Shown here one piece after another: positions 1-59,989 of a stretch of 59,989 nucleotides of DNA (its first letter is position 1; every line of letters begins with the position of its first letter). Source of the stretch: Bacillus sp. J37 (lineage in GTDB: Bacteria > Bacillota > Bacilli > Bacillales > Bacillaceae); NCBI RefSeq assembly GCF_000518865.1, contig NZ_JAEK01000027.1, forward strand, positions 1 to 59,989, read 5' to 3'. The translations under genes were made by a program, and so were the position numbers. The notes beneath the pieces were generated by a model. It ran no database searches, was not told the DNA's origin, and was given only the letters and a program-made list of their open reading frames with translations.

Positions 1-1574
1 GAGACCACTGAAAAAGTGCCCTTTTTAAATGCAATTTTAAGAAATCGACGATTTCTATCTATTGAATTCAAGAAAATGCAATAAAAAATGGCTATAGGTG
101 TCTTTTTAGAGGATAGTATCGCTGCTATCCTCTTTAAATTTACTGCTAATGCAGTTATTTTTGCTTGTAAGGCCACGCTTTTTAGATCGTACCCCCTGGC
201 ACGATCTAACCCGTGGAAATTCTTCATCTCACCATTTTTCCATTCGTGAGAAGCTCTTTCCCGATATTTTTCTTTGAATTCATCTGACTTTTGTTGTTGA
301 CTGTATTCATAGAATTCTGGAGTATTGATCCCAACCTCTAAAACTTTCCCTACAGTTTTACCAGAGATACAAGCATCTCTAAATGGGCAATTTCTACATG
401 TTTCCTTTTCAAAGTAATAGCGATAGGATTGTCGGTTTTTAGTCTTTTTGTGGTATTTCCTTACGGAAATATTCCCCTGAATACAGAACCATTCATCAGA
501 ATCTTTATTGTAGTTGTATAATGCTTCATTTACTCTGTAGGCCATTTCACTAACTGGTATGTATGCCGTGGCTCCAATTTCTTTTATTATATCTAGGATA
601 TTCTTGCGGAAGTATGCCTTGTCGGCCAATACTTCATTTATTGTAATACCGCCTTTTTTTGTCTGTTCCAATAACTTGTCAAACATCTTACCATCCACAT
701 AGGCTCCATTATCAACATGGACTGCAGTAATAATTCGTTCTTGCGGCATCATCATAAATTCAGTTTTATATCCAAAGAAATGAGAGGTTTTACTTTTATG
801 TCCAACTCTAGCGTCCAGATCTACAATAGAACGAACTCCTTTTTGTTCCAAAAATTTAGGGTCCTCCAGAATTTCTTTCGCAACCTCTAGTAATTCCTTC
901 ACCTTGGAGCTATTTTGAATTTCTGTATGTTTTTCTATGCTTGTAATTGTCTCTTCGAGATAAGATTTCATGGTTGCCTTAGCTTCTTTATGATCTTCTA
1001 TTTCTTTATAATCTGGAATTTCTTGATTCATTTCCTTTGGTACTTCACCATTTTCGCTCTCGACAGTCTTAAAAATTTTTTTAGCTAGACGCTTCATTAC
1101 TCTTTCTGCGGTACATTTAAATGTGTTAGCTACTGTGTGAGTAGTATCAATGCTTAACCCAGATCCCTCTAGAATCCCTTTATCTACACATTGTTTTACA
1201 ATTTTAGAGATGATATCATCAATCGTTAAATTTCCTTCTAATTTATTCTTACGAAACTTAGTCAAAAGGCTTGGGTGAGGTAGATCATCTTCGGGGTTAA
1301 TGCCTAGAAAATACATGTAAGCAAGGTTCAATGAAGCTTCTTCGATAACACGTTCATCAGATAAATTATAAAGATATTGTAAGACTAAAAGTTTTACCAT
1401 AAGCTCAGGCTCTTTTGCCGGTCTACCATAATACTTACAATAAGTTTTTTCGAGTTCTATATTAATAAAACTAAAATCTAATTCGTCTTTAAGAATTTTA
1501 AGTTGATGATTTTTAGGAATTTTATTGTATAATACTGAATAGATGCTTAATTGCATATCTTTGTCTTTGAGCAT
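1..1574 (-). CDS. IS1182-family transposase (no stop inside window)
   Basis: I translated this by hand from the ATG at 1574 (MLKDKDMQLSIYSVLYN). The frame stays open to the first base of the window, so the stop lies outside or is supplied by flanking DNA, as often happens when an IS transposase runs into its terminal repeat. The sequence has the layout of IS1182 transposases: an N-terminal DNA-binding region (YYGRPAKEPELMVKLLVLQY), a catalytic region with the DT and ADKAYF segments, an insertion with paired cysteines (CRNCPFRDAC), and a C-terminal ERASHEWKNGEMKNFHGLDR-type segment carrying the catalytic Glu. It should catalyse movement of the element. No internal frameshift was found, so it may be active. 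Confidence 0.85.
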   Translation of the reverse strand, partial: MLKDKDMQLSIYSVLYNKIPKNHQLKILKDELDFSFINIELEKTYCKYYGRPAKEPELMVKLLVLQYLYNLSDERVIEEASLNLAYMYFLGINPEDDLPHPSLLTKFRKNKLEGNLTIDDIISKIVKQCVDKGILEGSGLSIDTTHTVANTFKCTAERVMKRLAKKIFKTVESENGEVPKEMNQEIPDYKEIEDHKEAKATMKSYLEETITSIEKHTEIQNSSKVKELLEVAKEILEDPKFLEQKGVRSIVDLDARVGHKSKTSHFFGYKTEFMMMPQERIITAVHVDNGAYVDGKMFDKLLEQTKKGGITINEVLADKAYFRKNILDIIKEIGATAYIPVSEMAYRVNEALYNYNKDSDEWFCIQGNISVRKYHKKTKNRQSYRYYFEKETCRNCPFRDACISGKTVGKVLEVGINTPEFYEYSQQQKSDEFKEKYRERASHEWKNGEMKNFHGLDRARGYDLKSVALQAKITALAVNLKRIAAILSSKKTPIAIFYCIFLNSIDRNRRFLKIAFKKGTFSVV

Positions 1575-1682
1575 AAAAAGAAAACCTTCCTTCTTTGATT
1601 AATTGTTTCTTGGTCGATTCAATTATACCAAAAGTAGGAGGGTTTTCTTTTTAAATATGCTTTTATATATTACCAGTTTTTA

Positions 1683-1704
1683 GGGGGCGTTTTTCAGTGG
1701 TCTC
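1683..1704. repeat. Right terminal inverted repeat of the IS
   Basis: GGGGCGTTTTTCAGTGGTCTC pairs with the left end at 1-21; the outer 15 bases TTTTTCAGTGGTCTC are identical and the inner six differ at three positions. Confidence 0.85.
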
Positions 1705-1724
1705 GACCTGTCCCCCTGTCCCAG

Positions 1725-2045
1725 CTATGGAGCAAAAGGAACAAAATATCTAAACATAAAAGATATAAATGCGAATACTGATATCGTACAAACACAAGCC
1801 AAGTGCAGGAGGATAAATACGATTTTGATTTTTCCTTTGATGAAAAATGAATAGATAAAGCCTGCTAGAGGGTTCAAAATTAAGAAGGGTAAGGAGATGA
1901 CGACTGTTACTTTGCCTATCAGATGGACGACTTTTGAATCTACTCCCGCTAAACTCAAGACACATAAAAGTAAAATGGTTACAACCATTGTGGCGATTAA
2001 GGAAAATAATGCTACCTTTGAGGGTTTACTAAAAAACTTCTTCAT
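1725..2045 (-). CDS. Small membrane protein of unknown function
   Basis: A 106-residue protein starting MKKFFSKPSK, chosen because AGGAGG sits six bases upstream of this ATG; an earlier ATG nine codons upstream has no such site. About three to four hydrophobic segments are visible (roughly residues 12-32, 42-60, 62-75 and 80-100), so it is an integral membrane protein. I do not recognise a family. It sits directly beside the IS right end but is not interrupted. Confidence 0.6.
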   Translation of the reverse strand: MKKFFSKPSKVALFSLIATMVVTILLLCVLSLAGVDSKVVHLIGKVTVVISLPFLILNPLAGFIYSFFIKGKIKIVFILLHLACVCTISVFAFISFMFRYFVPFAP

Positions 2046-2094
2046 CGTATCCTCCTTTTTATTTATTGGCATCGAACGTTCACTTAGATGGATT

Positions 2095-2159
2095 TTAAAA
2101 TAGTCCCGGTATTTATTGCGAATCCACTATTACGGGCACAATGCAGAAAAACCGGGACT
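2095..2159 (-). terminator. Hairpin downstream of the GreA-type gene
   Basis: AGTCCCGGT at 2102-2110 pairs perfectly with ACCGGGACT at 2151-2159; on the minus strand the stem is followed by ATTTTAAAAT. The loop is long (40 bases), so efficiency is uncertain. Confidence 0.5.
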
Positions 2160-2218
2160 AATATCATTCTATTCAATTATATTACTAATTTATACTAAAA
2201 CGCTTTCAACACATCCCA

Positions 2219-2686
2219 TCAAGCCTCTTTCATATTTTGTTGTTCATCAAAAAGATGTCCAACATATGTTATTTCTTTGATCACTACAGGAAGTTCACCT
2301 GTTGGGACTTTAAGCATGACTTTTTCACCCATTTTTTTTAGTAAAAGCTGTCTGCCTACTGGTGATAAAAAAGAAATACATCCAGAGTCGGGATCTGACT
2401 CTTCTGGGAAGCAGATGACAAAATCCTCTGTATCATTTTCATCATCAAACAATACTGTAACCCTTGTACCGATATAAACTTTCGGAAGCGAAGAAGTTAG
2501 ATTGCTCTTCTGGTCAGCACTTAACAACTCCTCCAGTTCCAGCAAATATAAATGAAAAAAGTTTTTTAATTGTTCTTGCACAGGTGTGGATGCATTGTAA
2601 AGGTTTGTAAGCTCCTTTATGTTCTCATCAACATAAACCATCTGCTGTACTAAGTGTTCTCTGTGCCGAGGGATGTTATGGTTCAT
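2219..2686 (-). CDS. GreA/GreB-type transcription factor
   Basis: A 155-residue protein with an N-terminal helical region (about residues 1-70, likely the antiparallel coiled coil) and a C-terminal FKBP-like domain with the recognisable end of the family: ISFLSPVGRQLLLKKMGEKV followed by VMLKVPTGE. GreA proteins bind RNA polymerase and stimulate cleavage of backtracked RNA. The acidic pair normally at the coiled-coil tip is not obvious here, so this could be a GreA-like modulator without cleavage activity. Bacillus genomes often carry such a second copy besides the housekeeping greA. The start overlaps a short upstream ORF. Confidence 0.75.
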   Translation of the reverse strand: MNHNIPRHREHLVQQMVYVDENIKELTNLYNASTPVQEQLKNFFHLYLLELEELLSADQKSNLTSSLPKVYIGTRVTVLFDDENDTEDFVICFPEESDPDSGCISFLSPVGRQLLLKKMGEKVMLKVPTGELPVVIKEITYVGHLFDEQQNMKEA

Positions 2687-2744
2687 AATAGATAACCCCC
2701 AAACTTGGATTTTGTCTCTTGCATGTTTTCGATAAGTTGCTCAT
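2676..2744 (-). CDS. 22-codon upstream ORF overlapping the GreA-type start
   Basis: An ATG at 2744 follows AGGAGG with eight bases spacing (AGGAGGAGTTTTATAATG), a stronger site than that of the main gene. It encodes MSNLSKTCKRQNPSLGVIYY plus EP and stops just inside the GreA-type frame, so ribosomes ending here could reinitiate at 2686. It could instead be a decayed N-terminal extension. No family recognised. Confidence 0.4.
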   Translation of the reverse strand: MSNLSKTCKRQNPSLGVIYYEP

Positions 2745-2918
2745 TATAAAACTCCTCCTATATAAAAAAATAAAACCCATCAAAGAAAGCAGAAAATACC
2801 TACTAAAAGGTTTCTCTGCCTTCTCCTCCAAAATAAAGAGGACGTACCCCTTTATAAGTTGTAAAGGTTTCAATTTTATATTACCATATTTAAACATAAA
2901 TAACTGTTTAATTTGTTT

Positions 2919-3926
2919 TTACCCTTTTGATAAATCCCTGCGGTTTGCTGATAAAGGGGGCTGTTCTAACCATTCGTTTGCTATCATAATATTGACCCCA
3001 TCTTCCGAAAACTTCAGAACTTCAGCTACTAAACGTGAATAATCTACAACTAAATCACTTCTTTGAGTTTCGGCAATAGATACACCAAAATTTCCAATTC
3101 CTGCATAAATCATTAGACTAAAGTGAAACATCATGATTTTATCAGAAAAAGGTGCTTCCTGTGATTCAGAAACCTCTTGTTCATAAGACGCCGGCAATGG
3201 TAACGAAGCCATCTCCAAGTAACTGCCAAAAACCTTAATATGTTTCAATGAAATTTCTTTACCCCTTAGAAAATACTTACGTACCTTATCAGACTTAGCA
3301 ACCTGACTAAACGCGGTCGCCAAACCTACTCCTAAATAATTGGTCTGTATATTTGCGTAAAGATTCGTAACCTCTGTTCCTGTTAGTGCATCCCTTCTCC
3401 CTAACCCTTCTAAAATAAACGATTGTTTATGTACAAATTCAAGCTTTTCAGGATAAGGAATAGCAGGAGGCCGTTGTAGAAGCCCCTTTTCCAATAAAAG
3501 AACAGCTGCATTTGTATCAAGTTCAATTGTATCCGTTAAACACTTGGAAAAAAATGAACGAACATCTTGTCGATATGTATTTTGCAGCACTCTTCCGTAA
3601 GTAACTAATCCACCCTTGGCCATATTTCTTATATACCTTAAATAAAAAACATCAGAAAATAATCGTTTTGCTTTTAAATTCACATCGTCTTCTGTAAATC
3701 CCTGTGGAATCTGTATTTCTTCCTTTGTGTAAATTTCACTTATGAACTTAACATGCTCTTCAGATAACTTTAATGCGTGGACTGTAAGTGACTTAATATC
3801 TTCATCCTCAACATGTTCGAGAAAATACTTAAGTACACACATAGCCATGCTATCAGCAAGATAAGTTGCCCATAAATATGACAATTCTGATGAAGTTAAC
3901 TTTATCAGGTCATGGTTGTTACCCAA
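2919..3926 (-). CDS. DUF3231 family protein
   Basis: A 335-residue soluble, helix-rich protein. It contains two similar halves, each with a conserved helical bundle (for example LSYLWATYLADSMAMCVLKY near the N-terminus, and the NLYANIQTNYLGVGLATAFS segment opening the second half), as is usual for the DUF3231 family of spore-forming Bacillaceae. The function is unknown; ferritin-like helical folds have been suggested for the family. It appears monocistronic, with an AGGAGG site just upstream of the ATG. Confidence 0.75.
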   Translation of the reverse strand: MGNNHDLIKLTSSELSYLWATYLADSMAMCVLKYFLEHVEDEDIKSLTVHALKLSEEHVKFISEIYTKEEIQIPQGFTEDDVNLKAKRLFSDVFYLRYIRNMAKGGLVTYGRVLQNTYRQDVRSFFSKCLTDTIELDTNAAVLLLEKGLLQRPPAIPYPEKLEFVHKQSFILEGLGRRDALTGTEVTNLYANIQTNYLGVGLATAFSQVAKSDKVRKYFLRGKEISLKHIKVFGSYLEMASLPLPASYEQEVSESQEAPFSDKIMMFHFSLMIYAGIGNFGVSIAETQRSDLVVDYSRLVAEVLKFSEDGVNIMIANEWLEQPPLSANRRDLSKG

Positions 3927-4267
3927 AATGAAGTCCTCCTATTTCATCTGTTACCCGTAGCATTCCCATAATAAAATAAATATATATGACGAATTGAGGA
4001 TTCATCGGTTAGCCATAGATAAACTAAAATAAGAGCTTTAAAAAAAATTCGCTCTTCTCCTCTTAGTGAGCAAATTATCGAGCACCATTTTTATGTATCT
4101 AATAAAAAGGCAACCTGAATCAATGCTTATATTGTTTACCTAATTGTTCTTAGAATAATGGGACTGTAACTCATTCCATGAACTTCCTTACAAATACGAG
4201 AACAAAAAGAAAAGGATGATAATTTTTTTGATATATATTGCTATGTTTACACAAATTTTTCCAACCA
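3927..4267. other. Intergenic region without a recognisable gene
   Basis: About 340 bases, strongly AT-rich. I see the DUF3231 ribosome binding site at the left end and an imperfect AAGAGC/GCTCTT inverted repeat near 4034-4055, but no open frame with a ribosome binding site. Confidence 0.5.
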
Positions 4268-4296
4268 CAAAAAAACCGAAGTGAAGCCTTCGATTC
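4268..4296 (-). terminator. Rho-independent terminator of the decayed membrane gene
   Basis: On the minus strand CGAAG-GCTTCA-CTTCG is followed by GTTTTTTTG, directly downstream of the pseudogene at 4356-4706. Confidence 0.7.
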
Positions 4297-4355
4297 TGTA
4301 GTGTTTTTAAGTATATTTTTTCTTCAGGGAATATTAAACCCTTTTCAATCCTTCC

Positions 4356-4706
4356 CTAGTCCCCTGGCTTTTCATTTAATACCCACGGTATGAGAGCTTC
4401 AAATTCTAATTGCAAAACTGGTCCTGGAAACTCGTCATATACAAACATTAACTCTTTCTCGAGTCCAAAAGTAAAGTTTTGTATTCTTCATCCCATTCCG
4501 AACCCGTAAAATACTCTCCTTCTACTAATTTTCCAACTATATGATAACTACCAATATATAAACGTAATCCAATAGAAGCAATTAGCCCTGCGATTAAAAA
4601 CATACCTCCCCAACCTCCAGGGAATATAAAATTAACATAATATTCCGTTATTCCGAAGAATACAATCCATTTGATTCGACGTATTTTGTAGAATTTTCAC
4701 CTTCAT
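4356..4706 (-). pseudogene. Decayed small membrane-protein gene
   Basis: Hand translation of the minus strand gives a protein-like frame (IKWIVFFGITEYYVNFIFPG then a hydrophobic stretch MFLIAGLIASIGLRLYIGSY and a charged tail) that is broken at least once: the frame ends at a TAA near 4466, while the neighbouring frame continues LEKELMFVYDEFPGPVLQLE to a TAG at 4356. The start is also out of frame (ATGAAGGTG at 4706). A terminator follows. It is a degenerate gene of unknown family. Confidence 0.55.
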
Positions 4707-4724
4707 TCTCTTATTTTTTTGTAT

Positions 4725-4748
4725 AGTTATTTCCATATGGAAATAACT
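4725..4748. repeat. Perfect 24-bp palindrome
   Basis: AGTTATTTCCAT followed by its exact complement, with no loop. It lies between the decayed gene and the ABC-F gene. Such a looplesss palindrome is more typical of an operator for a dimeric repressor than of a terminator. Confidence 0.6.
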
Positions 4749-4957
4749 CGTATCCTACCTCCAAGATCGGTTGTATAATAGACTTTTCCCCAATCGCTAA
4801 ACGCCCAAGTAATAAATAAATTCAATAAACTAATTTAATTAATAAGGGCTAGACTTAAAAGTGAATTGCATTTTCCACAAAAGCAACTTAAGGATAGAAA
4901 AAGCAGATAAAATTTAGTAAGATATCCACATGTGACATTAGATAAGGAGTTAAAAAA

Positions 4958-6511
4958 ATGAGCGTATTAAACGTAAAAGATTTAAGTCACGGTTTCGGTG
5001 ATCGTGCAATTTTTAATAATGTGTCTTTTCGACTTTTAAAAGGAGAACACGTTGGACTAATTGGGGCAAATGGTGAGGGTAAGTCTACTTTCATGAATAT
5101 TGTTACCGGGAAGCTACAACCCGACGAGGGGAAAGTTGAGTGGTCACGAAAAGTTCGTGTCGGTTATTTAGATCAGCATGCTGTCCTTCAAAAAGGTACG
5201 ACGATGCGTGACGCTTTGAGCTCTGCTTTTCAATATCTTTTTGATGCTGAATCAGAGATCAATGAACTTTACGCAAAAATGGGTGATGAAGGTGCTGATA
5301 TCGATGCATTACTTGCAGAAGTTGGAGAGCTCCAAGAAACTCTAGATAGTAATGATTTCTATCAAATTAACTCAAAAGTTGAGGAAGTTGCTCGTGGTCT
5401 AGGATTAGATGCGGTTGGACTCGATCGGGATGTTAATGATCTTAGCGGTGGGCAACGTACGAAAGTTTTGCTAGCTAAGCTTCTACTAGAAAAGCCTGAA
5501 ATCCTATTACTAGACGAGCCAACGAACTATTTGGATGAACAGCATATCGAATGGTTGAAGCGCTATTTACAGGAATATGAGAATGCATTTATCTTGATTT
5601 CACATGATATTCCATTCTTGAACAATGTTGTTAACTTGATTTATCATATGGAAAACCAAGAATTGAATCGCTATGTTGGTGACTATGATAACTTCTTAAA
5701 AATCTATGAAATGAAGAAGCAGCAACTGGAGTCTGCTTACAAGCGTCAACAACAAGAAATTGCAGATTTAAAGGATTTCGTTGCTCGTAACAAGGCAAGT
5801 GTTGCGACTCGTAATATGGCAATGTCCCGTCAAAAGAAGCTCGACAAAATGGAAATAATTGAATTGGGGAAAGAGAAGCCAAAACCTGAATTTAATTTCA
5901 AAGAAGCTCGTACAGCTAGTCGTTGGATTTTCACGGCTGAAGATCTTGTTATTGGTTACAATGAACCACTTTCTCGCCCATTGAATTTGAAAATGGAACG
6001 CGGACAAAAAATTGCCTTCGTGGGTGCAAACGGTATTGGTAAGTCTACTCTTTTAAAAAGTATTCTTGGGTTGATTAAGCCAATTTCAGGTAAAGTGGAA
6101 CGTGGTGAACATCAATACATCGGTTACTTCGAGCAGGAAGTTAAAGAGTCCAACTACAACACTTGTATTGAAGAGATTTGGAGCGAGTTCCCAAGTATGA
6201 ATCAGGCAGAAGTCAGGGCTGCTCTTGCAAAATGCGGATTAACGACGAAACATATTGAAAGTAAAATCGAAGTTCTCTCTGGTGGCGAAAAAGCAAAAGT
6301 TAGATTGTGTAAAATTCTAAACACAGAAACGAACTTACTAATTCTAGACGAACCTACCAATCACTTGGATGTTGACGCGAAAGAAGAATTGAAACGTGCT
6401 TTAAAGGCATATCGCGGAAGTATCTTAATGGTTTCCCACGAACCTGAATTCTATCGTGAAATTGCGACCGAAGTTTGGAATTGTGAGGATTGGACGACAA
6501 AAGTGTTTTAA
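4958..6511 (+). CDS. yfmM: ABC-F family ATPase, YfmM-type
   Basis: A 517-residue soluble protein with two tandem ABC domains and no membrane segments, the hallmark of ABC-F ribosome-associated factors. First domain: Walker A GANGEGKST at 36-44, signature LSGGQ at 162-166, LLLDEPTN at 183-190. Second: GANGIGKST at 356-364, LSGGE at 440-444, LILDEPTNHLD at 461-471. Between them (about 240-320) is the charged linker that reaches the ribosomal peptidyl-transferase centre in this family. Length and N-terminus match my memory of B. subtilis YfmM (518 residues) better than YkpA, YdiF or YfmR. Members act in translation rescue; some give antibiotic resistance, which cannot be inferred here. AAGGAG precedes the ATG. 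Confidence 0.85.
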   Translation: MSVLNVKDLSHGFGDRAIFNNVSFRLLKGEHVGLIGANGEGKSTFMNIVTGKLQPDEGKVEWSRKVRVGYLDQHAVLQKGTTMRDALSSAFQYLFDAESEINELYAKMGDEGADIDALLAEVGELQETLDSNDFYQINSKVEEVARGLGLDAVGLDRDVNDLSGGQRTKVLLAKLLLEKPEILLLDEPTNYLDEQHIEWLKRYLQEYENAFILISHDIPFLNNVVNLIYHMENQELNRYVGDYDNFLKIYEMKKQQLESAYKRQQQEIADLKDFVARNKASVATRNMAMSRQKKLDKMEIIELGKEKPKPEFNFKEARTASRWIFTAEDLVIGYNEPLSRPLNLKMERGQKIAFVGANGIGKSTLLKSILGLIKPISGKVERGEHQYIGYFEQEVKESNYNTCIEEIWSEFPSMNQAEVRAALAKCGLTTKHIESKIEVLSGGEKAKVRLCKILNTETNLLILDEPTNHLDVDAKEELKRALKAYRGSILMVSHEPEFYREIATEVWNCEDWTTKVF

Positions 6512-6520
6512 ATAATAAGA

Positions 6521-6647
6521 AAAGCGCAAGCGCCTTGATCAGCCCCGACAAGCATAAGACGCAAAGGAATAGAAGACGTTCTTTGTCTTCAATTCCTTTG
6601 TGGCTTATGACCTCGAGGGGCTAGGCGCTGGAGCTAGACACCCACAC
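6521..6647. repeat. Bacillus-type interspersed hairpin repeat
   Basis: A compact structured element: AGCGCCT near the left end pairs with AGGCGCT near the right, CCCC pairs with GGGG, ATAAG with CTTAT, and a central AAAGGAAT-AGAAGAC arm pairs with its complement. It resembles intergenic repeats seen many times in Bacillus and Geobacillus genomes (memory, not searched). It follows the ABC-F stop by only ten bases, so it lies in that transcript's 3' end. Confidence 0.7.
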
Positions 6648-6684
6648 TCAGTACAAAATTTTATACTTTCTTACCTGTAGATTA

Positions 6685-6726
6685 AGGGGTACCTAATGAT
6701 GAAAAATTCACTTGGGTACCCCTTTT
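6685..6726 (+). terminator. Terminator of the ABC-F gene
   Basis: GGGGTACC pairs with GGGTACCCC across a 20-base loop, followed by TTTT. Confidence 0.75.
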
Positions 6727-7126
6727 ATATAGGGCGTCTTATCCTTATTAAGTAACTAACAGAAGTAAATAAGGGACAGTTTTCCGATTATGCAAGAAAA
6801 ATTCCCCCATCCCATTTTCCACGTTTTCCGGTTAGAAATGCGGCATCTATCCGTCTATTTAACAGATAGGATGCTTAACCTGATCCCCCAACCGATTCCC
6901 TACTGGCTGATTTGACACAATTCACGAATATTATTATATCCAATTAGTTTTATAGAGTATCAATTGAGGTGCAGGTTGAAAATAAAAGAGCCTGATTCTT
7001 TTACAATATAGGACCCTGCACTATTTTATTTTTTACCTACATCTTAAATTGGTTATTAATCCAACCTATTTTAATATTAATTTGGCCACGCACTCCACAT
7101 GGCTTGGCTGGTGATGGCAGAGCTGA
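6727..7126. other. Intergenic region with an orphan terminator-like hairpin
   Basis: No gene seen in this 400-base stretch. At 6969-7033 GTGCAGG pairs with CCTGCAC, enclosing a second stem AAAAGA/TCTTTT, and is followed by TATTTTATTTTTT on the plus strand. Since the ABC-F gene already has a terminator, this may mark a lost plus-strand gene. Confidence 0.45.
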
Positions 7127-8328
7127 TTATGAATGAGTAGATTCCCCACCGTCTACATGGAGCACTTGGCCTGTAACGAAACGAGAATCATCAGAAGCTA
7201 AATACACATATGTTGGGGCAAGCTCAAATGGATGGGCAACCCGTTGCATCGGGTTAAAGGCACCATATACGGCAACCTGGTCTGATGAGAAGCTAGCTGC
7301 GATAAGAGGTGTCCAAATTCGCCCAGGTGCTACTGCATTAACCCGGATTCCTCTATTTACCACATTTTTCGACAAAGCGCGCGTGAATCCTACGTTAGCC
7401 CCCTTTGTTGCAGTGTAATCAATCATTTGTTTTTCTCCAACATAAGTCACTACAGAAGAAGTTTGAATGATTGAACTTCCCGGTTTCATGTATGGAAGTG
7501 CTGCTCTGGTTGTATAGAAGTGGGAATAGATATTCACCTTAAATGTATCATCGAATTGCTGGTCCGTAATGTCCGTTAGGCTCTTTTGCTGGAACTGGAT
7601 CCCTACATGGTTGCAGAGGACATCCAGACGGCCAAACGTCCGGATGGTTTGCTCTACGATTGCGACACACTGCTGTTTATCCCGCAAGTCACCCGGCATT
7701 AACAAACAACGCTGACCGAGTTGTTCGATCCTCGTTTTGGTTCGGTTTGCATCCTCATGTTCATTTAAATAAGCGATGGCTACGTCCGCGCCTTCTTTGG
7801 CAAATGCAATTGCGACCGCCGCCCCAATTCCGCTGCACCACCTGTAATAAGCGCGACCTTTCCTTTTAATTTTCCGCTGCCTTTATAATTTGGGTTTTCA
7901 ATGATCGGCCGAGGCACCATTAACCCTTCTACACCTGGATGAAAGAGCTGGCGCTGTTCCGGTAAATTCAACGGAATTTCCTCATACTTAGTTATTTTCC
8001 CATAGTTAGGGTACATCGGATATGGGTGTTCCACTTTGTTTGCATCAAACGCTTGTTGCAGCTGTTGGATCTGCTGCAGCTTCATTTGATTCTTCGGACC
8101 CATCATTTGATTTTTTTGATATTGGCCCATCACGTTGCCCCCTGGATACTGATTTATTTGTGACATGTAATATTGAGACATTTGAGGCATCTGATAATAC
8201 GGCATCTGATTCGCTTGTTGCATATAATTCATTTGCGGTTGGGGCATTTCCGACATTTGGACCAAGGAATCAATATCTTGCATTTGATCGATCTGTGGCA
8301 TTTGGCGATCTTTCTTTTCTTGGCTCAT
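7127..8328 (-). pseudogene. SDR oxidoreductase with Gln/Met-rich N-terminus, frameshifted
   Basis: Two frames join into one short-chain dehydrogenase of about 400 residues. Residues 1-70 are an unusual Gln/Met/Tyr-rich stretch (for example MPYYQMPQMSQYYMSQINQY), followed by a linker and the SDR start [13 protein letters not shown]. The reading then breaks near 7830: removing one base of error restores [20 protein letters not shown], the NAD(P)-binding glycine motif, and the frame continues to the C-terminus with the catalytic S-YxxxK (DYTATKGA) and the typical VDGGESTHS end. The SDR part resembles the Bacillus general-stress YdaD/YhdF group. One missing base in a G-rich run could be a true mutation or a sequencing error. 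Confidence 0.75.
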
Positions 8329-8343
8329 GGCAAACCTCCTGAT

Positions 8344-8362
8344 AGTAAACGTTCTGTTTACT
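8344..8362. repeat. Inverted repeat upstream of the SDR gene
   Basis: AGTAAAC-gttct-GTTTACT lies about 16-35 bases upstream of the SDR start, in a position suited to an operator. Confidence 0.4.
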
Positions 8363-8502
8363 GTATGATGAGCAGAAAAGTGAAGTGCCTGTTTCCATTC
8401 AACGAGTTATTATAAGGACACCTAGGAAATAAAGACTTGCTCTACATTGATGGGCTTTGAATAAGGTAAAACGTAAGAGAAAATATCAAGGAGGCTGCTA
8501 TT

Positions 8503-8667
8503 TTGAGATTCGAATTTAATCCGGAAGTAAAATTATTGCTGGTAAACTATTCCGACGAGAAAGTAAAGATGGATTATATCAATCATTCCTGGCCAATGCC
8601 TGAAATTGGATGGAGACCGCCATTCTATACAAACCCTCGTTATAGTTTTAATTACCCTATCATTTAG
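8503..8667 (+). CDS. 54-residue TTG-start protein of unknown function
   Basis: A TTG at 8503 follows AAGGAGG with good spacing. The product (MRFEFNPEVKLLLVNYSDEK ... ending FYTNPRYSFNYPII) has a non-random composition rich in Tyr, Asn and Pro, with the segment WPMPEIGWRPPFYTNPRY resembling a folded or partner-binding tail. The gene is followed by a clear plus-strand terminator about 100 bases downstream. I do not recognise the family. Confidence 0.55.
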   Translation: MRFEFNPEVKLLLVNYSDEKVKMDYINHSWPMPEIGWRPPFYTNPRYSFNYPII

Positions 8668-8770
8668 CAAGTTTTTATTTTTTTTGGACAGTTAAGGGAG
8701 AGTCAAAAGTCAATCTGGGTATACTCCTACTTGCAGAAGTTGAAAAGATTCACAAGTTAACGTCGAAGAG

Positions 8771-8808
8771 CCTGTATTATGGAGTAATTTCTAATACAGG
8801 TATTTTTG
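8771..8808 (+). terminator. Terminator after the 54-residue ORF
   Basis: CCTGTATTA pairs perfectly with TAATACAGG, followed by TATTTTTG. Confidence 0.75.
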
Positions 8809-8880
8809 ATTTCAGATAAATTAATGGCACTTTGTTTGCAAGTGGTCCGGATGATTTTTTGCAATAGGAACTCTAGGGAG

Positions 8881-8964
8881 TATCTTGAAGTCAATCGGGT
8901 CGATGTAAAAGAAGACGGCACACCGGTTATTCACTACGATTTGCCGCCCCAACATTTGAATAGA
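8881..8964 (+). pseudogene. Possible gene remnant (plus strand)
   Basis: The short frame EYLEVNRVDVKEDGTPVIHY looks protein-like (strand-turn-strand pattern) but has no convincing start, and it runs straight into a second terminator (GAAGCAGG 8963-8970 with CCTGCTTC 8989-8996). It may be the end of a lost gene whose terminator remains. Confidence 0.3.
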
Positions 8965-9003
8965 AGCAGGATTTCCCCTTATCGGGAGCCTGCTTCATTT
9001 ATT
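8963..9003 (+). terminator. Second plus-strand terminator
   Basis: GAAGCAGG at 8963-8970 pairs perfectly with CCTGCTTC at 8989-8996, followed by ATTTATT; the T tract is weak. Confidence 0.5.
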
Positions 9004-9167
9004 AAAATCATCTGCGAAACTACCTCGACATGGCTTGAGAGGACAGAATGAATGTCATTTGAGTAGTCCGTTCTCGGAAACATATCTACTGCGTTTTTGG
9101 GGCTATCGGTAGACGGGAACATATCCATTGCATTACAATGCTCGTTTATCAATTTCCTAAAAACCAA
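8985..9167 (-). pseudogene. Fragment resembling the 3' end of rlmD (tandem DMFP motif)
   Basis: The minus strand reads AMDMFPSTDSPKNAVDMFPR, then TDYSND..., and SSHVEVVSQM. The 23S rRNA methylase RlmD (RumA) typically ends DMFP-x-T-x-HVE-x-V, so this looks like a duplicated, interrupted copy of that C-terminus with no preceding methylase domain. rumA/rlmD 3' ends are known integration sites of some integrative elements. Similar pieces occur at 12.67, 12.83 and weakly 59.48 kb. Confidence 0.45.
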
Positions 9168-9248
9168 GCACTTACGAGCTCATACGTTTCCATCCAATTA
9201 GATAATAATTTTCTTTGATAACTTTATGTCACCTCTTCTAAACCATTC

Positions 9249-10616
9249 CTATATATCAACCCCTATAAGCTGTTTTGCAATTTGGAGAATTTTTTCTTGT
9301 CTATTAGGTGAAAGTTGCTTCATATAATTTTCCAAATATAATCGTACTACCTGTTCCTCTTCCGATAAATCTACTTGAATGTCCGACTCAAAGGGGTGTC
9401 TTTTAATCATTTCTGCAATTTCAACATCTCCGAGAGTATTAAACAGCAAAATAAATTCCTCTTCTTCTAATTGTGCATCAAGTAATATATCTTCAAAATC
9501 ATCAAAAGATTTTACTTTATCCTTTATAAGGGCTAATTTATCAGATGAATATCTGCATCTAATAAGTTCTTCAATTAACTTTCTATAATCTTCATCATCC
9601 ATTTTAATACTGGATTCAAAGTGGATTTTCGGCTCTAAATCCGGATTTTGTGGGGTTATAAATACTTTACTGAGGGTATTTAATTTTAGTGCAATTTCTA
9701 TATTCGTTACAATCTTCGGCAAACTTCTTTCAATATATTCTTGGAGTAAAGGATTTGTAAGATTTAACTCTTCGTATATGTGATTCGTTGCGTAGTTAAT
9801 AGTTAACATCAATGTATGATGATCATATTTTCGTAATTTTTTATATAAGTATTGAATATCTTCTCCCGTAATATTGAACTCCACTATGTTACGGTTTGCA
9901 AGAGAACATCCCAAAGCCGCTGTTAATACTTGTTCAAAAATATTGATCAATAATTCTGGATAACTCTTGTCATATCCATAAAGTAGATGATGGATGTTTT
10001 CTGTTGCAAATTTTTTACAAAATTCATTCTCAAGGTATAAATTCTCAAGGTATTTTTGAATAAATTCTATTCCTGCCAAATCATTAACAGGATTGCAAAG
10101 CTGATAATCAATAGAAGCGGGAGAATCATGGGCCTCATACTCTAAGTTGTATAATTTAAAGAAAATCCCAATCCCATTTTCACTAAGTGTCGAATTATAA
10201 GAATGATTTATTGTATCTAGTTTATTCTTTTGAACCATATTATAGATACGCTTTGCTATTTGAAATCTAGTATTTACTAATTTTCTGCCTCTCTCATACA
10301 GCTCAGAAATCTTTACTGTTTTTAACTCGAATGCAGCATAGTCTGGATCTGGTATAGACTTTAAGTATACCCCTATTGAATAAAGATTAGATTTCATAAT
10401 GCTTTCAGCAGTCTCAACTCTTATAGAACTGCTTTCACCCATATTATATCTCTCACTTTTATATGCTAAGAGACTAATACATTGTAGCTGAATATTTTCT
10501 AAATCAGACTCATTTAAAAGTCCACAGATATAGGCCTCCTGTAAAATAGAATTAAAATAGAATTCTCCACTCAAATTATGACTATTAATGATATGTTGCT
10601 TTTCAATATTCGCCAT
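9249..10616 (-). CDS. DUF6179-type protein
   Basis: A 455-residue soluble, helix-rich protein. The start MANIEKQHII at 10616 is chosen because AGGAGG lies six bases upstream, and it overlaps the end of the preceding gene by 14 bases, implying translational coupling. I associate it with DUF6179, found next to DUF6323 in Bacilli and Clostridia, from memory of the gene pair. No catalytic motif, signal peptide or membrane segment is evident. The acidic, low-complexity stretch near the C-terminus (DDFEDILLDAQLEEEEF) may be a partner-binding surface. Function unknown. Confidence 0.6.
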   Translation of the reverse strand: MANIEKQHIINSHNLSGEFYFNSILQEAYICGLLNESDLENIQLQCISLLAYKSERYNMGESSSIRVETAESIMKSNLYSIGVYLKSIPDPDYAAFELKTVKISELYERGRKLVNTRFQIAKRIYNMVQKNKLDTINHSYNSTLSENGIGIFFKLYNLEYEAHDSPASIDYQLCNPVNDLAGIEFIQKYLENLYLENEFCKKFATENIHHLLYGYDKSYPELLINIFEQVLTAALGCSLANRNIVEFNITGEDIQYLYKKLRKYDHHTLMLTINYATNHIYEELNLTNPLLQEYIERSLPKIVTNIEIALKLNTLSKVFITPQNPDLEPKIHFESSIKMDDEDYRKLIEELIRCRYSSDKLALIKDKVKSFDDFEDILLDAQLEEEEFILLFNTLGDVEIAEMIKRHPFESDIQVDLSEEEQVVRLYLENYMKQLSPNRQEKILQIAKQLIGVDI

Positions 10617-11094
10617 CTTCATCCTCCTCATCATATTCATTATCCTCTGAATAATCAGGTGCATATCCATATCGTACATTACGTGCCATTTTCTCCAGTT
10701 CTCTTCCTGATAACAATGCTAGTGATCCTTGGCATTTGCCATCAAAGGAATTTTTCATAAACTTTATCAGTTCATCATCACTAATTAAATCGAGAGTTTC
10801 ATTTTTATAAAAATAAAAGATTTCAATTAACTCATGAAGTGTATCTACATAATTATGCATAGAAATATAAGGAGAATCACAAAACTCCTTGATTATTTTT
10901 TCAACTACGCCACCACCAAATTCAATACGTCCATTACTTTTTAGTGAAACAGTTCTCGTTTCAACTAGTTCAATGGCATCTTGACAAGATAAAGTTAACC
11001 CAAATCTAAAAGTAAAATCATTACATTTTACAATTTTATCAACTGCTTGTTTTTGTATTAATGATGAAAATACATTCATAATCTCAAATGACAA
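10603..11094 (-). CDS. DUF6323-type protein
   Basis: A 163-residue protein starting at TTG 11094 (SFEIMNVFSSLIQKQ after the start), preceded by GGAGGTGATCC; the longer ATG-like frame start would sit inside this binding site. The body is helical and the C-terminus strongly acidic (DYSEDNEYDEEDEDGEY). The last codons contain the ribosome binding site of the DUF6179-type gene. The two almost certainly act together, perhaps as a complex, with unknown role. A sigma-A promoter lies about 135 bases upstream. Confidence 0.6.
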   Translation of the reverse strand: MSFEIMNVFSSLIQKQAVDKIVKCNDFTFRFGLTLSCQDAIELVETRTVSLKSNGRIEFGGGVVEKIIKEFCDSPYISMHNYVDTLHELIEIFYFYKNETLDLISDDELIKFMKNSFDGKCQGSLALLSGRELEKMARNVRYGYAPDYSEDNEYDEEDEDGEY

Positions 11095-11159
11095 TAGGAT
11101 CACCTCCAAAATAAAAATAAAAATAAAAAAAATAAATATAAATATTTTTCAAATTACTA

Positions 11160-11188
11160 TTGACATTTAGCTAAAAATACGTTATAGT
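11160..11188 (+). promoter_or_regulatory. Plus-strand sigma-A promoter inside the DUF6323 leader
   Basis: TTGACA at 11160-11165, a 17-base spacer, and TATAGT at 11183-11188. It points away from DUF6323, opposite to that gene's own promoter, so it could drive an antisense RNA or a short transcript across the leader. Confidence 0.5.
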
Positions 11189-11229
11189 TAAAATGGTGTA
11201 TTATTTTTAGTAAACGAATCATGAATATG

Positions 11230-11258
11230 ATTATACCATTCACTTTTGATAAAAGCAA
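11230..11258 (-). promoter_or_regulatory. Sigma-A promoter of DUF6323-DUF6179
   Basis: TTGCTT (11253-11258), 17-base spacer, TATAAT (11230-11235). The 5' leader would be about 130 bases long. Confidence 0.6.
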
Positions 11259-11262
11259 TACT

Positions 11263-11298
11263 AAAAAAAGCCACCGTATATTAATATAATCGGTGGCT
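11263..11298 (-). terminator. Strong terminator after the recombinase remnant
   Basis: AGCCACCG pairs perfectly with CGGTGGCT, followed by TTTTTTTAG on the minus strand. Confidence 0.85.
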
Positions 11299-11308
11299 AT
11301 CTTTATAA

Positions 11309-11516
11309 TTATATTTCAACATCAATCACGACTCCAGGCTTAAATCCTATAATTAACTTATCATCAAAGACTGTCACTTTTCAATAATTCGCCTTACTAG
11401 CTCCTTACTAGCTCCGCTTTTACGCGTTACAAACTTCTTCTCGTTATTGTACAAGGTATTTAACTGCGCAAACATATTATTTACAGATTCAGTGTAGGCA
11501 GGAAACTGTTCATAGT
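11309..11516 (-). pseudogene. Remnant C-terminus of a serine recombinase
   Basis: The minus strand reads ELVRRIIEK, then after a one-base loss VTVFDDKLIIGFKPGVVIDVEI and stop. This closely matches the end of the intact recombinase at 17955 ([27 protein letters not shown]). The upstream part of the segment (YYEQFPAYTESVNNMFAQLN) does not resemble the recombinase, so a deletion appears to have fused unrelated DNA to the tail. It shows that an older element of the same class once ended here. Confidence 0.7.
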
Positions 11517-11518
11517 AG

Positions 11519-12505
11519 TTACTCCCACCAATGCTTTATTTCTGCAATGCTAACATCCCATACTTTAGCGTTTCCAGTAACTATAATTTTAACGTCTTCT
11601 ATTTCCCCATCAAAATACGACTTTACCTTCAATATATGTTTATCTTCATCTTTATCACTAAATTGAACCCACTCTTGTCCATTGATCATAATCTTAACCG
11701 AGCCTTCATATACTTCATTGTCTGGAATACCACAATTAGCATAGAACCATAGACTTTTCTTTTCTAAATTAAATAAGTACTCTTTATCCATTCCATCCTC
11801 GCTGCTAAACAAATTAAATTTGGGCTGTACCTTTTCCCCTAGCACAGTAAAGGTTGGAAGTTTTTTAGTTATTGCTGAGCTTGTATTTATTTCGTTTAAT
11901 GCTTGAATAGGTCCTACTTTTTTATTCACATTCACACCATAATCAATTGTTTCAGAAACAACCATAACTCCCACGATTAACATAAGCATAGTTGCTGCTG
12001 ATGCAACAAGTTTCTTAAAGTTAAGCTTAGAATAAAATCCTACTCTATATCCCACAAATCCTATCATTGCGCCTAATGTATTAGATATTACGTCCATAAT
12101 ATCAAATGTACCCAAGAAAGTTAAAGATTGCAACACTTCTAAAAATAAAATCACTGATATAAATAATGCTATAAACTTTCTAAAACGCACTGGATACATC
12201 AATGGAATTACTATTCCAAAAGGGATAAAGGCAGCAATGTTTCCAAAATCGTATAACCATGACATAGTTAGTTCTGGAAACCTTAGTGGGATTCCTTCTG
12301 GGACAATCATAAATGTATACTGATTATAATCGCTTCTTTGATCTATTCTATTAAACCCCAAGAACATGAAATACAATACTAAAATTGTATATACAACGGT
12401 TCCTATAAGAATATATATACGTAATTTATCCTTCATAACCTCGGAACTATTCGCTAACACTTCATTGCCCTTTAGGATTTCTTCTTGTTCGTTTTTCACA
12501 ATCAA
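11519..12505 (-). CDS. VanZ-family membrane protein with extracytoplasmic domain
   Basis: A 328-residue protein. Residues about 30-195 form the VanZ module: five hydrophobic segments (about 29-49, 85-103, 108-127, 136-153 and 166-185) with the family motifs NIAAFIPFGIVIP and the FDIMDVISNTLGAMIG helix. The remainder (200-328) is a beta-rich extracytoplasmic domain. VanZ proteins are associated with low-level teicoplanin tolerance in enterococci and widely occur without known role. Start is TTG 12505 or GTG 12499; both follow AAAGGAG. It is separated by 350 bases from the VanRS-carboxypeptidase operon and probably has its own promoter. Confidence 0.75.
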   Translation of the reverse strand: MIVKNEQEEILKGNEVLANSSEVMKDKLRIYILIGTVVYTILVLYFMFLGFNRIDQRSDYNQYTFMIVPEGIPLRFPELTMSWLYDFGNIAAFIPFGIVIPLMYPVRFRKFIALFISVILFLEVLQSLTFLGTFDIMDVISNTLGAMIGFVGYRVGFYSKLNFKKLVASAATMLMLIVGVMVVSETIDYGVNVNKKVGPIQALNEINTSSAITKKLPTFTVLGEKVQPKFNLFSSEDGMDKEYLFNLEKKSLWFYANCGIPDNEVYEGSVKIMINGQEWVQFSDKDEDKHILKVKSYFDGEIEDVKIIVTGNAKVWDVSIAEIKHWWE

Positions 12506-12582
12506 AATCTCCTTTCAAATAATATCACAGACTTTATCTCTTTTATTAGAGTATGACCCCCGGGGATGTGTATTCCACCTAT

Positions 12583-12782
12583 CTTGTCAACTCAACCTCT
12601 TGTCATCAAATAAATCTCATCAACCTACCCGTTATCTAATCTATCCACTCAACCCTACCACTTTTATGGCGATTGATATGCTTCCACGAACTAAAAAGTA
12701 AGAATTTCCTAACATTGGTAACTCCGTTTTAATACCCGCATTTTACTCAATGTCGGTAAATCTTTTATATATGGGTATTTTT
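12583..12782. repeat. Dispersed repeat, copy 1 (partner at 59425-59590)
   Basis: GTTATCTAATCTATC-x-ACTCAACCCTA-x-CACTTT occurs here and at 59.44 kb in the same orientation, followed in both by TTGATAT-xx-TTCC and a large hairpin (here AATTTCCTAACATT with AATGTCGGTAAATCTT). The plus strand reads AIDMLPRTKK-stop, again like an rlmD end. The two copies lie 46.8 kb apart around the prophage and the Van-type operon. Confidence 0.6.
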
Positions 12783-12805
12783 AAATTTCTATTTCTCCTC
12801 CCTAC

Positions 12806-12842
12806 CGTGTTTTTGGCACTATCGGTAGGTGGAAACATATCA
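12806..12842 (-). repeat. DMFP-type fragment
   Basis: Minus strand reads DMFPPTDSAKNTVGR, closely matching DMFPSTDSPKNAV at 9.1 kb. No gene around it. Confidence 0.45.
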
Positions 12843-12861
12843 AAATCTTATGAAAAACTTA

Positions 12862-13836
12862 TTATTTCCCAATTCTATTGTATACAGCTAATGCATCGGT
12901 AATATTATATTGTTCAGAATAGATATCTCCTTTTGCACCAGCTGTAATCAATATATATTCTTGGTGACCCACTTTTGCAAGACTCGCAAGACACAGACCA
13001 GCTTCATCGGTATATCCAGTTTTCCCTCCTAAAATTTCTCCATCAATAATGTTTTGATTGTTGAGTTTTTCAAACATGGTATTGTTAAAGGTTATCCCTC
13101 CAGGGTGCTTATTCGTGGGTTGTGTGGAATGACGAGACGAAGTAAAAATTTCCCTGAAAGTATCATTTTGCAAAGCATAGCTTAGAAGAACAGCCAGATC
13201 TTTCACTGTTGTGTAGTGGTTTTCATTGTGAAGTCCGGTGGTATTTTCAAAATGAGTGTTGTCCATCCCTAGATCTGCCGCCTTTTGATTCATCATAGCT
13301 ACAAAGTCCTGCTCCGAACCAGCAATCTGATCCGCAAGCCCAATACAAGCTTCTGCACCACTTGGAAGCATCACCCCGTATAAAAGGTCAATAGCCCTTA
13401 CCTTCTCACCTGGCTGGAAACCGGCCATAGAAGCATTAGCACTGTAAAGACCATTAAAGGTATAGTGGGTAAGTTGTATTTCTTTCTGCAAATTTGTCAA
13501 ATTTTCTATAGCAACAATAGCTGTCATCATTTTAGTCAATGAAGCAGGATAGATCTTTTCCTCGCTATTTTTTTGCATCAGAGTGGTTTGATCTTTTAAA
13601 CGGATCAGAATCGCATTAGTACTGTTCAGTTTATCGGGAGATATAGAAATAGAGGAATCGGGTTCTATCTCTGACGAGGGAATAGGCGTTGTTTTATCGA
13701 CATATTCTTTCTCAAACTCATGTTGGTTTCCCGGAGTAATGATGAATTTGAAAACAAAAGCAAAAACAACAACTATCAATAAAAATATTACAAATTCGCG
13801 TATTCCTGACTTTTTCTTTTTTATTTTTCGTACCAT
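12862..13836 (-). CDS. Serine-type D-Ala-D-Ala carboxypeptidase (peptidase S11), VanY-D-like
   Basis: A 324-residue protein with an N-terminal basic patch and one membrane anchor (about 13-33), then an extracytoplasmic S11 penicillin-binding-protein fold. Catalytic SLTK is at 99-102 and the KTG triad at 267-269. The second triad motif, SxN in classical enzymes, reads SGA (154-156) here within MLPSGAEAC, a variant I associate with VanY-D-like enzymes. It would remove the terminal D-Ala of peptidoglycan precursors. It is the last gene of the DUF1413-vanR-vanS operon, with AAGGAGG before the ATG, so expression likely follows the two-component system. Confidence 0.8.
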   Translation of the reverse strand: MVRKIKKKKSGIREFVIFLLIVVVFAFVFKFIITPGNQHEFEKEYVDKTTPIPSSEIEPDSSISISPDKLNSTNAILIRLKDQTTLMQKNSEEKIYPASLTKMMTAIVAIENLTNLQKEIQLTHYTFNGLYSANASMAGFQPGEKVRAIDLLYGVMLPSGAEACIGLADQIAGSEQDFVAMMNQKAADLGMDNTHFENTTGLHNENHYTTVKDLAVLLSYALQNDTFREIFTSSRHSTQPTNKHPGGITFNNTMFEKLNNQNIIDGEILGGKTGYTDEAGLCLASLAKVGHQEYILITAGAKGDIYSEQYNITDALAVYNRIGK

Positions 13837-13927
13837 AATAAATACCTCCTTATTCTGCTTGAAATTATTTAACCACAGAACAAGAAGCTATGTTGGAATT
13901 CAATCTTATGAACTTCTTAAGATTTTC

Positions 13928-15061
13928 TTAAGACGGAAGCTTTACTGTAAATGTAGTATTTTCCGGGTTGCTTTCTACAGAAATCGTTCCATTGTGAGCT
14001 GTGACAATTTCTTGTGCAATTGCCAAACCTAGCCCTGCTCCACCGGTGTTTGTGGAACGTGCAGAATCTAATCGGTAAAATTTTTCAAAAATAGTATCAA
14101 GCTTTGCCTGTGGGATTGGATTTCCCTGATTCATAAAAGTTATAACAATATTTTTATCCTGCTGCCCTGCAGAAATGTCAATGACACTATTTTCATCGCT
14201 ATAGGCTATGGCATTTTTCAGAATATTATTGAACACACGGGCTAATTTGTCTGCATCTCCCCACAGAGTGAGTCCGTCAGGTACATTGACAGATATCTGC
14301 TTTCCCTGTGGAGTCAGCATTGGATAGAATTCATCTGCCATCTGCTGGAGCATGAACAGTAAATTTATTTTTTCTTTATTCAAAACAATAGTTTGAAGAT
14401 TGAATCTTGTGATCTCAAAAAACTCATTGATAAGCTGTTCTAATCGATAAGCTTTTTCCAAAGTAATACCGACATATTTTGCCTTCTGTTCAGGTGGCAT
14501 ATCAGGAGCCTCATCCAGTAGATTTAAGTATCCTATAACGGAGGTCAGAGGTGTCTTTATATCATGAGCCAAGTAAACGACCAAATCATTTTTGCGCTGT
14601 TCGGCATCAAGTGCAGCTTTTTTTTGTTTTTCCAAGTTGTTTTTTATCTGATTAAGCTTAATTTCCATAAAATCCAATTCCGGTGATAATGTAATTTCAT
14701 TATCGGATTCCTCAACAAGTTTATCCATTCCGTTACTTACTTCATCGAAATATTTAGTAAACCAAGAAATTGAAAATCTAAGCAAAATAACTAAGAATAT
14801 GATAATCACAATAAGTGTAATAATATCTTTATTATAAAGAAATGTATACCGATAAATTATTACAGCATCGCTTTCACTCAAATAAAACTTATTCTTTAAA
14901 AATTCTACAATACTCTCTCCAATATTGAAATTGTCTTGAATTACATCACGCAAAAAAATAACAGTTGCGATCGTGGCAAAAACAATAAGGAGCACTCTAA
15001 TAAATACTTTTCTTTTTAATTTTGTATAATCATTGTTTCTCTTATCTCTGTCACTTTTCAA
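13928..15061 (-). CDS. VanS-type sensor histidine kinase
   Basis: Two membrane segments (about 19-38 and 79-99 in the trimmed protein) flank a short 40-residue extracytoplasmic loop, followed by a linker and a HisKA domain with LAHDIKTPLTSVIGYL (phospho-acceptor His) and an ATPase domain with N box NILKNAIAYSDENS, and GGAGLGLAIA. Short sensors of this type are typical of VanS. Start TTG at 15061 is favoured because it overlaps the end of vanR and follows GGGGGG; an in-frame ATG at 15118 would lie deep inside vanR. It should autophosphorylate and control the response regulator. Confidence 0.8.
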   Translation of the reverse strand: MKSDRDKRNNDYTKLKRKVFIRVLLIVFATIATVIFLRDVIQDNFNIGESIVEFLKNKFYLSESDAVIIYRYTFLYNKDIITLIVIIIFLVILLRFSISWFTKYFDEVSNGMDKLVEESDNEITLSPELDFMEIKLNQIKNNLEKQKKAALDAEQRKNDLVVYLAHDIKTPLTSVIGYLNLLDEAPDMPPEQKAKYVGITLEKAYRLEQLINEFFEITRFNLQTIVLNKEKINLLFMLQQMADEFYPMLTPQGKQISVNVPDGLTLWGDADKLARVFNNILKNAIAYSDENSVIDISAGQQDKNIVITFMNQGNPIPQAKLDTIFEKFYRLDSARSTNTGGAGLGLAIAQEIVTAHNGTISVESNPENTTFTVKLPS

Positions 15062-15749
15062 TTTTATAACCAACCCCCCATACCGTTTTGATATATTTAG
15101 GATTTTCCGCACTATCACCCATTTTTTCTCTTAAATGTCGAATATGAACCATTACCGTATTATTGCTGTTACTAAAATACTTGTCTCCCCATACCTCGCG
15201 GAACAATTCTTCAGAACTTACCACTCGTCCTCGATTGGAACAAAGAACCCAAAGAATAGAAAACTCCGTAGGTGTAAGCGATAACTTTTTCTCATTCAGC
15301 GTACATTCACGAGCATCCATGTCTAACACCAAGCCGGAAAAGGCAATCAAGCGTTCTTCCTGTTTTTGCTCTGGCGAATTATATTTGGTAAATCTTCGGA
15401 GCTGCGCCTTTACACGAGCAACTAATTCCAAAGGACGGAATGGTTTAGTGATATAGTCATCGGCACCTAATGTCAGCCCGGTAATCTTATCGATTTCTTC
15501 TTCTTTAGCTGTCAGTAAAATAATCGGAAAATTATGTTTTTCCCTAATCTTCCGACAGATAGTAAAGCCATCAATATCTGGCAGCATAACATCAAGTATC
15601 GCAAGGTCCAACTGCTTCGACTCAACACATCGGAACGCATCTTGACCGTTATAAAATTTGTATACTGTAAAACCTTCATTTTTTAGATAAACTTCAATTA
15701 GATCTGCTATAGCTTGTTCATCGTCAACAACTAAAATATTGATACTCAT
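15051..15749 (-). CDS. VanR-type response regulator
   Basis: A 232-residue OmpR/PhoB-type regulator. Receiver domain (1-120) has the acidic pair DD at 9-10, phospho-acceptor D53 in LAILDVMLPD, and K102 in YITKPFRP. The winged-helix effector (about 135-232) ends EVWGDKYFSNSNNTVMVHIR then HLREKMGD and GYKIEK. VanR proteins activate cell-wall precursor remodelling genes. No vanH, ligase or vanX follows; the only effector gene is the carboxypeptidase. Confidence 0.85.
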   Translation of the reverse strand: MSINILVVDDEQAIADLIEVYLKNEGFTVYKFYNGQDAFRCVESKQLDLAILDVMLPDIDGFTICRKIREKHNFPIILLTAKEEEIDKITGLTLGADDYITKPFRPLELVARVKAQLRRFTKYNSPEQKQEERLIAFSGLVLDMDARECTLNEKKLSLTPTEFSILWVLCSNRGRVVSSEELFREVWGDKYFSNSNNTVMVHIRHLREKMGDSAENPKYIKTVWGVGYKIEK

Positions 15750-15767
15750 AAATTTTATCCCTTCTTC

Positions 15768-16010
15768 CTACTTGCCAATTGTCTTTTTATACCTCTGCTG
15801 GTTAGATGAGGTCTTTTCAATTGCCTTTATATTACCTTCTATTTTATTTACGTAGTTTAAAAATAAAGTCCCAAGCAGAAGTCGATCCTTTCTGGGTATT
15901 CTATTCCATACATAACCCTTGAACAGGTCCTTAACAAGAAAGACTTCACCTGCATTCAAGTTTTCAGTTTCCTTAATAGCTTCTTCTAGTAGCTCATTAA
16001 CATCGCTCAT
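15768..16010 (-). CDS. DUF1413 domain protein
   Basis: An 80-residue protein with the DUF1413 core GEVFLVKDLFKGYVWNRIPR followed by LLLGTLFLNYV. It is the first gene of the operon with vanR (18-base gap). A related DUF1413 domain, fused to a ribbon-helix-helix, is encoded at 35169. The function is unknown; the domain is common in phages and mobile elements, so here it may be an autoregulator or an adaptor from element DNA. Confidence 0.65.
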   Translation of the reverse strand: MSDVNELLEEAIKETENLNAGEVFLVKDLFKGYVWNRIPRKDRLLLGTLFLNYVNKIEGNIKAIEKTSSNQQRYKKTIGK

Positions 16011-16057
16011 GTTGTCATCTCCTTATCAATAACAATATCAACAACATTGTTAATAAG

Positions 16058-16086
16058 ATTATATACACACTACTAACTTTTTTCAA
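16058..16086 (-). promoter_or_regulatory. Sigma-A promoter of the DUF1413-vanRS-carboxypeptidase operon
   Basis: TTGAAA (16081-16086), 17-base spacer, TATAAT (16058-16063). Between the -10 box and the gene lie repeated TTGATA and TTGTT elements (about 16023-16050) that could bind a regulator. Confidence 0.7.
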
Positions 16087-16095
16087 TTACAAAAT

Positions 16096-16136
16096 AAAAA
16101 CCGCCAACCAAAAGAATTTATATCCTGATTAACGGT
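16096..16136 (-). terminator. Terminator after the DUF2268 gene
   Basis: ACCGTTAATCAGGA pairs with TTCTTTTGGTTGGCGGT using several G-U pairs, followed by TTTTT. The 38-base unit is nearly the same as the terminator at 17902-17941. Confidence 0.75.
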
Positions 16137-16150
16137 CACAAATGAGTTAT

Positions 16151-17047
16151 TTATTTTGTAAATAGTTCGCAATTGTATAATATTTCCTTTGTATCAAGTA
16201 AGGTAGCTTCTTCTATTCCTACATTATTGACTTTCATAAAGGATTGTACCGCTTGGTAACCCACTGCATAACCAGCAAATGGTGATAAGCCAACAGGTTG
16301 ATAGCCCTGTTCTTTTGCAATAGTGTCACCAAACATATAACTACTAACCTCAGCAAATCCTTTAACATCTAGTGACTCCTTTATTATCTCTGTTGAATAT
16401 TCCAAGTCCTCTTTGTCAAAAGAAGTAACCCAAGGTCCTAAAAATTCATCACCATACAGTTCTCTTGCAAAAGACTCTGCCAACCCCTCTATAATTAAGT
16501 AATCACCAACAGTAACGTTCCCATGATCCCAATCAAAATATGAAAAACGGATATTATGATGAAATTCATGTGCAATTACAGCAGGTATCTTCGGAATATT
16601 ATAGGAATTAGGATAAATAGATACTTGAATAAAACCTGGGATTCCACCGAACCCACAATATCCCTTTTGCAATTCGAGCTTTTTTGGATCAGCTATATAC
16701 ATTCCAAATTTTAACTCATCGGCATTTATTTTCAGATTATTTTTTTGAATAAAATTAACACAGGTCTTCAAAGTGTCATAGGCAGTTTGAAGAGCTTGAA
16801 TTTCTTTTAGCTTCTCTAACGCAATCTTTCCAGTTTCGGTATTTGATATATCAAGGTAACCAAGCATTTTTGTAGCCATTATTACGTCGTATCCATTAGG
16901 TTGATTTGCCTTTAATGGAACGTTAATGATATTCCACATTTTTTCAAAGGGCTTCATCATTGAATATCGATAGAAGTCTTCTTTCTCTTCTTCCATACTA
17001 AATAATTTTTCATATTGTTTGATTGTATCTTCAATTATTATTTGCAT
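16151..17047 (-). CDS. DUF2268-type putative zinc protease
   Basis: A 298-residue soluble protein with the gluzincin motif HEFHH within VIAHEFHHNIRF and a downstream GLAESFARELYG that should supply the third zinc ligand (Glu), as in DUF2268 proteins. Start ATG 17047 is chosen for AAGGTGG five bases upstream; it overlaps the MerR gene end by 17 bases, indicating coupling. Family members are predicted, not proven, proteases. The pairing with a TipA-type regulator suggests a ligand-inducible operon. Confidence 0.75.
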   Translation of the reverse strand: MQIIIEDTIKQYEKLFSMEEEKEDFYRYSMMKPFEKMWNIINVPLKANQPNGYDVIMATKMLGYLDISNTETGKIALEKLKEIQALQTAYDTLKTCVNFIQKNNLKINADELKFGMYIADPKKLELQKGYCGFGGIPGFIQVSIYPNSYNIPKIPAVIAHEFHHNIRFSYFDWDHGNVTVGDYLIIEGLAESFARELYGDEFLGPWVTSFDKEDLEYSTEIIKESLDVKGFAEVSSYMFGDTIAKEQGYQPVGLSPFAGYAVGYQAVQSFMKVNNVGIEEATLLDTKEILYNCELFTK

Positions 17048-17807
17048 TGCTACCACCTTTCTTCTTTTGATTTACTGAAAAAATTTTCATTGCCTCACTC
17101 ATAAACTTGGCCAATCCTTCACTATACTGATCAATGTTTTGTGTAAAGCGTTCATCTTCAATATAGAGTTGACCTAATCCTTGGAAGGCATCAAGAGAAT
17201 ACTTACCAAAATTCTTATTTAAAAAGTCATACCATTCTTTAATCGTTTTTTGTACTTCTTGCGAGTTAGGAGAATAATTGCGAAGTTGTACAAGTTTATT
17301 GAAAATCACATCCCAATTTTGAGATAAATCTTGTTGTTCATCTATAGCCATGTCTCTTAATTTTGCGCTTATCTCATCAACAGGTTGATCCCCCCAACGC
17401 ATGCGAGCCTCTTGTTCATACTGGTTGAGTCTAAAGTTAATACCCTCAAACCTTTCTTCGTTCGACATTTTAATTTCTCCCATCGTGTGTTTAATCGTTT
17501 TATCAATGGTTTCAATCATTTTATCGACTCTATTTCGTTTCTCAATTAACATTTTCCGTTGTAAGATTAACGCTTCCTGTTGATTAAATGAAGGGCTATT
17601 GATAATCGTTTTAATCTCCTTCAAGGAGAAATCAAGCTCTCTGAAAAATAAAATTTGCTGTAATTTTTCAAGATCCTCTTCAGAATAAAGCCGATAGCCA
17701 GAATAGGTGGTTTCTTTTGGAGTTAATAACCCAATCTGATCATAATGATGAAGTGTACGAACACTAACACCAACCAATTCAGCTACTTCTTTTACTTTCA
17801 TACTCAT
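17031..17807 (-). CDS. MerR-family regulator with TipAS-type ligand domain
   Basis: A 258-residue protein. Residues 1-70 are the MerR winged helix (VKEVAELVGVSVRTLHHYDQ IGLL), a dimerisation helix covers about 75-115, and the C-terminal part has the TipAS alpha-helical fold (FEGINFRLNQYEQEARMRWG, EWYDFLNKNFG). Size and layout match B. subtilis Mta, which responds to bulky toxic ligands. Its own promoter has the 19-base spacer typical of MerR control. It likely regulates itself and the DUF2268 protease. Start is one of two ATGs three codons apart. Confidence 0.8.
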   Translation of the reverse strand: MSMKVKEVAELVGVSVRTLHHYDQIGLLTPKETTYSGYRLYSEEDLEKLQQILFFRELDFSLKEIKTIINSPSFNQQEALILQRKMLIEKRNRVDKMIETIDKTIKHTMGEIKMSNEERFEGINFRLNQYEQEARMRWGDQPVDEISAKLRDMAIDEQQDLSQNWDVIFNKLVQLRNYSPNSQEVQKTIKEWYDFLNKNFGKYSLDAFQGLGQLYIEDERFTQNIDQYSEGLAKFMSEAMKIFSVNQKKKGGSNANNN

Positions 17808-17834
17808 GCCTTATATGCACCTCCTTCAGTTGTC

Positions 17835-17865
17835 ATTATAAAGTATCACGTAACGTAAGGGTCAA
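17835..17865 (-). promoter_or_regulatory. MerR-type promoter with 19-base spacer
   Basis: TTGACC (17860-17865) and TATAAT (17835-17840) are separated by 19 bases, CTTACGTTACGTGATACTT. The overlong spacer with a CTTACGTTACGTGA dyad is the classic site twisted by MerR proteins of the Mta/TipA group. Confidence 0.8.
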
Positions 17866-17901
17866 TAGTTAAATGAGGTAATTCAAACCCTGATCTTGCA
17901 G

Positions 17902-17941
17902 AAAAACCACCAACCAAGAGAATTTATCTCCTGATTGACGG
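17902..17941 (-). terminator. Terminator of the serine recombinase module
   Basis: CCGTCAATCAGGAGA pairs with TCTCTTGGTTGGTGG (with G-U pairs), then TTTTTC, 14 bases beyond the recombinase stop. Confidence 0.75.
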
Positions 17942-17954
17942 TCAGCCACCAATG

Positions 17955-19526
17955 TTATATTTCTACATCTATCTCAATCCCAGACTTGAATTCAACAGTG
18001 AGCTTATCTTCATATATCGTTACCTTTTCAATCAGCCGCCTTACCAACTGCTCATCATATTCCTCCAACCCGCAGGACTGTTCATTCAAGAAATCATTCA
18101 TTTCAGCGATTCGTTGCCTTTTCCCTTCTCGCTCTGCATTTTCAACCAGTGCATTTTGCTTCAATTCTCGAAGGCGGTAAATTTCATCAGCCACATCTTC
18201 ATAGTCATTCTTTGACTTTGCTTGTATAAGAAGCTGTTGCTGTAATTCTTCCAATTTGCCATCAATATCATCGGTGGCAGTATCATTTTCTTCATTTAAT
18301 ATAGTAGCGATATTTATCTGCAACGTTGAGAGAAAGGATTCTTTTTTAGCCAAAAGGTCGTTAATAGCCTTGACCACCGCTGTCTGCAACGTTTCCTCGT
18401 TTATGGTAGGGGCAGTGCATTCAGACCCTCTTTCCTCCAATCGGCTGACGCATCTCCAAACAATAGACTTGTAGCCTCGGTTATTCCAATGTACCCGTCG
18501 GTAAATATCGCCGCAGTGTCCGCAGTAAACAATACTCGATAAAGCATACTTGCTGCTATAAACTCTCTTTTTACCGCTTTTCCCGCCACGAAGATTGGCT
18601 CTTCGAACCATCTCTTCTTGAACCTGCATAAAAAGCTCGCGTGGAATGATAGGCTCATGACTGTTTTCTACATAATACTGGGGAACGATGCCATTATTCT
18701 TGACTCGCTTTTTTGAAAGGAAATCAACCGTATATGTTTTTTGTAAAAGGGCATCACCAATGTACTTTTCATTCTGAAGTATTTTTTTCAGTGTTTCTGG
18801 TCTCCATTTTGCTTTTCCTGCTGCTGTAAGAATACCGTCTGCTTCTAGTCCTCTAGCTATTTGTAATAGGCTAGCCCCTTCAAGGTACTCTCTGTAAATC
18901 CGTTTAACAACCTCAGCACCCTTTGGGTCAATCACTAGTTGCTTGTTTTCATCCTTGGTGTATCCAAGGAAACGCTTATGGTTGACCTGAATCTCACCTT
19001 GCTGATAGCGGTATTGAATACCTAGCTTTACGTTTTGGCTTAAGGACTGGCTTTCCTGTTGGGCAAGGGATGCCATAATGGTCAGCATGATTTCGCCCTT
19101 AGAATCCATGGTGTTAATATTCTCTTTTTCAAAGAATACTGCGATGTTTTTATCCTTTAACTGACGGATGTATTTAAGGCAATCCAAAGTGTTTCTAGCA
19201 AATCGGCTAATGGACTTTGTGATGATCATGTCTATTTTTCCTGCCATACACTCTTCAATCATACGGTTGAATTCTTCACGCTTTTTTGTATTTGTGCCTG
19301 TGATGCCGTCATCCGCAAAAATTCCTGCCAATTCCCATTCCTTGTTCTTCTTAATATAGTTTGTATAATGCTCGATCTGAATGTCATAGCTTGAAGCCTG
19401 CTCCTCACTATCCGTTGAAACACGGCAGTAAGCAGCGACCCGTATTTTAGGTTTACTTTCACTACTTTTATTATTTCCAATCCGTTTAATGGCAGGAATC
19501 ACCGTTACATTCCTACTTACCGCCAC
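17955..19526 (-). CDS. Large serine recombinase (third gene of the module)
   Basis: A 523-residue protein. Resolvase domain with nucleophile Ser37 in [11 protein letters not shown] and the arginine cluster [11 protein letters not shown]; a Recombinase domain (about 195-310, [20 protein letters not shown]); a zinc ribbon with CGHCG and a later C..C in WRCVSR...ECTAP; and a C-terminal coiled coil (about 410-490). These enzymes cut and rejoin at short two-base cores, giving integration and, with a directionality factor, excision. It is the last of three adjacent recombinase-type genes (3-base gap to the previous one). Confidence 0.9.
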
Positions 19527-19529
19527 TTG

Positions 19530-19943
19530 TTATACCTCACTTTCTATCAAACTGTAGGCATATTCCGCCTGCTTGTATGGATCTTCATATTTTTGCACCA
19601 GAGGTTTTGCTTTGAACTTCACAGGATAATCCCTTTTCGGCTCATCTTTAAGCTCCCATATCCTTCCTAGCCTTTCTGCTCGTTTTCGTTTTTCTACTCT
19701 GGCTTTTTCAAAGGTCTTCTCATCAATAATCGGAGGGTAGAATTCATCACCAAGGTAGTGCTTGTTCTGCAACATCTTACTTGCTGTGGCATGGTAGCAG
19801 TCTATCCCAGCTTGTTTAGCAGCATCCTTCAAAGAAAGTCCTGCCAAATATCCTAAGAATAGTTCTTTTACTTGCTCTGATGCTATTTCATCCACAACAG
19901 CCTTTCCATCTTCAATTCTATATCCATAAGGTGTGTGACCCAT
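19530..19943 (-). CDS. Recombinase-domain-only helper protein
   Basis: A 137-residue protein that has only the DNA-binding Recombinase domain (HTPYGYRIEDGKAVVDEIAS, then SKMLQNKHYLGDEFYPPIID) and lacks the catalytic resolvase domain and its serine. It fits exactly between two full recombinases, with its ATG overlapping the end of the previous gene. Such a truncated partner recurs in Clostridium/Bacillus modules and probably acts in synapsis or direction control (inference). Confidence 0.8.
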   Translation of the reverse strand: MGHTPYGYRIEDGKAVVDEIASEQVKELFLGYLAGLSLKDAAKQAGIDCYHATASKMLQNKHYLGDEFYPPIIDEKTFEKARVEKRKRAERLGRIWELKDEPKRDYPVKFKAKPLVQKYEDPYKQAEYAYSLIESEV

Positions 19944-21509
19944 CTAATTCACCAACCTTTCCTTCAATGTGATTCCACATTTTAATTCAAATCCTACTTC
20001 CTTTCGTGAAAAGACCATAATCTTTTCTACGTAATTTTCAAACAGCTCATCCTCATAGCTTGTAAGCATTTTGGACTTAGAAGCAAACTTAAGCAAACGT
20101 TCAACCTCGTCTACTTTAGAAAAATTGCCATTTACGGACCGAGTAAGTTGATCCTTTTCGGCAAGAAGCCTTTCTCTTTCTGCTTCCAGTGAATACTTTT
20201 CTTTATTAAACAGAGCAGGTTCAAGATACCCTTTGGCCATTAACCCCGTCAGCACCTGACTCTGCTCCATGTTGCTTTCAATCTTAGTTTCCAATTCTTC
20301 AATTCTGCGAAAACTTGCTGCATTGTTCTGGTTACGTAACCCATTCAAAAGTGGTCTTAATATGAACTTCTGACCGAAAATGAGTTTATTCATCATCGTA
20401 ACAAAAGCAGTCTTTATATCTTCATCTCGAATGAACCGCATGGAGCATTCATTTATCTGTCTTATATGCTTACTGCAGCACCAAGCGATGTATTTTTTTG
20501 TTCCAGTTGAATGAACCCGTCTTTTAAAGGTACTGCCACATTCAGAGCAGATAATTTTACTGGAGAAAGAATATCGGTTTAGATATTTGCTGTTGCGCTT
20601 TTCGATGCCTTTTTCTTTTGCTCTCTGATTAAGAATGGCATCTACTGCTTCAAAATCCTCATGGCTGATAATTGCCTCATGATGGTTTTCTACTAGATAC
20701 ATATTTTTCTCACCATAATTAGTGTGCCTATTAAAATGTCTGTCAGTATAAGTCTTTTGCAAAATAACATTGCCAGTATATTTTTCATTGGTCAGAATCC
20801 CTCGAATCGTAGTAGCTGTCCAACGACCACCTTTTTTTGAAGGGATACCCTTTTGATTAAGATCATTTGCAACTTTCTGTGTGCCTTTGCCCGATAACAC
20901 CTCTGCAAAAATATACTTCACAACTTCAGCCTGCTTGGGGTTTACTATCATCTGACCGTCAATGTTTTGATACCCATATGGTGGATAGGAAATTTTATAG
21001 GTTCCGTTTTGAAATCGTCTTTGAATGGCCCATTTAATATTTTCAGAAATGGAAATTGACTCACTTTCTGCAAGCCCACTTAAAATGGAGAGCATCAATT
21101 CACTTTCCATTGAACCCGTATTGATGTTTTCCTTCTCAAAATAGATATGAACCCCAAGGTGGATCAGTTTACGAACCATCTCCAAGCAATCTGTAGTATT
21201 TCTCGCAAATCGGCTGATGGACTTTGTAATGATTAAGTCAATTCTCCCAGTTTCACATTCTGATAACATTCTAAGTAGGTCAGAGCGGTTTTCCTTTTTC
21301 GTGCCGCTGATTCCCTCGTCATAATATAGGCCAGCATATTCCCATTCTGGATTCGCCTTTATGTAGGTTTCATAATGGGCCTTTTGTGCTTGCAAGCTGA
21401 CTAGCTGTTCATTACTATCTGTTGAAACTCGGCAGTAGGCAACTACTCGTGTTTTTGGCTTAATAAAAGAGTTGGCTAGATTTCCTTCTATTTTCGTTAT
21501 CTTTTTCAT
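19944..21509 (-). CDS. Large serine recombinase (first gene of the module)
   Basis: A 521-residue protein starting MKKITKIEGN; AAGGAGGTGAGAGG precedes this ATG. Nucleophile Ser29 in [23 protein letters not shown], Recombinase domain (PPYGYQNIDGQMIVNPKQAE), zinc ribbon with CSECG and CSKH...C, and a coiled coil (about 385-440). Similar architecture to the 17955 protein but clearly divergent, so the two are paralogues, not a recent duplication. Possible roles: one for integration, both as a heteromer, or one for excision. Confidence 0.9.
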   Translation of the reverse strand: MKKITKIEGNLANSFIKPKTRVVAYCRVSTDSNEQLVSLQAQKAHYETYIKANPEWEYAGLYYDEGISGTKKENRSDLLRMLSECETGRIDLIITKSISRFARNTTDCLEMVRKLIHLGVHIYFEKENINTGSMESELMLSILSGLAESESISISENIKWAIQRRFQNGTYKISYPPYGYQNIDGQMIVNPKQAEVVKYIFAEVLSGKGTQKVANDLNQKGIPSKKGGRWTATTIRGILTNEKYTGNVILQKTYTDRHFNRHTNYGEKNMYLVENHHEAIISHEDFEAVDAILNQRAKEKGIEKRNSKYLNRYSFSSKIICSECGSTFKRRVHSTGTKKYIAWCCSKHIRQINECSMRFIRDEDIKTAFVTMMNKLIFGQKFILRPLLNGLRNQNNAASFRRIEELETKIESNMEQSQVLTGLMAKGYLEPALFNKEKYSLEAERERLLAEKDQLTRSVNGNFSKVDEVERLLKFASKSKMLTSYEDELFENYVEKIMVFSRKEVGFELKCGITLKERLVN

Positions 21510-21570
21510 CCTCTCACCTCCTTCTTGGTATGTCACATATTACCTCTGAAACCCTTATATATCAACGATT

Positions 21571-21807
21571 TCAGGGCATTATCTCTGCTAAAAAAGGGGA
21601 GAAAGTTTGGCGATTTAGTGCGTCTATCTTGTGGAACTCTATTTCAGTTATTAAGCCTTTTCCGAGCATCTTTCTTAGTAATTTTTCTGCCTGGATATAA
21701 TCAAACTCACGCTGTAGCTGTTCCTGTGATACTCTCTTTAATTCAACGCTTTTGTCTATAATCACATCTGAAATCTTTGTAATCTTTTTATCTTCGTACT
21801 GATTCAC
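21571..21807 (-). CDS. SHOCT-type small protein
   Basis: A 78-residue protein from GTG 21807 with TAGGAGGTGATT upstream. The C-terminal half (AEKLLRKMLGKGLITEIEFHKIDA) resembles the SHOCT helical hairpin that commonly occurs in a small ORF before paired serine recombinases. Role in recombination is plausible by location but unproven. A copy of the 45-bp motif (21821-21870) lies just upstream. Confidence 0.6.
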   Translation of the reverse strand: MNQYEDKKITKISDVIIDKSVELKRVSQEQLQREFDYIQAEKLLRKMLGKGLITEIEFHKIDALNRQTFSPFLAEIMP

Positions 21808-21820
21808 TAGGAATCACCTC

Positions 21821-21870
21821 CTACCTAATAGCCGTGGGAACAGGTCGAAGTTGAGGATTTGAAAAATTTA
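21821..21870 (-). repeat. 45-bp motif, copy A
   Basis: Minus strand: TTTTTCAAATCCTCAACTT then CCCACGGCTATTAGGTAGG, ending in the ribosome binding site of the SHOCT gene. Copies B and C are at 49431-49480 and 55942-55996. Confidence 0.7.
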
Positions 21871-21885
21871 ATATGAATCAGAGCA

Positions 21886-21923
21886 TAAAAAAAGAGCCTG
21901 CAAGGGAAGAACCCCTACAGGCT
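21886..21923 (-). terminator. Terminator after the lysis genes
   Basis: AGCCTGTAGGGG pairs with CCCTTGCAGGCT, followed by CTTTTTTTATG; it separates lysis genes from the recombinase module. Confidence 0.8.
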
Positions 21924-22003
21924 GCATAAATCTAATAGTTTAATATTTTATTTGGGAAACTCGATTAAAATCAAGAAACACTGCTTATTAGCTTACCAAT
22001 TTA

Positions 22004-22705
22004 TTAATCATACTTAATAAATGCATCCGTAAAGCCTGCCTTTTTAGCTTTGACAAGCTGTGCCTCAGCATTTGCTTTGTCCGAATATGCACCGATCTGC
22101 ACACGGTAATATTTCTTTTTCACCGGCTCTGCTGCTTTATTTTCTGTACTCAGTAGCTTCTTCACATCTGCACGAAAGGTATTCATACTCTTTCCATGCT
22201 TAGGAAACCAGTGCATCACATCTGCATGATTATTTGCGATGCCCAGTTTATGACCCTCCGAATGGCAAATGATATCTTTTTCTGTTAAATCATATTCTCG
22301 GCAAAGCATCACACAAAGCTCCACTGCATTCTGCCAAGCCTTTCTAAAATAAGCTTCATTCTTTGAGACATTGTAGCCAACCATCGTAGATCCCTTACCA
22401 TAGGAAAACCCCGCTGGTTCACAAATTTCAATACCAATATGAGTGTTGTTCCCCGCTCCACCACAGTGCCAACCTCTATGGTTCCAAGGTAAGTACTGCC
22501 ATACTTCTTTGTCATCAACAAAAGCGTGAACACAAACTTGACGATTGGTTTCACCCGCTTTGTACGACTTATTCCAACGACTGAACCAGTCTGCTGCCAT
22601 CACACCCGGAGTTGCAGTAGAATGGACCATAATTCCTTTTGGAGTAATCTTCTTTCCTGCTGTAAAACAATCATTTCTCGTCATATATTTAGTGTTTAGT
22701 TTCAT
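22004..22705 (-). CDS. N-acetylmuramoyl-L-alanine amidase endolysin with SPOR domain
   Basis: A 233-residue protein starting MKLNTKYMTRND; this ATG follows AAGGGGG and overlaps the holin end. Amidase_2 domain (about 8-165) shows the zinc ligands MVHSTATPG, CHSEGHK and NNHADVMHW-type histidines and the GWHCGG segment. A C-terminal SPOR domain (about 195-233, YYRVQIGAYSDKANAEAQLV) should bind denuded glycan. It cleaves the bond between muramic acid and the peptide stem to release virions. No signal peptide, so export needs the holin. Confidence 0.9.
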   Translation of the reverse strand: MKLNTKYMTRNDCFTAGKKITPKGIMVHSTATPGVMAADWFSRWNKSYKAGETNRQVCVHAFVDDKEVWQYLPWNHRGWHCGGAGNNTHIGIEICEPAGFSYGKGSTMVGYNVSKNEAYFRKAWQNAVELCVMLCREYDLTEKDIICHSEGHKLGIANNHADVMHWFPKHGKSMNTFRADVKKLLSTENKAAEPVKKKYYRVQIGAYSDKANAEAQLVKAKKAGFTDAFIKYD

Positions 22706-23117
22706 TTTTATCATCCCCCTTGCCATGTAATTGAGCTAAGACATCTTTCAATTTTTGTGGAATTGGAAGCCCGATTCTTGAGCCATTTTCCATTATGCTG
22801 ATGCCCTCATTTGAGAGATAAAAAAAGATGACGGCTGTGCGAATGACACTGCCCTCACCAATCAGTCGGCTGTCAATGATATGAGCAATCCCGACAAGTA
22901 TAAAAATAAGTATCTTTTTAAAAATTCCTCTTGCTCCAATTTCACTTGAAAGCTCTTTATTGATAATCGCCACCATAATGCCAGTAATGTAATCCACAAT
23001 GACAAAAATAATGAGAGCATATAAAAATCCATCAAGTCCCCCAAGAAACCAACCCAACCAACCGCCCAATACTGCAATTACAGTTTGCAAAATTACCCAA
23101 AGCTCTTTTATTGCCAT
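22689..23117 (-). CDS. Phage holin (holin_4/TcdE-like family)
   Basis: A 142-residue protein with three to four hydrophobic segments (about 8-27, 29-50, 68-83 and 90-110), a charged C-terminus (KGDDKNETKH), and the family-like stretch LDGFLYALIIFVIVDYITGI. It should form the membrane lesion that lets the amidase reach the wall. The end overlaps the amidase start. Confidence 0.9.
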   Translation of the reverse strand: MAIKELWVILQTVIAVLGGWLGWFLGGLDGFLYALIIFVIVDYITGIMVAIINKELSSEIGARGIFKKILIFILVGIAHIIDSRLIGEGSVIRTAVIFFYLSNEGISIMENGSRIGLPIPQKLKDVLAQLHGKGDDKNETKH

Positions 23118-23152
23118 GTTCTCCCCTCGCTCTCCATCTGTTTAATCTATAT

Positions 23153-23190
23153 AAAAAGGCGCCTGTGACAAGAGAGCCACCAAGCGCCTG
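23153..23190 (-). terminator. Terminator after the receptor-type tail gene
   Basis: CAGGCGC pairs with GGCGCC through a loop containing GTG/CAC, followed by TTTTTATAT. The lysis genes downstream therefore need read-through or their own promoter. Confidence 0.65.
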
Positions 23191-23202
23191 TATTTTCATT
23201 AT

Positions 23203-24261
23203 TTAATACGGTGCATAATACACATAACCACTAGCTTTCACATAAAATCCGTCACCCGGTACATAGATAGCCCCGCCAAATGTATCTGAATTGGTAGTAG
23301 TAAATCCCGGTTGTTCGACTCCTTCCCAAGTCAGACCATCAGCCGATACATAAAGCATGCCTTCATTGAAAAGAGCATATTTTCCCCAATCTTCCATCCA
23401 AATGATGTTCTGTGGATTCGGAATGTTGTTATTGGCCAGATTCCCAACATGAGATAGGTTTGTTTCTATCAGCTCTGTAGCACTATCGTTCATGACACAC
23501 AAATTCACATGAAAGATTCCACTAACATATCGATATTTCATTACAAAAAGTTTATCGTGAACCGAACGGATATACATATAATAAGTATTTAAATCCTCTG
23601 GAATGGTGGTTGTCCATGTACCTGGGCTTGAAGTACTTGCCGATGCAATCGACCGATCACCTCCAACGATTCCGATAAATCTCCCTTTATGGGCGGTCAT
23701 ATAGCTAAAGATGGGAACAGATGTCCCGTCAGCACCTACCAAAGTCCAAGCCACTCTTTGTGTTAACGAAGCAAAATTGTAATATACAGGAGACTTATAA
23801 TACCACCAACTAACCACTCCGGCTCCCCTATTTATGTCATATGCTCCAGTCGTCATGGAGTTTTGTGCTCCTTGACAGTAACCAGCATTATACCAGGTGA
23901 TGCCATCAAAAGAAGCGATAATATTGGCCAAGCCTATAATTTTGGCTAAAAACACACCGTCACCTGCCCATAAAATTTCTGGGGCACCATTATTCCACCA
24001 AGAAACATTCACCACGGTCCATTTTCCAGTGGTTTTATTGTAGTAGGACGTATATGGGGTCTTTGCACGATACACCGCAATCTGTGCGTTCCCATTGTCG
24101 TGAACATCAATTCTTGTTTCACTTCCATACTTGGTATAGCCAAAATCGTTATAATATTTTCTATGCCAACTTAAGGTGGGGATGGGAAGAATGAGTTCAC
24201 CCCTGCCTCCAAAAGCAGTCCAGATTGCTAGTGTATTGTTAAAATTACTATGGTAACTCAT
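23203..24261 (-). CDS. Putative receptor-binding/tail-tip protein with beta-propeller-like repeats
   Basis: A 352-residue protein without membrane segments. Repeated SxDGxTW blocks are visible (FDGITWYNAG at about 133, SPGTWTTT at about 218, ADGLTWEGVE at about 315), a pattern typical of BNR/sialidase-like propeller blades in phage adhesins. Position after the tail-tip protein and before the holin supports a host-recognition role. No specific family recognised. Confidence 0.65.
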   Translation of the reverse strand: MSYHSNFNNTLAIWTAFGGRGELILPIPTLSWHRKYYNDFGYTKYGSETRIDVHDNGNAQIAVYRAKTPYTSYYNKTTGKWTVVNVSWWNNGAPEILWAGDGVFLAKIIGLANIIASFDGITWYNAGYCQGAQNSMTTGAYDINRGAGVVSWWYYKSPVYYNFASLTQRVAWTLVGADGTSVPIFSYMTAHKGRFIGIVGGDRSIASASTSSPGTWTTTIPEDLNTYYMYIRSVHDKLFVMKYRYVSGIFHVNLCVMNDSATELIETNLSHVGNLANNNIPNPQNIIWMEDWGKYALFNEGMLYVSADGLTWEGVEQPGFTTTNSDTFGGAIYVPGDGFYVKASGYVYYAPY

Positions 24262-24264
24262 GCC

Positions 24265-25422
24265 CTATCCCACCACCTTTTCAATTCCAGTAATCCGACC
24301 ACTGCTATCGGTCGTATAGTTATAACTTGCCGTCTCTCCATCTGCATATGTGATTTCAAATCTCGCTGCATCCACCAACAAAGTGGACACTTCTTTTAAT
24401 AAAAGCTCTGAAAATATATCCTCTAAAGTAATGCTCGTAATTCTACCGCTACCATCAGTGGAATAGCTATATTTAACATGATATTGATGTGTATCCCCTT
24501 TTTCCACTTCGTAAGTTACATTAATAAAACTACCATCAACCGTTAGATTTTTTACGATTGTGTAAGAAACCCCAAGTTGGTCCATTTGGTACTTAAGACC
24601 ATCAACAGAGCTGCCCACATCATTCAGAGAGCTTTCCACTTTGCTCATTGAGTTTTCTATCCGATAAAAAGTATCCGAAATACTTGGTTTGTATCTGCCA
24701 ACCTCAACTTGAATGTTATAACGATAGAAGGGGTTATATTCCAATGAGATAATCCTTGTTTTCACATCAATACCGAGTGGTTTGAATACAATATGGACAT
24801 TATCTCCAACTGCTAGATTCAATAGTTTAAAGAATGAAATATTATAGGAAGATGCATTTTCCCTTGAATCGTGAGAAACAGACACATTAGTAACGTTTTT
24901 CGAACCCATTACCGGCTGGTACTCCATACTGCCACGGTGCTTACGGATATTAATTAAGTAGCCGTTATATTCAATTTCTCCCCCTAAAATGGCAATGTAC
25001 TGCATAAGAGCTGCCCTTCTAGACACTTCCTGGTTAATTTTCATTGTGCAACTATCGGTAAAATCAACTGTGCCAGCTGAAAAAGGAGTTCCTGATAATA
25101 GCTGATTTAATCCAGCCGCAGGATCTCCCGTAAAATCAAACGCATCTATATTAAAAATCTCATCATTTAAAATGTAAGATACATGTTCACACGTGACAGA
25201 ACAGACTGGAAGGCTACCTTGTAACGACTTCGCTATTTGTACAATCTCAAAATATTGACCATTAAGCTTTGCCAGCTGTTTTGTTTTTAAAGCGAGGGCA
25301 GACTTGGCTAGAACCGTAAAAGATAGTGTAAACTCTCCTTCTAGCGTTTCCCTTATATTCGCAGACATCACTTTACGGATCGTTTGTATCAACGTGTTTC
25401 CTGCATAAATTTCTATCACCAA
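24265..25422 (-). CDS. Tail-tip (Tal/prophage endopeptidase-tail-type) protein
   Basis: A 385-residue protein. The N-terminus (LIQTIRKVMSANIRETLEGE through LAKLNGQYFEIVQIAKSLQG) matches the hub fold of Prophage_tail/Tal proteins, followed by VTCEHVSYILND, the usual family motif. The C-terminal 120 residues contain a short coiled coil (about 265-290) and two DGSGRI-type repeats. It should form the baseplate hub. No peptidase motif seen. Confidence 0.8.
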   Translation of the reverse strand: MVIEIYAGNTLIQTIRKVMSANIRETLEGEFTLSFTVLAKSALALKTKQLAKLNGQYFEIVQIAKSLQGSLPVCSVTCEHVSYILNDEIFNIDAFDFTGDPAAGLNQLLSGTPFSAGTVDFTDSCTMKINQEVSRRAALMQYIAILGGEIEYNGYLINIRKHRGSMEYQPVMGSKNVTNVSVSHDSRENASSYNISFFKLLNLAVGDNVHIVFKPLGIDVKTRIISLEYNPFYRYNIQVEVGRYKPSISDTFYRIENSMSKVESSLNDVGSSVDGLKYQMDQLGVSYTIVKNLTVDGSFINVTYEVEKGDTHQYHVKYSYSTDGSGRITSITLEDIFSELLLKEVSTLLVDAARFEITYADGETASYNYTTDSSGRITGIEKVVG

Positions 25423-25434
25423 ACTGCCCTCCTT

Positions 25435-28035
25435 TTACGAACCAGCAACTCCTAAGTTTCTAACGGTTACTGTATTTTGGTTCCATTGTAGTTGAGCAAT
25501 AATACGAGTTAACACATTCCCATCAATCGTTAATGGAATCGTGATATCAAATGATGCACCACTCTTGCCGCCTTCAACTCCAGTAACCACGCTGTCCATA
25601 TTTAAATCAAATTCTGTAGGTATAGCGCCTTCCATTTCTTTTTCTACATTGCTCATGGCATCAGAGAATCCAACACCAATCCCTTCACCCATGTTTTCAC
25701 CAATTCCAGCAAAAACTCGTGAAGGTGAACGAATCCCAAGCACACCTTTTACACTACTGACGATGCCACCGACAAAACCACTAACCTTATCTTTTATCCA
25801 GCCAATCATGGAAGCAATCCCATTCCAAAGTCCTTGAACTATGTTTACCCCTACTTGTCCAATGGAAACAGCCGCTTTTCCAATTCCAACGATGATGGCA
25901 GAAATAATCTGTGGTAATTGCGCCACAAGCTGAGGGATAGCCCGGAGTAATCCCGCTGCCAACTGAATGATCAGTGAAATACCCAACTCAACAATTTTAG
26001 GTAGATTCCCAGTAATAAAGTTAATGATTGATGAAATAATAGCTGGCAATGCTTCTATGAGTCTAGGTAGAGCATTGATAATTCCTACGGCTAAACCTTC
26101 AATAATTTTAAAAGCCGCCTCCAAAACCATGTCGAGATTGTTGATGATGGTTTCCACAATTAATAGAATCGCTGATACAATGGATGGAATCAGGTTAGGT
26201 AAAGCCTCGCCAATCCCAGTTGCTAGAGTCACAACCATAGTTAATGCAGCTTCGATTAAGGCAGGGAGGTTAGCGAGAATACCGTCTACCAAACTAAGAA
26301 CAAGATAAAGTGCCCCTTCTGTGATTTGAGGTAGAGCCTCGATAATCCCTTGAAGTAGAGTCGTTACAATTTGCATGGCTGAATCGATGATCATTGGAAG
26401 GTTTTCTACAATCGCACCCACTAAGGACATAATAATTTGAAGTCCCAACGTAACGAACTGAGGCAATTGCTCGGTGATGAGTTCTGTTATACCAGCAACG
26501 GTCTCTCCTATCACTTCTGCAATTTTTTCAAAATCTCCATCCGCTTCATTAATCCCATTCGATAAGCCAGAAAACAAGTCCGTAATTCCAGCAGAAACTT
26601 CACTTACCGCTGGTAGAAACACCCCTTGTAAGGAACGTTTTACACCCTCAATTCCATCCGTTAGGTTATCGTATTTGACCTCTGTTATTTGAGCCAATGC
26701 ATCTCCACTCGCGATGGTACTATCTTTTATCCCACCAAGAACTGGTAGTATACTGGCTTCTAAATCTTCAAACTGTGTACCAAACAACTGCACACCAATT
26801 GTGTTTTTTAGAAGAGGATCTTCAATCTCTTGAAGTTTTTGAATGACATTAAAGAATGCAGCATTAGCTGTTTCCCCACCTTGGGCAAACTTATTCGTCA
26901 TTTCTTCTGCATTAAGCCCAAGTGCAGTGAAGGCTTCCATACTCGACTTACTGCCGTCTTTGGCTCGGATATTAAATTCCTTAACAGCATCCCCAACCTT
27001 ATCAATACTGAAAGCACCACTCTCTGCCCCAGCTACTAAACTAGCAATAAACTCATCCGCACTAAGGCCAAGTGACGCATATTGAACGGAATATTCATTC
27101 AAGGTATCTAATAGATCGCCATTTTTATCGGCACCGTTTTGAGCACCAACGGCAATAATGTTATAAGCTTCATCTGCAGAGATGCCAAAGTTTTTCATAA
27201 GAGCACTGGCTGCCCTAGCCGATTCTTGCATATCAAAGTCAAAAGTTTTCCTCAAAGCAAAACCGGACTCGGTGGCTTTTTCTAGCTCTTCACCCATGAG
27301 TCCGGTTATCTTTTGTACCTCTGAAATTCCTACTGCGACATCATCCAAGCTATCTCCAAAATTATGCTTGTACACGTTTTGAGCAATTTCTCCCAACTCT
27401 TCAAGTTCGGCACCTGTTGCACCGGTAGAGGCAGAAATCTGATTGACAGCCATATTGTACTCATCACCAAGTTTTATCAAGCTGACCCCTGTGGCAACCG
27501 CTGCAGTTCCAATGGCAGCTACAGCTGCTCCGATGGTTGCACCGATTCCTTTTAAGACGCCACCGAGCTTTTCGAACCGACCGGAAGCATCTTCAGTCTG
27601 ATCCGCTGCATTCTGTACTTCATCAGCAAACTCCTCAACTTCTCCTTCAGCATCATTGAATCCTTCATTCAACTCTTGGATGGCTTGATTGTTATTCTCA
27701 AGTTCTCGCTCCATCTTCATCAGTTCAGACTTAGCGTTATTCAGTTGAATTTGCCAATTTTGTGTTCGTCTATCATTCTCTCCAAAAGAATCTGCTGCGT
27801 TTCTAAGTGCCGCTTCTAATGTACTAATTTTATCCTTTTGTGCATCAACTGACTTTGCAAGTGCTCCGTTTCTTGCAGTTAATGCTTCAATGGATTGATC
27901 CTGCCGATCAAATTGGGCGGTGACAAGTTTCATTTCACTTCCTAACACCTTAAAATTTTGATTGATATCCCTCAAGGCATTTTTGAAGTCCTTCTCGCCT
28001 TCCACACCGATTCGAAGTCCAAAGTTATCAGCCAC
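25435..28035 (-). CDS. Tail tape measure protein
   Basis: A protein of 866 residues from GTG 28035 (VADNFGLRIGVEGEKDFKNA), chosen because GGAGGTGAAGTC precedes it. N-terminal coiled coil (about 30-165), a TP901-type tape-measure core (about 165-420), then a long hydrophobic Ile/Leu/Val-rich helical series (about 480-740) with repeated IVE-x-LP-x-I blocks, and an RSPSRVFAGIGENM segment near the end. It sets tail length and forms the DNA-ejection channel. Confidence 0.95.
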   Translation of the reverse strand: MADNFGLRIGVEGEKDFKNALRDINQNFKVLGSEMKLVTAQFDRQDQSIEALTARNGALAKSVDAQKDKISTLEAALRNAADSFGENDRRTQNWQIQLNNAKSELMKMERELENNNQAIQELNEGFNDAEGEVEEFADEVQNAADQTEDASGRFEKLGGVLKGIGATIGAAVAAIGTAAVATGVSLIKLGDEYNMAVNQISASTGATGAELEELGEIAQNVYKHNFGDSLDDVAVGISEVQKITGLMGEELEKATESGFALRKTFDFDMQESARAASALMKNFGISADEAYNIIAVGAQNGADKNGDLLDTLNEYSVQYASLGLSADEFIASLVAGAESGAFSIDKVGDAVKEFNIRAKDGSKSSMEAFTALGLNAEEMTNKFAQGGETANAAFFNVIQKLQEIEDPLLKNTIGVQLFGTQFEDLEASILPVLGGIKDSTIASGDALAQITEVKYDNLTDGIEGVKRSLQGVFLPAVSEVSAGITDLFSGLSNGINEADGDFEKIAEVIGETVAGITELITEQLPQFVTLGLQIIMSLVGAIVENLPMIIDSAMQIVTTLLQGIIEALPQITEGALYLVLSLVDGILANLPALIEAALTMVVTLATGIGEALPNLIPSIVSAILLIVETIINNLDMVLEAAFKIIEGLAVGIINALPRLIEALPAIISSIINFITGNLPKIVELGISLIIQLAAGLLRAIPQLVAQLPQIISAIIVGIGKAAVSIGQVGVNIVQGLWNGIASMIGWIKDKVSGFVGGIVSSVKGVLGIRSPSRVFAGIGENMGEGIGVGFSDAMSNVEKEMEGAIPTEFDLNMDSVVTGVEGGKSGASFDITIPLTIDGNVLTRIIAQLQWNQNTVTVRNLGVAGS

Positions 28036-28062
28036 GACTTCACCTCCTCTCTTTTTGGGCAT

Positions 28063-28092
28063 AAAAAAGACACCCCGTTTAAAAGAGTGCCT
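28063..28092 (-). terminator. Terminator of the small tail-region gene
   Basis: GGCACTC pairs with GGGTGTC, followed by TTTTTTATG, between the small gene and the tape measure gene. Confidence 0.7.
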
Positions 28093-28101
28093 AACGATTT
28101 A

Positions 28102-28380
28102 TCACAAATAGTACCTAATGATTAATCTAGAACCAAATCCTTTTGTCTCTGTATTACCAGCCTTTGGATTTGGTAATTGAACTACTTCATCGCCAGGATT
28201 CATGCTTTTATACATTGCTCTACAGCAGCTTGCCATTCTAGCATTTTTCCCTTTATGATCTCCCATCATTTTATGAAGTATGCCACTACAAATTTCGATA
28301 CTGCTTTCTCCAGACTCTTTTGCATCCACCTTCAATTGCTTAATCTCTTTCACAAAATCCTCAAGCTTTGGAATCACCAT
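28102..28380 (-). CDS. Moron-like small protein of unknown function
   Basis: A 92-residue protein starting MVIPKLEDFVKE at 28380; AAAGGGG precedes this ATG. The middle carries a conserved-looking ARMASCCRAMYKSM block with adjacent cysteines, and the C-terminus ends FGSRLIIRYYL. It sits within the tail operon but has its own promoter (28409-28439) and terminator, so it can be expressed in the lysogen. I do not recognise the family; a DNA-binding or anti-phage role is conceivable but unsupported. Confidence 0.6.
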   Translation of the reverse strand: MVIPKLEDFVKEIKQLKVDAKESGESSIEICSGILHKMMGDHKGKNARMASCCRAMYKSMNPGDEVVQLPNPKAGNTETKGFGSRLIIRYYL

Positions 28381-28408
28381 TACTACAACCCCTTTCCCTT
28401 TTATTGGG

Positions 28409-28439
28409 ATTGTATCACAAACACTTTTTTGTAAGTCAA
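28409..28439 (-). promoter_or_regulatory. Promoter of the moron-like gene
   Basis: TTGACT (28434-28439) and TACAAT (28409-28414) with a 19-base spacer, the transcription start falling just before the ribosome binding site. Confidence 0.55.
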
Positions 28440-28550
28440 GACAGTGACTGTGTATTGTGATTAGTGTTGTGACTGGGAAAAAGGCTTGATTTACCAATGA
28501 TTTAGAGCAACTTTAGGGCTTGAAGTTTTTTTCAAACACTAGTATATATC

Positions 28551-28760
28551 CTATATCCCTACAGGAATAACATCATCAATCGAAACTTCCATCAATGGCT
28601 TAGCAATTCCCATAAACTGCTTATGACATTCCCATAAATCCATTAAATAACCCATCGGCATGAGCCACACTTCTTCTTCACTACGATTTAACTGAGCGGT
28701 TCCATAATAAATAAGTCGGATAAACAGCTCTTCATCGCTTACCCGACTTGCACGTTTTTT
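28551..28760 (-). CDS. Tail assembly chaperone, -1 frame extension (gpT-like)
   Basis: After slipping at A-AAA-AAC the ribosome would read KKRASRVSDEELFIRLIYYG and continue through WLMPMGYLMDLWECHKQFMG to a TAG at 28551. This part has no start of its own. The fused length is 615 bases including the stop, exactly 205 codons in the -1 frame. It is the expected counterpart of lambda gpG-T. Confidence 0.8.
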   Translation of the reverse strand, partial: KKRASRVSDEELFIRLIYYGTAQLNRSEEEVWLMPMGYLMDLWECHKQFMGIAKPLMEVSIDDVIPVGI

Positions 28761-29164
28761 GCTGGTTCACTCTGTATATGCCGTTTTGTGCCTTTCAACA
28801 TGGAAACCATAATCGCATTCTTGTACTCTGCCAATTCAAAAGGAGTAGTCAATAATTCAACTTCTTCCTCTGCCAATAGCTCTTTTTTATCCTCTTTATT
28901 TTTCAGATTATGAATCAGAATGGACTGATTCGCTAGTAGAGTAATAAGCCAAACAATTTCATCCAGAGCAAGTTCAAAATCCTTTGAATTCATCAGCTTT
29001 GTTCCAAGATTCTCAAGACCACCATACCTTTTTGCAATTTCCTTTGTCGCCTTCGTGGTTAAAATCAACTTGTATTCTACATCCCCAATTTCAATCACAG
29101 CACTTCTTTCCTCAGCTGCAAAATCAACATCTAGAGTTGAAGGATCCACTTTTTCATTTGCCAA
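28739..29164 (-). CDS. Tail assembly chaperone (gpG-like)
   Basis: A 141-residue protein between the major tail protein and the tape measure gene, the canonical place. N-terminal acidic helix region, IEIGDVEYKLILTTKATKEI beta/alpha part, and a C-terminus ending EPAKNVQVG. The heptamer A AAA AAC at its end lies in the zero frame so that XXY-YYZ matches AAA-AAC. It helps load the tape measure during tail assembly. Confidence 0.85.
   Translation of the reverse strand: MANEKVDPSTLDVDFAAEERSAVIEIGDVEYKLILTTKATKEIAKRYGGLENLGTKLMNSKDFELALDEIVWLITLLANQSILIHNLKNKEDKKELLAEEEVELLTTPFELAEYKNAIMVSMLKGTKRHIQSEPAKNVQVG
28754..28760 (-). promoter_or_regulatory. -1 programmed frameshift site
   Basis: Minus-strand AAAAAAC, 14 bases before the gpG-like stop. 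Frame and spacing are exactly right for a -1 shift into the downstream gpT-like frame. Confidence 0.8.
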
Positions 29165-29180
29165 TGTTCTTCATCCCCCT

Positions 29181-30062
29181 TTACGATACGGTTACCGTAG
29201 CCACGTTCGTTTTTACAGCACTAGCACCAACTGAAGTCAACACGCAGTAGTAATAATAGCTTCCTGCAATAAGATTCGTTGGGATATCAAAGCTCGCTGA
29301 CGTTTCCCCATTAATAGCGGTTCCACCTGTCGTGCTATCGGTTGTATTTTCATACCACTGATAAGTGACAGGATAACTAGTATTCGTGCTTGCAACAACC
29401 GATAAACTGCCAGAAATGCTACCTTCTACTACTTCTGTTAAATCAGCGGGCTGCACGGTAACCGTAATTGCTGGAGTTACTGGTGAAAAGTCAGGCTCAT
29501 ATACAGAACTAAACCATTTGGTTATGGTTTCTTGCGCTACACCATTGTCCCCTTCTGTGACCTCCGCTTTCCATGGATGTTTATTTTCAGTGTCCAGCTT
29601 ATTTCTTCTAAAAACGGTACCTTCTATGGTGGGACTACTAAACGTAATTGATTCACCTTTTGTCGTAAGGTTCGTTGTAGGAATGCTAAAAATAACTCGA
29701 TACAACCAAAAGTATCGATACTTTCCATTCGCTTTCTTGGCACGAAACCCAACTGCCACAGGATTCCCACCATCTTCACTTCTTGAAACCACGACATTGT
29801 TGCTATCAATCTTACTTCCTGTTAAATCTTGTGCTGCTATGGAGCCGATATCATCAATTCCAAGGGTTAATGTTCCACTATTAAATTCCTTTACAATTTC
29901 TGATGCGCCATCATCCGCATAAAGGATAGCTTCAATGAGTTCAACACTGAGTTCTGCGGTCATGGCCTTCGCTAGTATTTTTGGAGTTCCATATGTTTCA
30001 ATACCATTCTCATCTTCTGTGATCTTGGCATAAAATAAACGGTCCAATCCGATTGTTGCCAT
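29181..30062 (-). CDS. Major tail protein with C-terminal Ig-like domain
   Basis: A 293-residue protein. Residues 1-190 have the phi13-type tube fold (MATIGLDRLFYAKITEDENG, ASEIVKEFNSGTLTLGIDDI). Residues about 198-293 are an Ig-like/Big-type decoration domain (PADLTEVVEGSISGSLSVVA, TYQWYENTT, YYYYCVLTSVG). Tube-surface Ig domains are common and may bind cell-surface sugars. Confidence 0.9.
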   Translation of the reverse strand: MATIGLDRLFYAKITEDENGIETYGTPKILAKAMTAELSVELIEAILYADDGASEIVKEFNSGTLTLGIDDIGSIAAQDLTGSKIDSNNVVVSRSEDGGNPVAVGFRAKKANGKYRYFWLYRVIFSIPTTNLTTKGESITFSSPTIEGTVFRRNKLDTENKHPWKAEVTEGDNGVAQETITKWFSSVYEPDFSPVTPAITVTVQPADLTEVVEGSISGSLSVVASTNTSYPVTYQWYENTTDSTTGGTAINGETSASFDIPTNLIAGSYYYYCVLTSVGASAVKTNVATVTVS

Positions 30063-30407
30063 TTAATATTCCTCCATTTCATATTCTTTCAAGATATCAA
30101 TGGCATAATGATGATATTTAGTATCATCTTCAAACCCGATATACTGTCGATCCGTAATGGTTATATCCGCTTTAAGCAGGATCTTTGTAAGCTGTTTTTT
30201 TAATGGTTGGTAATTCTTTTTTATAAAAAGCGATAGCCGTGCTTCCTCGATAACTGAATGGGCTTGATTATCGGCAAAGAAGTCCAACCTGTCTGACATC
30301 GGTGTAATTACGATGTACTCATCAGGCGGTTTCTTGGAAAAGACACCTGTTTCAATGGGAATCCCGATGGGTTCAAGTAAGGTATTCAGGTCTTTTAATA
30401 GACTCAT
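30063..30407 (-). CDS. Tail terminator-type protein
   Basis: A 114-residue protein in the position of the tail-completion/terminator gene (after the gp10-like gene, before the major tail protein). Sequence is compatible with the DUF3168/DUF806 type (EYIVITPMSDRLDFFADNQA, then RLSLFIKKNY). Overlaps the preceding gene by four bases. It should close the tail tube and join it to the head. Confidence 0.75.
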   Translation of the reverse strand: MSLLKDLNTLLEPIGIPIETGVFSKKPPDEYIVITPMSDRLDFFADNQAHSVIEEARLSLFIKKNYQPLKKQLTKILLKADITITDRQYIGFEDDTKYHHYAIDILKEYEMEEY

Positions 30408-30838
30408 AGTTTCTCAATCTCCTTATTCAGTGCTTTCTCCATCGCCTCTGCACAGGCTTTTCTTGTAGCGGATTTTGTAGGTTTTAGCCACGGTCTAGGA
30501 GGTTGGCCGGATTTGCCATACTCCAATACAGCTGCCTTCAATGCATTCGAAACTCCCCTACTGTCCTTTGTTGTAGGAATACCCACCCTAAGGTTCCAGT
30601 CCCCTTTTGCATCTTGGACTGCCTTTGTCGTTTCAAGTGATGCTAATAATTCACCAGAAGATTGAGAAGGTTCTTTTGTTCCCTGCCCAATTCTAGCAGC
30701 TAGATTACTTTTTGCTTTTTGAATCACTGGCTCTGCTCCCTTTTCTAATACTCTTGGAACAATGTCATCAAAGTGACGATTTAATGTTGCGATTCTTTCT
30801 AAAAAGTCATCCGGCATCTTTACTGCTGCTCTTGCCAT
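30404..30838 (-). CDS. HK97 gp10-like tail/morphogenesis protein
   Basis: A 144-residue protein with the gp10 family pattern: N-terminal helix, basic middle (VIQKAKSNLAARIG), and C-terminal EYGKSGQPPRPWLKPTKSAT, the PxPF/W-type end. Location between head closure and tail terminator is canonical. Confidence 0.9.
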   Translation of the reverse strand: MARAAVKMPDDFLERIATLNRHFDDIVPRVLEKGAEPVIQKAKSNLAARIGQGTKEPSQSSGELLASLETTKAVQDAKGDWNLRVGIPTTKDSRGVSNALKAAVLEYGKSGQPPRPWLKPTKSATRKACAEAMEKALNKEIEKL

Positions 30839-30842
30839 AGCC

Positions 30843-31178
30843 TCACCCCTTTGACCCTGTAATTTTCTCAGCCAATACTTCTACATACATGCCTCGCTCT
30901 TTGATATCCTCAACACTCAAAATGTTGTACCGTTCATCCTTACAGCCAATGACTAAATCTGTGGTTAGCTCGAATCCCCGAGGTTTTCTAAAACGAAAAA
31001 GAGAGCTAGCCTCAGAAAAACTAGCCCGGTTCTTCCAAGCTTCACTCCCATGACGATTCTCTTTATAAGCCCTCATGGAGGTTAATAGTTGCTCCCCCTC
31101 GGTGGCAAATCCTTCTTCATCTTTAACATAAACAGTGCTAAAAATTTCAATCTGGACATTCATTTTCCCTAAACTCAT
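30843..31178 (-). CDS. Head closure protein
   Basis: A 111-residue head-tail adaptor. Beta-rich, with the family-like N-terminus MNVQIEIFSTVYVKDEEGF and a C-terminal YNILSVEDIKERGMYVEVLA. It overlaps the connector gene by four bases. Confidence 0.85.
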   Translation of the reverse strand: MSLGKMNVQIEIFSTVYVKDEEGFATEGEQLLTSMRAYKENRHGSEAWKNRASFSEASSLFRFRKPRGFELTTDLVIGCKDERYNILSVEDIKERGMYVEVLAEKITGSKG

Positions 31179-31489
31179 ATGATCACGTCCTTATTCAATC
31201 GAAGGAGCATATTGACCACATTCCATACTTGCTTACTCGCTTCCACATTGTCAGCAAAAAAGCCACCCGTGCTACCATCCCGACTTTCATAAAAGTAAGA
31301 CGATAGCATGATGACAGCCTGTTCGGTCGTAGGATGCAAAGGATTCTCTTTGTAAAAGCCATCAGGTTTCTTTTGATAGCTTTCTGCATAGGAAACAGCG
31401 GCATTGATGAAACCAGAAAGCAGGACATCGTCTTCATCATGGTTAAGAATAATGTTTTGTTTTACCTTTGATAACAACTCCTCCATCAC
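31175..31489 (-). CDS. Head-tail connector protein (gp6-like)
   Basis: A 104-residue helical protein with LSGFINAAVSYAESYQKKPD and AVIMLSSYFYESRDGS, typical of phage gp6-like connectors (adaptor ring below the portal). Confidence 0.9.
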   Translation of the reverse strand: MMEELLSKVKQNIILNHDEDDVLLSGFINAAVSYAESYQKKPDGFYKENPLHPTTEQAVIMLSSYFYESRDGSTGGFFADNVEASKQVWNVVNMLLRLNKDVII

Positions 31490-31504
31490 TGCTTCCTCCC
31501 TTTA

Positions 31505-31726
31505 TTATTCAATGTTCATCAGACCAGCTGCTTTTAGTTTTGCTAGTAAAGCATTAAAGTCAGTAACAAGTCCAGCTACATCTACAGCAGTACTATCTGC
31601 TTGAAGTGCGGCTGGACTTAATGGTGTTCCGTCAAAAGCTAACTTTCCTTCTGGAGTTATATCTAATTCCCCACCAATGACGGTTCGATTTCCACCTTGT
31701 TCGGTATAATTTTTGACATTACTCAT
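31505..31726 (-). CDS. Head fiber/decoration protein
   Basis: A 73-residue protein directly after the capsid gene. Contains QGGNRTVIGGELDITPEGKL and a C-terminal helix LVTDFNALLAKLKAAGLM, the pattern I associate with Phage_fiber_2 head fiber proteins. It probably decorates the capsid. Confidence 0.75.
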   Translation of the reverse strand: MSNVKNYTEQGGNRTVIGGELDITPEGKLAFDGTPLSPAALQADSTAVDVAGLVTDFNALLAKLKAAGLMNIE

Positions 31727-31736
31727 GAACGATCAC

Positions 31737-32930
31737 CTACGCTTTCTGTTGAAGGACTTTAATCGCTTCAGGAAGAATCAACTTTCCATCCACCCGCTGT
31801 GAGGCTTTGAAACCAACTTGTCCTGTTGCGGCATATAATTCATTTAATCTCTGGAAAGAACGACCTTGTCTGTCAGCTACCCAATAGTATCCGAAATCAC
31901 CAAAAGCAATCGTCTTCGCCCCAGCTTCCACGGTTGGAACATAGGCAGATGTTTTAACTGGACGATTCAGGATTGTATCAGGTTGACCTGCTTGGATCGA
32001 AGGCTGCCATAAGTACTGTCCATTCCCATCTTTCAGCTTTCGAATCAGTTTGACCGTCGCATCATTCATGATAAAAATGGCCTTTTTACGATAAGGCGAT
32101 TTCAATGAGTAGAATAGATCCATAATTTCATCCACTGAAACAGCGGTTGCTGAAGTTCCAGTCACGCCAAGTTCCGCTCCACCCGTTGCATTAAAAATGC
32201 CAGTCGGTTTTCCGGTACCATCTCCAACAAAGAATGCTTCTTCTTCTTTGGCACCAATCCGTCTGGCAAATTCTTTTGCAATATACGCTTCAAGATTAAA
32301 CACACTATCATTCAAAAGTTCCTCGGACACTTTAATCATGGTGGCTAATTTATAAGCTCCAATCGAAACTTGTCCAAAGCTATCATCCGATTCAGGAATA
32401 AGCCCTTCTTCATCCACCCAAGAAGCAGTTCCTTTTGAAGCAACCACTGGAATTTTACGGTCTCCTGAGGAAGTTGTGATGACCTTAGCTAATGAACGGA
32501 AGATATTTTCCTCTTCTAAGGATTCAATGAGTGTTCTTTCAAACTCATCTGGAGCAAGGAATCCACCCTCAGAGTCGGTTCCAATCTTCAAGGCATTCTG
32601 TACTTCATAATTACTTTTGTTTCTCATCGATTTCCAGAACGCTTCCCTGTATTCATTTGTTGCTCGGCCTGTTTTTTGCCCTTCAGCACCCGTTGGCTTT
32701 GAAGTAATGGGCTGATTAATCGGTTTGGAAAGTTCTAAATCAATGGCTTGTTGCCTTTCCAATCGGTCGATTTCCTTACCTAGATTAACGACTTCTGCCT
32801 CCATCTTTTCATAGGTGGAGGTATCTTCAGCTGAAAGGATCCCGTCTTCCCCACGTTTTGAATCAAGAAATGCCTTTGTTTGTTCCCATGCTTTTGCTCG
32901 TTTTTCACGTAGTTCTAATACTTTACTCAT
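31737..32930 (-). CDS. Major capsid protein, HK97 fold
   Basis: A 397-residue protein. N-terminal coiled-coil delta/scaffold domain (about 1-105), then the capsid body beginning near EYREAFWKSMRNKSNYEVQN; characteristic motifs LAPDEFERTLIESLEEENIF and RQGRSFQRLNELYAATGQVG. The scaffold part is expected to be removed by the ClpP-like protease encoded upstream. Confidence 0.95.
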   Translation of the reverse strand: MSKVLELREKRAKAWEQTKAFLDSKRGEDGILSAEDTSTYEKMEAEVVNLGKEIDRLERQQAIDLELSKPINQPITSKPTGAEGQKTGRATNEYREAFWKSMRNKSNYEVQNALKIGTDSEGGFLAPDEFERTLIESLEEENIFRSLAKVITTSSGDRKIPVVASKGTASWVDEEGLIPESDDSFGQVSIGAYKLATMIKVSEELLNDSVFNLEAYIAKEFARRIGAKEEEAFFVGDGTGKPTGIFNATGGAELGVTGTSATAVSVDEIMDLFYSLKSPYRKKAIFIMNDATVKLIRKLKDGNGQYLWQPSIQAGQPDTILNRPVKTSAYVPTVEAGAKTIAFGDFGYYWVADRQGRSFQRLNELYAATGQVGFKASQRVDGKLILPEAIKVLQQKA

Positions 32931-32943
32931 CCAAATCTCCTCC

Positions 32944-33630
32944 TCAAAATTTTAAGAGGTCTAGCCTCTTATCCAATATGGTGATGTCTGTTCCTGTTTT
33001 CTTCTCTCTTTTAGGCAGTTTGTGCAAAAAGGAATTCACCACCGCCATTTTGTTGTAAATAACCCCTTCATCTGATGACTCTTGATTACTTTCTTCTTGA
33101 AACATAATCGCATCAGCAAAACCAAGCTCCACCGCTTTTTTTGAATTAAACCAGCTTTCATCATCCATCATGTGTGAGAGTTTGGTCCTTGAAAGACCTG
33201 TCTTTAGCTCATAAGCGTTAATAATGCTTTCTTTGACCTCGCTCAGCATCTGGATCGCTTTTTTCATTTCAGCTGTATCTCCAAAAGCGATAGTCATGGG
33301 ATTATGAATCATCATCATGGAGACGGGTGACATTTGAACTTCACCACCTGCCATTGCAATGACTGAGGCAGCACTAGCAGCAATTCCGTCAATCTTTACG
33401 GTTACATCCCCCTTGTAATCCATGAGCATGTTGTAAATTTGACTCGCTGCAAAAACATCGCCACCTGGTGAATTAATCCAAACGGTGATTTTCCCACCAT
33501 CATTGTTTAGCTCTGATTTAAACTGTTTCGGTGTTACTTCATCGCCAAACCATGATTCTTCAGCAATGACTCCATCCAGATGAAGTGTCCTGCCGTCTTC
33601 ATTCTTGACCCAATTCCAAAACTTCTTCAT
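32944..33630 (-). CDS. ClpP-related head maturation protease
   Basis: A 228-residue serine protease: NSPGGDVFAASQIYN, nucleophile Ser86 within GIAASAASVIAM, catalytic His109 in MMMIHNPM, then the acidic member in the following helix region. It cleaves the capsid scaffold domain. Start ATG follows AGGAGGGATAAGCC. Confidence 0.9.
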   Translation of the reverse strand: MKKFWNWVKNEDGRTLHLDGVIAEESWFGDEVTPKQFKSELNNDGGKITVWINSPGGDVFAASQIYNMLMDYKGDVTVKIDGIAASAASVIAMAGGEVQMSPVSMMMIHNPMTIAFGDTAEMKKAIQMLSEVKESIINAYELKTGLSRTKLSHMMDDESWFNSKKAVELGFADAIMFQEESNQESSDEGVIYNKMAVVNSFLHKLPKREKKTGTDITILDKRLDLLKF

Positions 33631-33633
33631 GGC

Positions 33634-34857
33634 TTATCCCTCCTCATATTTTTCTGTCCATGCTCCTGCCTTTGACATGTCGACAAAGTTTCCGTTAACC
33701 AAATATTTGTCTCCACCCTGTTCTTCAGGGATTAAGTTCATCTCTTCTAGTTCTCTAATGTCATTCGCAGACATCACTCCGTTTTGCCGCATGATTTGAT
33801 AGAATTGCGCTCTTGAACCTGCATCTCCTCGGAGTCGCCCGTTCAAATTAAACTTGATAAAGTATTCTTTCTTATCAGTTTCACTTAACAATGCCTTCTT
33901 CATGGACTGTTCAATTCTCGTAACCCAAGGTATGATCGTATTGTCGATGAAGCTAATCGATTGATGTTCAATATTACTAAAAGTTGCTTTATCCAAGTTG
34001 GCTACCAGATGAGGTGGAACTCGAAAGATTCTACAAATCTCTTCCGTTTGAAATTTTCTCGTTTCAAGGAATTGTGCTTGTTCTGGTGGAATACCGATAC
34101 TTTGAAACTTCATTCCTTCTTCAAGGACAGCAATTCGATGGGCATTGTTGCTTCCTTGATATACGGCATTCCAGCTTTCCCGTATCTTCGATGGGTCTTT
34201 AACTACACCGGGATGTTCCAGCACACCGCCTGGGTTAGCACCATTCGCAAAGAACCTCGCCCCGTACTCTTCGGTTGCAAGGGCCATTCCTATCGCATTT
34301 TTAGCCATAGCAATTGGTGAATATCCCACCAGACCATCAAAGCCAAGCCCAGGAATATGAAGAACCTCCTCTTTTCGAAGGATTACCGTACCCATGTCTT
34401 TTCGATATTCATAGTAAAGTTCCCCGGTAGAAGTTCTATCCACCGTCATCCTATCAGGCAATAAAGGATAAAGAGAAAGCACATTTCCTCTACCATCTCG
34501 GATAATCTGGGCGTAGGCATTTCCCCATAATAAAAGATGACTCATCAGTGTTTCTCTAAACACGAACGAAGTCATCTCGGCATTTGGCTCATCATGGAGC
34601 TTGTAATACAAACCGTTTTCTACTGCTTTTTCCTTTCCATTGTCAGTGTATCTGTAAAGATGAAGCGGGAGACTGGCGATGGTTTCTGCCAGAATACGTA
34701 CACACGCATAGACTGCAGTGGTCTGCATCGCTGTTCTTTCATTTACTGTTTTTCCACTCGTTGTCCCACCAAAGAAGAAGCTGTAAGTACTTCCTAAAAA
34801 GTTGTTCTTTGGACCATCTCTTGATTGAAAAAGTCTAGATATCAGTGGTATTTTCAT
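33634..34857 (-). CDS. Portal protein, HK97 type
   Basis: A 407-residue protein starting MKIPLISRLFQSRD; an upstream in-frame ATG lacks a binding site, while AGGATG lies at a good distance here. Motifs: TAVYACVRILAETIASLPLH, YELL-type clip HDEPNAEMTSFVFRETLMSH, and FQTEEICRIFRVPPHLVANL. Forms the dodecameric DNA gate of the head. Confidence 0.95.
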   Translation of the reverse strand: MKIPLISRLFQSRDGPKNNFLGSTYSFFFGGTTSGKTVNERTAMQTTAVYACVRILAETIASLPLHLYRYTDNGKEKAVENGLYYKLHDEPNAEMTSFVFRETLMSHLLLWGNAYAQIIRDGRGNVLSLYPLLPDRMTVDRTSTGELYYEYRKDMGTVILRKEEVLHIPGLGFDGLVGYSPIAMAKNAIGMALATEEYGARFFANGANPGGVLEHPGVVKDPSKIRESWNAVYQGSNNAHRIAVLEEGMKFQSIGIPPEQAQFLETRKFQTEEICRIFRVPPHLVANLDKATFSNIEHQSISFIDNTIIPWVTRIEQSMKKALLSETDKKEYFIKFNLNGRLRGDAGSRAQFYQIMRQNGVMSANDIRELEEMNLIPEEQGGDKYLVNGNFVDMSKAGAWTEKYEEG

Positions 34858-34882
34858 GTTCTCACATCCTAAAATCAGGCAT

Positions 34883-34908
34883 AAAAAAAGCACCTCTATT
34901 GAGATGCG
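34883..34908 (-). terminator. Terminator between the small regulators and the portal gene
   Basis: GCATCTC-aata-GAGGTGC followed by TTTTTTT. Confidence 0.8.
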
Positions 34909-34948
34909 CAATTAACCCTCAGAATATTTAGAGTTTAGATTACAATTG

Positions 34949-35152
34949 CTATCTAAATTTGTGCTCTTTTCTTCCGCTTATTGGGTTTAGATATTGACCT
35001 AAAATACTTATCAACCCTTTACTTCTTAAATACCCTATTGCTCCTAAAACCTGATTTTGACTAAATCCAAAACTCATCACATGGTTTTCAATATCGGTTG
35101 TAGTACATCCATGGCTTCCTCTAACATATGCTAACGCAAATTGACTAGGCAT
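34949..35152 (-). CDS. Small winged-helix-like protein
   Basis: A 67-residue protein from ATG 35152 with GGGAGGAG upstream. TTDIENHVMSFGFSQNQVLG followed by AIGYLRSKGLIS looks like a helix-turn-helix with a wing. It overlaps nothing but lies 16 bases after the RHH-DUF1413 gene and shares its promoter. Likely DNA-binding; family unknown. Confidence 0.55.
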   Translation of the reverse strand: MPSQFALAYVRGSHGCTTTDIENHVMSFGFSQNQVLGAIGYLRSKGLISILGQYLNPISGRKEHKFR

Positions 35153-35168
35153 AACAAAAGCTCCTCCC

Positions 35169-35516
35169 TTATATTTTTTTATACCACATAACATTTGAGG
35201 AATCTTTTCCTTCTGCCTCAACATTAGTGATTGTTCCATCACTAACTCTACTAAAGAAGGTTTTGCCCAATGTTAATTTTACTCCTTTGGACATCGTCCA
35301 TTCCGTTCCAAAAAGAAGCTTAATCGTAAAGCGAGTACCGCTTGATAACTGATCAACTTTTTCAATTAACTTCTTATAACTTTCACCAAACTCATTATTT
35401 TGCAAGATCTCCCCTTTAATATATAAAGGTACCGTTAACCCTTTCTTTTTAGCTTTTTTCTGCAGACCTTTAAATTCGTCATCTGTAAAAAGAATCTGGA
35501 CACTTTTGTTTCCCAT
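35169..35516 (-). CDS. Ribbon-helix-helix plus DUF1413 protein
   Basis: A 115-residue protein. Residues 1-40 form an RHH-type DNA-binding unit (VQILFTDDEFKGLQKKAKKK then VPLYIKGEI). Residues 58-115 are a DUF1413 domain (GTRFTIKLLFGTEWTMSKGV, KLTLGKTFFSRV). A palindrome and half-site repeats upstream suggest autoregulation. The unit is inserted between terL and portal, which are normally adjacent. Confidence 0.7.
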   Translation of the reverse strand: MGNKSVQILFTDDEFKGLQKKAKKKGLTVPLYIKGEILQNNEFGESYKKLIEKVDQLSSGTRFTIKLLFGTEWTMSKGVKLTLGKTFFSRVSDGTITNVEAEGKDSSNVMWYKKI

Positions 35517-35562
35517 ACAATAAATCTCCCTTCTACTCTATAATGTCCTTTCACTTAATTTC

Positions 35563-35590
35563 ATTATACAGTAGAAATTCTGATTTACAA
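35563..35590 (-). promoter_or_regulatory. Promoter of the RHH-DUF1413 gene
   Basis: TTGTAA (35585-35590), 16-base spacer, TATAAT (35563-35568). Confidence 0.6.
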
Positions 35591-35598
35591 TATATTTT

Positions 35599-35620
35599 TA
35601 CTGAAATATATTATTCAGTA
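35599..35620. promoter_or_regulatory. Palindromic operator candidate
   Basis: TACTGAA-atatatta-TTCAGTA. A further half site, TACAGTAGAAAT, overlaps the -10 region at about 35566-35577, so the sites bracket the promoter as expected for RHH autorepression. Confidence 0.6.
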
Positions 35621-35626
35621 GAATTT

Positions 35627-37171
35627 CTATAAAATTAATATCCCTCGACCATCATAAACACTCTCTCGATTTTCATTTCGAATTGCCCGATCCAGTGCCA
35701 TGATCAAAGCAACCGCACCATCAATCCGCTCAGTACTTTTTTCTTTATCCGGCTTAATGTTTCCCGCCGGATCGGTTTTGACAAAGATGTTATCCATCAT
35801 CCATCGTAAAACCGGATTTCCACCGTGAACGATTCTTTTCTCAAGAGTAATCTTCATCAATTCTTTTGATGCTGGTGACATATCCTTGTACCCTTGTCCA
35901 AAAGGAACAACAGTAAAGCCCATTCCTTCAAGGTTCTGAACCATCTGCACAGCACCCCATCTGTCAAAGGCTATTTCTTTAATGTTGTACTTTGTCCCTA
36001 GTTCTTCAATGAAAGCCTCAATGAATCCGTAATGAACAACATTCCCTTCAGTAGTTTTGATATATCCTTGCTGCTCCCAAATATCATAAGGAACGTGGTC
36101 TCTCCTTACCCTTACTTTCAGGTTTTCATCTGGTATCCAGAAGTAAGGAAGAACAATGAATTTTTCATCGTCTGTTCTCGGTGGAAATACCAACACAAAC
36201 GCTGTAATATCTGTTGTGCTAGAAAGGTCCAGCCCAGCAAAACACTCCCTTCCACGGAGGCTATCCAGATCAACTGGATCATCACAAGCATCCCATTTCT
36301 CCATTTGCATCCAACGGGTCGATTGCTTCACCCATTGATTCAGTCTCAGTTGTCTAAAGATATTTTCTTCTGCAGGATTTTCTCTTGCACTAATAAACGC
36401 ATTTCTAACTTTCTCTATGTCAATGGTATGGTCCAATGATGGATTGGCCTTATACCAGTTCTTTTCATCGGTCCAATCATCGTCGTCTTTGATTCCGTAA
36501 ATGACTGGATAAAAAGTAGGGTCAATCTTTCTTCCCTCGATAATGTCTACCGCTTTTTGATGGACTTCATAACAAATAGAATTCCGATCGGTTCCTGCGG
36601 TTGTGATTAAAAAGAAGAGCGGCTGTAATCGAGCATCCCCAGAACCTTTTGTCATAACATCAAACAATTCTCGGTTTGGCTGGGCATGCAATTCATCAAA
36701 GACAACCGAATGAACATTCAGACCATGTTTCGTATAAGCTTCAGCGGATAATACCTGATAAAAACTATTGGTAGGTTTATAGACTAGCCGCTTCATTGAC
36801 ATGACGGGTTTGAATCTTTTTCTAAGGGCGGGCGACTGATCCACCATCTCCACTGCAACATCAAAAACAATCGAGGCCTGTTGCCGGTCAGAGGCACAGC
36901 CATAAACCTCTGCTCCCCACTCACCATCAGCGCAAGTCATTAATAAAGCTACAGCAGCGGCAATTTCACTCTTTCCATTTTTCTTTGGTATTTCAATATA
37001 GGCAGTATTATATTGTCTATATCCATTTTCTTTGACCGTACCAAATACATCTCGGATGATTTTATCTTGCCAAGGTAGAAGGTCGAAAGGAACCCCACGC
37101 CACTGACCTTTCGTATGTTTTAAGCAGTTGATAAAGTTAACGGCATGCTGAGCCTTTTCCTCGTCATACAC
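35627..37171 (-). CDS. terL: Terminase large subunit
   Basis: A protein of about 514 residues from GTG 37171 (VKVYDEEKAQHAVNFINCLK); the start is uncertain because several GTG codons overlap the terS end. ATPase domain with LLPWQDKIIRDVFG, Walker A-like IPKKNGKSE and Walker B VVFDELHAQ; nuclease domain with FAGLDLSSTTDITAFVLVFP and the terminal DGAVALIMALDRA. Cuts and pumps DNA into the head. Confidence 0.95.
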   Translation of the reverse strand: MYDEEKAQHAVNFINCLKHTKGQWRGVPFDLLPWQDKIIRDVFGTVKENGYRQYNTAYIEIPKKNGKSEIAAAVALLMTCADGEWGAEVYGCASDRQQASIVFDVAVEMVDQSPALRKRFKPVMSMKRLVYKPTNSFYQVLSAEAYTKHGLNVHSVVFDELHAQPNRELFDVMTKGSGDARLQPLFFLITTAGTDRNSICYEVHQKAVDIIEGRKIDPTFYPVIYGIKDDDDWTDEKNWYKANPSLDHTIDIEKVRNAFISARENPAEENIFRQLRLNQWVKQSTRWMQMEKWDACDDPVDLDSLRGRECFAGLDLSSTTDITAFVLVFPPRTDDEKFIVLPYFWIPDENLKVRVRRDHVPYDIWEQQGYIKTTEGNVVHYGFIEAFIEELGTKYNIKEIAFDRWGAVQMVQNLEGMGFTVVPFGQGYKDMSPASKELMKITLEKRIVHGGNPVLRWMMDNIFVKTDPAGNIKPDKEKSTERIDGAVALIMALDRAIRNENRESVYDGRGILIL

Positions 37172-37655
37172 CTTTACCACCACCTTGAAAGAGCATAAAT
37201 TCCATTGGGTCATCTGCATCACTTGGTTTGTCTACCACAATTCTACTTCTCGATGAAGGAGTTAATCCGAACTGCTCACAGAACCGATTCATAATTTTTA
37301 AATAGCTCTGGGCGATGGAAACCTGCGGCACCTGTTGCCAATATCCTGAAGGAGTTTTTACAATGGTTCCATGCTTGGTAATAAACTCTTCGGCCTCTTT
37401 CCATCTAGCATAGGCTTGGCAATATCCCGCAAAGGCAGCCATATCCACTTCAGTCAGGATACCTAATTGCTCCAGTTGCTTGACCATTCTTCGCCACTCT
37501 TTCTTAGCTTCAGGTTCAAGCCAAGTTGGGCATCTTGGTGCTTTCTTTTCAGGTTTCGGTTCATTCTGATTCAAATCTCGCTTTCCTGGATTGCCTTCTA
37601 ATGCTTTCAGTGCAGTTGGCTTTGGTTTCCTTCCACGTTGAGCCACAGGCGCCAC
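37164..37655 (-). CDS. terS: Terminase small subunit, P27 family
   Basis: A 163-residue protein with N-terminal RGRKPKPTALKALEGNPGKR, the P27 hallmark, then CPTWLEPEAKKEWRRMVKQL and a C-terminal LTPSSRSRI. Recognises the packaging site. It overlaps terL by eight bases. Confidence 0.9.
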   Translation of the reverse strand: MAPVAQRGRKPKPTALKALEGNPGKRDLNQNEPKPEKKAPRCPTWLEPEAKKEWRRMVKQLEQLGILTEVDMAAFAGYCQAYARWKEAEEFITKHGTIVKTPSGYWQQVPQVSIAQSYLKIMNRFCEQFGLTPSSRSRIVVDKPSDADDPMEFMLFQGGGKGV

Positions 37656-37673
37656 CTCCTTTCAAATTTGGCA

Positions 37674-37703
37674 TAAGAAAAGAGCCTACCTCCTGATAGA
37701 CTC
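37674..37703 (-). terminator. Weak terminator before terS
   Basis: GAGTCT pairs with AGGCTC, then TTTTCTT. It ends the small gene's unit. Confidence 0.45.
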
Positions 37704-37719
37704 CAATTGATTCATTCCT

Positions 37720-37935
37720 TTAGTTCTTCCATATTTCCATCTTGAATTCTCCTTCAAAAACCATCCAGCGTATTTCCCCATCTTCAAGTTGTAGGACTAA
37801 CATTCCAGGTAATAGATACATTTCATTTTCTTGATATCCTGATGCTTCTAAATCTCGTTTCTGCTGTAGTAAAAGTTCCATTCCCCTTACTGCATCAACG
37901 TTTCCTTGTAGCAGTTGAACCATATCTCTGGTCAT
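37720..37935 (-). CDS. Small phage protein of unknown function (leader cassette 1)
   Basis: A 71-residue protein (MTRDMVQLLQGNVDAVRGME, helical N-terminus, beta C-terminus GMLVLQLEDGEIRWMVFEGE). Preceded by a copy of the conserved 60-bp leader and followed by its own weak terminator. Family unknown. Confidence 0.55.
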   Translation of the reverse strand: MTRDMVQLLQGNVDAVRGMELLLQQKRDLEASGYQENEMYLLPGMLVLQLEDGEIRWMVFEGEFKMEIWKN

Positions 37936-37997
37936 TCAAACAACCTCCCTGTGTTTTGGTATGTCTATACATCACTCTAAACACAGGGATTATCAAG
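37936..37997 (-). promoter_or_regulatory. Conserved leader, copy 1
   Basis: Inverted repeat CCCTGTGTTT (37947-37956) and AAACACAGGG (37979-37988), 22-base loop. On the RNA the second arm ends in CACAGGGAGG, the ribosome binding site, so pairing would hide it. The loop AGAGTGATGTATAG is conserved in copies 2 and 3. Confidence 0.7.
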
Positions 37998-38213
37998 TTA
38001 ATTTTTATCTCCCTTAATGCCTTTATAGTTGTAATTGCCCTTCTTAATTTCCTCATGGTCCGCTTTGACTGCCTCACCATAGTCAGTCCGCTTGGATTCC
38101 TTGTCCTTGCAGCTTAAGCAAATGCAATCGGTATTGTACATGGACATAATCCGCCCGCCTTTTAAGTTGCTGCCACAGCGGTCACAATTCGTTTGTGTGA
38201 AGAACTTATCCAT
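37998..38213 (-). CDS. Small zinc-finger-like protein
   Basis: A 71-residue protein starting MDKFFTQTNCDRCG; AAGGTGAG lies upstream. Two CxxC pairs (CDRCG, CLSCKD, spaced about 21) would bind zinc. Start overlaps the preceding gene by eight bases. Common in this phage type; role unknown. Confidence 0.6.
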   Translation of the reverse strand: MDKFFTQTNCDRCGSNLKGGRIMSMYNTDCICLSCKDKESKRTDYGEAVKADHEEIKKGNYNYKGIKGDKN

Positions 38214-38958
38214 TCGGCCCACTCACCTTCCTAAAGGCTCCGCTTCCCTCAAGGTTTTGCAGGAGTGCCTTCCTCGTCGTTTTGTACTCAGGGCCATTCA
38301 TCCCAAGGCGAATCAGCCAAGTTCTAAAGGCGTATTTTGGATTGTCATCCTGGGCTCGTTTAAAGGTTGCTCGCTTTTGATTTTTGGCATTTTGGTTGAT
38401 AAATACGGTAAGGTCCTGAAAGGCCGCAACCTTCTCTGAATCCCAATTTTGCGCTGCTAGTTTGATAGTGAATGTTTCTTTTTCAAAATCAAAAGCTACG
38501 CCTGGAATTCTCTTAACTCCAAGTTCATCAAGTGCCTTCTTAAACTCCTCAATGCCACTTGTTTCCTTCTCGCCCAAATCCTGTGGAAAGGTATCATCTA
38601 TCAGCGGCTCGTTTGTTTCAAACGCCATCATGATCAGGTGCTGTTTGCTATAAAGCATGTTTACTAGATTTCTTAATGTGTTTCCGGTGTGACCCTCAAG
38701 CGGGAGCGTTACTTCAATCCCATCCAAATCAAGAACCGCTGGCTGTTCCTCACCTGTTTCTTCTTCAGGCTCTGGCGGATTAGTTATCTCTTCAAAGGTT
38801 TTCACTTCTCCGGCTGAGTTTGTAATCGTGCCCTGCCTGTCAATGGTGTAAGTTTCATCCTTGGTTATAATTTCGTAGGCAAAGGTTGGAACGTTTAGAT
38901 ACTTGGGTTTCACTCCTAAAAATTCTCCTAGTTTTTTGACCATTTCTTTTCGATCCAT
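38206..38958 (-). CDS. Phage protein often labelled virulence-related, function unknown
   Basis: A 250-residue protein from ATG 38958 (MDRKEMVKKLGEFLGVKPKY) with AGGAGG upstream. N-terminal fold VPTFAYEIITKDETYTIDRQ, an acidic Pro/Glu linker (about 65-75), and a C-terminal helical domain rich in Lys/Arg (YAFRTWLIRLGMNGPEYKTT). It lies in the packaging-proximal cassette region of related prophages. Confidence 0.6.
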   Translation of the reverse strand: MDRKEMVKKLGEFLGVKPKYLNVPTFAYEIITKDETYTIDRQGTITNSAGEVKTFEEITNPPEPEEETGEEQPAVLDLDGIEVTLPLEGHTGNTLRNLVNMLYSKQHLIMMAFETNEPLIDDTFPQDLGEKETSGIEEFKKALDELGVKRIPGVAFDFEKETFTIKLAAQNWDSEKVAAFQDLTVFINQNAKNQKRATFKRAQDDNPKYAFRTWLIRLGMNGPEYKTTRKALLQNLEGSGAFRKVSGPNG

Positions 38959-38959
38959 T

Positions 38960-39025
38960 TTCACTACCTCCTGTGTTTTGGTGTAGTACATATATCACTC
39001 TTAACACAGGTAATAGCAAGTCATT
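38960..39025 (-). promoter_or_regulatory. Conserved leader, copy 2
   Basis: CCTGTGTT (39003-39010 side) pairs with AACACAGG (38970-38977 side); the arm contains the ribosome binding site ACACAGGAGG of the gene at 38958. Loop AAGAGTGATATATGTACTAC is shared with copy 3. Confidence 0.7.
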
Positions 39026-39058
39026 CCTGACCAAAATGAGTATATTTATAGACCAATA

Positions 39059-39081
39059 GAAAAAGGCCCGTTAAGGCCCCA
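39059..39081 (-). terminator. Terminator of the DUF6329-type gene
   Basis: GGGGCC-ttaac-GGGCC, then TTTTTC. Confidence 0.55.
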
Positions 39082-39083
39082 CT

Positions 39084-39398
39084 CTAGTCATTTTCAATTG
39101 CTGTATATCTTGGATAACTATAGCCTTCGCTGTTCACTAAAACTTTTTCACCCGTATCTTTATTGATCACTCTAATGCAGCGGGCCTCTCGGTTCTGATT
39201 CACTCCACCGTCTTCCTCAGTGATCCAAGGTTGGTCGTTAAAGAAGTCGTTGGCAAAGTTTTGAAAATCGCTGTCTTCTAACTCAACTTCTTTCGTTACG
39301 ATGTAACTTTGCCCTCGCTGCCCTTGCTTAATGGCTTCTATCGTAATTCCCTTCAGCTCCGCTAGATTACTAACTTTCCTTCCAAACAATACTTTCAT
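39084..39398 (-). CDS. DUF6329-like small phage protein
   Basis: A 104-residue protein (MKVLFGRKVSNLAELKGITI ... DFFNDQPWITEEDGGVNQNR). I associate it with DUF6329 from memory, with limited confidence. Preceded by leader copy 3 and followed by its own terminator, so it is an independent cassette. Confidence 0.55.
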   Translation of the reverse strand: MKVLFGRKVSNLAELKGITIEAIKQGQRGQSYIVTKEVELEDSDFQNFANDFFNDQPWITEEDGGVNQNREARCIRVINKDTGEKVLVNSEGYSYPRYTAIEND

Positions 39399-39401
39399 TT
39401 A

Positions 39402-39468
39402 ATCATCACTCCTGTGTTTTGGTGTAGTACATATATCACTCTAAACACAAGGTATAGCAAGTCTTTTA
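39402..39468 (-). promoter_or_regulatory. Conserved leader, copy 3
   Basis: CCTGTGTTT (39411-39419) and AAACACA-A-GG (39443-39452) form the same fold as copies 1 and 2. Upstream GACTTGCTATA is also shared with copy 2, and may be the -35 side of a promoter with GATATA as -10. Confidence 0.7.
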
Positions 39469-39487
39469 TCGAATTTATAGCCTAACC

Positions 39488-40996
39488 TCAATTCGCATTT
39501 TTTGTGTAATGCTCATGTATATTTGATAGCACAAATAAAACACATGGTAATGCAACACCATTACCCCACATTTTGTATTCAGCAGTATCAGAGTGTGGTT
39601 GTTTTAACCACTTGATAATTTGTTTTCTTGTTTTTGGCCGTTTACTTTTACCCATTATATTTCTATGCGTTTCCCACACTTCTGTCCAAAATAAAATCTC
39701 GTCTTCTGTTGGCTCCTCCGTACCAAGGTCACTACACCAATCGTCAGGGAAACCTTGAAGCCTAGCACATTCAGTCGGTGTTAATCTACGTACTATACAG
39801 TTTGGTTCATTAATGAGTGGAGGATCTTTGTAATCTGTCGCAACTAAGGTATTTGCAACTTCTTCTCTCGCATGTGTAAAATGGGAGTTCTTACTTGCTG
39901 AAAAAATTAGATTATTCCCTTTCATATCTTCCCCACTTTGTACAGCAACTACAGCAATTCCCCCTTGATTACTGTCAGGCACATTTCCAGATGTATCGAT
40001 TGTTCTTGAAATAGAACTTTCATAAACATTTGCTCTAACATTCGCAGTACCTTCTGAAGTAAAACGAACATCAAAAGTTTTAGGAATGTCCATTACAAAC
40101 GGTTGATTGTTTCCACCAGTCCCATAAACTGATAAAACCGTTTGAGCAACTTCCATTGGTCCTTTAACCCTCGCATCTCTACCATGATTTTCAAAAATAA
40201 GCGGTGGATGATTAGATTGAGCACGTAGTGTTGCCGTCATTCCATTTGTGACATCCATACGACTGCCACCTTGGTCATTTAGGCAGAGTTCGCTTGCCGC
40301 TCCAGAGCCATTTTCAAAACATGAGGTAGTTCTTTCCCTCGCTTCTCCGCCCTTCGTAAAATTCCCCGACAAGCACTCTCGCTTAAATAATATTTGGGAT
40401 GCACTTTGTCCATTAAAATCTGCGACAAGAAAGATACGTTTTCTACGCTGGGGAACTCCCCAATATTGTGCATCGAGGACTCGCCAAGCGAGTGAAAAGT
40501 TTTCTCCCACAATTTCACCTGCGTTTTCCCATTTGTTAGGTTTAGTGATAACAGTATTCTCTTCTTTGATTTTACAGAATTCTTCGAGGACACTTCTGAA
40601 GTCTTGTCCTTTGTTTGACGAGAAGGCACCACAGACGTTTTCCCAAACTGCATATTTTGGATGCTCACCATTTGTTTTATACCTCATTTCTTTTATAATT
40701 CGGATAGCTTGATAGAATAAGGATGACTGCCTTCCATCAAGTCCTGCTCGCTTTCCTGCAATAGACAAATCTGTGCAAGGAGAACCAAATGTGATAATGT
40801 CTACAGGTGATAAGTCCGCTCCATTTAGTTGGCTAATATCTCCTAAATGATTCATTTGTGGTATTTGTTTTGTCGTTACTCTAATGGGGAACGGTTCTAT
40901 TTCAGATGCCCACAATGGCTCTATCCCACTGAGCAGACCCGCTAACGGAAAACCGCCACTTCCGTCAAACAGTGAACCGAGCGTCAACTTACGCAT
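39488..40996 (-). CDS. DNA (cytosine-5) methyltransferase
   Basis: A 502-residue C5 methylase. Motif I LFDGSGGFPLAG, motif IV GSPCTDLSIAGKR with catalytic Cys (PCT instead of PCQ), motif VI WENVCGAFSS, motif VIII AQYWGVPQRRKRIF; a 200-residue target-recognition region; then motif IX/X (RRLTPTECARLQGFPDDW, MWGNGVALP). No cognate endonuclease lies beside it, so it is probably an orphan phage methylase protecting DNA against host restriction. Confidence 0.9.
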   Translation of the reverse strand: MRKLTLGSLFDGSGGFPLAGLLSGIEPLWASEIEPFPIRVTTKQIPQMNHLGDISQLNGADLSPVDIITFGSPCTDLSIAGKRAGLDGRQSSLFYQAIRIIKEMRYKTNGEHPKYAVWENVCGAFSSNKGQDFRSVLEEFCKIKEENTVITKPNKWENAGEIVGENFSLAWRVLDAQYWGVPQRRKRIFLVADFNGQSASQILFKRECLSGNFTKGGEARERTTSCFENGSGAASELCLNDQGGSRMDVTNGMTATLRAQSNHPPLIFENHGRDARVKGPMEVAQTVLSVYGTGGNNQPFVMDIPKTFDVRFTSEGTANVRANVYESSISRTIDTSGNVPDSNQGGIAVVAVQSGEDMKGNNLIFSASKNSHFTHAREEVANTLVATDYKDPPLINEPNCIVRRLTPTECARLQGFPDDWCSDLGTEEPTEDEILFWTEVWETHRNIMGKSKRPKTRKQIIKWLKQPHSDTAEYKMWGNGVALPCVLFVLSNIHEHYTKNAN

Positions 40997-42224
40997 TATT
41001 GTTCACCTCAAGGTCACTATACTTATACTTCTTGTTATCTCTAAGAAGATATACACTCTCATCAACACCGACCTGTTCAATAAACCTTTTGACAATCACA
41101 TCTGCATATTTCTCATCTAGTTCAATCATGTAACAAATCCGATTAGTCTGTTCGCAAGCCATGAGAGTAGATCCGCTCCCGCCAAAAGGATCTAATACAA
41201 TGCAATTGCTCATGCTACTGTTTTGAATCGGATAGGCACACAAGTTAACCGGCTTCATCGTTGGGTGAAGAGCATTCTTCGACGGTCTATCGAAGTTCCA
41301 AATAGTGCTCTGCTTTCGATCGGCATACCAGTTATGCTTTCCATCCTTTAACCAACCAAATAAAATCGGTTCATGTTTCCATTGGTATGGACTTCTGCCA
41401 AGAACCAGACTCTGCTTGGCCCAGATACAAACACCTGATAAGTAAAAGCCTGCATCCTTGAAGGCCTTTCTAAAGTTGTAGCCTTCCGTATCCGCATGGA
41501 ACACATAGATGGATGCATTCTTTTCCATACTAGCCGCCATATTCTTATAGGCTTTGAGTAAGAAGTTATAAAACTCTTCATCTTTCAAGTTATCATTTTT
41601 GATGCTGCCAGCTTGAGATGAGTAATTAACATTATAAGGCGGGTCCGTTACGACAAGATTTGCTTTCTGACCATTCATAAGAACTTGATAAACCTCTGGA
41701 TCAGTACTGTCTCCACAAATTAATCGATGCCTACCAAGTAACCACACGTCACCTTTTTGGGTAATAGCTGGTTCAGCTAATTCCTTCTCGACATCAAAAT
41801 CGTCTTCCGTAATATCTTTATCATGTACCTCATTAAAAAGCTGATCGATTTCTGGTGGGTCAAAACCAGTAAACGAAACGTCATAGTCCAAAGACTGCAA
41901 ATCCTGAATAAGGTCAGCTAATAGTTCTTTGTTCCATTCACCGCTGATTTTATTTAGGGCAATGTTAAGAGCTTTTTCTTTTGTTTTATCAATATCAATA
42001 ACGACACAGTCTATTTCCGTAAAACCTAATGTCTTTAAAACTGTGATTCTTTGATGCCCACCAATCACCGTCATATCTTGGTTAACAATGACAGGTTCTA
42101 CATAACCAAATTGTTCAATACTCTTTTTAATCTTTTCAAATTCACTGTCCCCCGGTTTCAATTTCTTCCTAGGGTTATAGCTCGCAGGAATTAAATGATC
42201 AATGGGTAGCTTTTTAAATTCCAT
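40989..42224 (-). CDS. ParB-like/N6-N4 DNA methyltransferase fusion
   Basis: A 411-residue protein from ATG 42224 (MEFKKLPIDHLIPASYNPRK), preceded by TTTTGGAGTG. N-terminal ParB/Srx-like nuclease-type domain (GGHQRITVLKTLGFTEIDCV), then a beta-type amino-methylase with catalytic TDPPYNVNYSS and SAM motif VLDPFGGSGSTLMACEQTNR. Overlaps the C5 methylase by eight bases and the upstream gene by eleven. DPPY favours N6-adenine. Confidence 0.9.
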   Translation of the reverse strand: MEFKKLPIDHLIPASYNPRKKLKPGDSEFEKIKKSIEQFGYVEPVIVNQDMTVIGGHQRITVLKTLGFTEIDCVVIDIDKTKEKALNIALNKISGEWNKELLADLIQDLQSLDYDVSFTGFDPPEIDQLFNEVHDKDITEDDFDVEKELAEPAITQKGDVWLLGRHRLICGDSTDPEVYQVLMNGQKANLVVTDPPYNVNYSSQAGSIKNDNLKDEEFYNFLLKAYKNMAASMEKNASIYVFHADTEGYNFRKAFKDAGFYLSGVCIWAKQSLVLGRSPYQWKHEPILFGWLKDGKHNWYADRKQSTIWNFDRPSKNALHPTMKPVNLCAYPIQNSSMSNCIVLDPFGGSGSTLMACEQTNRICYMIELDEKYADVIVKRFIEQVGVDESVYLLRDNKKYKYSDLEVNNNA

Positions 42225-42651
42225 CTTCTTCACTCCAAAATCTTGATTTGATATAGCAATCATGGCTACAGAACTTCCGCTTCTTGTTCCCGTAGCAACT
42301 GAACGTTTTCTTGCATTGTGGACACGTATAGTTATAAATGGCTGTCTCTCTTTTCTTTCTCGCTTGAGGATTTTCATTCCACCATTTTCGGCGGCATTCA
42401 TCAGAGCAAAACTTCCGTATCCTACCTCGCCCCTTTTGTTTAAGGAGTTTACCGCAGGAGGAGCAGAGGACATGGTTCTTCATTTGTTCCTTAACATTTA
42501 ATGCAACAACTTTTGCATCCCCATCTAGACCATTTTGTTTACAAAAGATACGTACAGTATCACGAGATTTTCCCAATACCGCAGCGATTGCTTTATACCC
42601 AACTCCTTTAAGCCGCAAGTTATAGATTTGTTGCCTTTCGGCTTCGGTCAT
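42214..42651 (-). CDS. HTH plus double zinc-ribbon protein
   Basis: A 145-residue protein. N-terminal resolvase-like HTH (IYNLRLKGVGYKAIAAVLGK SRDTVRIFCK), then two C2C2-type fingers: CSSCGK...KFCSDECRRKWW and CPQCKKTF...KFCSHDCYIKS. It probably binds DNA. It is coupled to the methylase gene. Confidence 0.7.
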   Translation of the reverse strand: MTEAERQQIYNLRLKGVGYKAIAAVLGKSRDTVRIFCKQNGLDGDAKVVALNVKEQMKNHVLCSSCGKLLKQKGRGRIRKFCSDECRRKWWNENPQARKKRETAIYNYTCPQCKKTFSCYGNKKRKFCSHDCYIKSRFWSEEDGI

Positions 42652-42693
42652 TACCCCTACTCCTTTCTGCGTAAACAGTATTTAAAAGGGCAA

Positions 42694-42738
42694 TAAAAAA
42701 ACGCATTAATAGCTATTAAGCAAGCTAAAATATGCGTT
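42694..42738 (-). terminator. Terminator upstream of the zinc-ribbon gene
   Basis: AACGCAT pairs with ATGCGTT, followed by TTTTTTATTG; ends transcription from the HNH side. Confidence 0.7.
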
Positions 42739-42998
42739 TCATTCATATTTTTAGTTTTTTAATTAAGACTGTTAGAATTCAGTTCTGACAAGGGATGAAC
42801 ACTACTTTTATCATTTCCTCAATCGAACCTTTTCGCAAAATCTAAAGATGCCTAAACCCTTCCCACCATTGAGGTGAAGCTCATATTTAGTCCTTCAAGA
42901 GTAACCCCCCTTGTTTAATTCTGCGAAAATTCACGCGAAGGGGGCGCGCGGTCGCCATAAAATTAGTTGTAGAGATTTGACCTCCCCTAGGGGGTCCA
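42739..42998. other. Non-coding region, candidate cos
   Basis: Within AT-rich DNA, 42935-42990 is GC-rich (GGGGGCGCGCGGTCGCC) followed by the palindrome CCCCTAGGGG with GACC/GGTC arms. Lying beside the HNH nuclease, which HK97-type terminases use for cos cutting, it is a plausible cohesive-end site. I see no gene here. Confidence 0.4.
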
Positions 42999-43352
42999 TT
43001 AAAACGTATAAACTGGATATTGATCTTCTACTCTTGTCTTTCGATCGTGACATCTTTTACACAAAGGTTGCCAGTTGTTTTCATTCCAGAACAGACTCTG
43101 GTCTCCTCGATGTGGTTTGATGTGGTCGACAACCGTTGCTTGAGTCAGCTTTCCTTTCTGCTCACAGCGTTTGCAAAGAGGGTGAGCGTTTAAGAATCGT
43201 TTGCTTGCTTTCCTCCAACGGTTATCATAACCACGGTCGCTTGCATTGGCTCTATCATCTACATGAAGCTTCGCATGAAACTCACAGTACTTATCATCAG
43301 TCAACAAAGGACAGCCGTTGTGTTTGCACGGCTTCTTTGGTTTCTTTGGCAT
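42999..43352 (-). CDS. HNH endonuclease
   Basis: A 117-residue protein starting MPKKPKKPCKHNG. Two zinc CxxC pairs (CKHNGC, CKRCEQKG, CKRCHDRKT) and the HNH core VVDHIKPHRGDQSLFWNENN WQPLC. In HK97-like phages this protein joins the terminase during cos cleavage. Confidence 0.9.
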   Translation of the reverse strand: MPKKPKKPCKHNGCPLLTDDKYCEFHAKLHVDDRANASDRGYDNRWRKASKRFLNAHPLCKRCEQKGKLTQATVVDHIKPHRGDQSLFWNENNWQPLCKRCHDRKTRVEDQYPVYTF

Positions 43353-43376
43353 TGTTCTCAACTCCGTACTCCAATT

Positions 43377-43410
43377 AAAAAAGCCCCGAAGGTTAAGTCC
43401 TTCAAGGGCT
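43377..43410 (-). terminator. Terminator just upstream of HNH
   Basis: GAGCCCTTGAAGG-acttaa-CCTTCGGGGCT then TTTTTTAA, only about 15 bases before the HNH start region; no promoter fits in between. Confidence 0.8.
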
Positions 43411-43485
43411 CGTAACTATGCTACTTCTACAGCTTATACTCTATCACATTTGTAGGATGGCTTTTAATGGCGTGTTTGTAAAAGT

Positions 43486-43523
43486 AAAAGAAAAACCCTG
43501 AAAGGAACTGGACCTTCAAGGGT
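43486..43523 (-). terminator. Terminator after the DUF1492-type gene
   Basis: ACCCTTGAAGG pairs with CCTTTCAGGGT, followed by TTTTTCTTTT. It is the first of two tandem terminators separating early from late genes. Confidence 0.8.
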
Positions 43524-43542
43524 GTTGTGGGTACTCCAGCAT

Positions 43543-43974
43543 TCATAAACATTCCACCGTGCTGCTTTCCAATCGTTCGTTGGCTTCCTTCAATGCCTTT
43601 CGATGTAACCGATAAGTCCAACGTAAATCATAACCCATAACAGCGGCGACCTCCTCCCAAGTGCTGCCCCCAAGATAACGGAGCTCTAGGAGCAACCGGT
43701 GAGAAGGGCTTTCGATTTCGGCAATGAAGTTGGATAAATCTCGCTTTAAGTCTATCAACTGATCAATGTCAGCATTAATCTCTTCTTCAAGGCTCATTAA
43801 CTTCACAAGAGCATTTTCCATCGGCGAGCGCTGTTTGGTTCCTTGAACTTTATCGGTTTGCATCGCCGATGTTGTTTTTACTGCTAAGTCTCTTAACAAG
43901 GCCATCTGTTCCAGTTTACTGTTGATTCGTTGGTCCAGCTTAAAAGCCTGGGATAAATATTCTTTAGCGTTCAC
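43543..43974 (-). CDS. DUF1492/RinA-like late transcription regulator
   Basis: A 143-residue protein from GTG 43974 (AGGAGGAATCAACG upstream). Coiled-coil N-terminus (LDQRINSKLEQMALLRDLAV) and a sigma region 4-like HTH (RYLGGSTWEEVAAVMGYDLR then WTYRLHRKAL). In related phages this class activates late packaging genes. Two terminators follow, consistent with a switch at this point. Confidence 0.75.
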   Translation of the reverse strand: MNAKEYLSQAFKLDQRINSKLEQMALLRDLAVKTTSAMQTDKVQGTKQRSPMENALVKLMSLEEEINADIDQLIDLKRDLSNFIAEIESPSHRLLLELRYLGGSTWEEVAAVMGYDLRWTYRLHRKALKEANERLESSTVECL

Positions 43975-45361
43975 CGTTGATTCCTCCTGTATTTCCACAA
44001 GGCAAACCCTCTTTGTATTTATTTATTTCCGCCTTCACCGCTTCAATCAAGGCCGCTTGCCTCACGTCTTTATCTTTCAGCGCTTTCATCACACGTTCAT
44101 CTATTGTACCTTTTGCTATCAGATGGTGGATGACCACTGTATCCTTTTGCCCCTGTCGCCAGAGCCGAGCATTGGTTTGCTGATAAAGTTCCAAGCTCCA
44201 TGTCAATCCGAACCAAACAAGAATAGAGCCTCCAGCTTGCAGATTAAGTCCATGCCCCGCAGATGCTGGATGAATGACGGCAACAGGAATTTCTCCTTTG
44301 TTCCATCTCCTTATGGAATCAGCATTGGATAAAACTTCAACCTCAAAGCGTTTTTGTATCCGAATCAAATCATGCTTAAACCAGTATGCGATCAAGACAG
44401 GTTTTCCATAAGCTCCTTCGACTACATCCTCTAACGCATCCAGCTTATGATCGTGTATGTAAATCACCGCACCTTGATCATCATAGACTGCACCATTGGC
44501 CATTTGAAGGAGCTTTCCAGATAATGCAGCCGCATTGGCTGCAGTAATTTCCTCACCTTTAACCGTTGTTATCAGATCCCATTTCAAACTGTCGAGAGTT
44601 TCCATTTCCTTTTCAGAAAGCCTGACTGAAACTTCGTTTATGACTAGCTCCGGCAGTTTAAGATAATCGGATCCTTTCATGCTGATAGTGATATCCGAAA
44701 TCTTTCGGTAGATAGCTTCTTCTGCTCCCGGCTTTGGTTTGTAAGAGTATATAACTTGCTGATTGCGCTTATCCGGCACAAAATAATCTTCCCTGTATCT
44801 ACCAATAAACCGCCCCAGTCTTTGCCCCATGTCCAAAAGTCGATATTCTGCCCATAAATCCATCAAACTATTAGATGATGGTGTCCCTGTAAGCCCAACA
44901 AACCTTTTAACCAAAGGTCTAACTTTCATTAGGCTTTTAAACCTTTTTGCTTGGTGGGATTTAAACGATGACAGTTCATCTACCACTACCATATCAAAAT
45001 CAAAGGGAATGCCGCTTCTAGAAATGAGCCATTCTACGTTTTCTCGATTGATAATATACACCTGTGCTCTTTTCATAAGTGCTGCTTTTCTCTGAACCTC
45101 AGAACCAACTGCTACGGTATATTTAAGCCCCTTAAGATGATCCCACTTTTCAATCTCCGCAGGCCATGTATCTCTAGCTACTCGAAGGGGTGCAATAACC
45201 AGAACTTTGCGAATAAGAAAGCTATCCAATGTCAAATCAAAAATCGAGGTTAAAGTAATAACACTTTTACCAAGACCCATTTCTAAAAACACTGCCGCTA
45301 TGGGATGCTCTAGTATGAAGTTTGTTGCATAGGTCTGATATTTATGAGGATCGTATTTCAT
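43964..45361 (-). CDS. SNF2-type helicase
   Basis: A 465-residue protein from ATG 45361 (MKYDPHKYQTYATNFILEHP; GGAGGGATACTCA upstream). Walker A FLEMGLGKSVITL, DEAH-like VVVDELSSFKS, GLTGTPSSNSLMDLW, and helicase C motif NLQAGGSILVWFGLTWSLEL then YQQTNARLWRQGQ. Acts in phage recombination/replication. Confidence 0.9.
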   Translation of the reverse strand: MKYDPHKYQTYATNFILEHPIAAVFLEMGLGKSVITLTSIFDLTLDSFLIRKVLVIAPLRVARDTWPAEIEKWDHLKGLKYTVAVGSEVQRKAALMKRAQVYIINRENVEWLISRSGIPFDFDMVVVDELSSFKSHQAKRFKSLMKVRPLVKRFVGLTGTPSSNSLMDLWAEYRLLDMGQRLGRFIGRYREDYFVPDKRNQQVIYSYKPKPGAEEAIYRKISDITISMKGSDYLKLPELVINEVSVRLSEKEMETLDSLKWDLITTVKGEEITAANAAALSGKLLQMANGAVYDDQGAVIYIHDHKLDALEDVVEGAYGKPVLIAYWFKHDLIRIQKRFEVEVLSNADSIRRWNKGEIPVAVIHPASAGHGLNLQAGGSILVWFGLTWSLELYQQTNARLWRQGQKDTVVIHHLIAKGTIDERVMKALKDKDVRQAALIEAVKAEINKYKEGLPCGNTGGINGER

Positions 45362-45623
45362 TGAGTATCCCTCCAATCTGCTTAACATCATCAATGACAT
45401 AACAGGAAAAGCCTAACTTCCGTAATTGCTTTATTCTTCTAATCTGTAACAGGCGAGGTTTCTTTCCGGGAGCCTTTAATTCCACAAATGCTATCTTCCC
45501 AAGTGGTAAAAGCACTAGGCGGTCTGGCATCCCATCTAAACCTAGACTAACAAACTTCGCAGCAATGCCTCCCATCTTTTTTACCTCAACCACCAGTTTC
45601 TTTTCTATATATTTTTCAAGCAT
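45342..45623 (-). CDS. VRR-NUC domain nuclease
   Basis: A 93-residue protein from ATG 45623 (GGGAGG upstream). VKKMGGIAAKFVSLGLDGMP DRLVLLP then IAFVELKAPGKK is the PD-(D/E)XK-like VRR-NUC core (D, ExK). It overlaps the SNF2 gene, a frequent phage pair; it likely resolves branched DNA. Confidence 0.9.
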   Translation of the reverse strand: MLEKYIEKKLVVEVKKMGGIAAKFVSLGLDGMPDRLVLLPLGKIAFVELKAPGKKPRLLQIRRIKQLRKLGFSCYVIDDVKQIGGILNEIRSS

Positions 45624-45639
45624 AAATACCTCCCATATA

Positions 45640-45842
45640 AAAAGGCTCGGAACAAGAAAACAACTTTGACCCAATTTTCCTATACGCGCGTGTATACGTG
45701 TATGCACAGGCTACTATTACTTCTTTTTACTATTTATAAATAAATAGGATACTTCTTGTTCCACTTGTTCCGAACCGTTGATTTTCCTTATCATTACTAA
45801 CTTTAGGGAAAGAACCAGTATGGGAACAATGTAAGGTACAAC
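45640..45842. repeat. Cluster of TTGTTCC repeats, possible replication origin
   Basis: TTGTTCC occurs at several places in both orientations (for example about 45654 reverse, 45747, 45758, 45822 reverse, 45853) and continues into the VapE gene end (45913, 45928). A dyad TATACACGCGCGTATA lies at about 45682. Such iterons next to a primase-helicase gene suggest an origin; they may also be a coding repeat (WNK). Confidence 0.4.
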
Positions 45843-48209
45843 TTAGCGTTGTTCCTCGACTCGGGAATAAGCTCGTTGCTTTCCGTAGACAGGAAACGTC
45901 ACAACACCATTCTTGTTCCCAGTGTACTTGTTCCACTCACTGATCTTTCTCATAATGGCACCGATGGCATAGGAATCTGAAGGCTTTAGCATGGATGCCT
46001 CTTTACCGAAACACTCACACCAAATTTCCATATTGCAGACAAGGGTTCTGTGTACTGTTCCAACCCGGGTGCCGCCGCCAAATTCGCTACCGCCAAGGAA
46101 ATTTCTACGCTCGTACAAAGACATCGTGTCCCAATCATCCGGCAAGAGCGTATCCAAGTAAGTACGAACTAGTCCTTCTCGTTCATCTGTTTCCATGGCA
46201 TCTGCCTGTTCACTAGTTGCCATGGATACATCATCACCTTCAAGGTAGAGTTTTTCTCCTTTCTCATAAAGAACTAGTGCCTCTGCCCAAATCTGCTGTA
46301 CTTCCTCTTTAGTCATCTGCCAAGCTTTCTTTTTACTGTTGCCGCTAATGCGGACTGGCCAGAATCTACGGTTACCCGTAATATCCCGAAGAAATCCGCT
46401 TTCGGCATTGGTAGAACCTACAATCACGCATTGACGGGGATGGCTTTCCACGTTGACTCCATAACTGGCACGGTATTTATCATCCGCCCTCGAAATAAAG
46501 GACTTCACAATCTCCACATCCGTCTTACGCATTCCAGCAAGCTCACCCAGTTCTAACAACCAATATCCCTGAAGTTTTTCAGCACCTGATTTATCTTTCA
46601 TGTCCGTAATGGTCAAACTATCTGAAAACCAATCCCCTGCAAGCCTCGCAAAGAAGGTTGACTTACCGATACCTTGAGGACCGTTTAAGATTAGAACACT
46701 ATCAAACTTTGTACCTGGTCTATAAATGCGGGCTACCGCTGCAACCATCGTTTTGCGAATAATTGCCTTTGTGTAGGAATTATCTGTTGCACCGAAATAA
46801 TCAATTAGTAGATTATCTACTCGACTAATTCCATCCCATTTTGGCAGGGAGTCCAGATACTCCTTAACAGGATGGTAGGCTCGTTCAGCCGCTACCGCTA
46901 ACACAGCATCCTTGGTCTTGGTAGGTGAATAGACCCCGTATTTGCTGCTTAAATACACTTTAAGAAGTGCATTATCTGAATCATTCCAACCCACCTTGAT
47001 CTGTTCCCAAGGCAGGCCACCTTTGGCATCAATACCATCACGGTGGCAATTAAAAGCTATATGCTGTAATTCCTTATCATGCCGAATAATCAAGACGATG
47101 TTGTCTAAAGTGTCTTTTATTCGGCCTTGCTTATCCAATTCCAAAGCTGTCTGCCAATCCTCATCACTAAACTCCTCTTCAGCCTGTGCCTGTCTTTCCT
47201 TAGAAAACTCAGCTTTTACTCTTTCATCTTTTATAGCAAACTCGCACATTGCCACAAAAGATGGCATCTTACCAGGAGCTGTGGTGGTAGAAGCTTTATC
47301 ATCTAAAGAACCGAATTTATGAATACGAACGAGATCAAAAGCATTGAGGAGCAGGCCGCTTGCTGGGTCGGTGGCATGGTGGCTGTAAGCGAATTTATCA
47401 TCATAAATTATTACACCCGCACTACTGTCAGCTGGAATATAGTCATAGCGCCCTTCCATAGCAGATGCTTCATAAACTGTACCTAAGAATTTCTCTATTG
47501 CTTCACGAACGGAATAGGCGCGACAGAAAGTTCCTACCACACCTTCCTTTAAAAGAGGATCTGCTTGTTCTTTAAGACTGCGATTAATAACTTCAGACTG
47601 CCTGCTTGATACGGGCCAAGTTGTTGTATCTCGCCAGTTTTCATATTTTGAAAGATAAATATCTGGGTCAAGTAATGCTCCATCCTGCTCTTCGTAGACA
47701 AATTGACCGTTAGAGGAAGTGGATGGCCAATACATAAGGCGATGGGCTTCATATGTCGTATCATCGAAAAGGTCAATACCGATTTCTTTTGCCACCATAC
47801 GTCCAACAGCTGCATATTCTTCTTCGCTGATCTCACGAGCAAGGGGAACAATAAGCCTGAGTCTTGGATTTTCCGGTGTGTGCTTATGGGTGGAGTAAAC
47901 GCAACATTTGAAATCAAAAAGCATACTGATTTGCTCCCAAATATCTGGTCTACCGTAATCCATATCAAGGGTGAGCAAAGAACGACACAGAACATTGCCC
48001 TTCTTTCGCCTTCCTTCTTTTAAATGTCCTCCGACAAAGCCGCCTACATCCTTGATATCATCTTGTTGACCTCTTTTTAACTTCCGATATTCTTCTACTG
48101 TTTCCGTGGTGCGTTGCGTCGTCTTTACACGGGAGCAAAAATCCTCCCAGGAGATATCTTTGTTTTTCCATTTTCTATCCATCCGGCTATTGCCCACTGC
48201 AATTTTCAT
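45843..48209 (-). CDS. VapE-type primase-helicase
   Basis: A 788-residue protein. N-terminal archaeo-eukaryotic primase-like domain (LTLDMDYG at 80-86; YSTHKHTPENPRLRLIVPL; YEAHRLMYWPS), a linker, then a superfamily 3-like helicase (VapE) with Walker A GPQGIGKST at 510-518, WLLELGELAGMRKTDVEIVK and VGSTNAESGFLRDITGNRRF. Priming and unwinding at the phage origin. Confidence 0.95.
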   Translation of the reverse strand: MKIAVGNSRMDRKWKNKDISWEDFCSRVKTTQRTTETVEEYRKLKRGQQDDIKDVGGFVGGHLKEGRRKKGNVLCRSLLTLDMDYGRPDIWEQISMLFDFKCCVYSTHKHTPENPRLRLIVPLAREISEEEYAAVGRMVAKEIGIDLFDDTTYEAHRLMYWPSTSSNGQFVYEEQDGALLDPDIYLSKYENWRDTTTWPVSSRQSEVINRSLKEQADPLLKEGVVGTFCRAYSVREAIEKFLGTVYEASAMEGRYDYIPADSSAGVIIYDDKFAYSHHATDPASGLLLNAFDLVRIHKFGSLDDKASTTTAPGKMPSFVAMCEFAIKDERVKAEFSKERQAQAEEEFSDEDWQTALELDKQGRIKDTLDNIVLIIRHDKELQHIAFNCHRDGIDAKGGLPWEQIKVGWNDSDNALLKVYLSSKYGVYSPTKTKDAVLAVAAERAYHPVKEYLDSLPKWDGISRVDNLLIDYFGATDNSYTKAIIRKTMVAAVARIYRPGTKFDSVLILNGPQGIGKSTFFARLAGDWFSDSLTITDMKDKSGAEKLQGYWLLELGELAGMRKTDVEIVKSFISRADDKYRASYGVNVESHPRQCVIVGSTNAESGFLRDITGNRRFWPVRISGNSKKKAWQMTKEEVQQIWAEALVLYEKGEKLYLEGDDVSMATSEQADAMETDEREGLVRTYLDTLLPDDWDTMSLYERRNFLGGSEFGGGTRVGTVHRTLVCNMEIWCECFGKEASMLKPSDSYAIGAIMRKISEWNKYTGNKNGVVTFPVYGKQRAYSRVEEQR

Positions 48210-48640
48210 AAGCTTTCAACCTCCTCATGCTCCGGACTAAAATATCTGACCGTTTGTCTGCGTTTCTTGGCTACTTCAATTTCCCTCGCCATACCGGTTG
48301 AGATGGTATTGCCCAGCACCCACACCTCGGAGCATTTGCCCATAAGCACGATGTCCATAAATATGGCAAGCTCCCGTTCCTCTGGGTTTTCATCATCCAT
48401 AAACTGAGGAAACATAAGATGGGGAGCAATCGGGATACAGTTTTGGTCTAGAGCAAACCTGCAAAAACTGCGAGCCTTTTTAATGTTTCCTTCTACATCA
48501 CCGGAATAGGGAGAACAGATATATACAAGCGGCTTAAAGGCAGATTTTTTCTCTGCCTTTTCCTTTTTCATTATGTTAGTCAGTGCTTCATGGGGAGTTG
48601 GATCATGGTATCCTTCATGATTGAATTTGTTGATTCCCAT
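48206..48640 (-). CDS. DUF4406/DUF7768-like protein
   Basis: A 144-residue protein with LVYICSPYSGDVEGNIKKAR then APHLMFPQFMDDENPEEREL and LGNTISTGMAREIEVAKKRR, resembling nucleoside 2-deoxyribosyltransferase-like folds of DUF4406. Nucleotide metabolism or signalling role possible. Four-base overlap with VapE. Confidence 0.7.
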   Translation of the reverse strand: MGINKFNHEGYHDPTPHEALTNIMKKEKAEKKSAFKPLVYICSPYSGDVEGNIKKARSFCRFALDQNCIPIAPHLMFPQFMDDENPEERELAIFMDIVLMGKCSEVWVLGNTISTGMAREIEVAKKRRQTVRYFSPEHEEVESL

Positions 48641-49392
48641 TACACACCCTCCATTTCTATCTGTGGCAAAATACCGTCTCCCTTCATCAGTTCGTAAATG
48701 AAGAGTCTGCCTTTTTGAGTCCAGTATGTATGGACCTTTGTATGTTGCTGGCCGTTACTGCCAAGATAGCTATGTGTCTTGGTGCTGGTGTAGCCTTTTT
48801 CCGCATACTTCTGATATAAAAGCCAGATGCCGCCTTGTTTAAACTGGACACCCTTTTTATTAAGATAGCGATTCATCCAAATAGCTGACTTGCCGTAATC
48901 TTTGGCAATTGCTGAGGTGGAAATGAGGTCTTTGCAATTTAAAACTACATCGTAATAGGAGACTTTCGGTTTCATTTCTGCAATTTGCTGATTCTGAACG
49001 GCAATCGTACCTTCAAGCACTTTATTTTGTTTCCTTACTTGAGTTAGCTGTTGATTGGCAATCTGAAGTGCCCTTGCCATGATTGCTTCTGGGGAATTCC
49101 ATCTTCTTTCTATTTCAAGAAAGTATTGGCGACACTCTTTCCCTTTTGGAGTACGCTGTATCATGCATAGCTCTTTTGCCATGTCAATTGTTAACTGATG
49201 GTCAATGCTTGGTCTGCCTCCAGTACTTTCGCTCAAAAATGAGCTAAAGTCTGATCCTTCCTCAAATCCGTACTCACACATTCTTGGAAACCAATCTTTA
49301 TAAGCGGTCTTTACTTCCAAGGCTTCATGTAAATCACGACCGAGTACGGTTGGTCGTTGATTTTCATAATTGATTTTTACTAATTCGTCCAT
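48640..49392 (-). CDS. Ant-type antirepressor (AntA + KilA-C)
   Basis: A 250-residue protein from ATG 49392 with GGAGGTAATTCGT upstream. AntA/AntB N-terminal domain (VLGRDLHEALEVKTAYKDWF, then GGRPSIDHQLTIDMAKELCM), a coiled coil (about 95-135), and a KilA-C-type DNA-binding domain (ISTSAIAKDYGKSAIWMNRY LNKKG). Inactivates the phage repressor or regulates lysis. Confidence 0.85.
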   Translation of the reverse strand: MDELVKINYENQRPTVLGRDLHEALEVKTAYKDWFPRMCEYGFEEGSDFSSFLSESTGGRPSIDHQLTIDMAKELCMIQRTPKGKECRQYFLEIERRWNSPEAIMARALQIANQQLTQVRKQNKVLEGTIAVQNQQIAEMKPKVSYYDVVLNCKDLISTSAIAKDYGKSAIWMNRYLNKKGVQFKQGGIWLLYQKYAEKGYTSTKTHSYLGSNGQQHTKVHTYWTQKGRLFIYELMKGDGILPQIEMEGV

Positions 49393-49430
49393 ACGAATTA
49401 CCTCCTGCAATATAGTCAGAGAGGAAACCC

Positions 49431-49480
49431 CTCTACCTAATAGCCACAGGAGGTAATAATTGTTGAGGATTTTGAAAAAA
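49431..49480 (-). repeat. 45-bp motif, copy B
   Basis: Minus strand TTTTTTCAAAATCCTCAAC, then CCTGTGGCTATTAGGTAGAG; lies 40 bases upstream of the antirepressor start and at the edge of the cargo insertion. Confidence 0.7.
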
Positions 49481-49725
49481 TAAATTATACATCCGGATTT
49501 TTGTTCGAAATTTGTGTATGTAAAATAGATTTAAAAGCTGATTCAGTAATTTTCTACTTTTACAAACGGACTAGATTGATGAACAAAAAATGGTAACGTA
49601 AACTGTAATAGGCCTATAGGATTTGGAGCTAATAAGAGAAGAGGAAAACAATCATTTTGGTATCATATTTTATCTATGACCTGGATGAGTAAGGTTGGTA
49701 GAGCCTCGAGGAGAATCAATTAAAA
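49481..49725. other. Non-coding edge of the cargo insertion
   Basis: About 245 bases without an open frame or clear promoter; it joins phage DNA to the small membrane-protein cargo gene and probably contains the insertion junction. Confidence 0.4.
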
Positions 49726-49766
49726 TAAAAAATACAGAGCGAGAAATTCTCACTCTGTATTTTTTA
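49726..49766. terminator. Bidirectional terminator at the cargo end
   Basis: AAATACAGAGCGAG pairs with CTCACTCTGTATTT across AAATT, with A and T runs on both sides; it can stop transcription from either direction. Confidence 0.85.
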
Positions 49767-49777
49767 TTTTACATCAT

Positions 49778-49996
49778 TCACTTATTGCTTTTACTTGATG
49801 TTATTTTACGAGTGGCTAAAGCTATGATTCCACCAACTGCAATAAATACAATGTCCAAAACGATTTCAAACCCTTGAAACGCATCAATATAATTTACTAA
49901 AAACCAACTTTTTCCCCCATTAGTCAAATGATTGATTAATCCGCCTATTCCCTGAATAATAAAAAGTAGACTGAGACCACTGATAATTTCTTTCAT
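49778..49996 (-). CDS. Small membrane protein (cargo)
   Basis: A 72-residue protein from ATG 49996 (GAGGTGTTCATC upstream), with two hydrophobic segments (about 5-24 and 44-62) and a charged tail KITSSKSNK. It is downstream of the GAP-type gene and likely cotranscribed. Family unknown. Confidence 0.6.
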   Translation of the reverse strand: MKEIISGLSLLFIIQGIGGLINHLTNGGKSWFLVNYIDAFQGFEIVLDIVFIAVGGIIALATRKITSSKSNK

Positions 49997-50021
49997 GATG
50001 AACACCTCTTTAATATTTTTT

Positions 50022-50714
50022 CTAATTTAAAATGCCTCTAAGACCGATATTAAAAAAAACTGCACCTATGACTCCTGTCGCTACCAAGAGCGAAGAGATT
50101 GGAGCTTCATTTAATTTTGACCTGATTTTAATAAGAAATTGTTGCAATCTTTCTTTAAATATAATATTAACCCCTAACAGTAATAGAGAAGGAAGCACCA
50201 TTACTAGATTGTATCCAATTATTATTAAGATAGCAGGTGTAGTCTCAATTGTTTGATGATTCATTAAAAAGATTGAATAAAAGTAAGGCAATGCCGTTAC
50301 AAATTCAATTAGGAAAACAATGATTCCTAGTATAATCATCCCTTTAATTGTTGTATTTTTGGGGATAAATGAAATTAAACGTTTTTTTGTAGTCTCTTTT
50401 GGTTTACTGAAGCTTATTAGAACAAGAACTGCTCCAAGTAGGATATAAAACCAATTGATAAAGTCAAACTGAGACAATTGTTCTATTCTCTTCAATAATG
50501 AATTTCCACCAAAGTAGAGTAATAAACCCGTGATGAATAAAAACACAAATAAACGAGAAGATAACTGATTCGGTTGTGTCAGTAATAAATAGGCTGTTAC
50601 AGTCAGTACACCGGGACTTAAAATATCAATTAAAGCACACAAAGAAATAATCATTAATGCTGAAGAAATGTCTAATGATGAAGAAGGCATCAATGCTTCA
50701 ATAGTTTCGATCAA
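50022..50714 (-). CDS. GAP/Sap-type membrane transporter (cargo)
   Basis: A 230-residue protein with six hydrophobic segments (about 13-47, 53-70, 85-100, 124-145, 160-182 and 207-228) and the motif LCALIDILSPGVLTVTAYLL, which resembles GAP (Sap) proteins related to LysE exporters. Divergent from the TetR gene, which likely represses it through the shared operators. Suggests export of a toxic small compound. Confidence 0.7.
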   Translation of the reverse strand: MIETIEALMPSSSLDISSALMIISLCALIDILSPGVLTVTAYLLLTQPNQLSSRLFVFLFITGLLLYFGGNSLLKRIEQLSQFDFINWFYILLGAVLVLISFSKPKETTKKRLISFIPKNTTIKGMIILGIIVFLIEFVTALPYFYSIFLMNHQTIETTPAILIIIGYNLVMVLPSLLLLGVNIIFKERLQQFLIKIRSKLNEAPISSLLVATGVIGAVFFNIGLRGILN

Positions 50715-50754
50715 ACAAACTAGTCCTCCTTTAAATGTTGTGGTATTATCTATT

Positions 50755-50795
50755 TAACACACCGTGCTATAAAAAGATAATAACACACTGTGCTA
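50755..50795. promoter_or_regulatory. Twin TetR operators
   Basis: TAACACACCGTGCTA (50755-50769) and TAACACACTGTGCTA (50781-50795) differ by one base and are spaced 26 bases apart. Each is an imperfect palindrome (TAACACA / TGTGCTA). They lie between the divergent GAP and TetR genes. Confidence 0.75.
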
Positions 50796-50817
50796 AATAA
50801 AGGAAGTGATTTTTATA

Positions 50818-51417
50818 ATGCCAAAAATTGTTGATCATGATGAAAAGCGCAAACAAATTGCTGAGGCTGCATGGAATATTATTAGGAAAGAAGGGGTTGA
50901 GAAAGCGTCTATACGAAGAGTTGCAGCTGAGGCAGGGATGTCTTCTGGTGCGTTAAGACATTATTTTTCAACTCAAGATGAAATGTTATTATTTATTATG
51001 AATTACTACTTAGAAGAAGGGAAAAAACGTTCTCAAAATAAAGAATGGTCAGAAAACCCAGTGCAGGCAGTAGAAGAAGTTTTATTAGAGCTAGTACCAA
51101 TAGATGAAGAAAAGAAAATTGAAACGAGTGTTTGGTGGATTCTTGCATTACGTTCACTTACAAGTGATACAATAAAGGACAAAAAAGATGAAATGACGGA
51201 CGGTACATATGAATTAGCAAATTCAATGATTGAAATCTTAGCTCTAAAAGGCGTATTATCAGATTCAATGAATGCAGAATTAGAAAAGAGTAGGTTAACG
51301 GCATTAATAGAGGGATTGTCGATTCATGCTTTATTAAGACCTGATGTATACTCTCCAGAAAAGGTGAAGGAAGTTATTCGTTATCATTTAGAGACACTCT
51401 GCAATAAAATCAATTAA
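50818..51417 (+). CDS. TetR-family repressor (cargo)
   Basis: A 199-residue protein from ATG 50818 with GGAAGTG upstream. HTH AAWNIIRKEGVEKASIRRVA AEAGMSSGALRHYFST is a BetI/TetR type; the rest is a helical ligand domain. It is the only gene on the plus strand within the prophage body, which marks the unit as an insertion. Confidence 0.9.
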   Translation: MPKIVDHDEKRKQIAEAAWNIIRKEGVEKASIRRVAAEAGMSSGALRHYFSTQDEMLLFIMNYYLEEGKKRSQNKEWSENPVQAVEEVLLELVPIDEEKKIETSVWWILALRSLTSDTIKDKKDEMTDGTYELANSMIEILALKGVLSDSMNAELEKSRLTALIEGLSIHALLRPDVYSPEKVKEVIRYHLETLCNKIN

Positions 51418-51597
51418 GCTAATCGGTCGATGTATCAATTATTGTCCCATTTGTTTTTAATAGATTTAGTCTTACCCCTTGATTTATTATTAACTTTATA
51501 GAGAGAGGAGTCAAAATCGGTTCTTTCACTATATTTCTTCAAGATTAGAATTTTAACCCTTTATTCCACAAAAATGGAGCGTTTATTAAACAAACAA

Positions 51598-51638
51598 GAT
51601 AGCACGTACCGGTCATAAAATAAGTGCTATCCTGTTTT
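51598..51638 (+). terminator. Terminator of the TetR gene
   Basis: GATAGCAC pairs perfectly with GTGCTATC across an 18-base loop, then CTGTTTTC. Confidence 0.7.
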
Positions 51639-51701
51639 CATTATTTAAAAATTGAAGGTCTTTTAACCTCCTCCCACACGATTATCCGATTACCAATTAA
51701 T

Positions 51702-53636
51702 TTAATCTTTTTGATAAAACTGACACTCATAACCATCAGCACTAAGCAACAGGCCATTTGCCCATGTTGGTATCTTAGCCATCTGTTCACAGATAGCGGA
51801 AAGTGACGTCCCCATATCTGCCTCGATGATAATTTCATCGTGTACATGAGCCACAATGGAACAATTCTTTAATGTCTGCATGGCATGACACAAGATGTCA
51901 CGACTGATTGCCTGAACAATATTCTCTACAAATTTGGGTCCATAGCTTTCGATTCTATCCCATTTTTTCGTCCCACCGACCCCTTCATAAGTAACCGACT
52001 CACCGCCAAACATATTCTCTCCCATACGAGGTTTCACATAGGCAAGCCGTCTGCCAGAAGGGAGGACAATGAAGAGCATCCCGCTTTGATAGATAAATTT
52101 AATGCCGTGTGTCTCTGTGGGAGTTTTTTGCTTAACACAAGTTTTTACTGCCCGGTCAACATCCCACCAGAGTTTTGTGATATTGGGATTGGACTGTCTC
52201 CAAGCCGTTACAAGCGGTTGTAGTTCCTCTTCTTCAATTCCCATCTCCAAAGCACCCATTGATTTTAATGCTCCAACAGATCCGCCGTAACCGAGGGCAA
52301 GTTCAGCGATTTTTCCTTTCTGACGAAGATGGCCATTCAAACCATGCTTTTCAACAGGTACACTAAACATTTGAGAAGCACTGGCACAGTAGATGTCACC
52401 ACCATTTTGGAATACTTCTATTCTCCATTTTTCGCCTGCAAGCCAGGCAATGACGCGAGCCTCAATCGCTGAAAAATCTGCAACGATGAACTTCATGCCC
52501 TCTCGAGGTATAAAAGCAGTACGAATAAGCTCTGATAGTGCCTCTGGGATAGAATCATAGAGTAAAGTAAGAGCATCAAAGTTTCCGCTTCGAACTAAAG
52601 CACGAGTCTGTTCCAAATCAGGCATATGGTTTTGTGGGAGATTTTGCAGTTGAATCAGCCTGCCAGAGAATCTTCCTGTTCTGTTGGCTCCGTAAAACTG
52701 AAACATTCCTCTTGCACGACCGTCACTACATACTGCGTTCTCCATTGCTGTGTATTTTTTCAACGATGATTTCGCAAGTTGCTGACGAAGTTCTAAAACA
52801 GTGCCTAGTGGTTCAGGTGCTGTTTTTAACATCTCAGCAACAGCTTTTTTACCTAGGGACTCTGTTTCTAGCCCATTGTCGGCAAGCCAATCTTTCATTT
52901 GTTGCACAGAGTTTGGATTCTCTAAATTGGTTATATCCTGCATTAAAGCCATCAGCTTTTCACGGGAATGCTCATCCATCTCGACAGCCTGTTTTACGAA
53001 AGTCATGTCAATGGCAATGCCGCGATCATTGATTTCCTGGTCGATATGATATTCCTCCCAAATGGTCCCAGGCATCGGAAACTTGGATAATCTCTGCTGT
53101 ATTGACATCTCAGTTTCCACATCACGAAGGTTATATGCTTTAAACCGCTCCCATTTTTCCACGTCATGTTCCGGCAGATTACGAACTCGACCGCCATTTG
53201 ATTTAGTAGGGGAGCAGGGAGTACAGAAATATTTAATAAGGTCTTTACCTTCAGTCAATTTTTGCTTTTCTAAACCTAAAACTGCACCGACCCCCTCTAG
53301 CGAAAGCGGAAGTCCCATATATGCCGACCAGATCATGGAGCATTTCCAAGATGTAGGGTCAAGATAATTTGTAAGGTTAAGCCATTTTGATAGACACACA
53401 CGCTCAAACATTGCATTAAAAGCCCACTTGGTGACGGAATTATCCATAAGTGCGTTTATAATTTCATCTGGGATTTCCTCTCCACAAGCAATGTCAACAA
53501 CTTGTACTTCGCCGCCATCCACTGAATAGCCAAATAGTAAAATTTCAAAATCATCACTCTCGGCATAACGGTAAACACCAGACTTTTGAAGATTGGCGCC
53601 ACTAAAAGTTTCAATATCAATAGAAATAGAATTCAT
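51702..53636 (-). CDS. Phage DNA polymerase, family A
   Basis: A 644-residue protein. N-terminal 3'-5' exonuclease-like domain (ISIDIETFSGANL; YNLRDVETEM), then the polymerase: FYGANRTGRFSGRLIQLQNL, motif A VADFSAIEARVIAWLAGE, motif B RQKGKIAELALGYGGSVGAL, motif C VAHVHDEIIIEAD. Replicates phage DNA together with the VapE protein. Confidence 0.95.
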   Translation of the reverse strand: MNSISIDIETFSGANLQKSGVYRYAESDDFEILLFGYSVDGGEVQVVDIACGEEIPDEIINALMDNSVTKWAFNAMFERVCLSKWLNLTNYLDPTSWKCSMIWSAYMGLPLSLEGVGAVLGLEKQKLTEGKDLIKYFCTPCSPTKSNGGRVRNLPEHDVEKWERFKAYNLRDVETEMSIQQRLSKFPMPGTIWEEYHIDQEINDRGIAIDMTFVKQAVEMDEHSREKLMALMQDITNLENPNSVQQMKDWLADNGLETESLGKKAVAEMLKTAPEPLGTVLELRQQLAKSSLKKYTAMENAVCSDGRARGMFQFYGANRTGRFSGRLIQLQNLPQNHMPDLEQTRALVRSGNFDALTLLYDSIPEALSELIRTAFIPREGMKFIVADFSAIEARVIAWLAGEKWRIEVFQNGGDIYCASASQMFSVPVEKHGLNGHLRQKGKIAELALGYGGSVGALKSMGALEMGIEEEELQPLVTAWRQSNPNITKLWWDVDRAVKTCVKQKTPTETHGIKFIYQSGMLFIVLPSGRRLAYVKPRMGENMFGGESVTYEGVGGTKKWDRIESYGPKFVENIVQAISRDILCHAMQTLKNCSIVAHVHDEIIIEADMGTSLSAICEQMAKIPTWANGLLLSADGYECQFYQKD

Positions 53637-53708
53637 GTATTACCGCCCTTTCCAATGCAAACGAGGTGGCAGAAGAACAACCTCCACCACCTCGTCTGTA
53701 TTTATTCT

Positions 53709-54257
53709 TTATGCTAGAAAATCATCATCTTCAATGGTTGTGAAATCATCAGCAGCATTGGTTCTTCCACCTAAAGGCTCTCCATCTCTTATCTTCTGAA
53801 TGTTACCAAGACCGCAAGCCACACCCTTATTGCCATTAGAGTTAAAAGCATAGAAATTTAGGGATACTCTTGCGTAACAACCGCTGTATACCTCGTTGCG
53901 ATCTAGGATTGGTCTAACTGCTTTATCTACTATTTGGGGTGGAGTCTTGCTGTTGGCATTTACAAAGTAATTCCCTTTATATGCCTCATCATCACGTTCC
54001 ACATCACCATCTCGAAGTGGCAGTTTGATAGCAGCCTTATTCGGCTTTTTACCGCCAAACTTTGCAATGCCCTCTTCAATGGCTGCATCTACGGCTGCAT
54101 TGATAGCATTGATGGTTTCCTTATCTGTTTTTGGAATCAATACGGAAACACTGTATTTTTCCGCCCCGCCATTAATAGATACTGGTTCCCAGCCATGAAA
54201 GTAGCTGAGTCGTGTGTTAACGCTTGTAACAACCTTTGTTCTGTTTTGATTATTCAT
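53709..54257 (-). CDS. DUF2815 ssDNA-binding-type protein
   Basis: A 182-residue OB-fold-type protein (VVTSVNTRLSYFHGWEPVSI, YSVSVLIPKTDKETINAINA, YSGCYARVSLNFYAFNSNGN) with acidic C-terminal tail TTIEDDDFLA. It matches the DUF2815/gp2.5-like group that precedes phage polymerase A, so probably binds single-stranded DNA. Confidence 0.85.
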   Translation of the reverse strand: MNNQNRTKVVTSVNTRLSYFHGWEPVSINGGAEKYSVSVLIPKTDKETINAINAAVDAAIEEGIAKFGGKKPNKAAIKLPLRDGDVERDDEAYKGNYFVNANSKTPPQIVDKAVRPILDRNEVYSGCYARVSLNFYAFNSNGNKGVACGLGNIQKIRDGEPLGGRTNAADDFTTIEDDDFLA

Positions 54258-54258
54258 A

Positions 54259-55398
54259 TTACGATTCCTCCGTTATCTCATTAAATTCGTTTTTTACGTT
54301 TGATATATTCATAGCTGGCCGCTTATCGGAAAGTGGAACCAGCGTTGGCTTACCTAGTGGTTTATGTATAAGACCACCGAGGATTTCTTCAAATTTCTTT
54401 TTGCCCATCAGTTTCTGCATTTCCGTTAAGGTAATAAGGCTGTGACGGTAGATATCCTTATAACCGTTTGCCTTGGCTGCTTCAGCCACAGCTTCTTCGT
54501 CTTTATATTTACGAACAGATCTGCCCTCGACTACCTTAAAACCGTACCACTCTTTACCGTGATTAACGGCTGCTTCTGTGGCATAAGCCATAATTTCATT
54601 CGCCCACTTTGTAAGGTCGGACAGTTTAGAAAGAACTTCTTCAATTTCAGAGTCCGTAAGCAGGGGTGGCAATTTAAACTCCATTTGTGCTAGTTTCAGT
54701 TTCTCTTCAGCCCTTGCACGACATTTAACAGCTGCTCGACAGAAAGTACACCATTCACCTGGAAGATAGTCACCTTCACCTTCATAGGCTTTTTTGGCCT
54801 TTGGTCTCAGTTCGTTTTCTGCCCAGTCATTTAATTCATTTACCGGCATTGTCCATGTACTGACATTCTCCCTGCGTGGCTGGAAGACAGTCATAGAAAC
54901 CTCCTCGATGTCATACAGGCTATCGTAGATTTCCAAAGCTCCAAGGGCATATAATTTCATCTGTGGGTTTCCTACTGCATCTACTAACACACCCATGCCG
55001 TACTTAAAATCGATAATATGAAGCTTTTTATCGCCAATGATGATGCAGTCACCAGTTCCGAACCCCTGTGGTACATAGCAGGAAAAATCAAGACGTTGTT
55101 CAATAAGTATTAACGGGTCGGTACAGCTTTGTTTCGCCAGTTCAAACTGCTCCATTACAAATTCAACATAGGCATCGCTGTGTTCTTCCATCTCATCGGT
55201 GTTATAAGATGAAACAGGACGCTTACTTCTCATGTGAAGTGCTTTTTTAAGTTTATGTTCACAGAGAGCATGGGCGGCTGTACCTTCAGCGGCCGCATTG
55301 GATTCGCTATTTTCAAATTCTAGTTCCAATCTTGCAGATGGAAGGCAATTAAGCCACCTATGGGACCCTGATGCGGAAAGTACTGCGTGATCACTCAT
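54259..55398 (-). CDS. DUF2800 PD-(D/E)XK nuclease
   Basis: A 379-residue protein: N-terminal SASGSHRWLNCLPSARLELE, AAAEGTAAHALCEHKL, nuclease core GTGDCIIIGDKKLHIIDFKY G, then YALGALEIYDSLYDI and a four-Cys cluster CTFCRAAVKCRARAEE (iron-sulphur type as in AddB/Cas4). Probably acts with the polymerase and ssDNA-binding gene in recombination-dependent replication. Confidence 0.85.
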   Translation of the reverse strand: MSDHAVLSASGSHRWLNCLPSARLELEFENSESNAAAEGTAAHALCEHKLKKALHMRSKRPVSSYNTDEMEEHSDAYVEFVMEQFELAKQSCTDPLILIEQRLDFSCYVPQGFGTGDCIIIGDKKLHIIDFKYGMGVLVDAVGNPQMKLYALGALEIYDSLYDIEEVSMTVFQPRRENVSTWTMPVNELNDWAENELRPKAKKAYEGEGDYLPGEWCTFCRAAVKCRARAEEKLKLAQMEFKLPPLLTDSEIEEVLSKLSDLTKWANEIMAYATEAAVNHGKEWYGFKVVEGRSVRKYKDEEAVAEAAKANGYKDIYRHSLITLTEMQKLMGKKKFEEILGGLIHKPLGKPTLVPLSDKRPAMNISNVKNEFNEITEES

Positions 55399-55714
55399 TA
55401 CCTAGTACCTCCGCATCTTTCAACATATCTGCATAATGTTTTGGGTCAACTTCGCTTAATTTAGAGCCACCGTATTTTTGGATGATTTCCCTCACTTGGG
55501 CAGTAAGGCCAACCTGACTTTTTTCAGCAAGTTTTGCTCTGACTTCCTCCAGAGTGATTTCCTTTTTCTTTGGCGCAGATTCTTTTACGGTTGTAGTCGG
55601 TTCTTTTGTTTCCACAGGTTCATTGCCGGCCATTACATCAGCAACCGCTTGTATACTGTCCGCCAAAGAACGCATATCAGAAACCACATCAAGAAGTAGT
55701 TTGATTTTGCTCAT
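55391..55714 (-). CDS. Small phage protein of unknown function
   Basis: A 107-residue protein: N-terminal helix SDMRSLADSIQAVADVM, a Thr/Pro/Lys linker, and a C-terminal helical domain LEEVRAKLAEKSQVGLTAQV REIIQKYGG. It resembles the short early proteins that precede DUF2800 in this phage type. Overlaps both neighbours. Confidence 0.65.
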   Translation of the reverse strand: MSKIKLLLDVVSDMRSLADSIQAVADVMAGNEPVETKEPTTTVKESAPKKKEITLEEVRAKLAEKSQVGLTAQVREIIQKYGGSKLSEVDPKHYADMLKDAEVLGNE

Positions 55715-55907
55715 GGTTTAATCCTCCCTCCTTAATCTCACTAATGGCGAGTTCCTGTACGGTGTCACCTGGAACAAGGATAGTCAGTTTCTGCTTATCA
55801 CCAAGTAAGAAACGGAGGAGACGCTCCCTTATGGTGACATTACGACAGGAAACAATCCCGCCAGATTGTGGAGTTTTTGAAACACTGATTTTTAAGTTGT
55901 GTTTCAT
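55689..55907 (-). CDS. Small early phage protein of unknown function
   Basis: A 72-residue protein from ATG 55907 with AAGAGGTGAAGAAC upstream. Basic beta-rich sequence (MKHNLKISVSKTPQSGGIVS, then RERLLRFLLGDKQKLTILVP). It overlaps the next gene. Confidence 0.6.
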   Translation of the reverse strand: MKHNLKISVSKTPQSGGIVSCRNVTIRERLLRFLLGDKQKLTILVPGDTVQELAISEIKEGGLNHEQNQTTS

Positions 55908-55941
55908 GTTCTTCACCTCTTTCCGAGAGCCTTTATGTGCT

Positions 55942-55996
55942 GCCCTCTACCTATTAGCCGTGGCAAGAGGGGAAAGTTGAGGATTCTGGAAAAACT
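55942..55996 (-). repeat. 45-bp motif, copy C
   Basis: Minus strand TTTTTCCAGAATCCTCAACTT, then TGCCACGGCTAATAGGTAGA; here it forms the last codons and stop of the sigma-like gene. Confidence 0.7.
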
Positions 55997-56487
55997 TTTT
56001 TGAAATTCTTCTTAGCTGTATCTAAACGATGTGAAATGGCACTTTTACTAACACCCTCACGCTCTGCATACTCTGTTACAGAAACACCATCTAGGAATAT
56101 AGCAATCAATAACTCTGCTTGTTTTTCCTTGAGGGTCTTGCGGATAATTTCACAGAGGTATTCATACTCTACTTGTTTCTCTCGAATCACTTCATCGGTG
56201 TTATCAGGGAAATAGTCCATATGGTCCGTAGCATCTTCGGATTCATCATCCTTGCGGAATGGTTTCTTTGGCATCCCTCTGTGCCTATCAAATTTATGCC
56301 AGTTATTGTACTCGGGTTTGTTGAAACGCTCGTCCATAATCTCCTGTGGGGAACGGCGTGTTACAGTTTCCTTGTCCTCAACAGAAGATAGCCTGTCCTC
56401 GTAATCTGCATCAATCATTAAAGTGAAGTCCTCGTCTGGTACCTCTAGGTAGATAGATTTGTTTTCGTGTTGAATTCTAATTTTCAT
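55954..56487 (-). CDS. Sigma-70-like phage transcription factor
   Basis: A 177-residue protein from ATG 56487 (MKIRIQHENKSIYLEVPDED); GGAAAGG precedes it. C-terminal region 4-like HTH (KQAELLIAIFLDGVSVTEYA EREGVSKSAISHRLDTAKKN). The N-terminus is not a canonical region 2, so this is a partial sigma or regulator. Its leader (56488-56670) has an unusual fold that could control it. Confidence 0.75.
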   Translation of the reverse strand: MKIRIQHENKSIYLEVPDEDFTLMIDADYEDRLSSVEDKETVTRRSPQEIMDERFNKPEYNNWHKFDRHRGMPKKPFRKDDESEDATDHMDYFPDNTDEVIREKQVEYEYLCEIIRKTLKEKQAELLIAIFLDGVSVTEYAEREGVSKSAISHRLDTAKKNFKKVFPESSTFPSCHG

Positions 56488-56670
56488 TTTGCATCCTTTC
56501 CGCCGGACTGCATTGGCGGCAAAGGATACAAAAATAGGTCTGTGCCTCGAAGTACACAGACCCTTTGTCCTGAAAATGAGCGCAACAAGGTAAGGTACTT
56601 CTATTGCAACGCATAACAATCCTAAACGGACTGAAACGTTGCAATATGTATCCTTTGCCCTTATTGCAAA
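56488..56670 (-). promoter_or_regulatory. Structured leader with alternative pairings over the ribosome binding site
   Basis: Going along the RNA: segment 1 GGCAAAGGATACA (56659-56647), a TTGCAACG/CGTTGCAA stem, a terminator hairpin (56562-56530), segment 2 TGTATCCTTTGCC (56530-56518) plus GCC, and segment 3 GGCGGAAAGGAT (56504-56493), which carries the ribosome binding site of the sigma-like gene. Segment 2 is exactly complementary to segment 1 over 13 bases and also pairs with segment 3 (ATCCTTT with AAAGGAT, CCGCC with GGCGG). The two pairings exclude each other. Confidence 0.65.
56530..56562 (-). terminator. Attenuator-type terminator inside the leader
   Basis: GGTCTGTG-tacttcgagg-CACAGACC then TATTTTTG; lies about 45 bases upstream of the sigma-like start. 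Confidence 0.75.
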
Positions 56671-56717
56671 TCAGGCATTTGATATTTTTTTGTAGACGAG
56701 GAATGGTCTAATTCTTG

Positions 56718-56822
56718 CTAACTACGAAGGACCTTTCCTTCATCTATCATTATTGTAGGTGAGAATTGGACAGCCTTGGCGGACACCTCATGCCCGTTAA
56801 TTTCAGGCTCAAAATGACGCAT
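56718..56822 (-). CDS. Possible 34-residue peptide
   Basis: ATG 56822 opens a frame MRHFEPEINGHEVSAKAV then QFSPTIMIDEGKVLRS and stop. The composition looks protein-like, but no strong ribosome binding site precedes it (AGGTG is 14 bases away). It sits at the head of the early operon. It could instead be part of an RNA leader. Confidence 0.35.
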   Translation of the reverse strand: MRHFEPEINGHEVSAKAVQFSPTIMIDEGKVLRS

Positions 56823-56849
56823 TTCTCAACAAAAACACCTAAAAACAAC

Positions 56850-56894
56850 AAAAAAAAGCCATTCACAAACCCTTAAAAGGATTCATGCATGGCT
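56850..56894 (-). terminator. Second terminator after the ImmA gene
   Basis: AGCCAT pairs with ATGGCT (longer stem with mismatches), followed by TTTTTTTTG. Confidence 0.75.
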
Positions 56895-56910
56895 TACTTA
56901 TTTAATAACT

Positions 56911-56933
56911 AAAAAACGGACATCCTGTGTCCG
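56911..56933 (-). terminator. Terminator of the ImmA/IrrE gene
   Basis: CGGACA-caggA-TGTCCG then TTTTTTAG. Confidence 0.85.
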
Positions 56934-56957
56934 CTTTTTCAAAAATATTATTGAATT

Positions 56958-58826
56958 TTATAATGGCTCTGCGCCATGTTCCTGTAAAAACGTTCTAATC
57001 TCATCCATCGATTTTGCATATAGATGAGTCAATGCAAAGTTATACCAAATATGACTATTGTTATTGAAGTTCAATGAAAATGGTGAGTTGCGAATTATAT
57101 GACTGCTAATATTTGGCGGTAGATGAAGTCCAAGGCAGATTAATACTATGGAATTAATCGATCCCGGTTCCTCACCATTAACGATTCGTCTTATGGTACG
57201 CTCGTTGACCAATATTTTCTCTGCTAATTCTTTATAAGTTACTTTTTTCCACTCACGTACTATTTTGAGAGAGCTGGTATAACTATTTGGCAATTCATTA
57301 TAGATTCGCATTTCTTCAGCTATTGTTTCGGCTAGTAATTGGGCCTTCTTTTCTGGAGCCGCATACTCAAAACCATTACAATATTTTATATCAAAATCAA
57401 TATTCGATGTCTTATCACGATTGAGGAAACATTCAGTATAGTATCTTTCCTTACACCCGGATTTGACTGATAACTCGAAAACCAAGCAGCACTCTTCCAT
57501 ATGGGTTCGTGCGTAGTCTGTAAGTACCGTTTGTCCAAATATATCCTGTGTTATATATTTTGGATGGTTTAAAACAAAGTGGGAATCTACATATATATAA
57601 CTTCCGTCCCTAACTAAAGCGGCCATTTCTGGATTGGTTATGCTTTGGATGGCAGCATCCTCTGCGCCTATAGAAAAGGTCTGATTTCTTTCAAGCGCAC
57701 CCTTCTTAAATCTGTGAGGCTTGACGTAGCGACCATCTATGTAAGTAAAAGTTCCGATTGCTTCCTCATATCCAGCATCAATCATTCGAATTTTAGCTGC
57801 TGTCCGAGATACGCTGAAGAACGTTGCTAAGGCGTCAATAACTGGCTCCATTACATCTATAAGTTCAGATGTTCCCAGTTCTGAACGGAATTGCTTAATA
57901 AATTTGAACGCTTGGGTTTTAAACATGGCAAGGGGCATTTGTATCTTTGGAGCGAGGGCATTCGCCTGCCATTCCATCCAGTCAGTTGCATCTCTGGTAT
58001 TGTCTTTTATACCTCCGACTACTTGACACTTGATTCGTGTGGCACTGCTGTTATATAACCGCTCCAATTCAAATGCTTTTCTATGTTGATCCCAATGAAC
58101 ACACTCATGTACAATAGTATTATTGACTGATCCTAGGTTACGAAGAAAGTAAGCTTTTGGGTCCACAATTATTGTACGAGCATTTACACGGGTTTGTACC
58201 ATTTCATCGCTGTCTTCATCATAAAACTCTGAATCACAGTCGTGAAAGTATATCTGCCCAAAAACAGAGAAATCCTTTGTAATCTCTCGCATTTCTACTG
58301 TAAGGCCCATTTTTTCTGCTAACACTTGCGGCTCAACTGCCATTGGAGTTTTTAATGCTTCAGGGTAATGTCTTCTAAGGAAGTCTGTAGCAACAGATTC
58401 TAGTTGTTCCTTATGAATGATAGGAACAAGGGAGTCCGACATAGGTTTTGGCTGCTTATTTTTGCTAGTATACTCAGTTATACTGGAGATTGCAAAATCA
58501 TCCAAATTGTAATTTAAATCTCCTGAGCATTCCAGCATAAACCATTGCCGGCAATTTTCTGATTCATCATAGTGATAATCTGACTCTCGGACTTCAAATT
58601 CAGCTTCAATAGCAACATCAAATTCTATTTTCATGTCCGGTAAGTCATTAACTGACACAAACTTAACTTCTACATCTGACAATTCTATGCCGCCAATGTT
58701 TTGAACTCTGTATAACCGTAAGTCTAGGTTGTCGTAATTATCTGAGATGTAACTTTGTACGGTAGCAAACATCTCATTATAGAATCTTTCTGCCACATAA
58801 TCTTTAAATGAACGATTACCCGCCAA
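56958..58826 (-). CDS. Large ImmA/IrrE-type metallopeptidase with HTH
   Basis: A 622-residue protein, far longer than the usual 130-200 residue ImmA. N-terminal beta-rich domain (1-130), then an ImmA/IrrE core with zinc motif HECVH at 240-244 in NTIVHECVHWDQHR and WQANALAPKIQMPLAMF downstream (third ligand region), a middle domain, and a C-terminal XRE-like HTH (about 545-585, EWKKVTYKELAEKILVNERT IRRIV). In ICEBs1-type systems ImmA cleaves the repressor on induction. Here protease and DNA binding are fused, so it may also be autoregulated. Confidence 0.85.
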   Translation of the reverse strand: MAGNRSFKDYVAERFYNEMFATVQSYISDNYDNLDLRLYRVQNIGGIELSDVEVKFVSVNDLPDMKIEFDVAIEAEFEVRESDYHYDESENCRQWFMLECSGDLNYNLDDFAISSITEYTSKNKQPKPMSDSLVPIIHKEQLESVATDFLRRHYPEALKTPMAVEPQVLAEKMGLTVEMREITKDFSVFGQIYFHDCDSEFYDEDSDEMVQTRVNARTIIVDPKAYFLRNLGSVNNTIVHECVHWDQHRKAFELERLYNSSATRIKCQVVGGIKDNTRDATDWMEWQANALAPKIQMPLAMFKTQAFKFIKQFRSELGTSELIDVMEPVIDALATFFSVSRTAAKIRMIDAGYEEAIGTFTYIDGRYVKPHRFKKGALERNQTFSIGAEDAAIQSITNPEMAALVRDGSYIYVDSHFVLNHPKYITQDIFGQTVLTDYARTHMEECCLVFELSVKSGCKERYYTECFLNRDKTSNIDFDIKYCNGFEYAAPEKKAQLLAETIAEEMRIYNELPNSYTSSLKIVREWKKVTYKELAEKILVNERTIRRIVNGEEPGSINSIVLICLGLHLPPNISSHIIRNSPFSLNFNNNSHIWYNFALTHLYAKSMDEIRTFLQEHGAEPL

Positions 58827-58880
58827 GGCACTCCCCCCTTATCAACAATCAATTTGATATATAGGTTTGCATTACTTCCT

Positions 58881-59030
58881 TTATGTTAAGATACTGTTCA
58901 ATAATTTTTGTTCTCCGACACAGCTAGTTCCTGCAAATAAATCTCCAAACGTATATCCATCAATGTCATACTTTTCAATAATACCTTCTATAGTATTCAG
59001 CAATTTTGCTTTGCTGCCTAAATATCTCAT
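58881..59030 (-). pseudogene. Truncated D12-class DNA adenine methylase
   Basis: ATG 59030 with AAGGTGATAAG upstream reads MRYLGSKAKLLNTIEGIIEK, DGYTFGDLFAGTSCVG, then EQKLLNSILT and stop: 49 residues. The SKxKLL and DLFAGTxxVG motifs are the start of D12 (Dam-like) methylases, normally 250-300 residues; everything after motif I is missing. It still has a good start and operon position, so the peptide may be made. Confidence 0.7.
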
Positions 59031-59052
59031 CTTATCACCTTTTCTAGTTGTG

Positions 59053-59271
59053 CTATTCTTCTTTTACTTCGTCTGGTTGATATTCTAGTAAATCACTTAG
59101 GTCGCAGTCGAGAACCCTACAAATATTATTAAGCAATTCCAAATCGACCCTTTTGACTTTCTCGTGGTACAAATCACCGATAGTGTTTGGCCGCACACCA
59201 ACCAACTCAGCAAGTGCTTTTCTAGTCATTTTGTTTTTACCTAATAGTTCAGATAATTTTATTCTAATCAA
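59053..59271 (-). CDS. Cro/CI-type repressor (XRE family)
   Basis: A 72-residue one-domain HTH protein from TTG 59271 (GAGGTGATATCT upstream; a GTG three codons earlier overlaps the binding site). HTH KNKMTRKALAELVGVRPNTI GDLYHEKVKR, then DLELLNNICRVLDCDLSDLL, as in YozG/Cro-like proteins. It is the first gene of the immunity operon and sits behind paired operators. Confidence 0.85.
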   Translation of the reverse strand: MIRIKLSELLGKNKMTRKALAELVGVRPNTIGDLYHEKVKRVDLELLNNICRVLDCDLSDLLEYQPDEVKEE

Positions 59272-59296
59272 AGATATCACCTCAGGGGTATAAAAT

Positions 59297-59355
59297 AACG
59301 ATTATCGCTATAAATTAACATTTACCATTATATCATAACGCTATTCGTTTCTCAA
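59297..59355 (-). promoter_or_regulatory. Immunity promoter with two operators
   Basis: Promoter TTGAGA (59350-59355), 17-base spacer, TATAAT (59327-59332). Operators AACGATTATCGCT (59297-59309) and AACGCTATTCGTT (59337-59349) share AACG-x-TWTYCG-x-T; the second lies exactly in the -35/-10 spacer, the first just downstream of the start. Fits autorepression. Confidence 0.75.
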
Positions 59356-59424
59356 TATAATAAAATATATATTATTTATTCTAAAATTCTGCTAATCTTG
59401 ATGGCTCACAAATTTACATCTATT

Positions 59425-59590
59425 CTATCTCCACAACCCCACGAAGTTATCTAATCTATCAACTCAACCCTATCACTTTAAGGAGAGTTGATATATTTCC
59501 TCTAAAAATAAAAATAAGGGTTTCCCGACATTAACATCCTCGGCAAAGTAGCGGTGGGAAAAGTTCAATGTCAGGAAACCCTTTATTTAT
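59425..59590. repeat. Dispersed repeat, copy 2, with large hairpin
   Basis: GTTATCTAATCTATC-x-ACTCAACCCTA-x-CACTTT as at 12.64 kb. The hairpin at 59516-59584 pairs AGGGTTTCCCGACATT with AATGTCAGGAAACCCT, one mismatch, with A/T runs on both sides, so it may act as a bidirectional terminator. Plus strand reads RVDIFP, a weak DMFP-like piece. Confidence 0.6.
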
Positions 59591-59680
59591 CAGTATTTTG
59601 TTTAGTCATATTTCTCCACCTGTACCATAAGAATAATCATCTGCTAAAACCCCACCCCTCCAACCCGCATTCCACCGTTC

Positions 59681-59805
59681 GAGTCATAATAAAGTTTTGC
59701 TACACCCCCCTCATTTTTATCCAATTTTGGATTAAAATCGGTCGTTTTTCGGGCCTTTTTCGGCCGTTTTTTCATGGTTTTTTCGGAGTCATAATAGAGT
59801 TTTGC
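59681..59805. repeat. Direct 20-mer repeat with TTTTTCGG tract
   Basis: GAGTCATAATAAAGTTTTGC (59681-59700) and GAGTCATAATAGAGTTTTGC (59786-59805) are 105 bases apart; between them TTTTTCGG-type units repeat about five times. On the minus strand both copies read AKLYYDS in the same frame of a 90-codon ORF (59644-59916), which lacks a good start site. Origin and role unknown. Confidence 0.5.
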
Positions 59806-59925
59806 GAACAAAACAAAGAAAAATAATGGAGATAAGAGGTCCAGAATAAGGATAAAATATTGGATAAGTATTGATTTGCTATTGAGTGCGATATTGGATA
59901 AACCCAATGATGGCAAGGGTTAGAA

Positions 59926-59971
59926 CAAAAAAGAGAGGAAAGAAATCGAACTCTTTTCTCCCCTCTCTTTC
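59926..59971 (-). terminator. Terminator at the right edge
   Basis: AAAGAGAGG pairs with CCTCTCTTT, followed on the minus strand by TTTTG after the T-run; serves a minus-strand gene outside the window. Confidence 0.6.
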
Positions 59972-59989
59972 ATCTGTTATCCGAGAATT

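Follow-up and report, generated by a model that had tools for sequence, protein, structure and literature searches.

A phage early-operon leader in Bacillus sp. J37 with mutually exclusive pairings that may control a sigma-like regulator gene

The leader of a sigma-like regulator gene in Bacillus sp. J37 is probably a cis-acting two-state RNA of a phage early operon, controlling this first gene at two checkpoints. It was studied in a window of 59,989 nucleotides (NCBI RefSeq assembly GCF_000518865.1, contig NZ_JAEK01000027.1, positions 1 to 59,989), in which the whole leader and the downstream gene are encoded on the minus strand. Comparative evidence indicates that the strands of helices P2, P2ext, P3, P4, P5, P6 and P7 match each other specifically in each leader and that two helix sets, termed OFF and ON, use the same nucleotides. 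The leader is read here as an attenuator plus ribosome binding site (RBS) switch of the early operon, whose exclusive pairings may cover or uncover the regulator gene's start site. Its parts and the genes behind it are as follows.

56752..56757, minus strand: candidate -10 box TACAAT of an early promoter, with no convincing -35 and not listed by the promoter scan
56693..56746, minus strand: P0, a 5' hairpin (TAGATGAAGGA...TCCTCGTCTA), missing from some homologues
56657..56676, minus strand: P1, a short hairpin GCC...GGC whose 3' strand is the start of arm5
56664..56669, minus strand: L1, the self-complementary core TTGCAA of the P1 loop
56647..56659, minus strand: arm5, able to pair with arm3 (P6, ON) or, at 56648-56655, with J3 (P2ext, OFF)
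56604..56644, minus strand: P2, a variable hairpin TTGCAACG...CGTTGCAA (z -14.2, 0/20000 shuffles)
56592..56601, minus strand: P4a/J3, GAAGUACCUU, able to pair with the P5 loop side (P4, ON) or arm5 (P2ext, OFF)
56582..56590, minus strand: PK1, CCUUGUUGC, able to pair with L1 (P3, rod base)
56536..56563, minus strand: P5, a terminator-like hairpin whose loop side, 56549-56555, is P4b
56518..56530, minus strand: arm3, the middle segment, able to pair with arm5 (P6) or the RBS strand (P7)
56491..56504, minus strand: R, the RBS strand GGCGGAAAGGATGC, with the Shine-Dalgarno sequence AAAGGA at 56494-56499
55954..56487, minus strand: sigma-like early regulator of 177 aa (PHROG 11138) with a sigma-70 region 4-like HTH at its end
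51702..55916, minus strand: further genes on the same strand, for phrog_7234, phrog_408, a DUF2800 exonuclease-like protein, an ssDNA-binding protein and DNA polymerase A

The competing segments that a first-pass annotation had picked out are borne out by the sequence. Positions 56647-56659 (GGCAAAGGATACA) are the exact reverse complement of 56518-56530 (TGTATCCTTTGCC) over 13 bases, and the latter segment, arm3, can alternatively pair, leaving one bulge, with 56493-56504 (GGCGGAAAGGAT). This RBS strand contains AAAGGA, 6 nt 5' of the ATG at 56487. The other elements named there are likewise present, namely a terminator-like hairpin at 56563-56536 followed by ATTTTTGTAT, the outer stem TTGCAACG...CGTTGCAA of the hairpin at 56644-56604, and three copies of TTGCAA within 56488-56676. 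The longest exact inverted repeat in the leader is 13 bases, a length reached by 0/2000 dinucleotide shuffles (10/2000 reach 11), and the folding energy of -86.7 kcal/mol compares with -48.0 +/- 4.25 for shuffles (z -9.1), 0/200 of which fold as well. The interval originally given to the leader, 56488-56670, lies inside the element but falls short of its true 5' start farther upstream, with hairpin P1 occupying 56676-56657. If transcription starts near 56745, as guessed from the TACAAT box, the leader would be ~255-260 nt long and that interval would be its 3' 70%. Three conserved pairings come in addition to those first listed: P3 (56667-56659 with 56590-56582), P2ext (56655-56648 with 56598-56592) and P4 (56601-56595 with 56555-56549), with GUAC of P4a/J3 used in both P4 and P2ext.

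The phrog_7234 and phrog_408 genes are two small genes right after the regulator, and from their order and strand we infer that the downstream genes are the rest of the early operon. The proteins encoded behind other leaders differ in their N-terminal parts, and 18/20 of those tested match Pfam sigma-70 region 4, phrog_1740 (sigma factor) or phrog_11138. Among the first ten, nine have a Pfam sigma-region-4 match (E <=0.1) and all ten match phrog_1740. Among the second ten, five have the Pfam match (L093, L152, L157, L162 and L088), L057 matches phrog_1740 and L066 and L112 match phrog_11138; the protein behind L171 gives no match. The tenth of this second group lies behind L100, a broken leader that precedes an S-adenosylmethionine synthetase-like gene.

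Related leaders are widely distributed. Blastn found parts of the leader in Oscillospiraceae phages, Erysipelothrix phage phi1605, other gut phages and a Peptoclostridium plasmid, and among 150 related genomes one further genome, G045, carries it; a second genome, G038, gave a match that is no leader. With the sigma-like protein as query 38 viral contigs were obtained, 25 of them with a leader at a profile cut of 1e-9. The 13 failing this cut comprise four with another leader and nine divergent types, the divergent loci being partly handled by eye. Motif scans of viral contigs gave 47 and 42 contigs, of which 47/47 and 41/42 pass the same cut, and a motif scan of species genomes gave at least 118 stretches, with 91 of the 118 listed passing E 1e-9. 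The other 27 listed are divergent or short leaders (e.g. L154, L159, L161, L165, L168, L199, L210) or chance motif matches, examples of the latter being L150, L156, L172, L175 and L180. Elsewhere in the collection, neither L003 nor the E. faecium plasmid match H7 is an intact leader, the matches at L095 and L096 seem to be due to chance, and L104 is a fragment at best. One short contig, L159, carries two different leaders (950-813 and 90-1, minus strand); the loop of one is not a palindrome, and the other is truncated by the contig end.

Named hosts among the matches listed include Clostridium, Bacillus, Veillonella, Peptoniphilus, Enterococcus, Gardnerella and Atopobium. Actinobacteria carry the leader too, at L173, from position 5084 (Gardnerella swidsinskii), and L212 (Atopobium deltae); by eye, the sigma-like gene of L173 is shortened (132 aa) and adjoined by insertion-sequence-like ORFs. 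A covariance model was built from 52/73 leaders, kept after removing eight odd rows and then rows of >=90% identity. It matches 11/398 genomes of the phylum and 19/189 of one order (both with strict filters), 2/80 of the family, and 2/13, 2/35 and 1/71 in other smaller groups. These counts each include the window's own genome or the group's centre genome, and groups of >40 genomes were searched with stricter filters.

The collected set comprises 124 distinct related leaders from phages, viral contigs and Firmicutes genomes, of which 45 were set aside as near-identical. From the remaining 79, set A2 keeps 73, leaving out L100, L119, L157, L163, L220 and L247. L100, L104 and L119 had been left out before an early partner-swap test with p values, and six of 43 rows, including the weak matches L286 and L287, were left out of set A5.

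Specific pairing was assessed with a partner-swap test, in which the pairing of a segment with its own partner is compared with that to partners from other leaders in 20000 shuffles, a design that leaves some relatedness among leaders. The main set held 36 representatives of <80% identity, with subsets of 24 type-A and 20 type-C leaders; a pooled test with 75 representatives adds divergent whole-genome leaders, with unpaired duplex energies capped at 0. Among the 36 representatives P2, L1 x PK1, P4, P5, P6 and P7 are each matched by 0/20000 shuffles (z -5 to -14). Both competing helices that the first-pass annotation had proposed to examine for covariation thus pass. P6 reaches 0/20000 also within type A and within type C, as does P7 when the full arms are used. 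With shortened arms P7 gives 4483/20000 in type C alone, because the test segments then cut off half the helix. In 36/36 representatives the same arm3 nucleotides serve P6 and P7 (>=4 shared; mean 8.5 nt). The mutually exclusive pairings said to be able to expose or hide the RBS are therefore supported by covariation of P6 and P7, and the leader contains two exclusive, covarying helices that share a segment.

The rod helices give a more graded result. P2ext scores 205/20000 among the 36 representatives and 6790/20000 within type A, and becomes strong (0/20000) once divergent whole-genome leaders are added. L1 x PK1 scores 23/20000 within type C and is not significant within type A (2208/20000). 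Both failures within type A are attributed to strands that hardly vary there. In the pooled set P2ext (74 usable), P4 (67), P5 (67) and L1 x PK1 (74) each reach 0/20000. Controls are mostly flat, not perfectly so. Eight control combinations among the 36 representatives run from 998 (P1a x J3) and 1169 (L1 x arm3) up to 19507 of 20000, and three of the four pooled controls exceed 10000, the fourth being arm5b x PK1 at 284 of 20000. Low values were also obtained for L1 x P5a in the A5-only set (655 of 20000) and, in earlier tests, for arm5 x PK1 (p 0.012) and P2a x PK1 (p 0.025). P1a x tail (CCUGA/UCAGG, 7319/20000) is uninformative as it is invariant in the fetched set.

A de novo APC-corrected covariation scan, to which no helix was given, gives its two highest ranks to P4 pairs and the next to a P5 pair; most of its other top pairs are not helix pairs, and many are columns marking sequence types. 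In column counts, 96.1% of P4 cells are paired, with changes on both sides at 5/7 pairs. Shifting the partners by 1 to 3 columns lowers the share of paired cells from 76.8% to 39-53% in the ON set and from 75.3% to 45-50% in the OFF set. One of five ON-set measures, further pair types, is not above shuffles (103/500 as high), nor are two of five for the OFF set (82 and 372/500 as high), which concern further pair types and double-change pairs. By eye, P0 also shows compensatory changes (TAGACGG/CCGTCTA, AGATGAG/CTCATCT, AGACAAG/CTTGTCT) and is missing in L158, L006 and L050.

Taken in transcript order, the segments arm5, P4a, P4b (in the P5 loop), arm3 and R would form the pairing chain P4b-P4a-arm5-arm3-R, in which each inner segment can pair with either neighbour. 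Since each has two possible partners, P2ext with P7 and P4 with P6 are complete, exclusive pairings of one chain. In the proposed OFF state P4a would pair with arm5 as the base of a long rod, P3-P2ext-P2, and P5 would form before the U tract and end transcription. In transcripts that escape, arm3 would pair with R and hide the RBS. In the ON state P4a would pair with P4b on the P5 loop side, releasing arm5 for the long-range helix P6 with arm3 and leaving R open. By pairing logic, P2ext and P7 leave P5 free and the RBS hidden; P4 and P6 engage the P5 loop and leave the RBS free. The model supposes that P5 terminates transcription and P4 weakens that termination. It further supposes that the two states pass into one another inside the cell, their balance being set by some factor that acts on the 5' hairpin or on the rod base.

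Folding energies calculated without pseudoknots are -88.2 kcal/mol for the OFF fold and -75.2 kcal/mol with P6 forced, which suggests OFF as the default state. The true gap is probably smaller, because P3 and P4 could add to the P6 state. The Shine-Dalgarno sequence is at least half paired in the local fold of 66 of the 72 leaders in which it was found. The overlap of P4 with the P5 stem is small, judged by eye a single base in the window and about 3 in type C leaders. The two helices may therefore form together in a pseudoknot, and P4 is not necessarily an antiterminator. An alternative reading is a static RNA, in which P3, P4 and P6 belong to one pseudoknotted fold that serves as a protein landing pad, without real switching, and P7 is a mild translation damper only. 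From their positions P3 with P6, and P4 with P5, would be topologically compatible as pseudoknots. However, specific pairing is also seen for P2ext and P7, which share nucleotides with P6 and P4; both helix sets thus seem to be kept by selection, and we regard a static fold as unlikely.

The first checkpoint of the two-state model would be transcriptional. Judged from sequence alone, an intrinsic terminator lies between promoter and start codon: at least five T occur in the 8 nt 3' of P5 in 68/73 leaders, against a background of 14% of all positions. P5 is weak in some leaders (e.g. L002, L093, L114, L145). A T run after the rod, instead or additionally, is present in 9/73, five of which have a weak P5. 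By eye, a shorter subtype comprising L154 (648-768), L161 (2192-2074) and L226 (4869-4984) is without P4-P7 and consists of the rod followed by TTTTTT; in L161 and L226 it precedes a gene like the window's phrog_408 gene. These rod-borne T runs and the short subtype may mean that leaders conserve attenuation but shift the site at which it happens. In L020, L022, L033 and L039 a close relative of the sigma-like gene stands behind an unrelated leader, which looks as if attenuation were achieved there in another way. By eye, a hairpin in these unrelated leaders precedes seven or eight T in L022, L033 and L039 and five T in L020.

A structured RNA with a terminator-like hairpin inside it could also act on RNA polymerase so that the terminators of the early operon are passed, in the manner of HK022 put or EAR. 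HK022 put and Bacillus EAR RNAs act on polymerase, and they resemble the present leader as structured RNAs near the start of a long transcript. The strong conservation of structure and the position behind a probable early promoter of a long gene row would suit such processive antitermination. It would, however, leave the conserved RBS occlusion and the usual place before a sigma-like gene unexplained, and no Rfam family reached threshold in a library that may or may not contain put and EAR models. The conserved occlusion and the lack of an Rfam match also set the leader apart from these RNAs, for which, to our knowledge, RBS hiding is not known. Processive antitermination is accordingly considered the most improbable of the explanations weighed here.

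The factor proposed to set the balance between OFF and ON would act on the 5' hairpin or the rod base. By eye, the P1 stem changes between GCC/GGC, GTCC/GGAC, CGTCT/AGACG and GCCUU with AAGGC, GAGGC or GGGGC, pairing being kept through G-U partners. Most loci were fetched with a motif of P1 and its loop, and the constancy of P1/L1 sequence is therefore partly built in. In loci found in other ways the L1 core is UUGCAA, UACGUA, UGCGCA, UGGCCA, AUGCAU or GUCGAC, beside UAGCUA. A palindrome of at least 6 nt is present in 25/26 distinct 16-mers, the exception being one L159 copy. The fetch motif covers eight of these 16-mers; among the remaining 18, 17 are palindromic. The weak matches L286 and L287 were left out of this count, and L287 shows no palindrome. 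Among 15 chosen L1 variants 14 are palindromic, against 18% in shuffles (maximum 11/15), and five other leader segments contain a palindrome in 0/56 to 8/49 distinct sequences. The loop thus stays self-complementary while its sequence changes, which hints at RNA-RNA kissing. A comparable six-base self-complementary hairpin loop forms the palindromic kissing-loop dimer of the HIV-1 DIS (PMC7357161); the present case is a bacterial 5' leader known from its sequence.

The same palindrome could be a dyad operator in the DNA, bound by a repressor and merely overlapping the RNA element. The 20-bp dyad GCC-N4-palindrome-N4-GGC lies downstream of the promoter, and the window has four matches at <=2 mismatches vs 1.56 expected (4/100 shuffles have as many). 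Yet the sole perfect copy in the window is P1 itself, and the other operator-like dyads, CGGACA-N5-TGTCCG, are located upstream. The P1 stems moreover keep pairing via wobble partners, and the core wanders over seven hexamers. With the palindrome kept across changing L1 cores and G-U pairing kept in the stem, the pattern seems more in keeping with RNA-RNA kissing than with a site for a DNA-binding protein, and an operator at P1 is judged rather unlikely.

Kissing would allow the leader to count its own copies. L1 x L1 contacts between transcripts would compete with L1 x PK1, opening the rod base in favour of P4 and P6 and hence the ON state, and terminated leader fragments could themselves be the signal. 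Synthesis of the sigma-like regulator would then require simultaneous transcription of several phage genomes. Such an RNA-only sensor of phage copy number is a speculative, on balance unlikely refinement of the two-state leader; the self-complementary loop makes phage RNA-RNA sensing directly testable.

The view that the leader belongs to no described class fits the Rfam and literature searches. With Rfam 15 there were 0 matches above the gathering threshold in the window or in 16 homologous loci, and a lax search of 55380-57000 gave eight matches, all far below threshold. In the excerpts of literature covered on DUF2800 motifs, phage and sigma-factor leaders, candidate structured RNAs and kissing loops the leader was not found described; it is possibly an unnamed candidate in the tables of PMC8040213. 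The suggestion of a riboswitch or a fold-changing RNA holds in its broader half, given the competing conserved helices, and its strict metabolite-binding sense is without support, there being no Rfam aptamer match. In that strict sense P1, P3 and P2ext would be the aptamer for a small host molecule. The layout, a 5' structured part with terminator and RBS control, and a size near 160-190 nt would be in keeping with this. Against it stand the missing aptamer match, an L1 core that changes among palindromes and the wide host range, and a metabolite riboswitch is considered improbable.

The two-state leader shares features with several known systems. Riboswitch and T-box leaders of Gram-positive bacteria use mutually exclusive terminator or RBS pairings, and their attenuating or RBS-hiding logic, with alternative terminator and RBS/anti-RBS pairings, is like that proposed here. 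In contrast to these, the present leader matches no known aptamer or T-box element, would combine both checkpoints in one leader and is found next to genes of phages and mobile elements. Closest in function is the cIII mRNA leader of phage lambda, which is opened by RNase III binding, so that translation of an early regulator depends on leader structure (PMC2777011). Common to both is a phage early regulator under leader-structure control, whereas the gene and the phages differ. We know of no terminator checkpoint or five-segment chain in the lambda cIII leader. If the two-state reading is right, many prophages and mobile elements of Firmicutes carry at their early operons an undescribed, widespread class of regulatory RNA. 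Such an RNA would give them, behind the repressor, a control point later than initiation, and would serve as a compact, strongly covarying model for strand exchange.

Upstream of the leader, TACAAT occurs ~80 nt 5' of P1 in 15/35 window-like upstream regions, and among these 35 window-like leaders many have the optional hairpin P0 and several have CGGACA-N5-TGTCCG operator-like dyads (all by eye). The two best copies of this dyad in the window, at 56917-56933 (0 mismatch) and 56780-56796 (1 mismatch), both lie upstream of the leader; at <=3 mismatches the window contains 10 matches vs 9.4, which is chance level. Directly upstream of the leader, at 56958-58826 on the minus strand, lies a gene for a 622-aa phrog_4031 protein with a weak C-terminal HTH match, a possible immunity regulator of the element.
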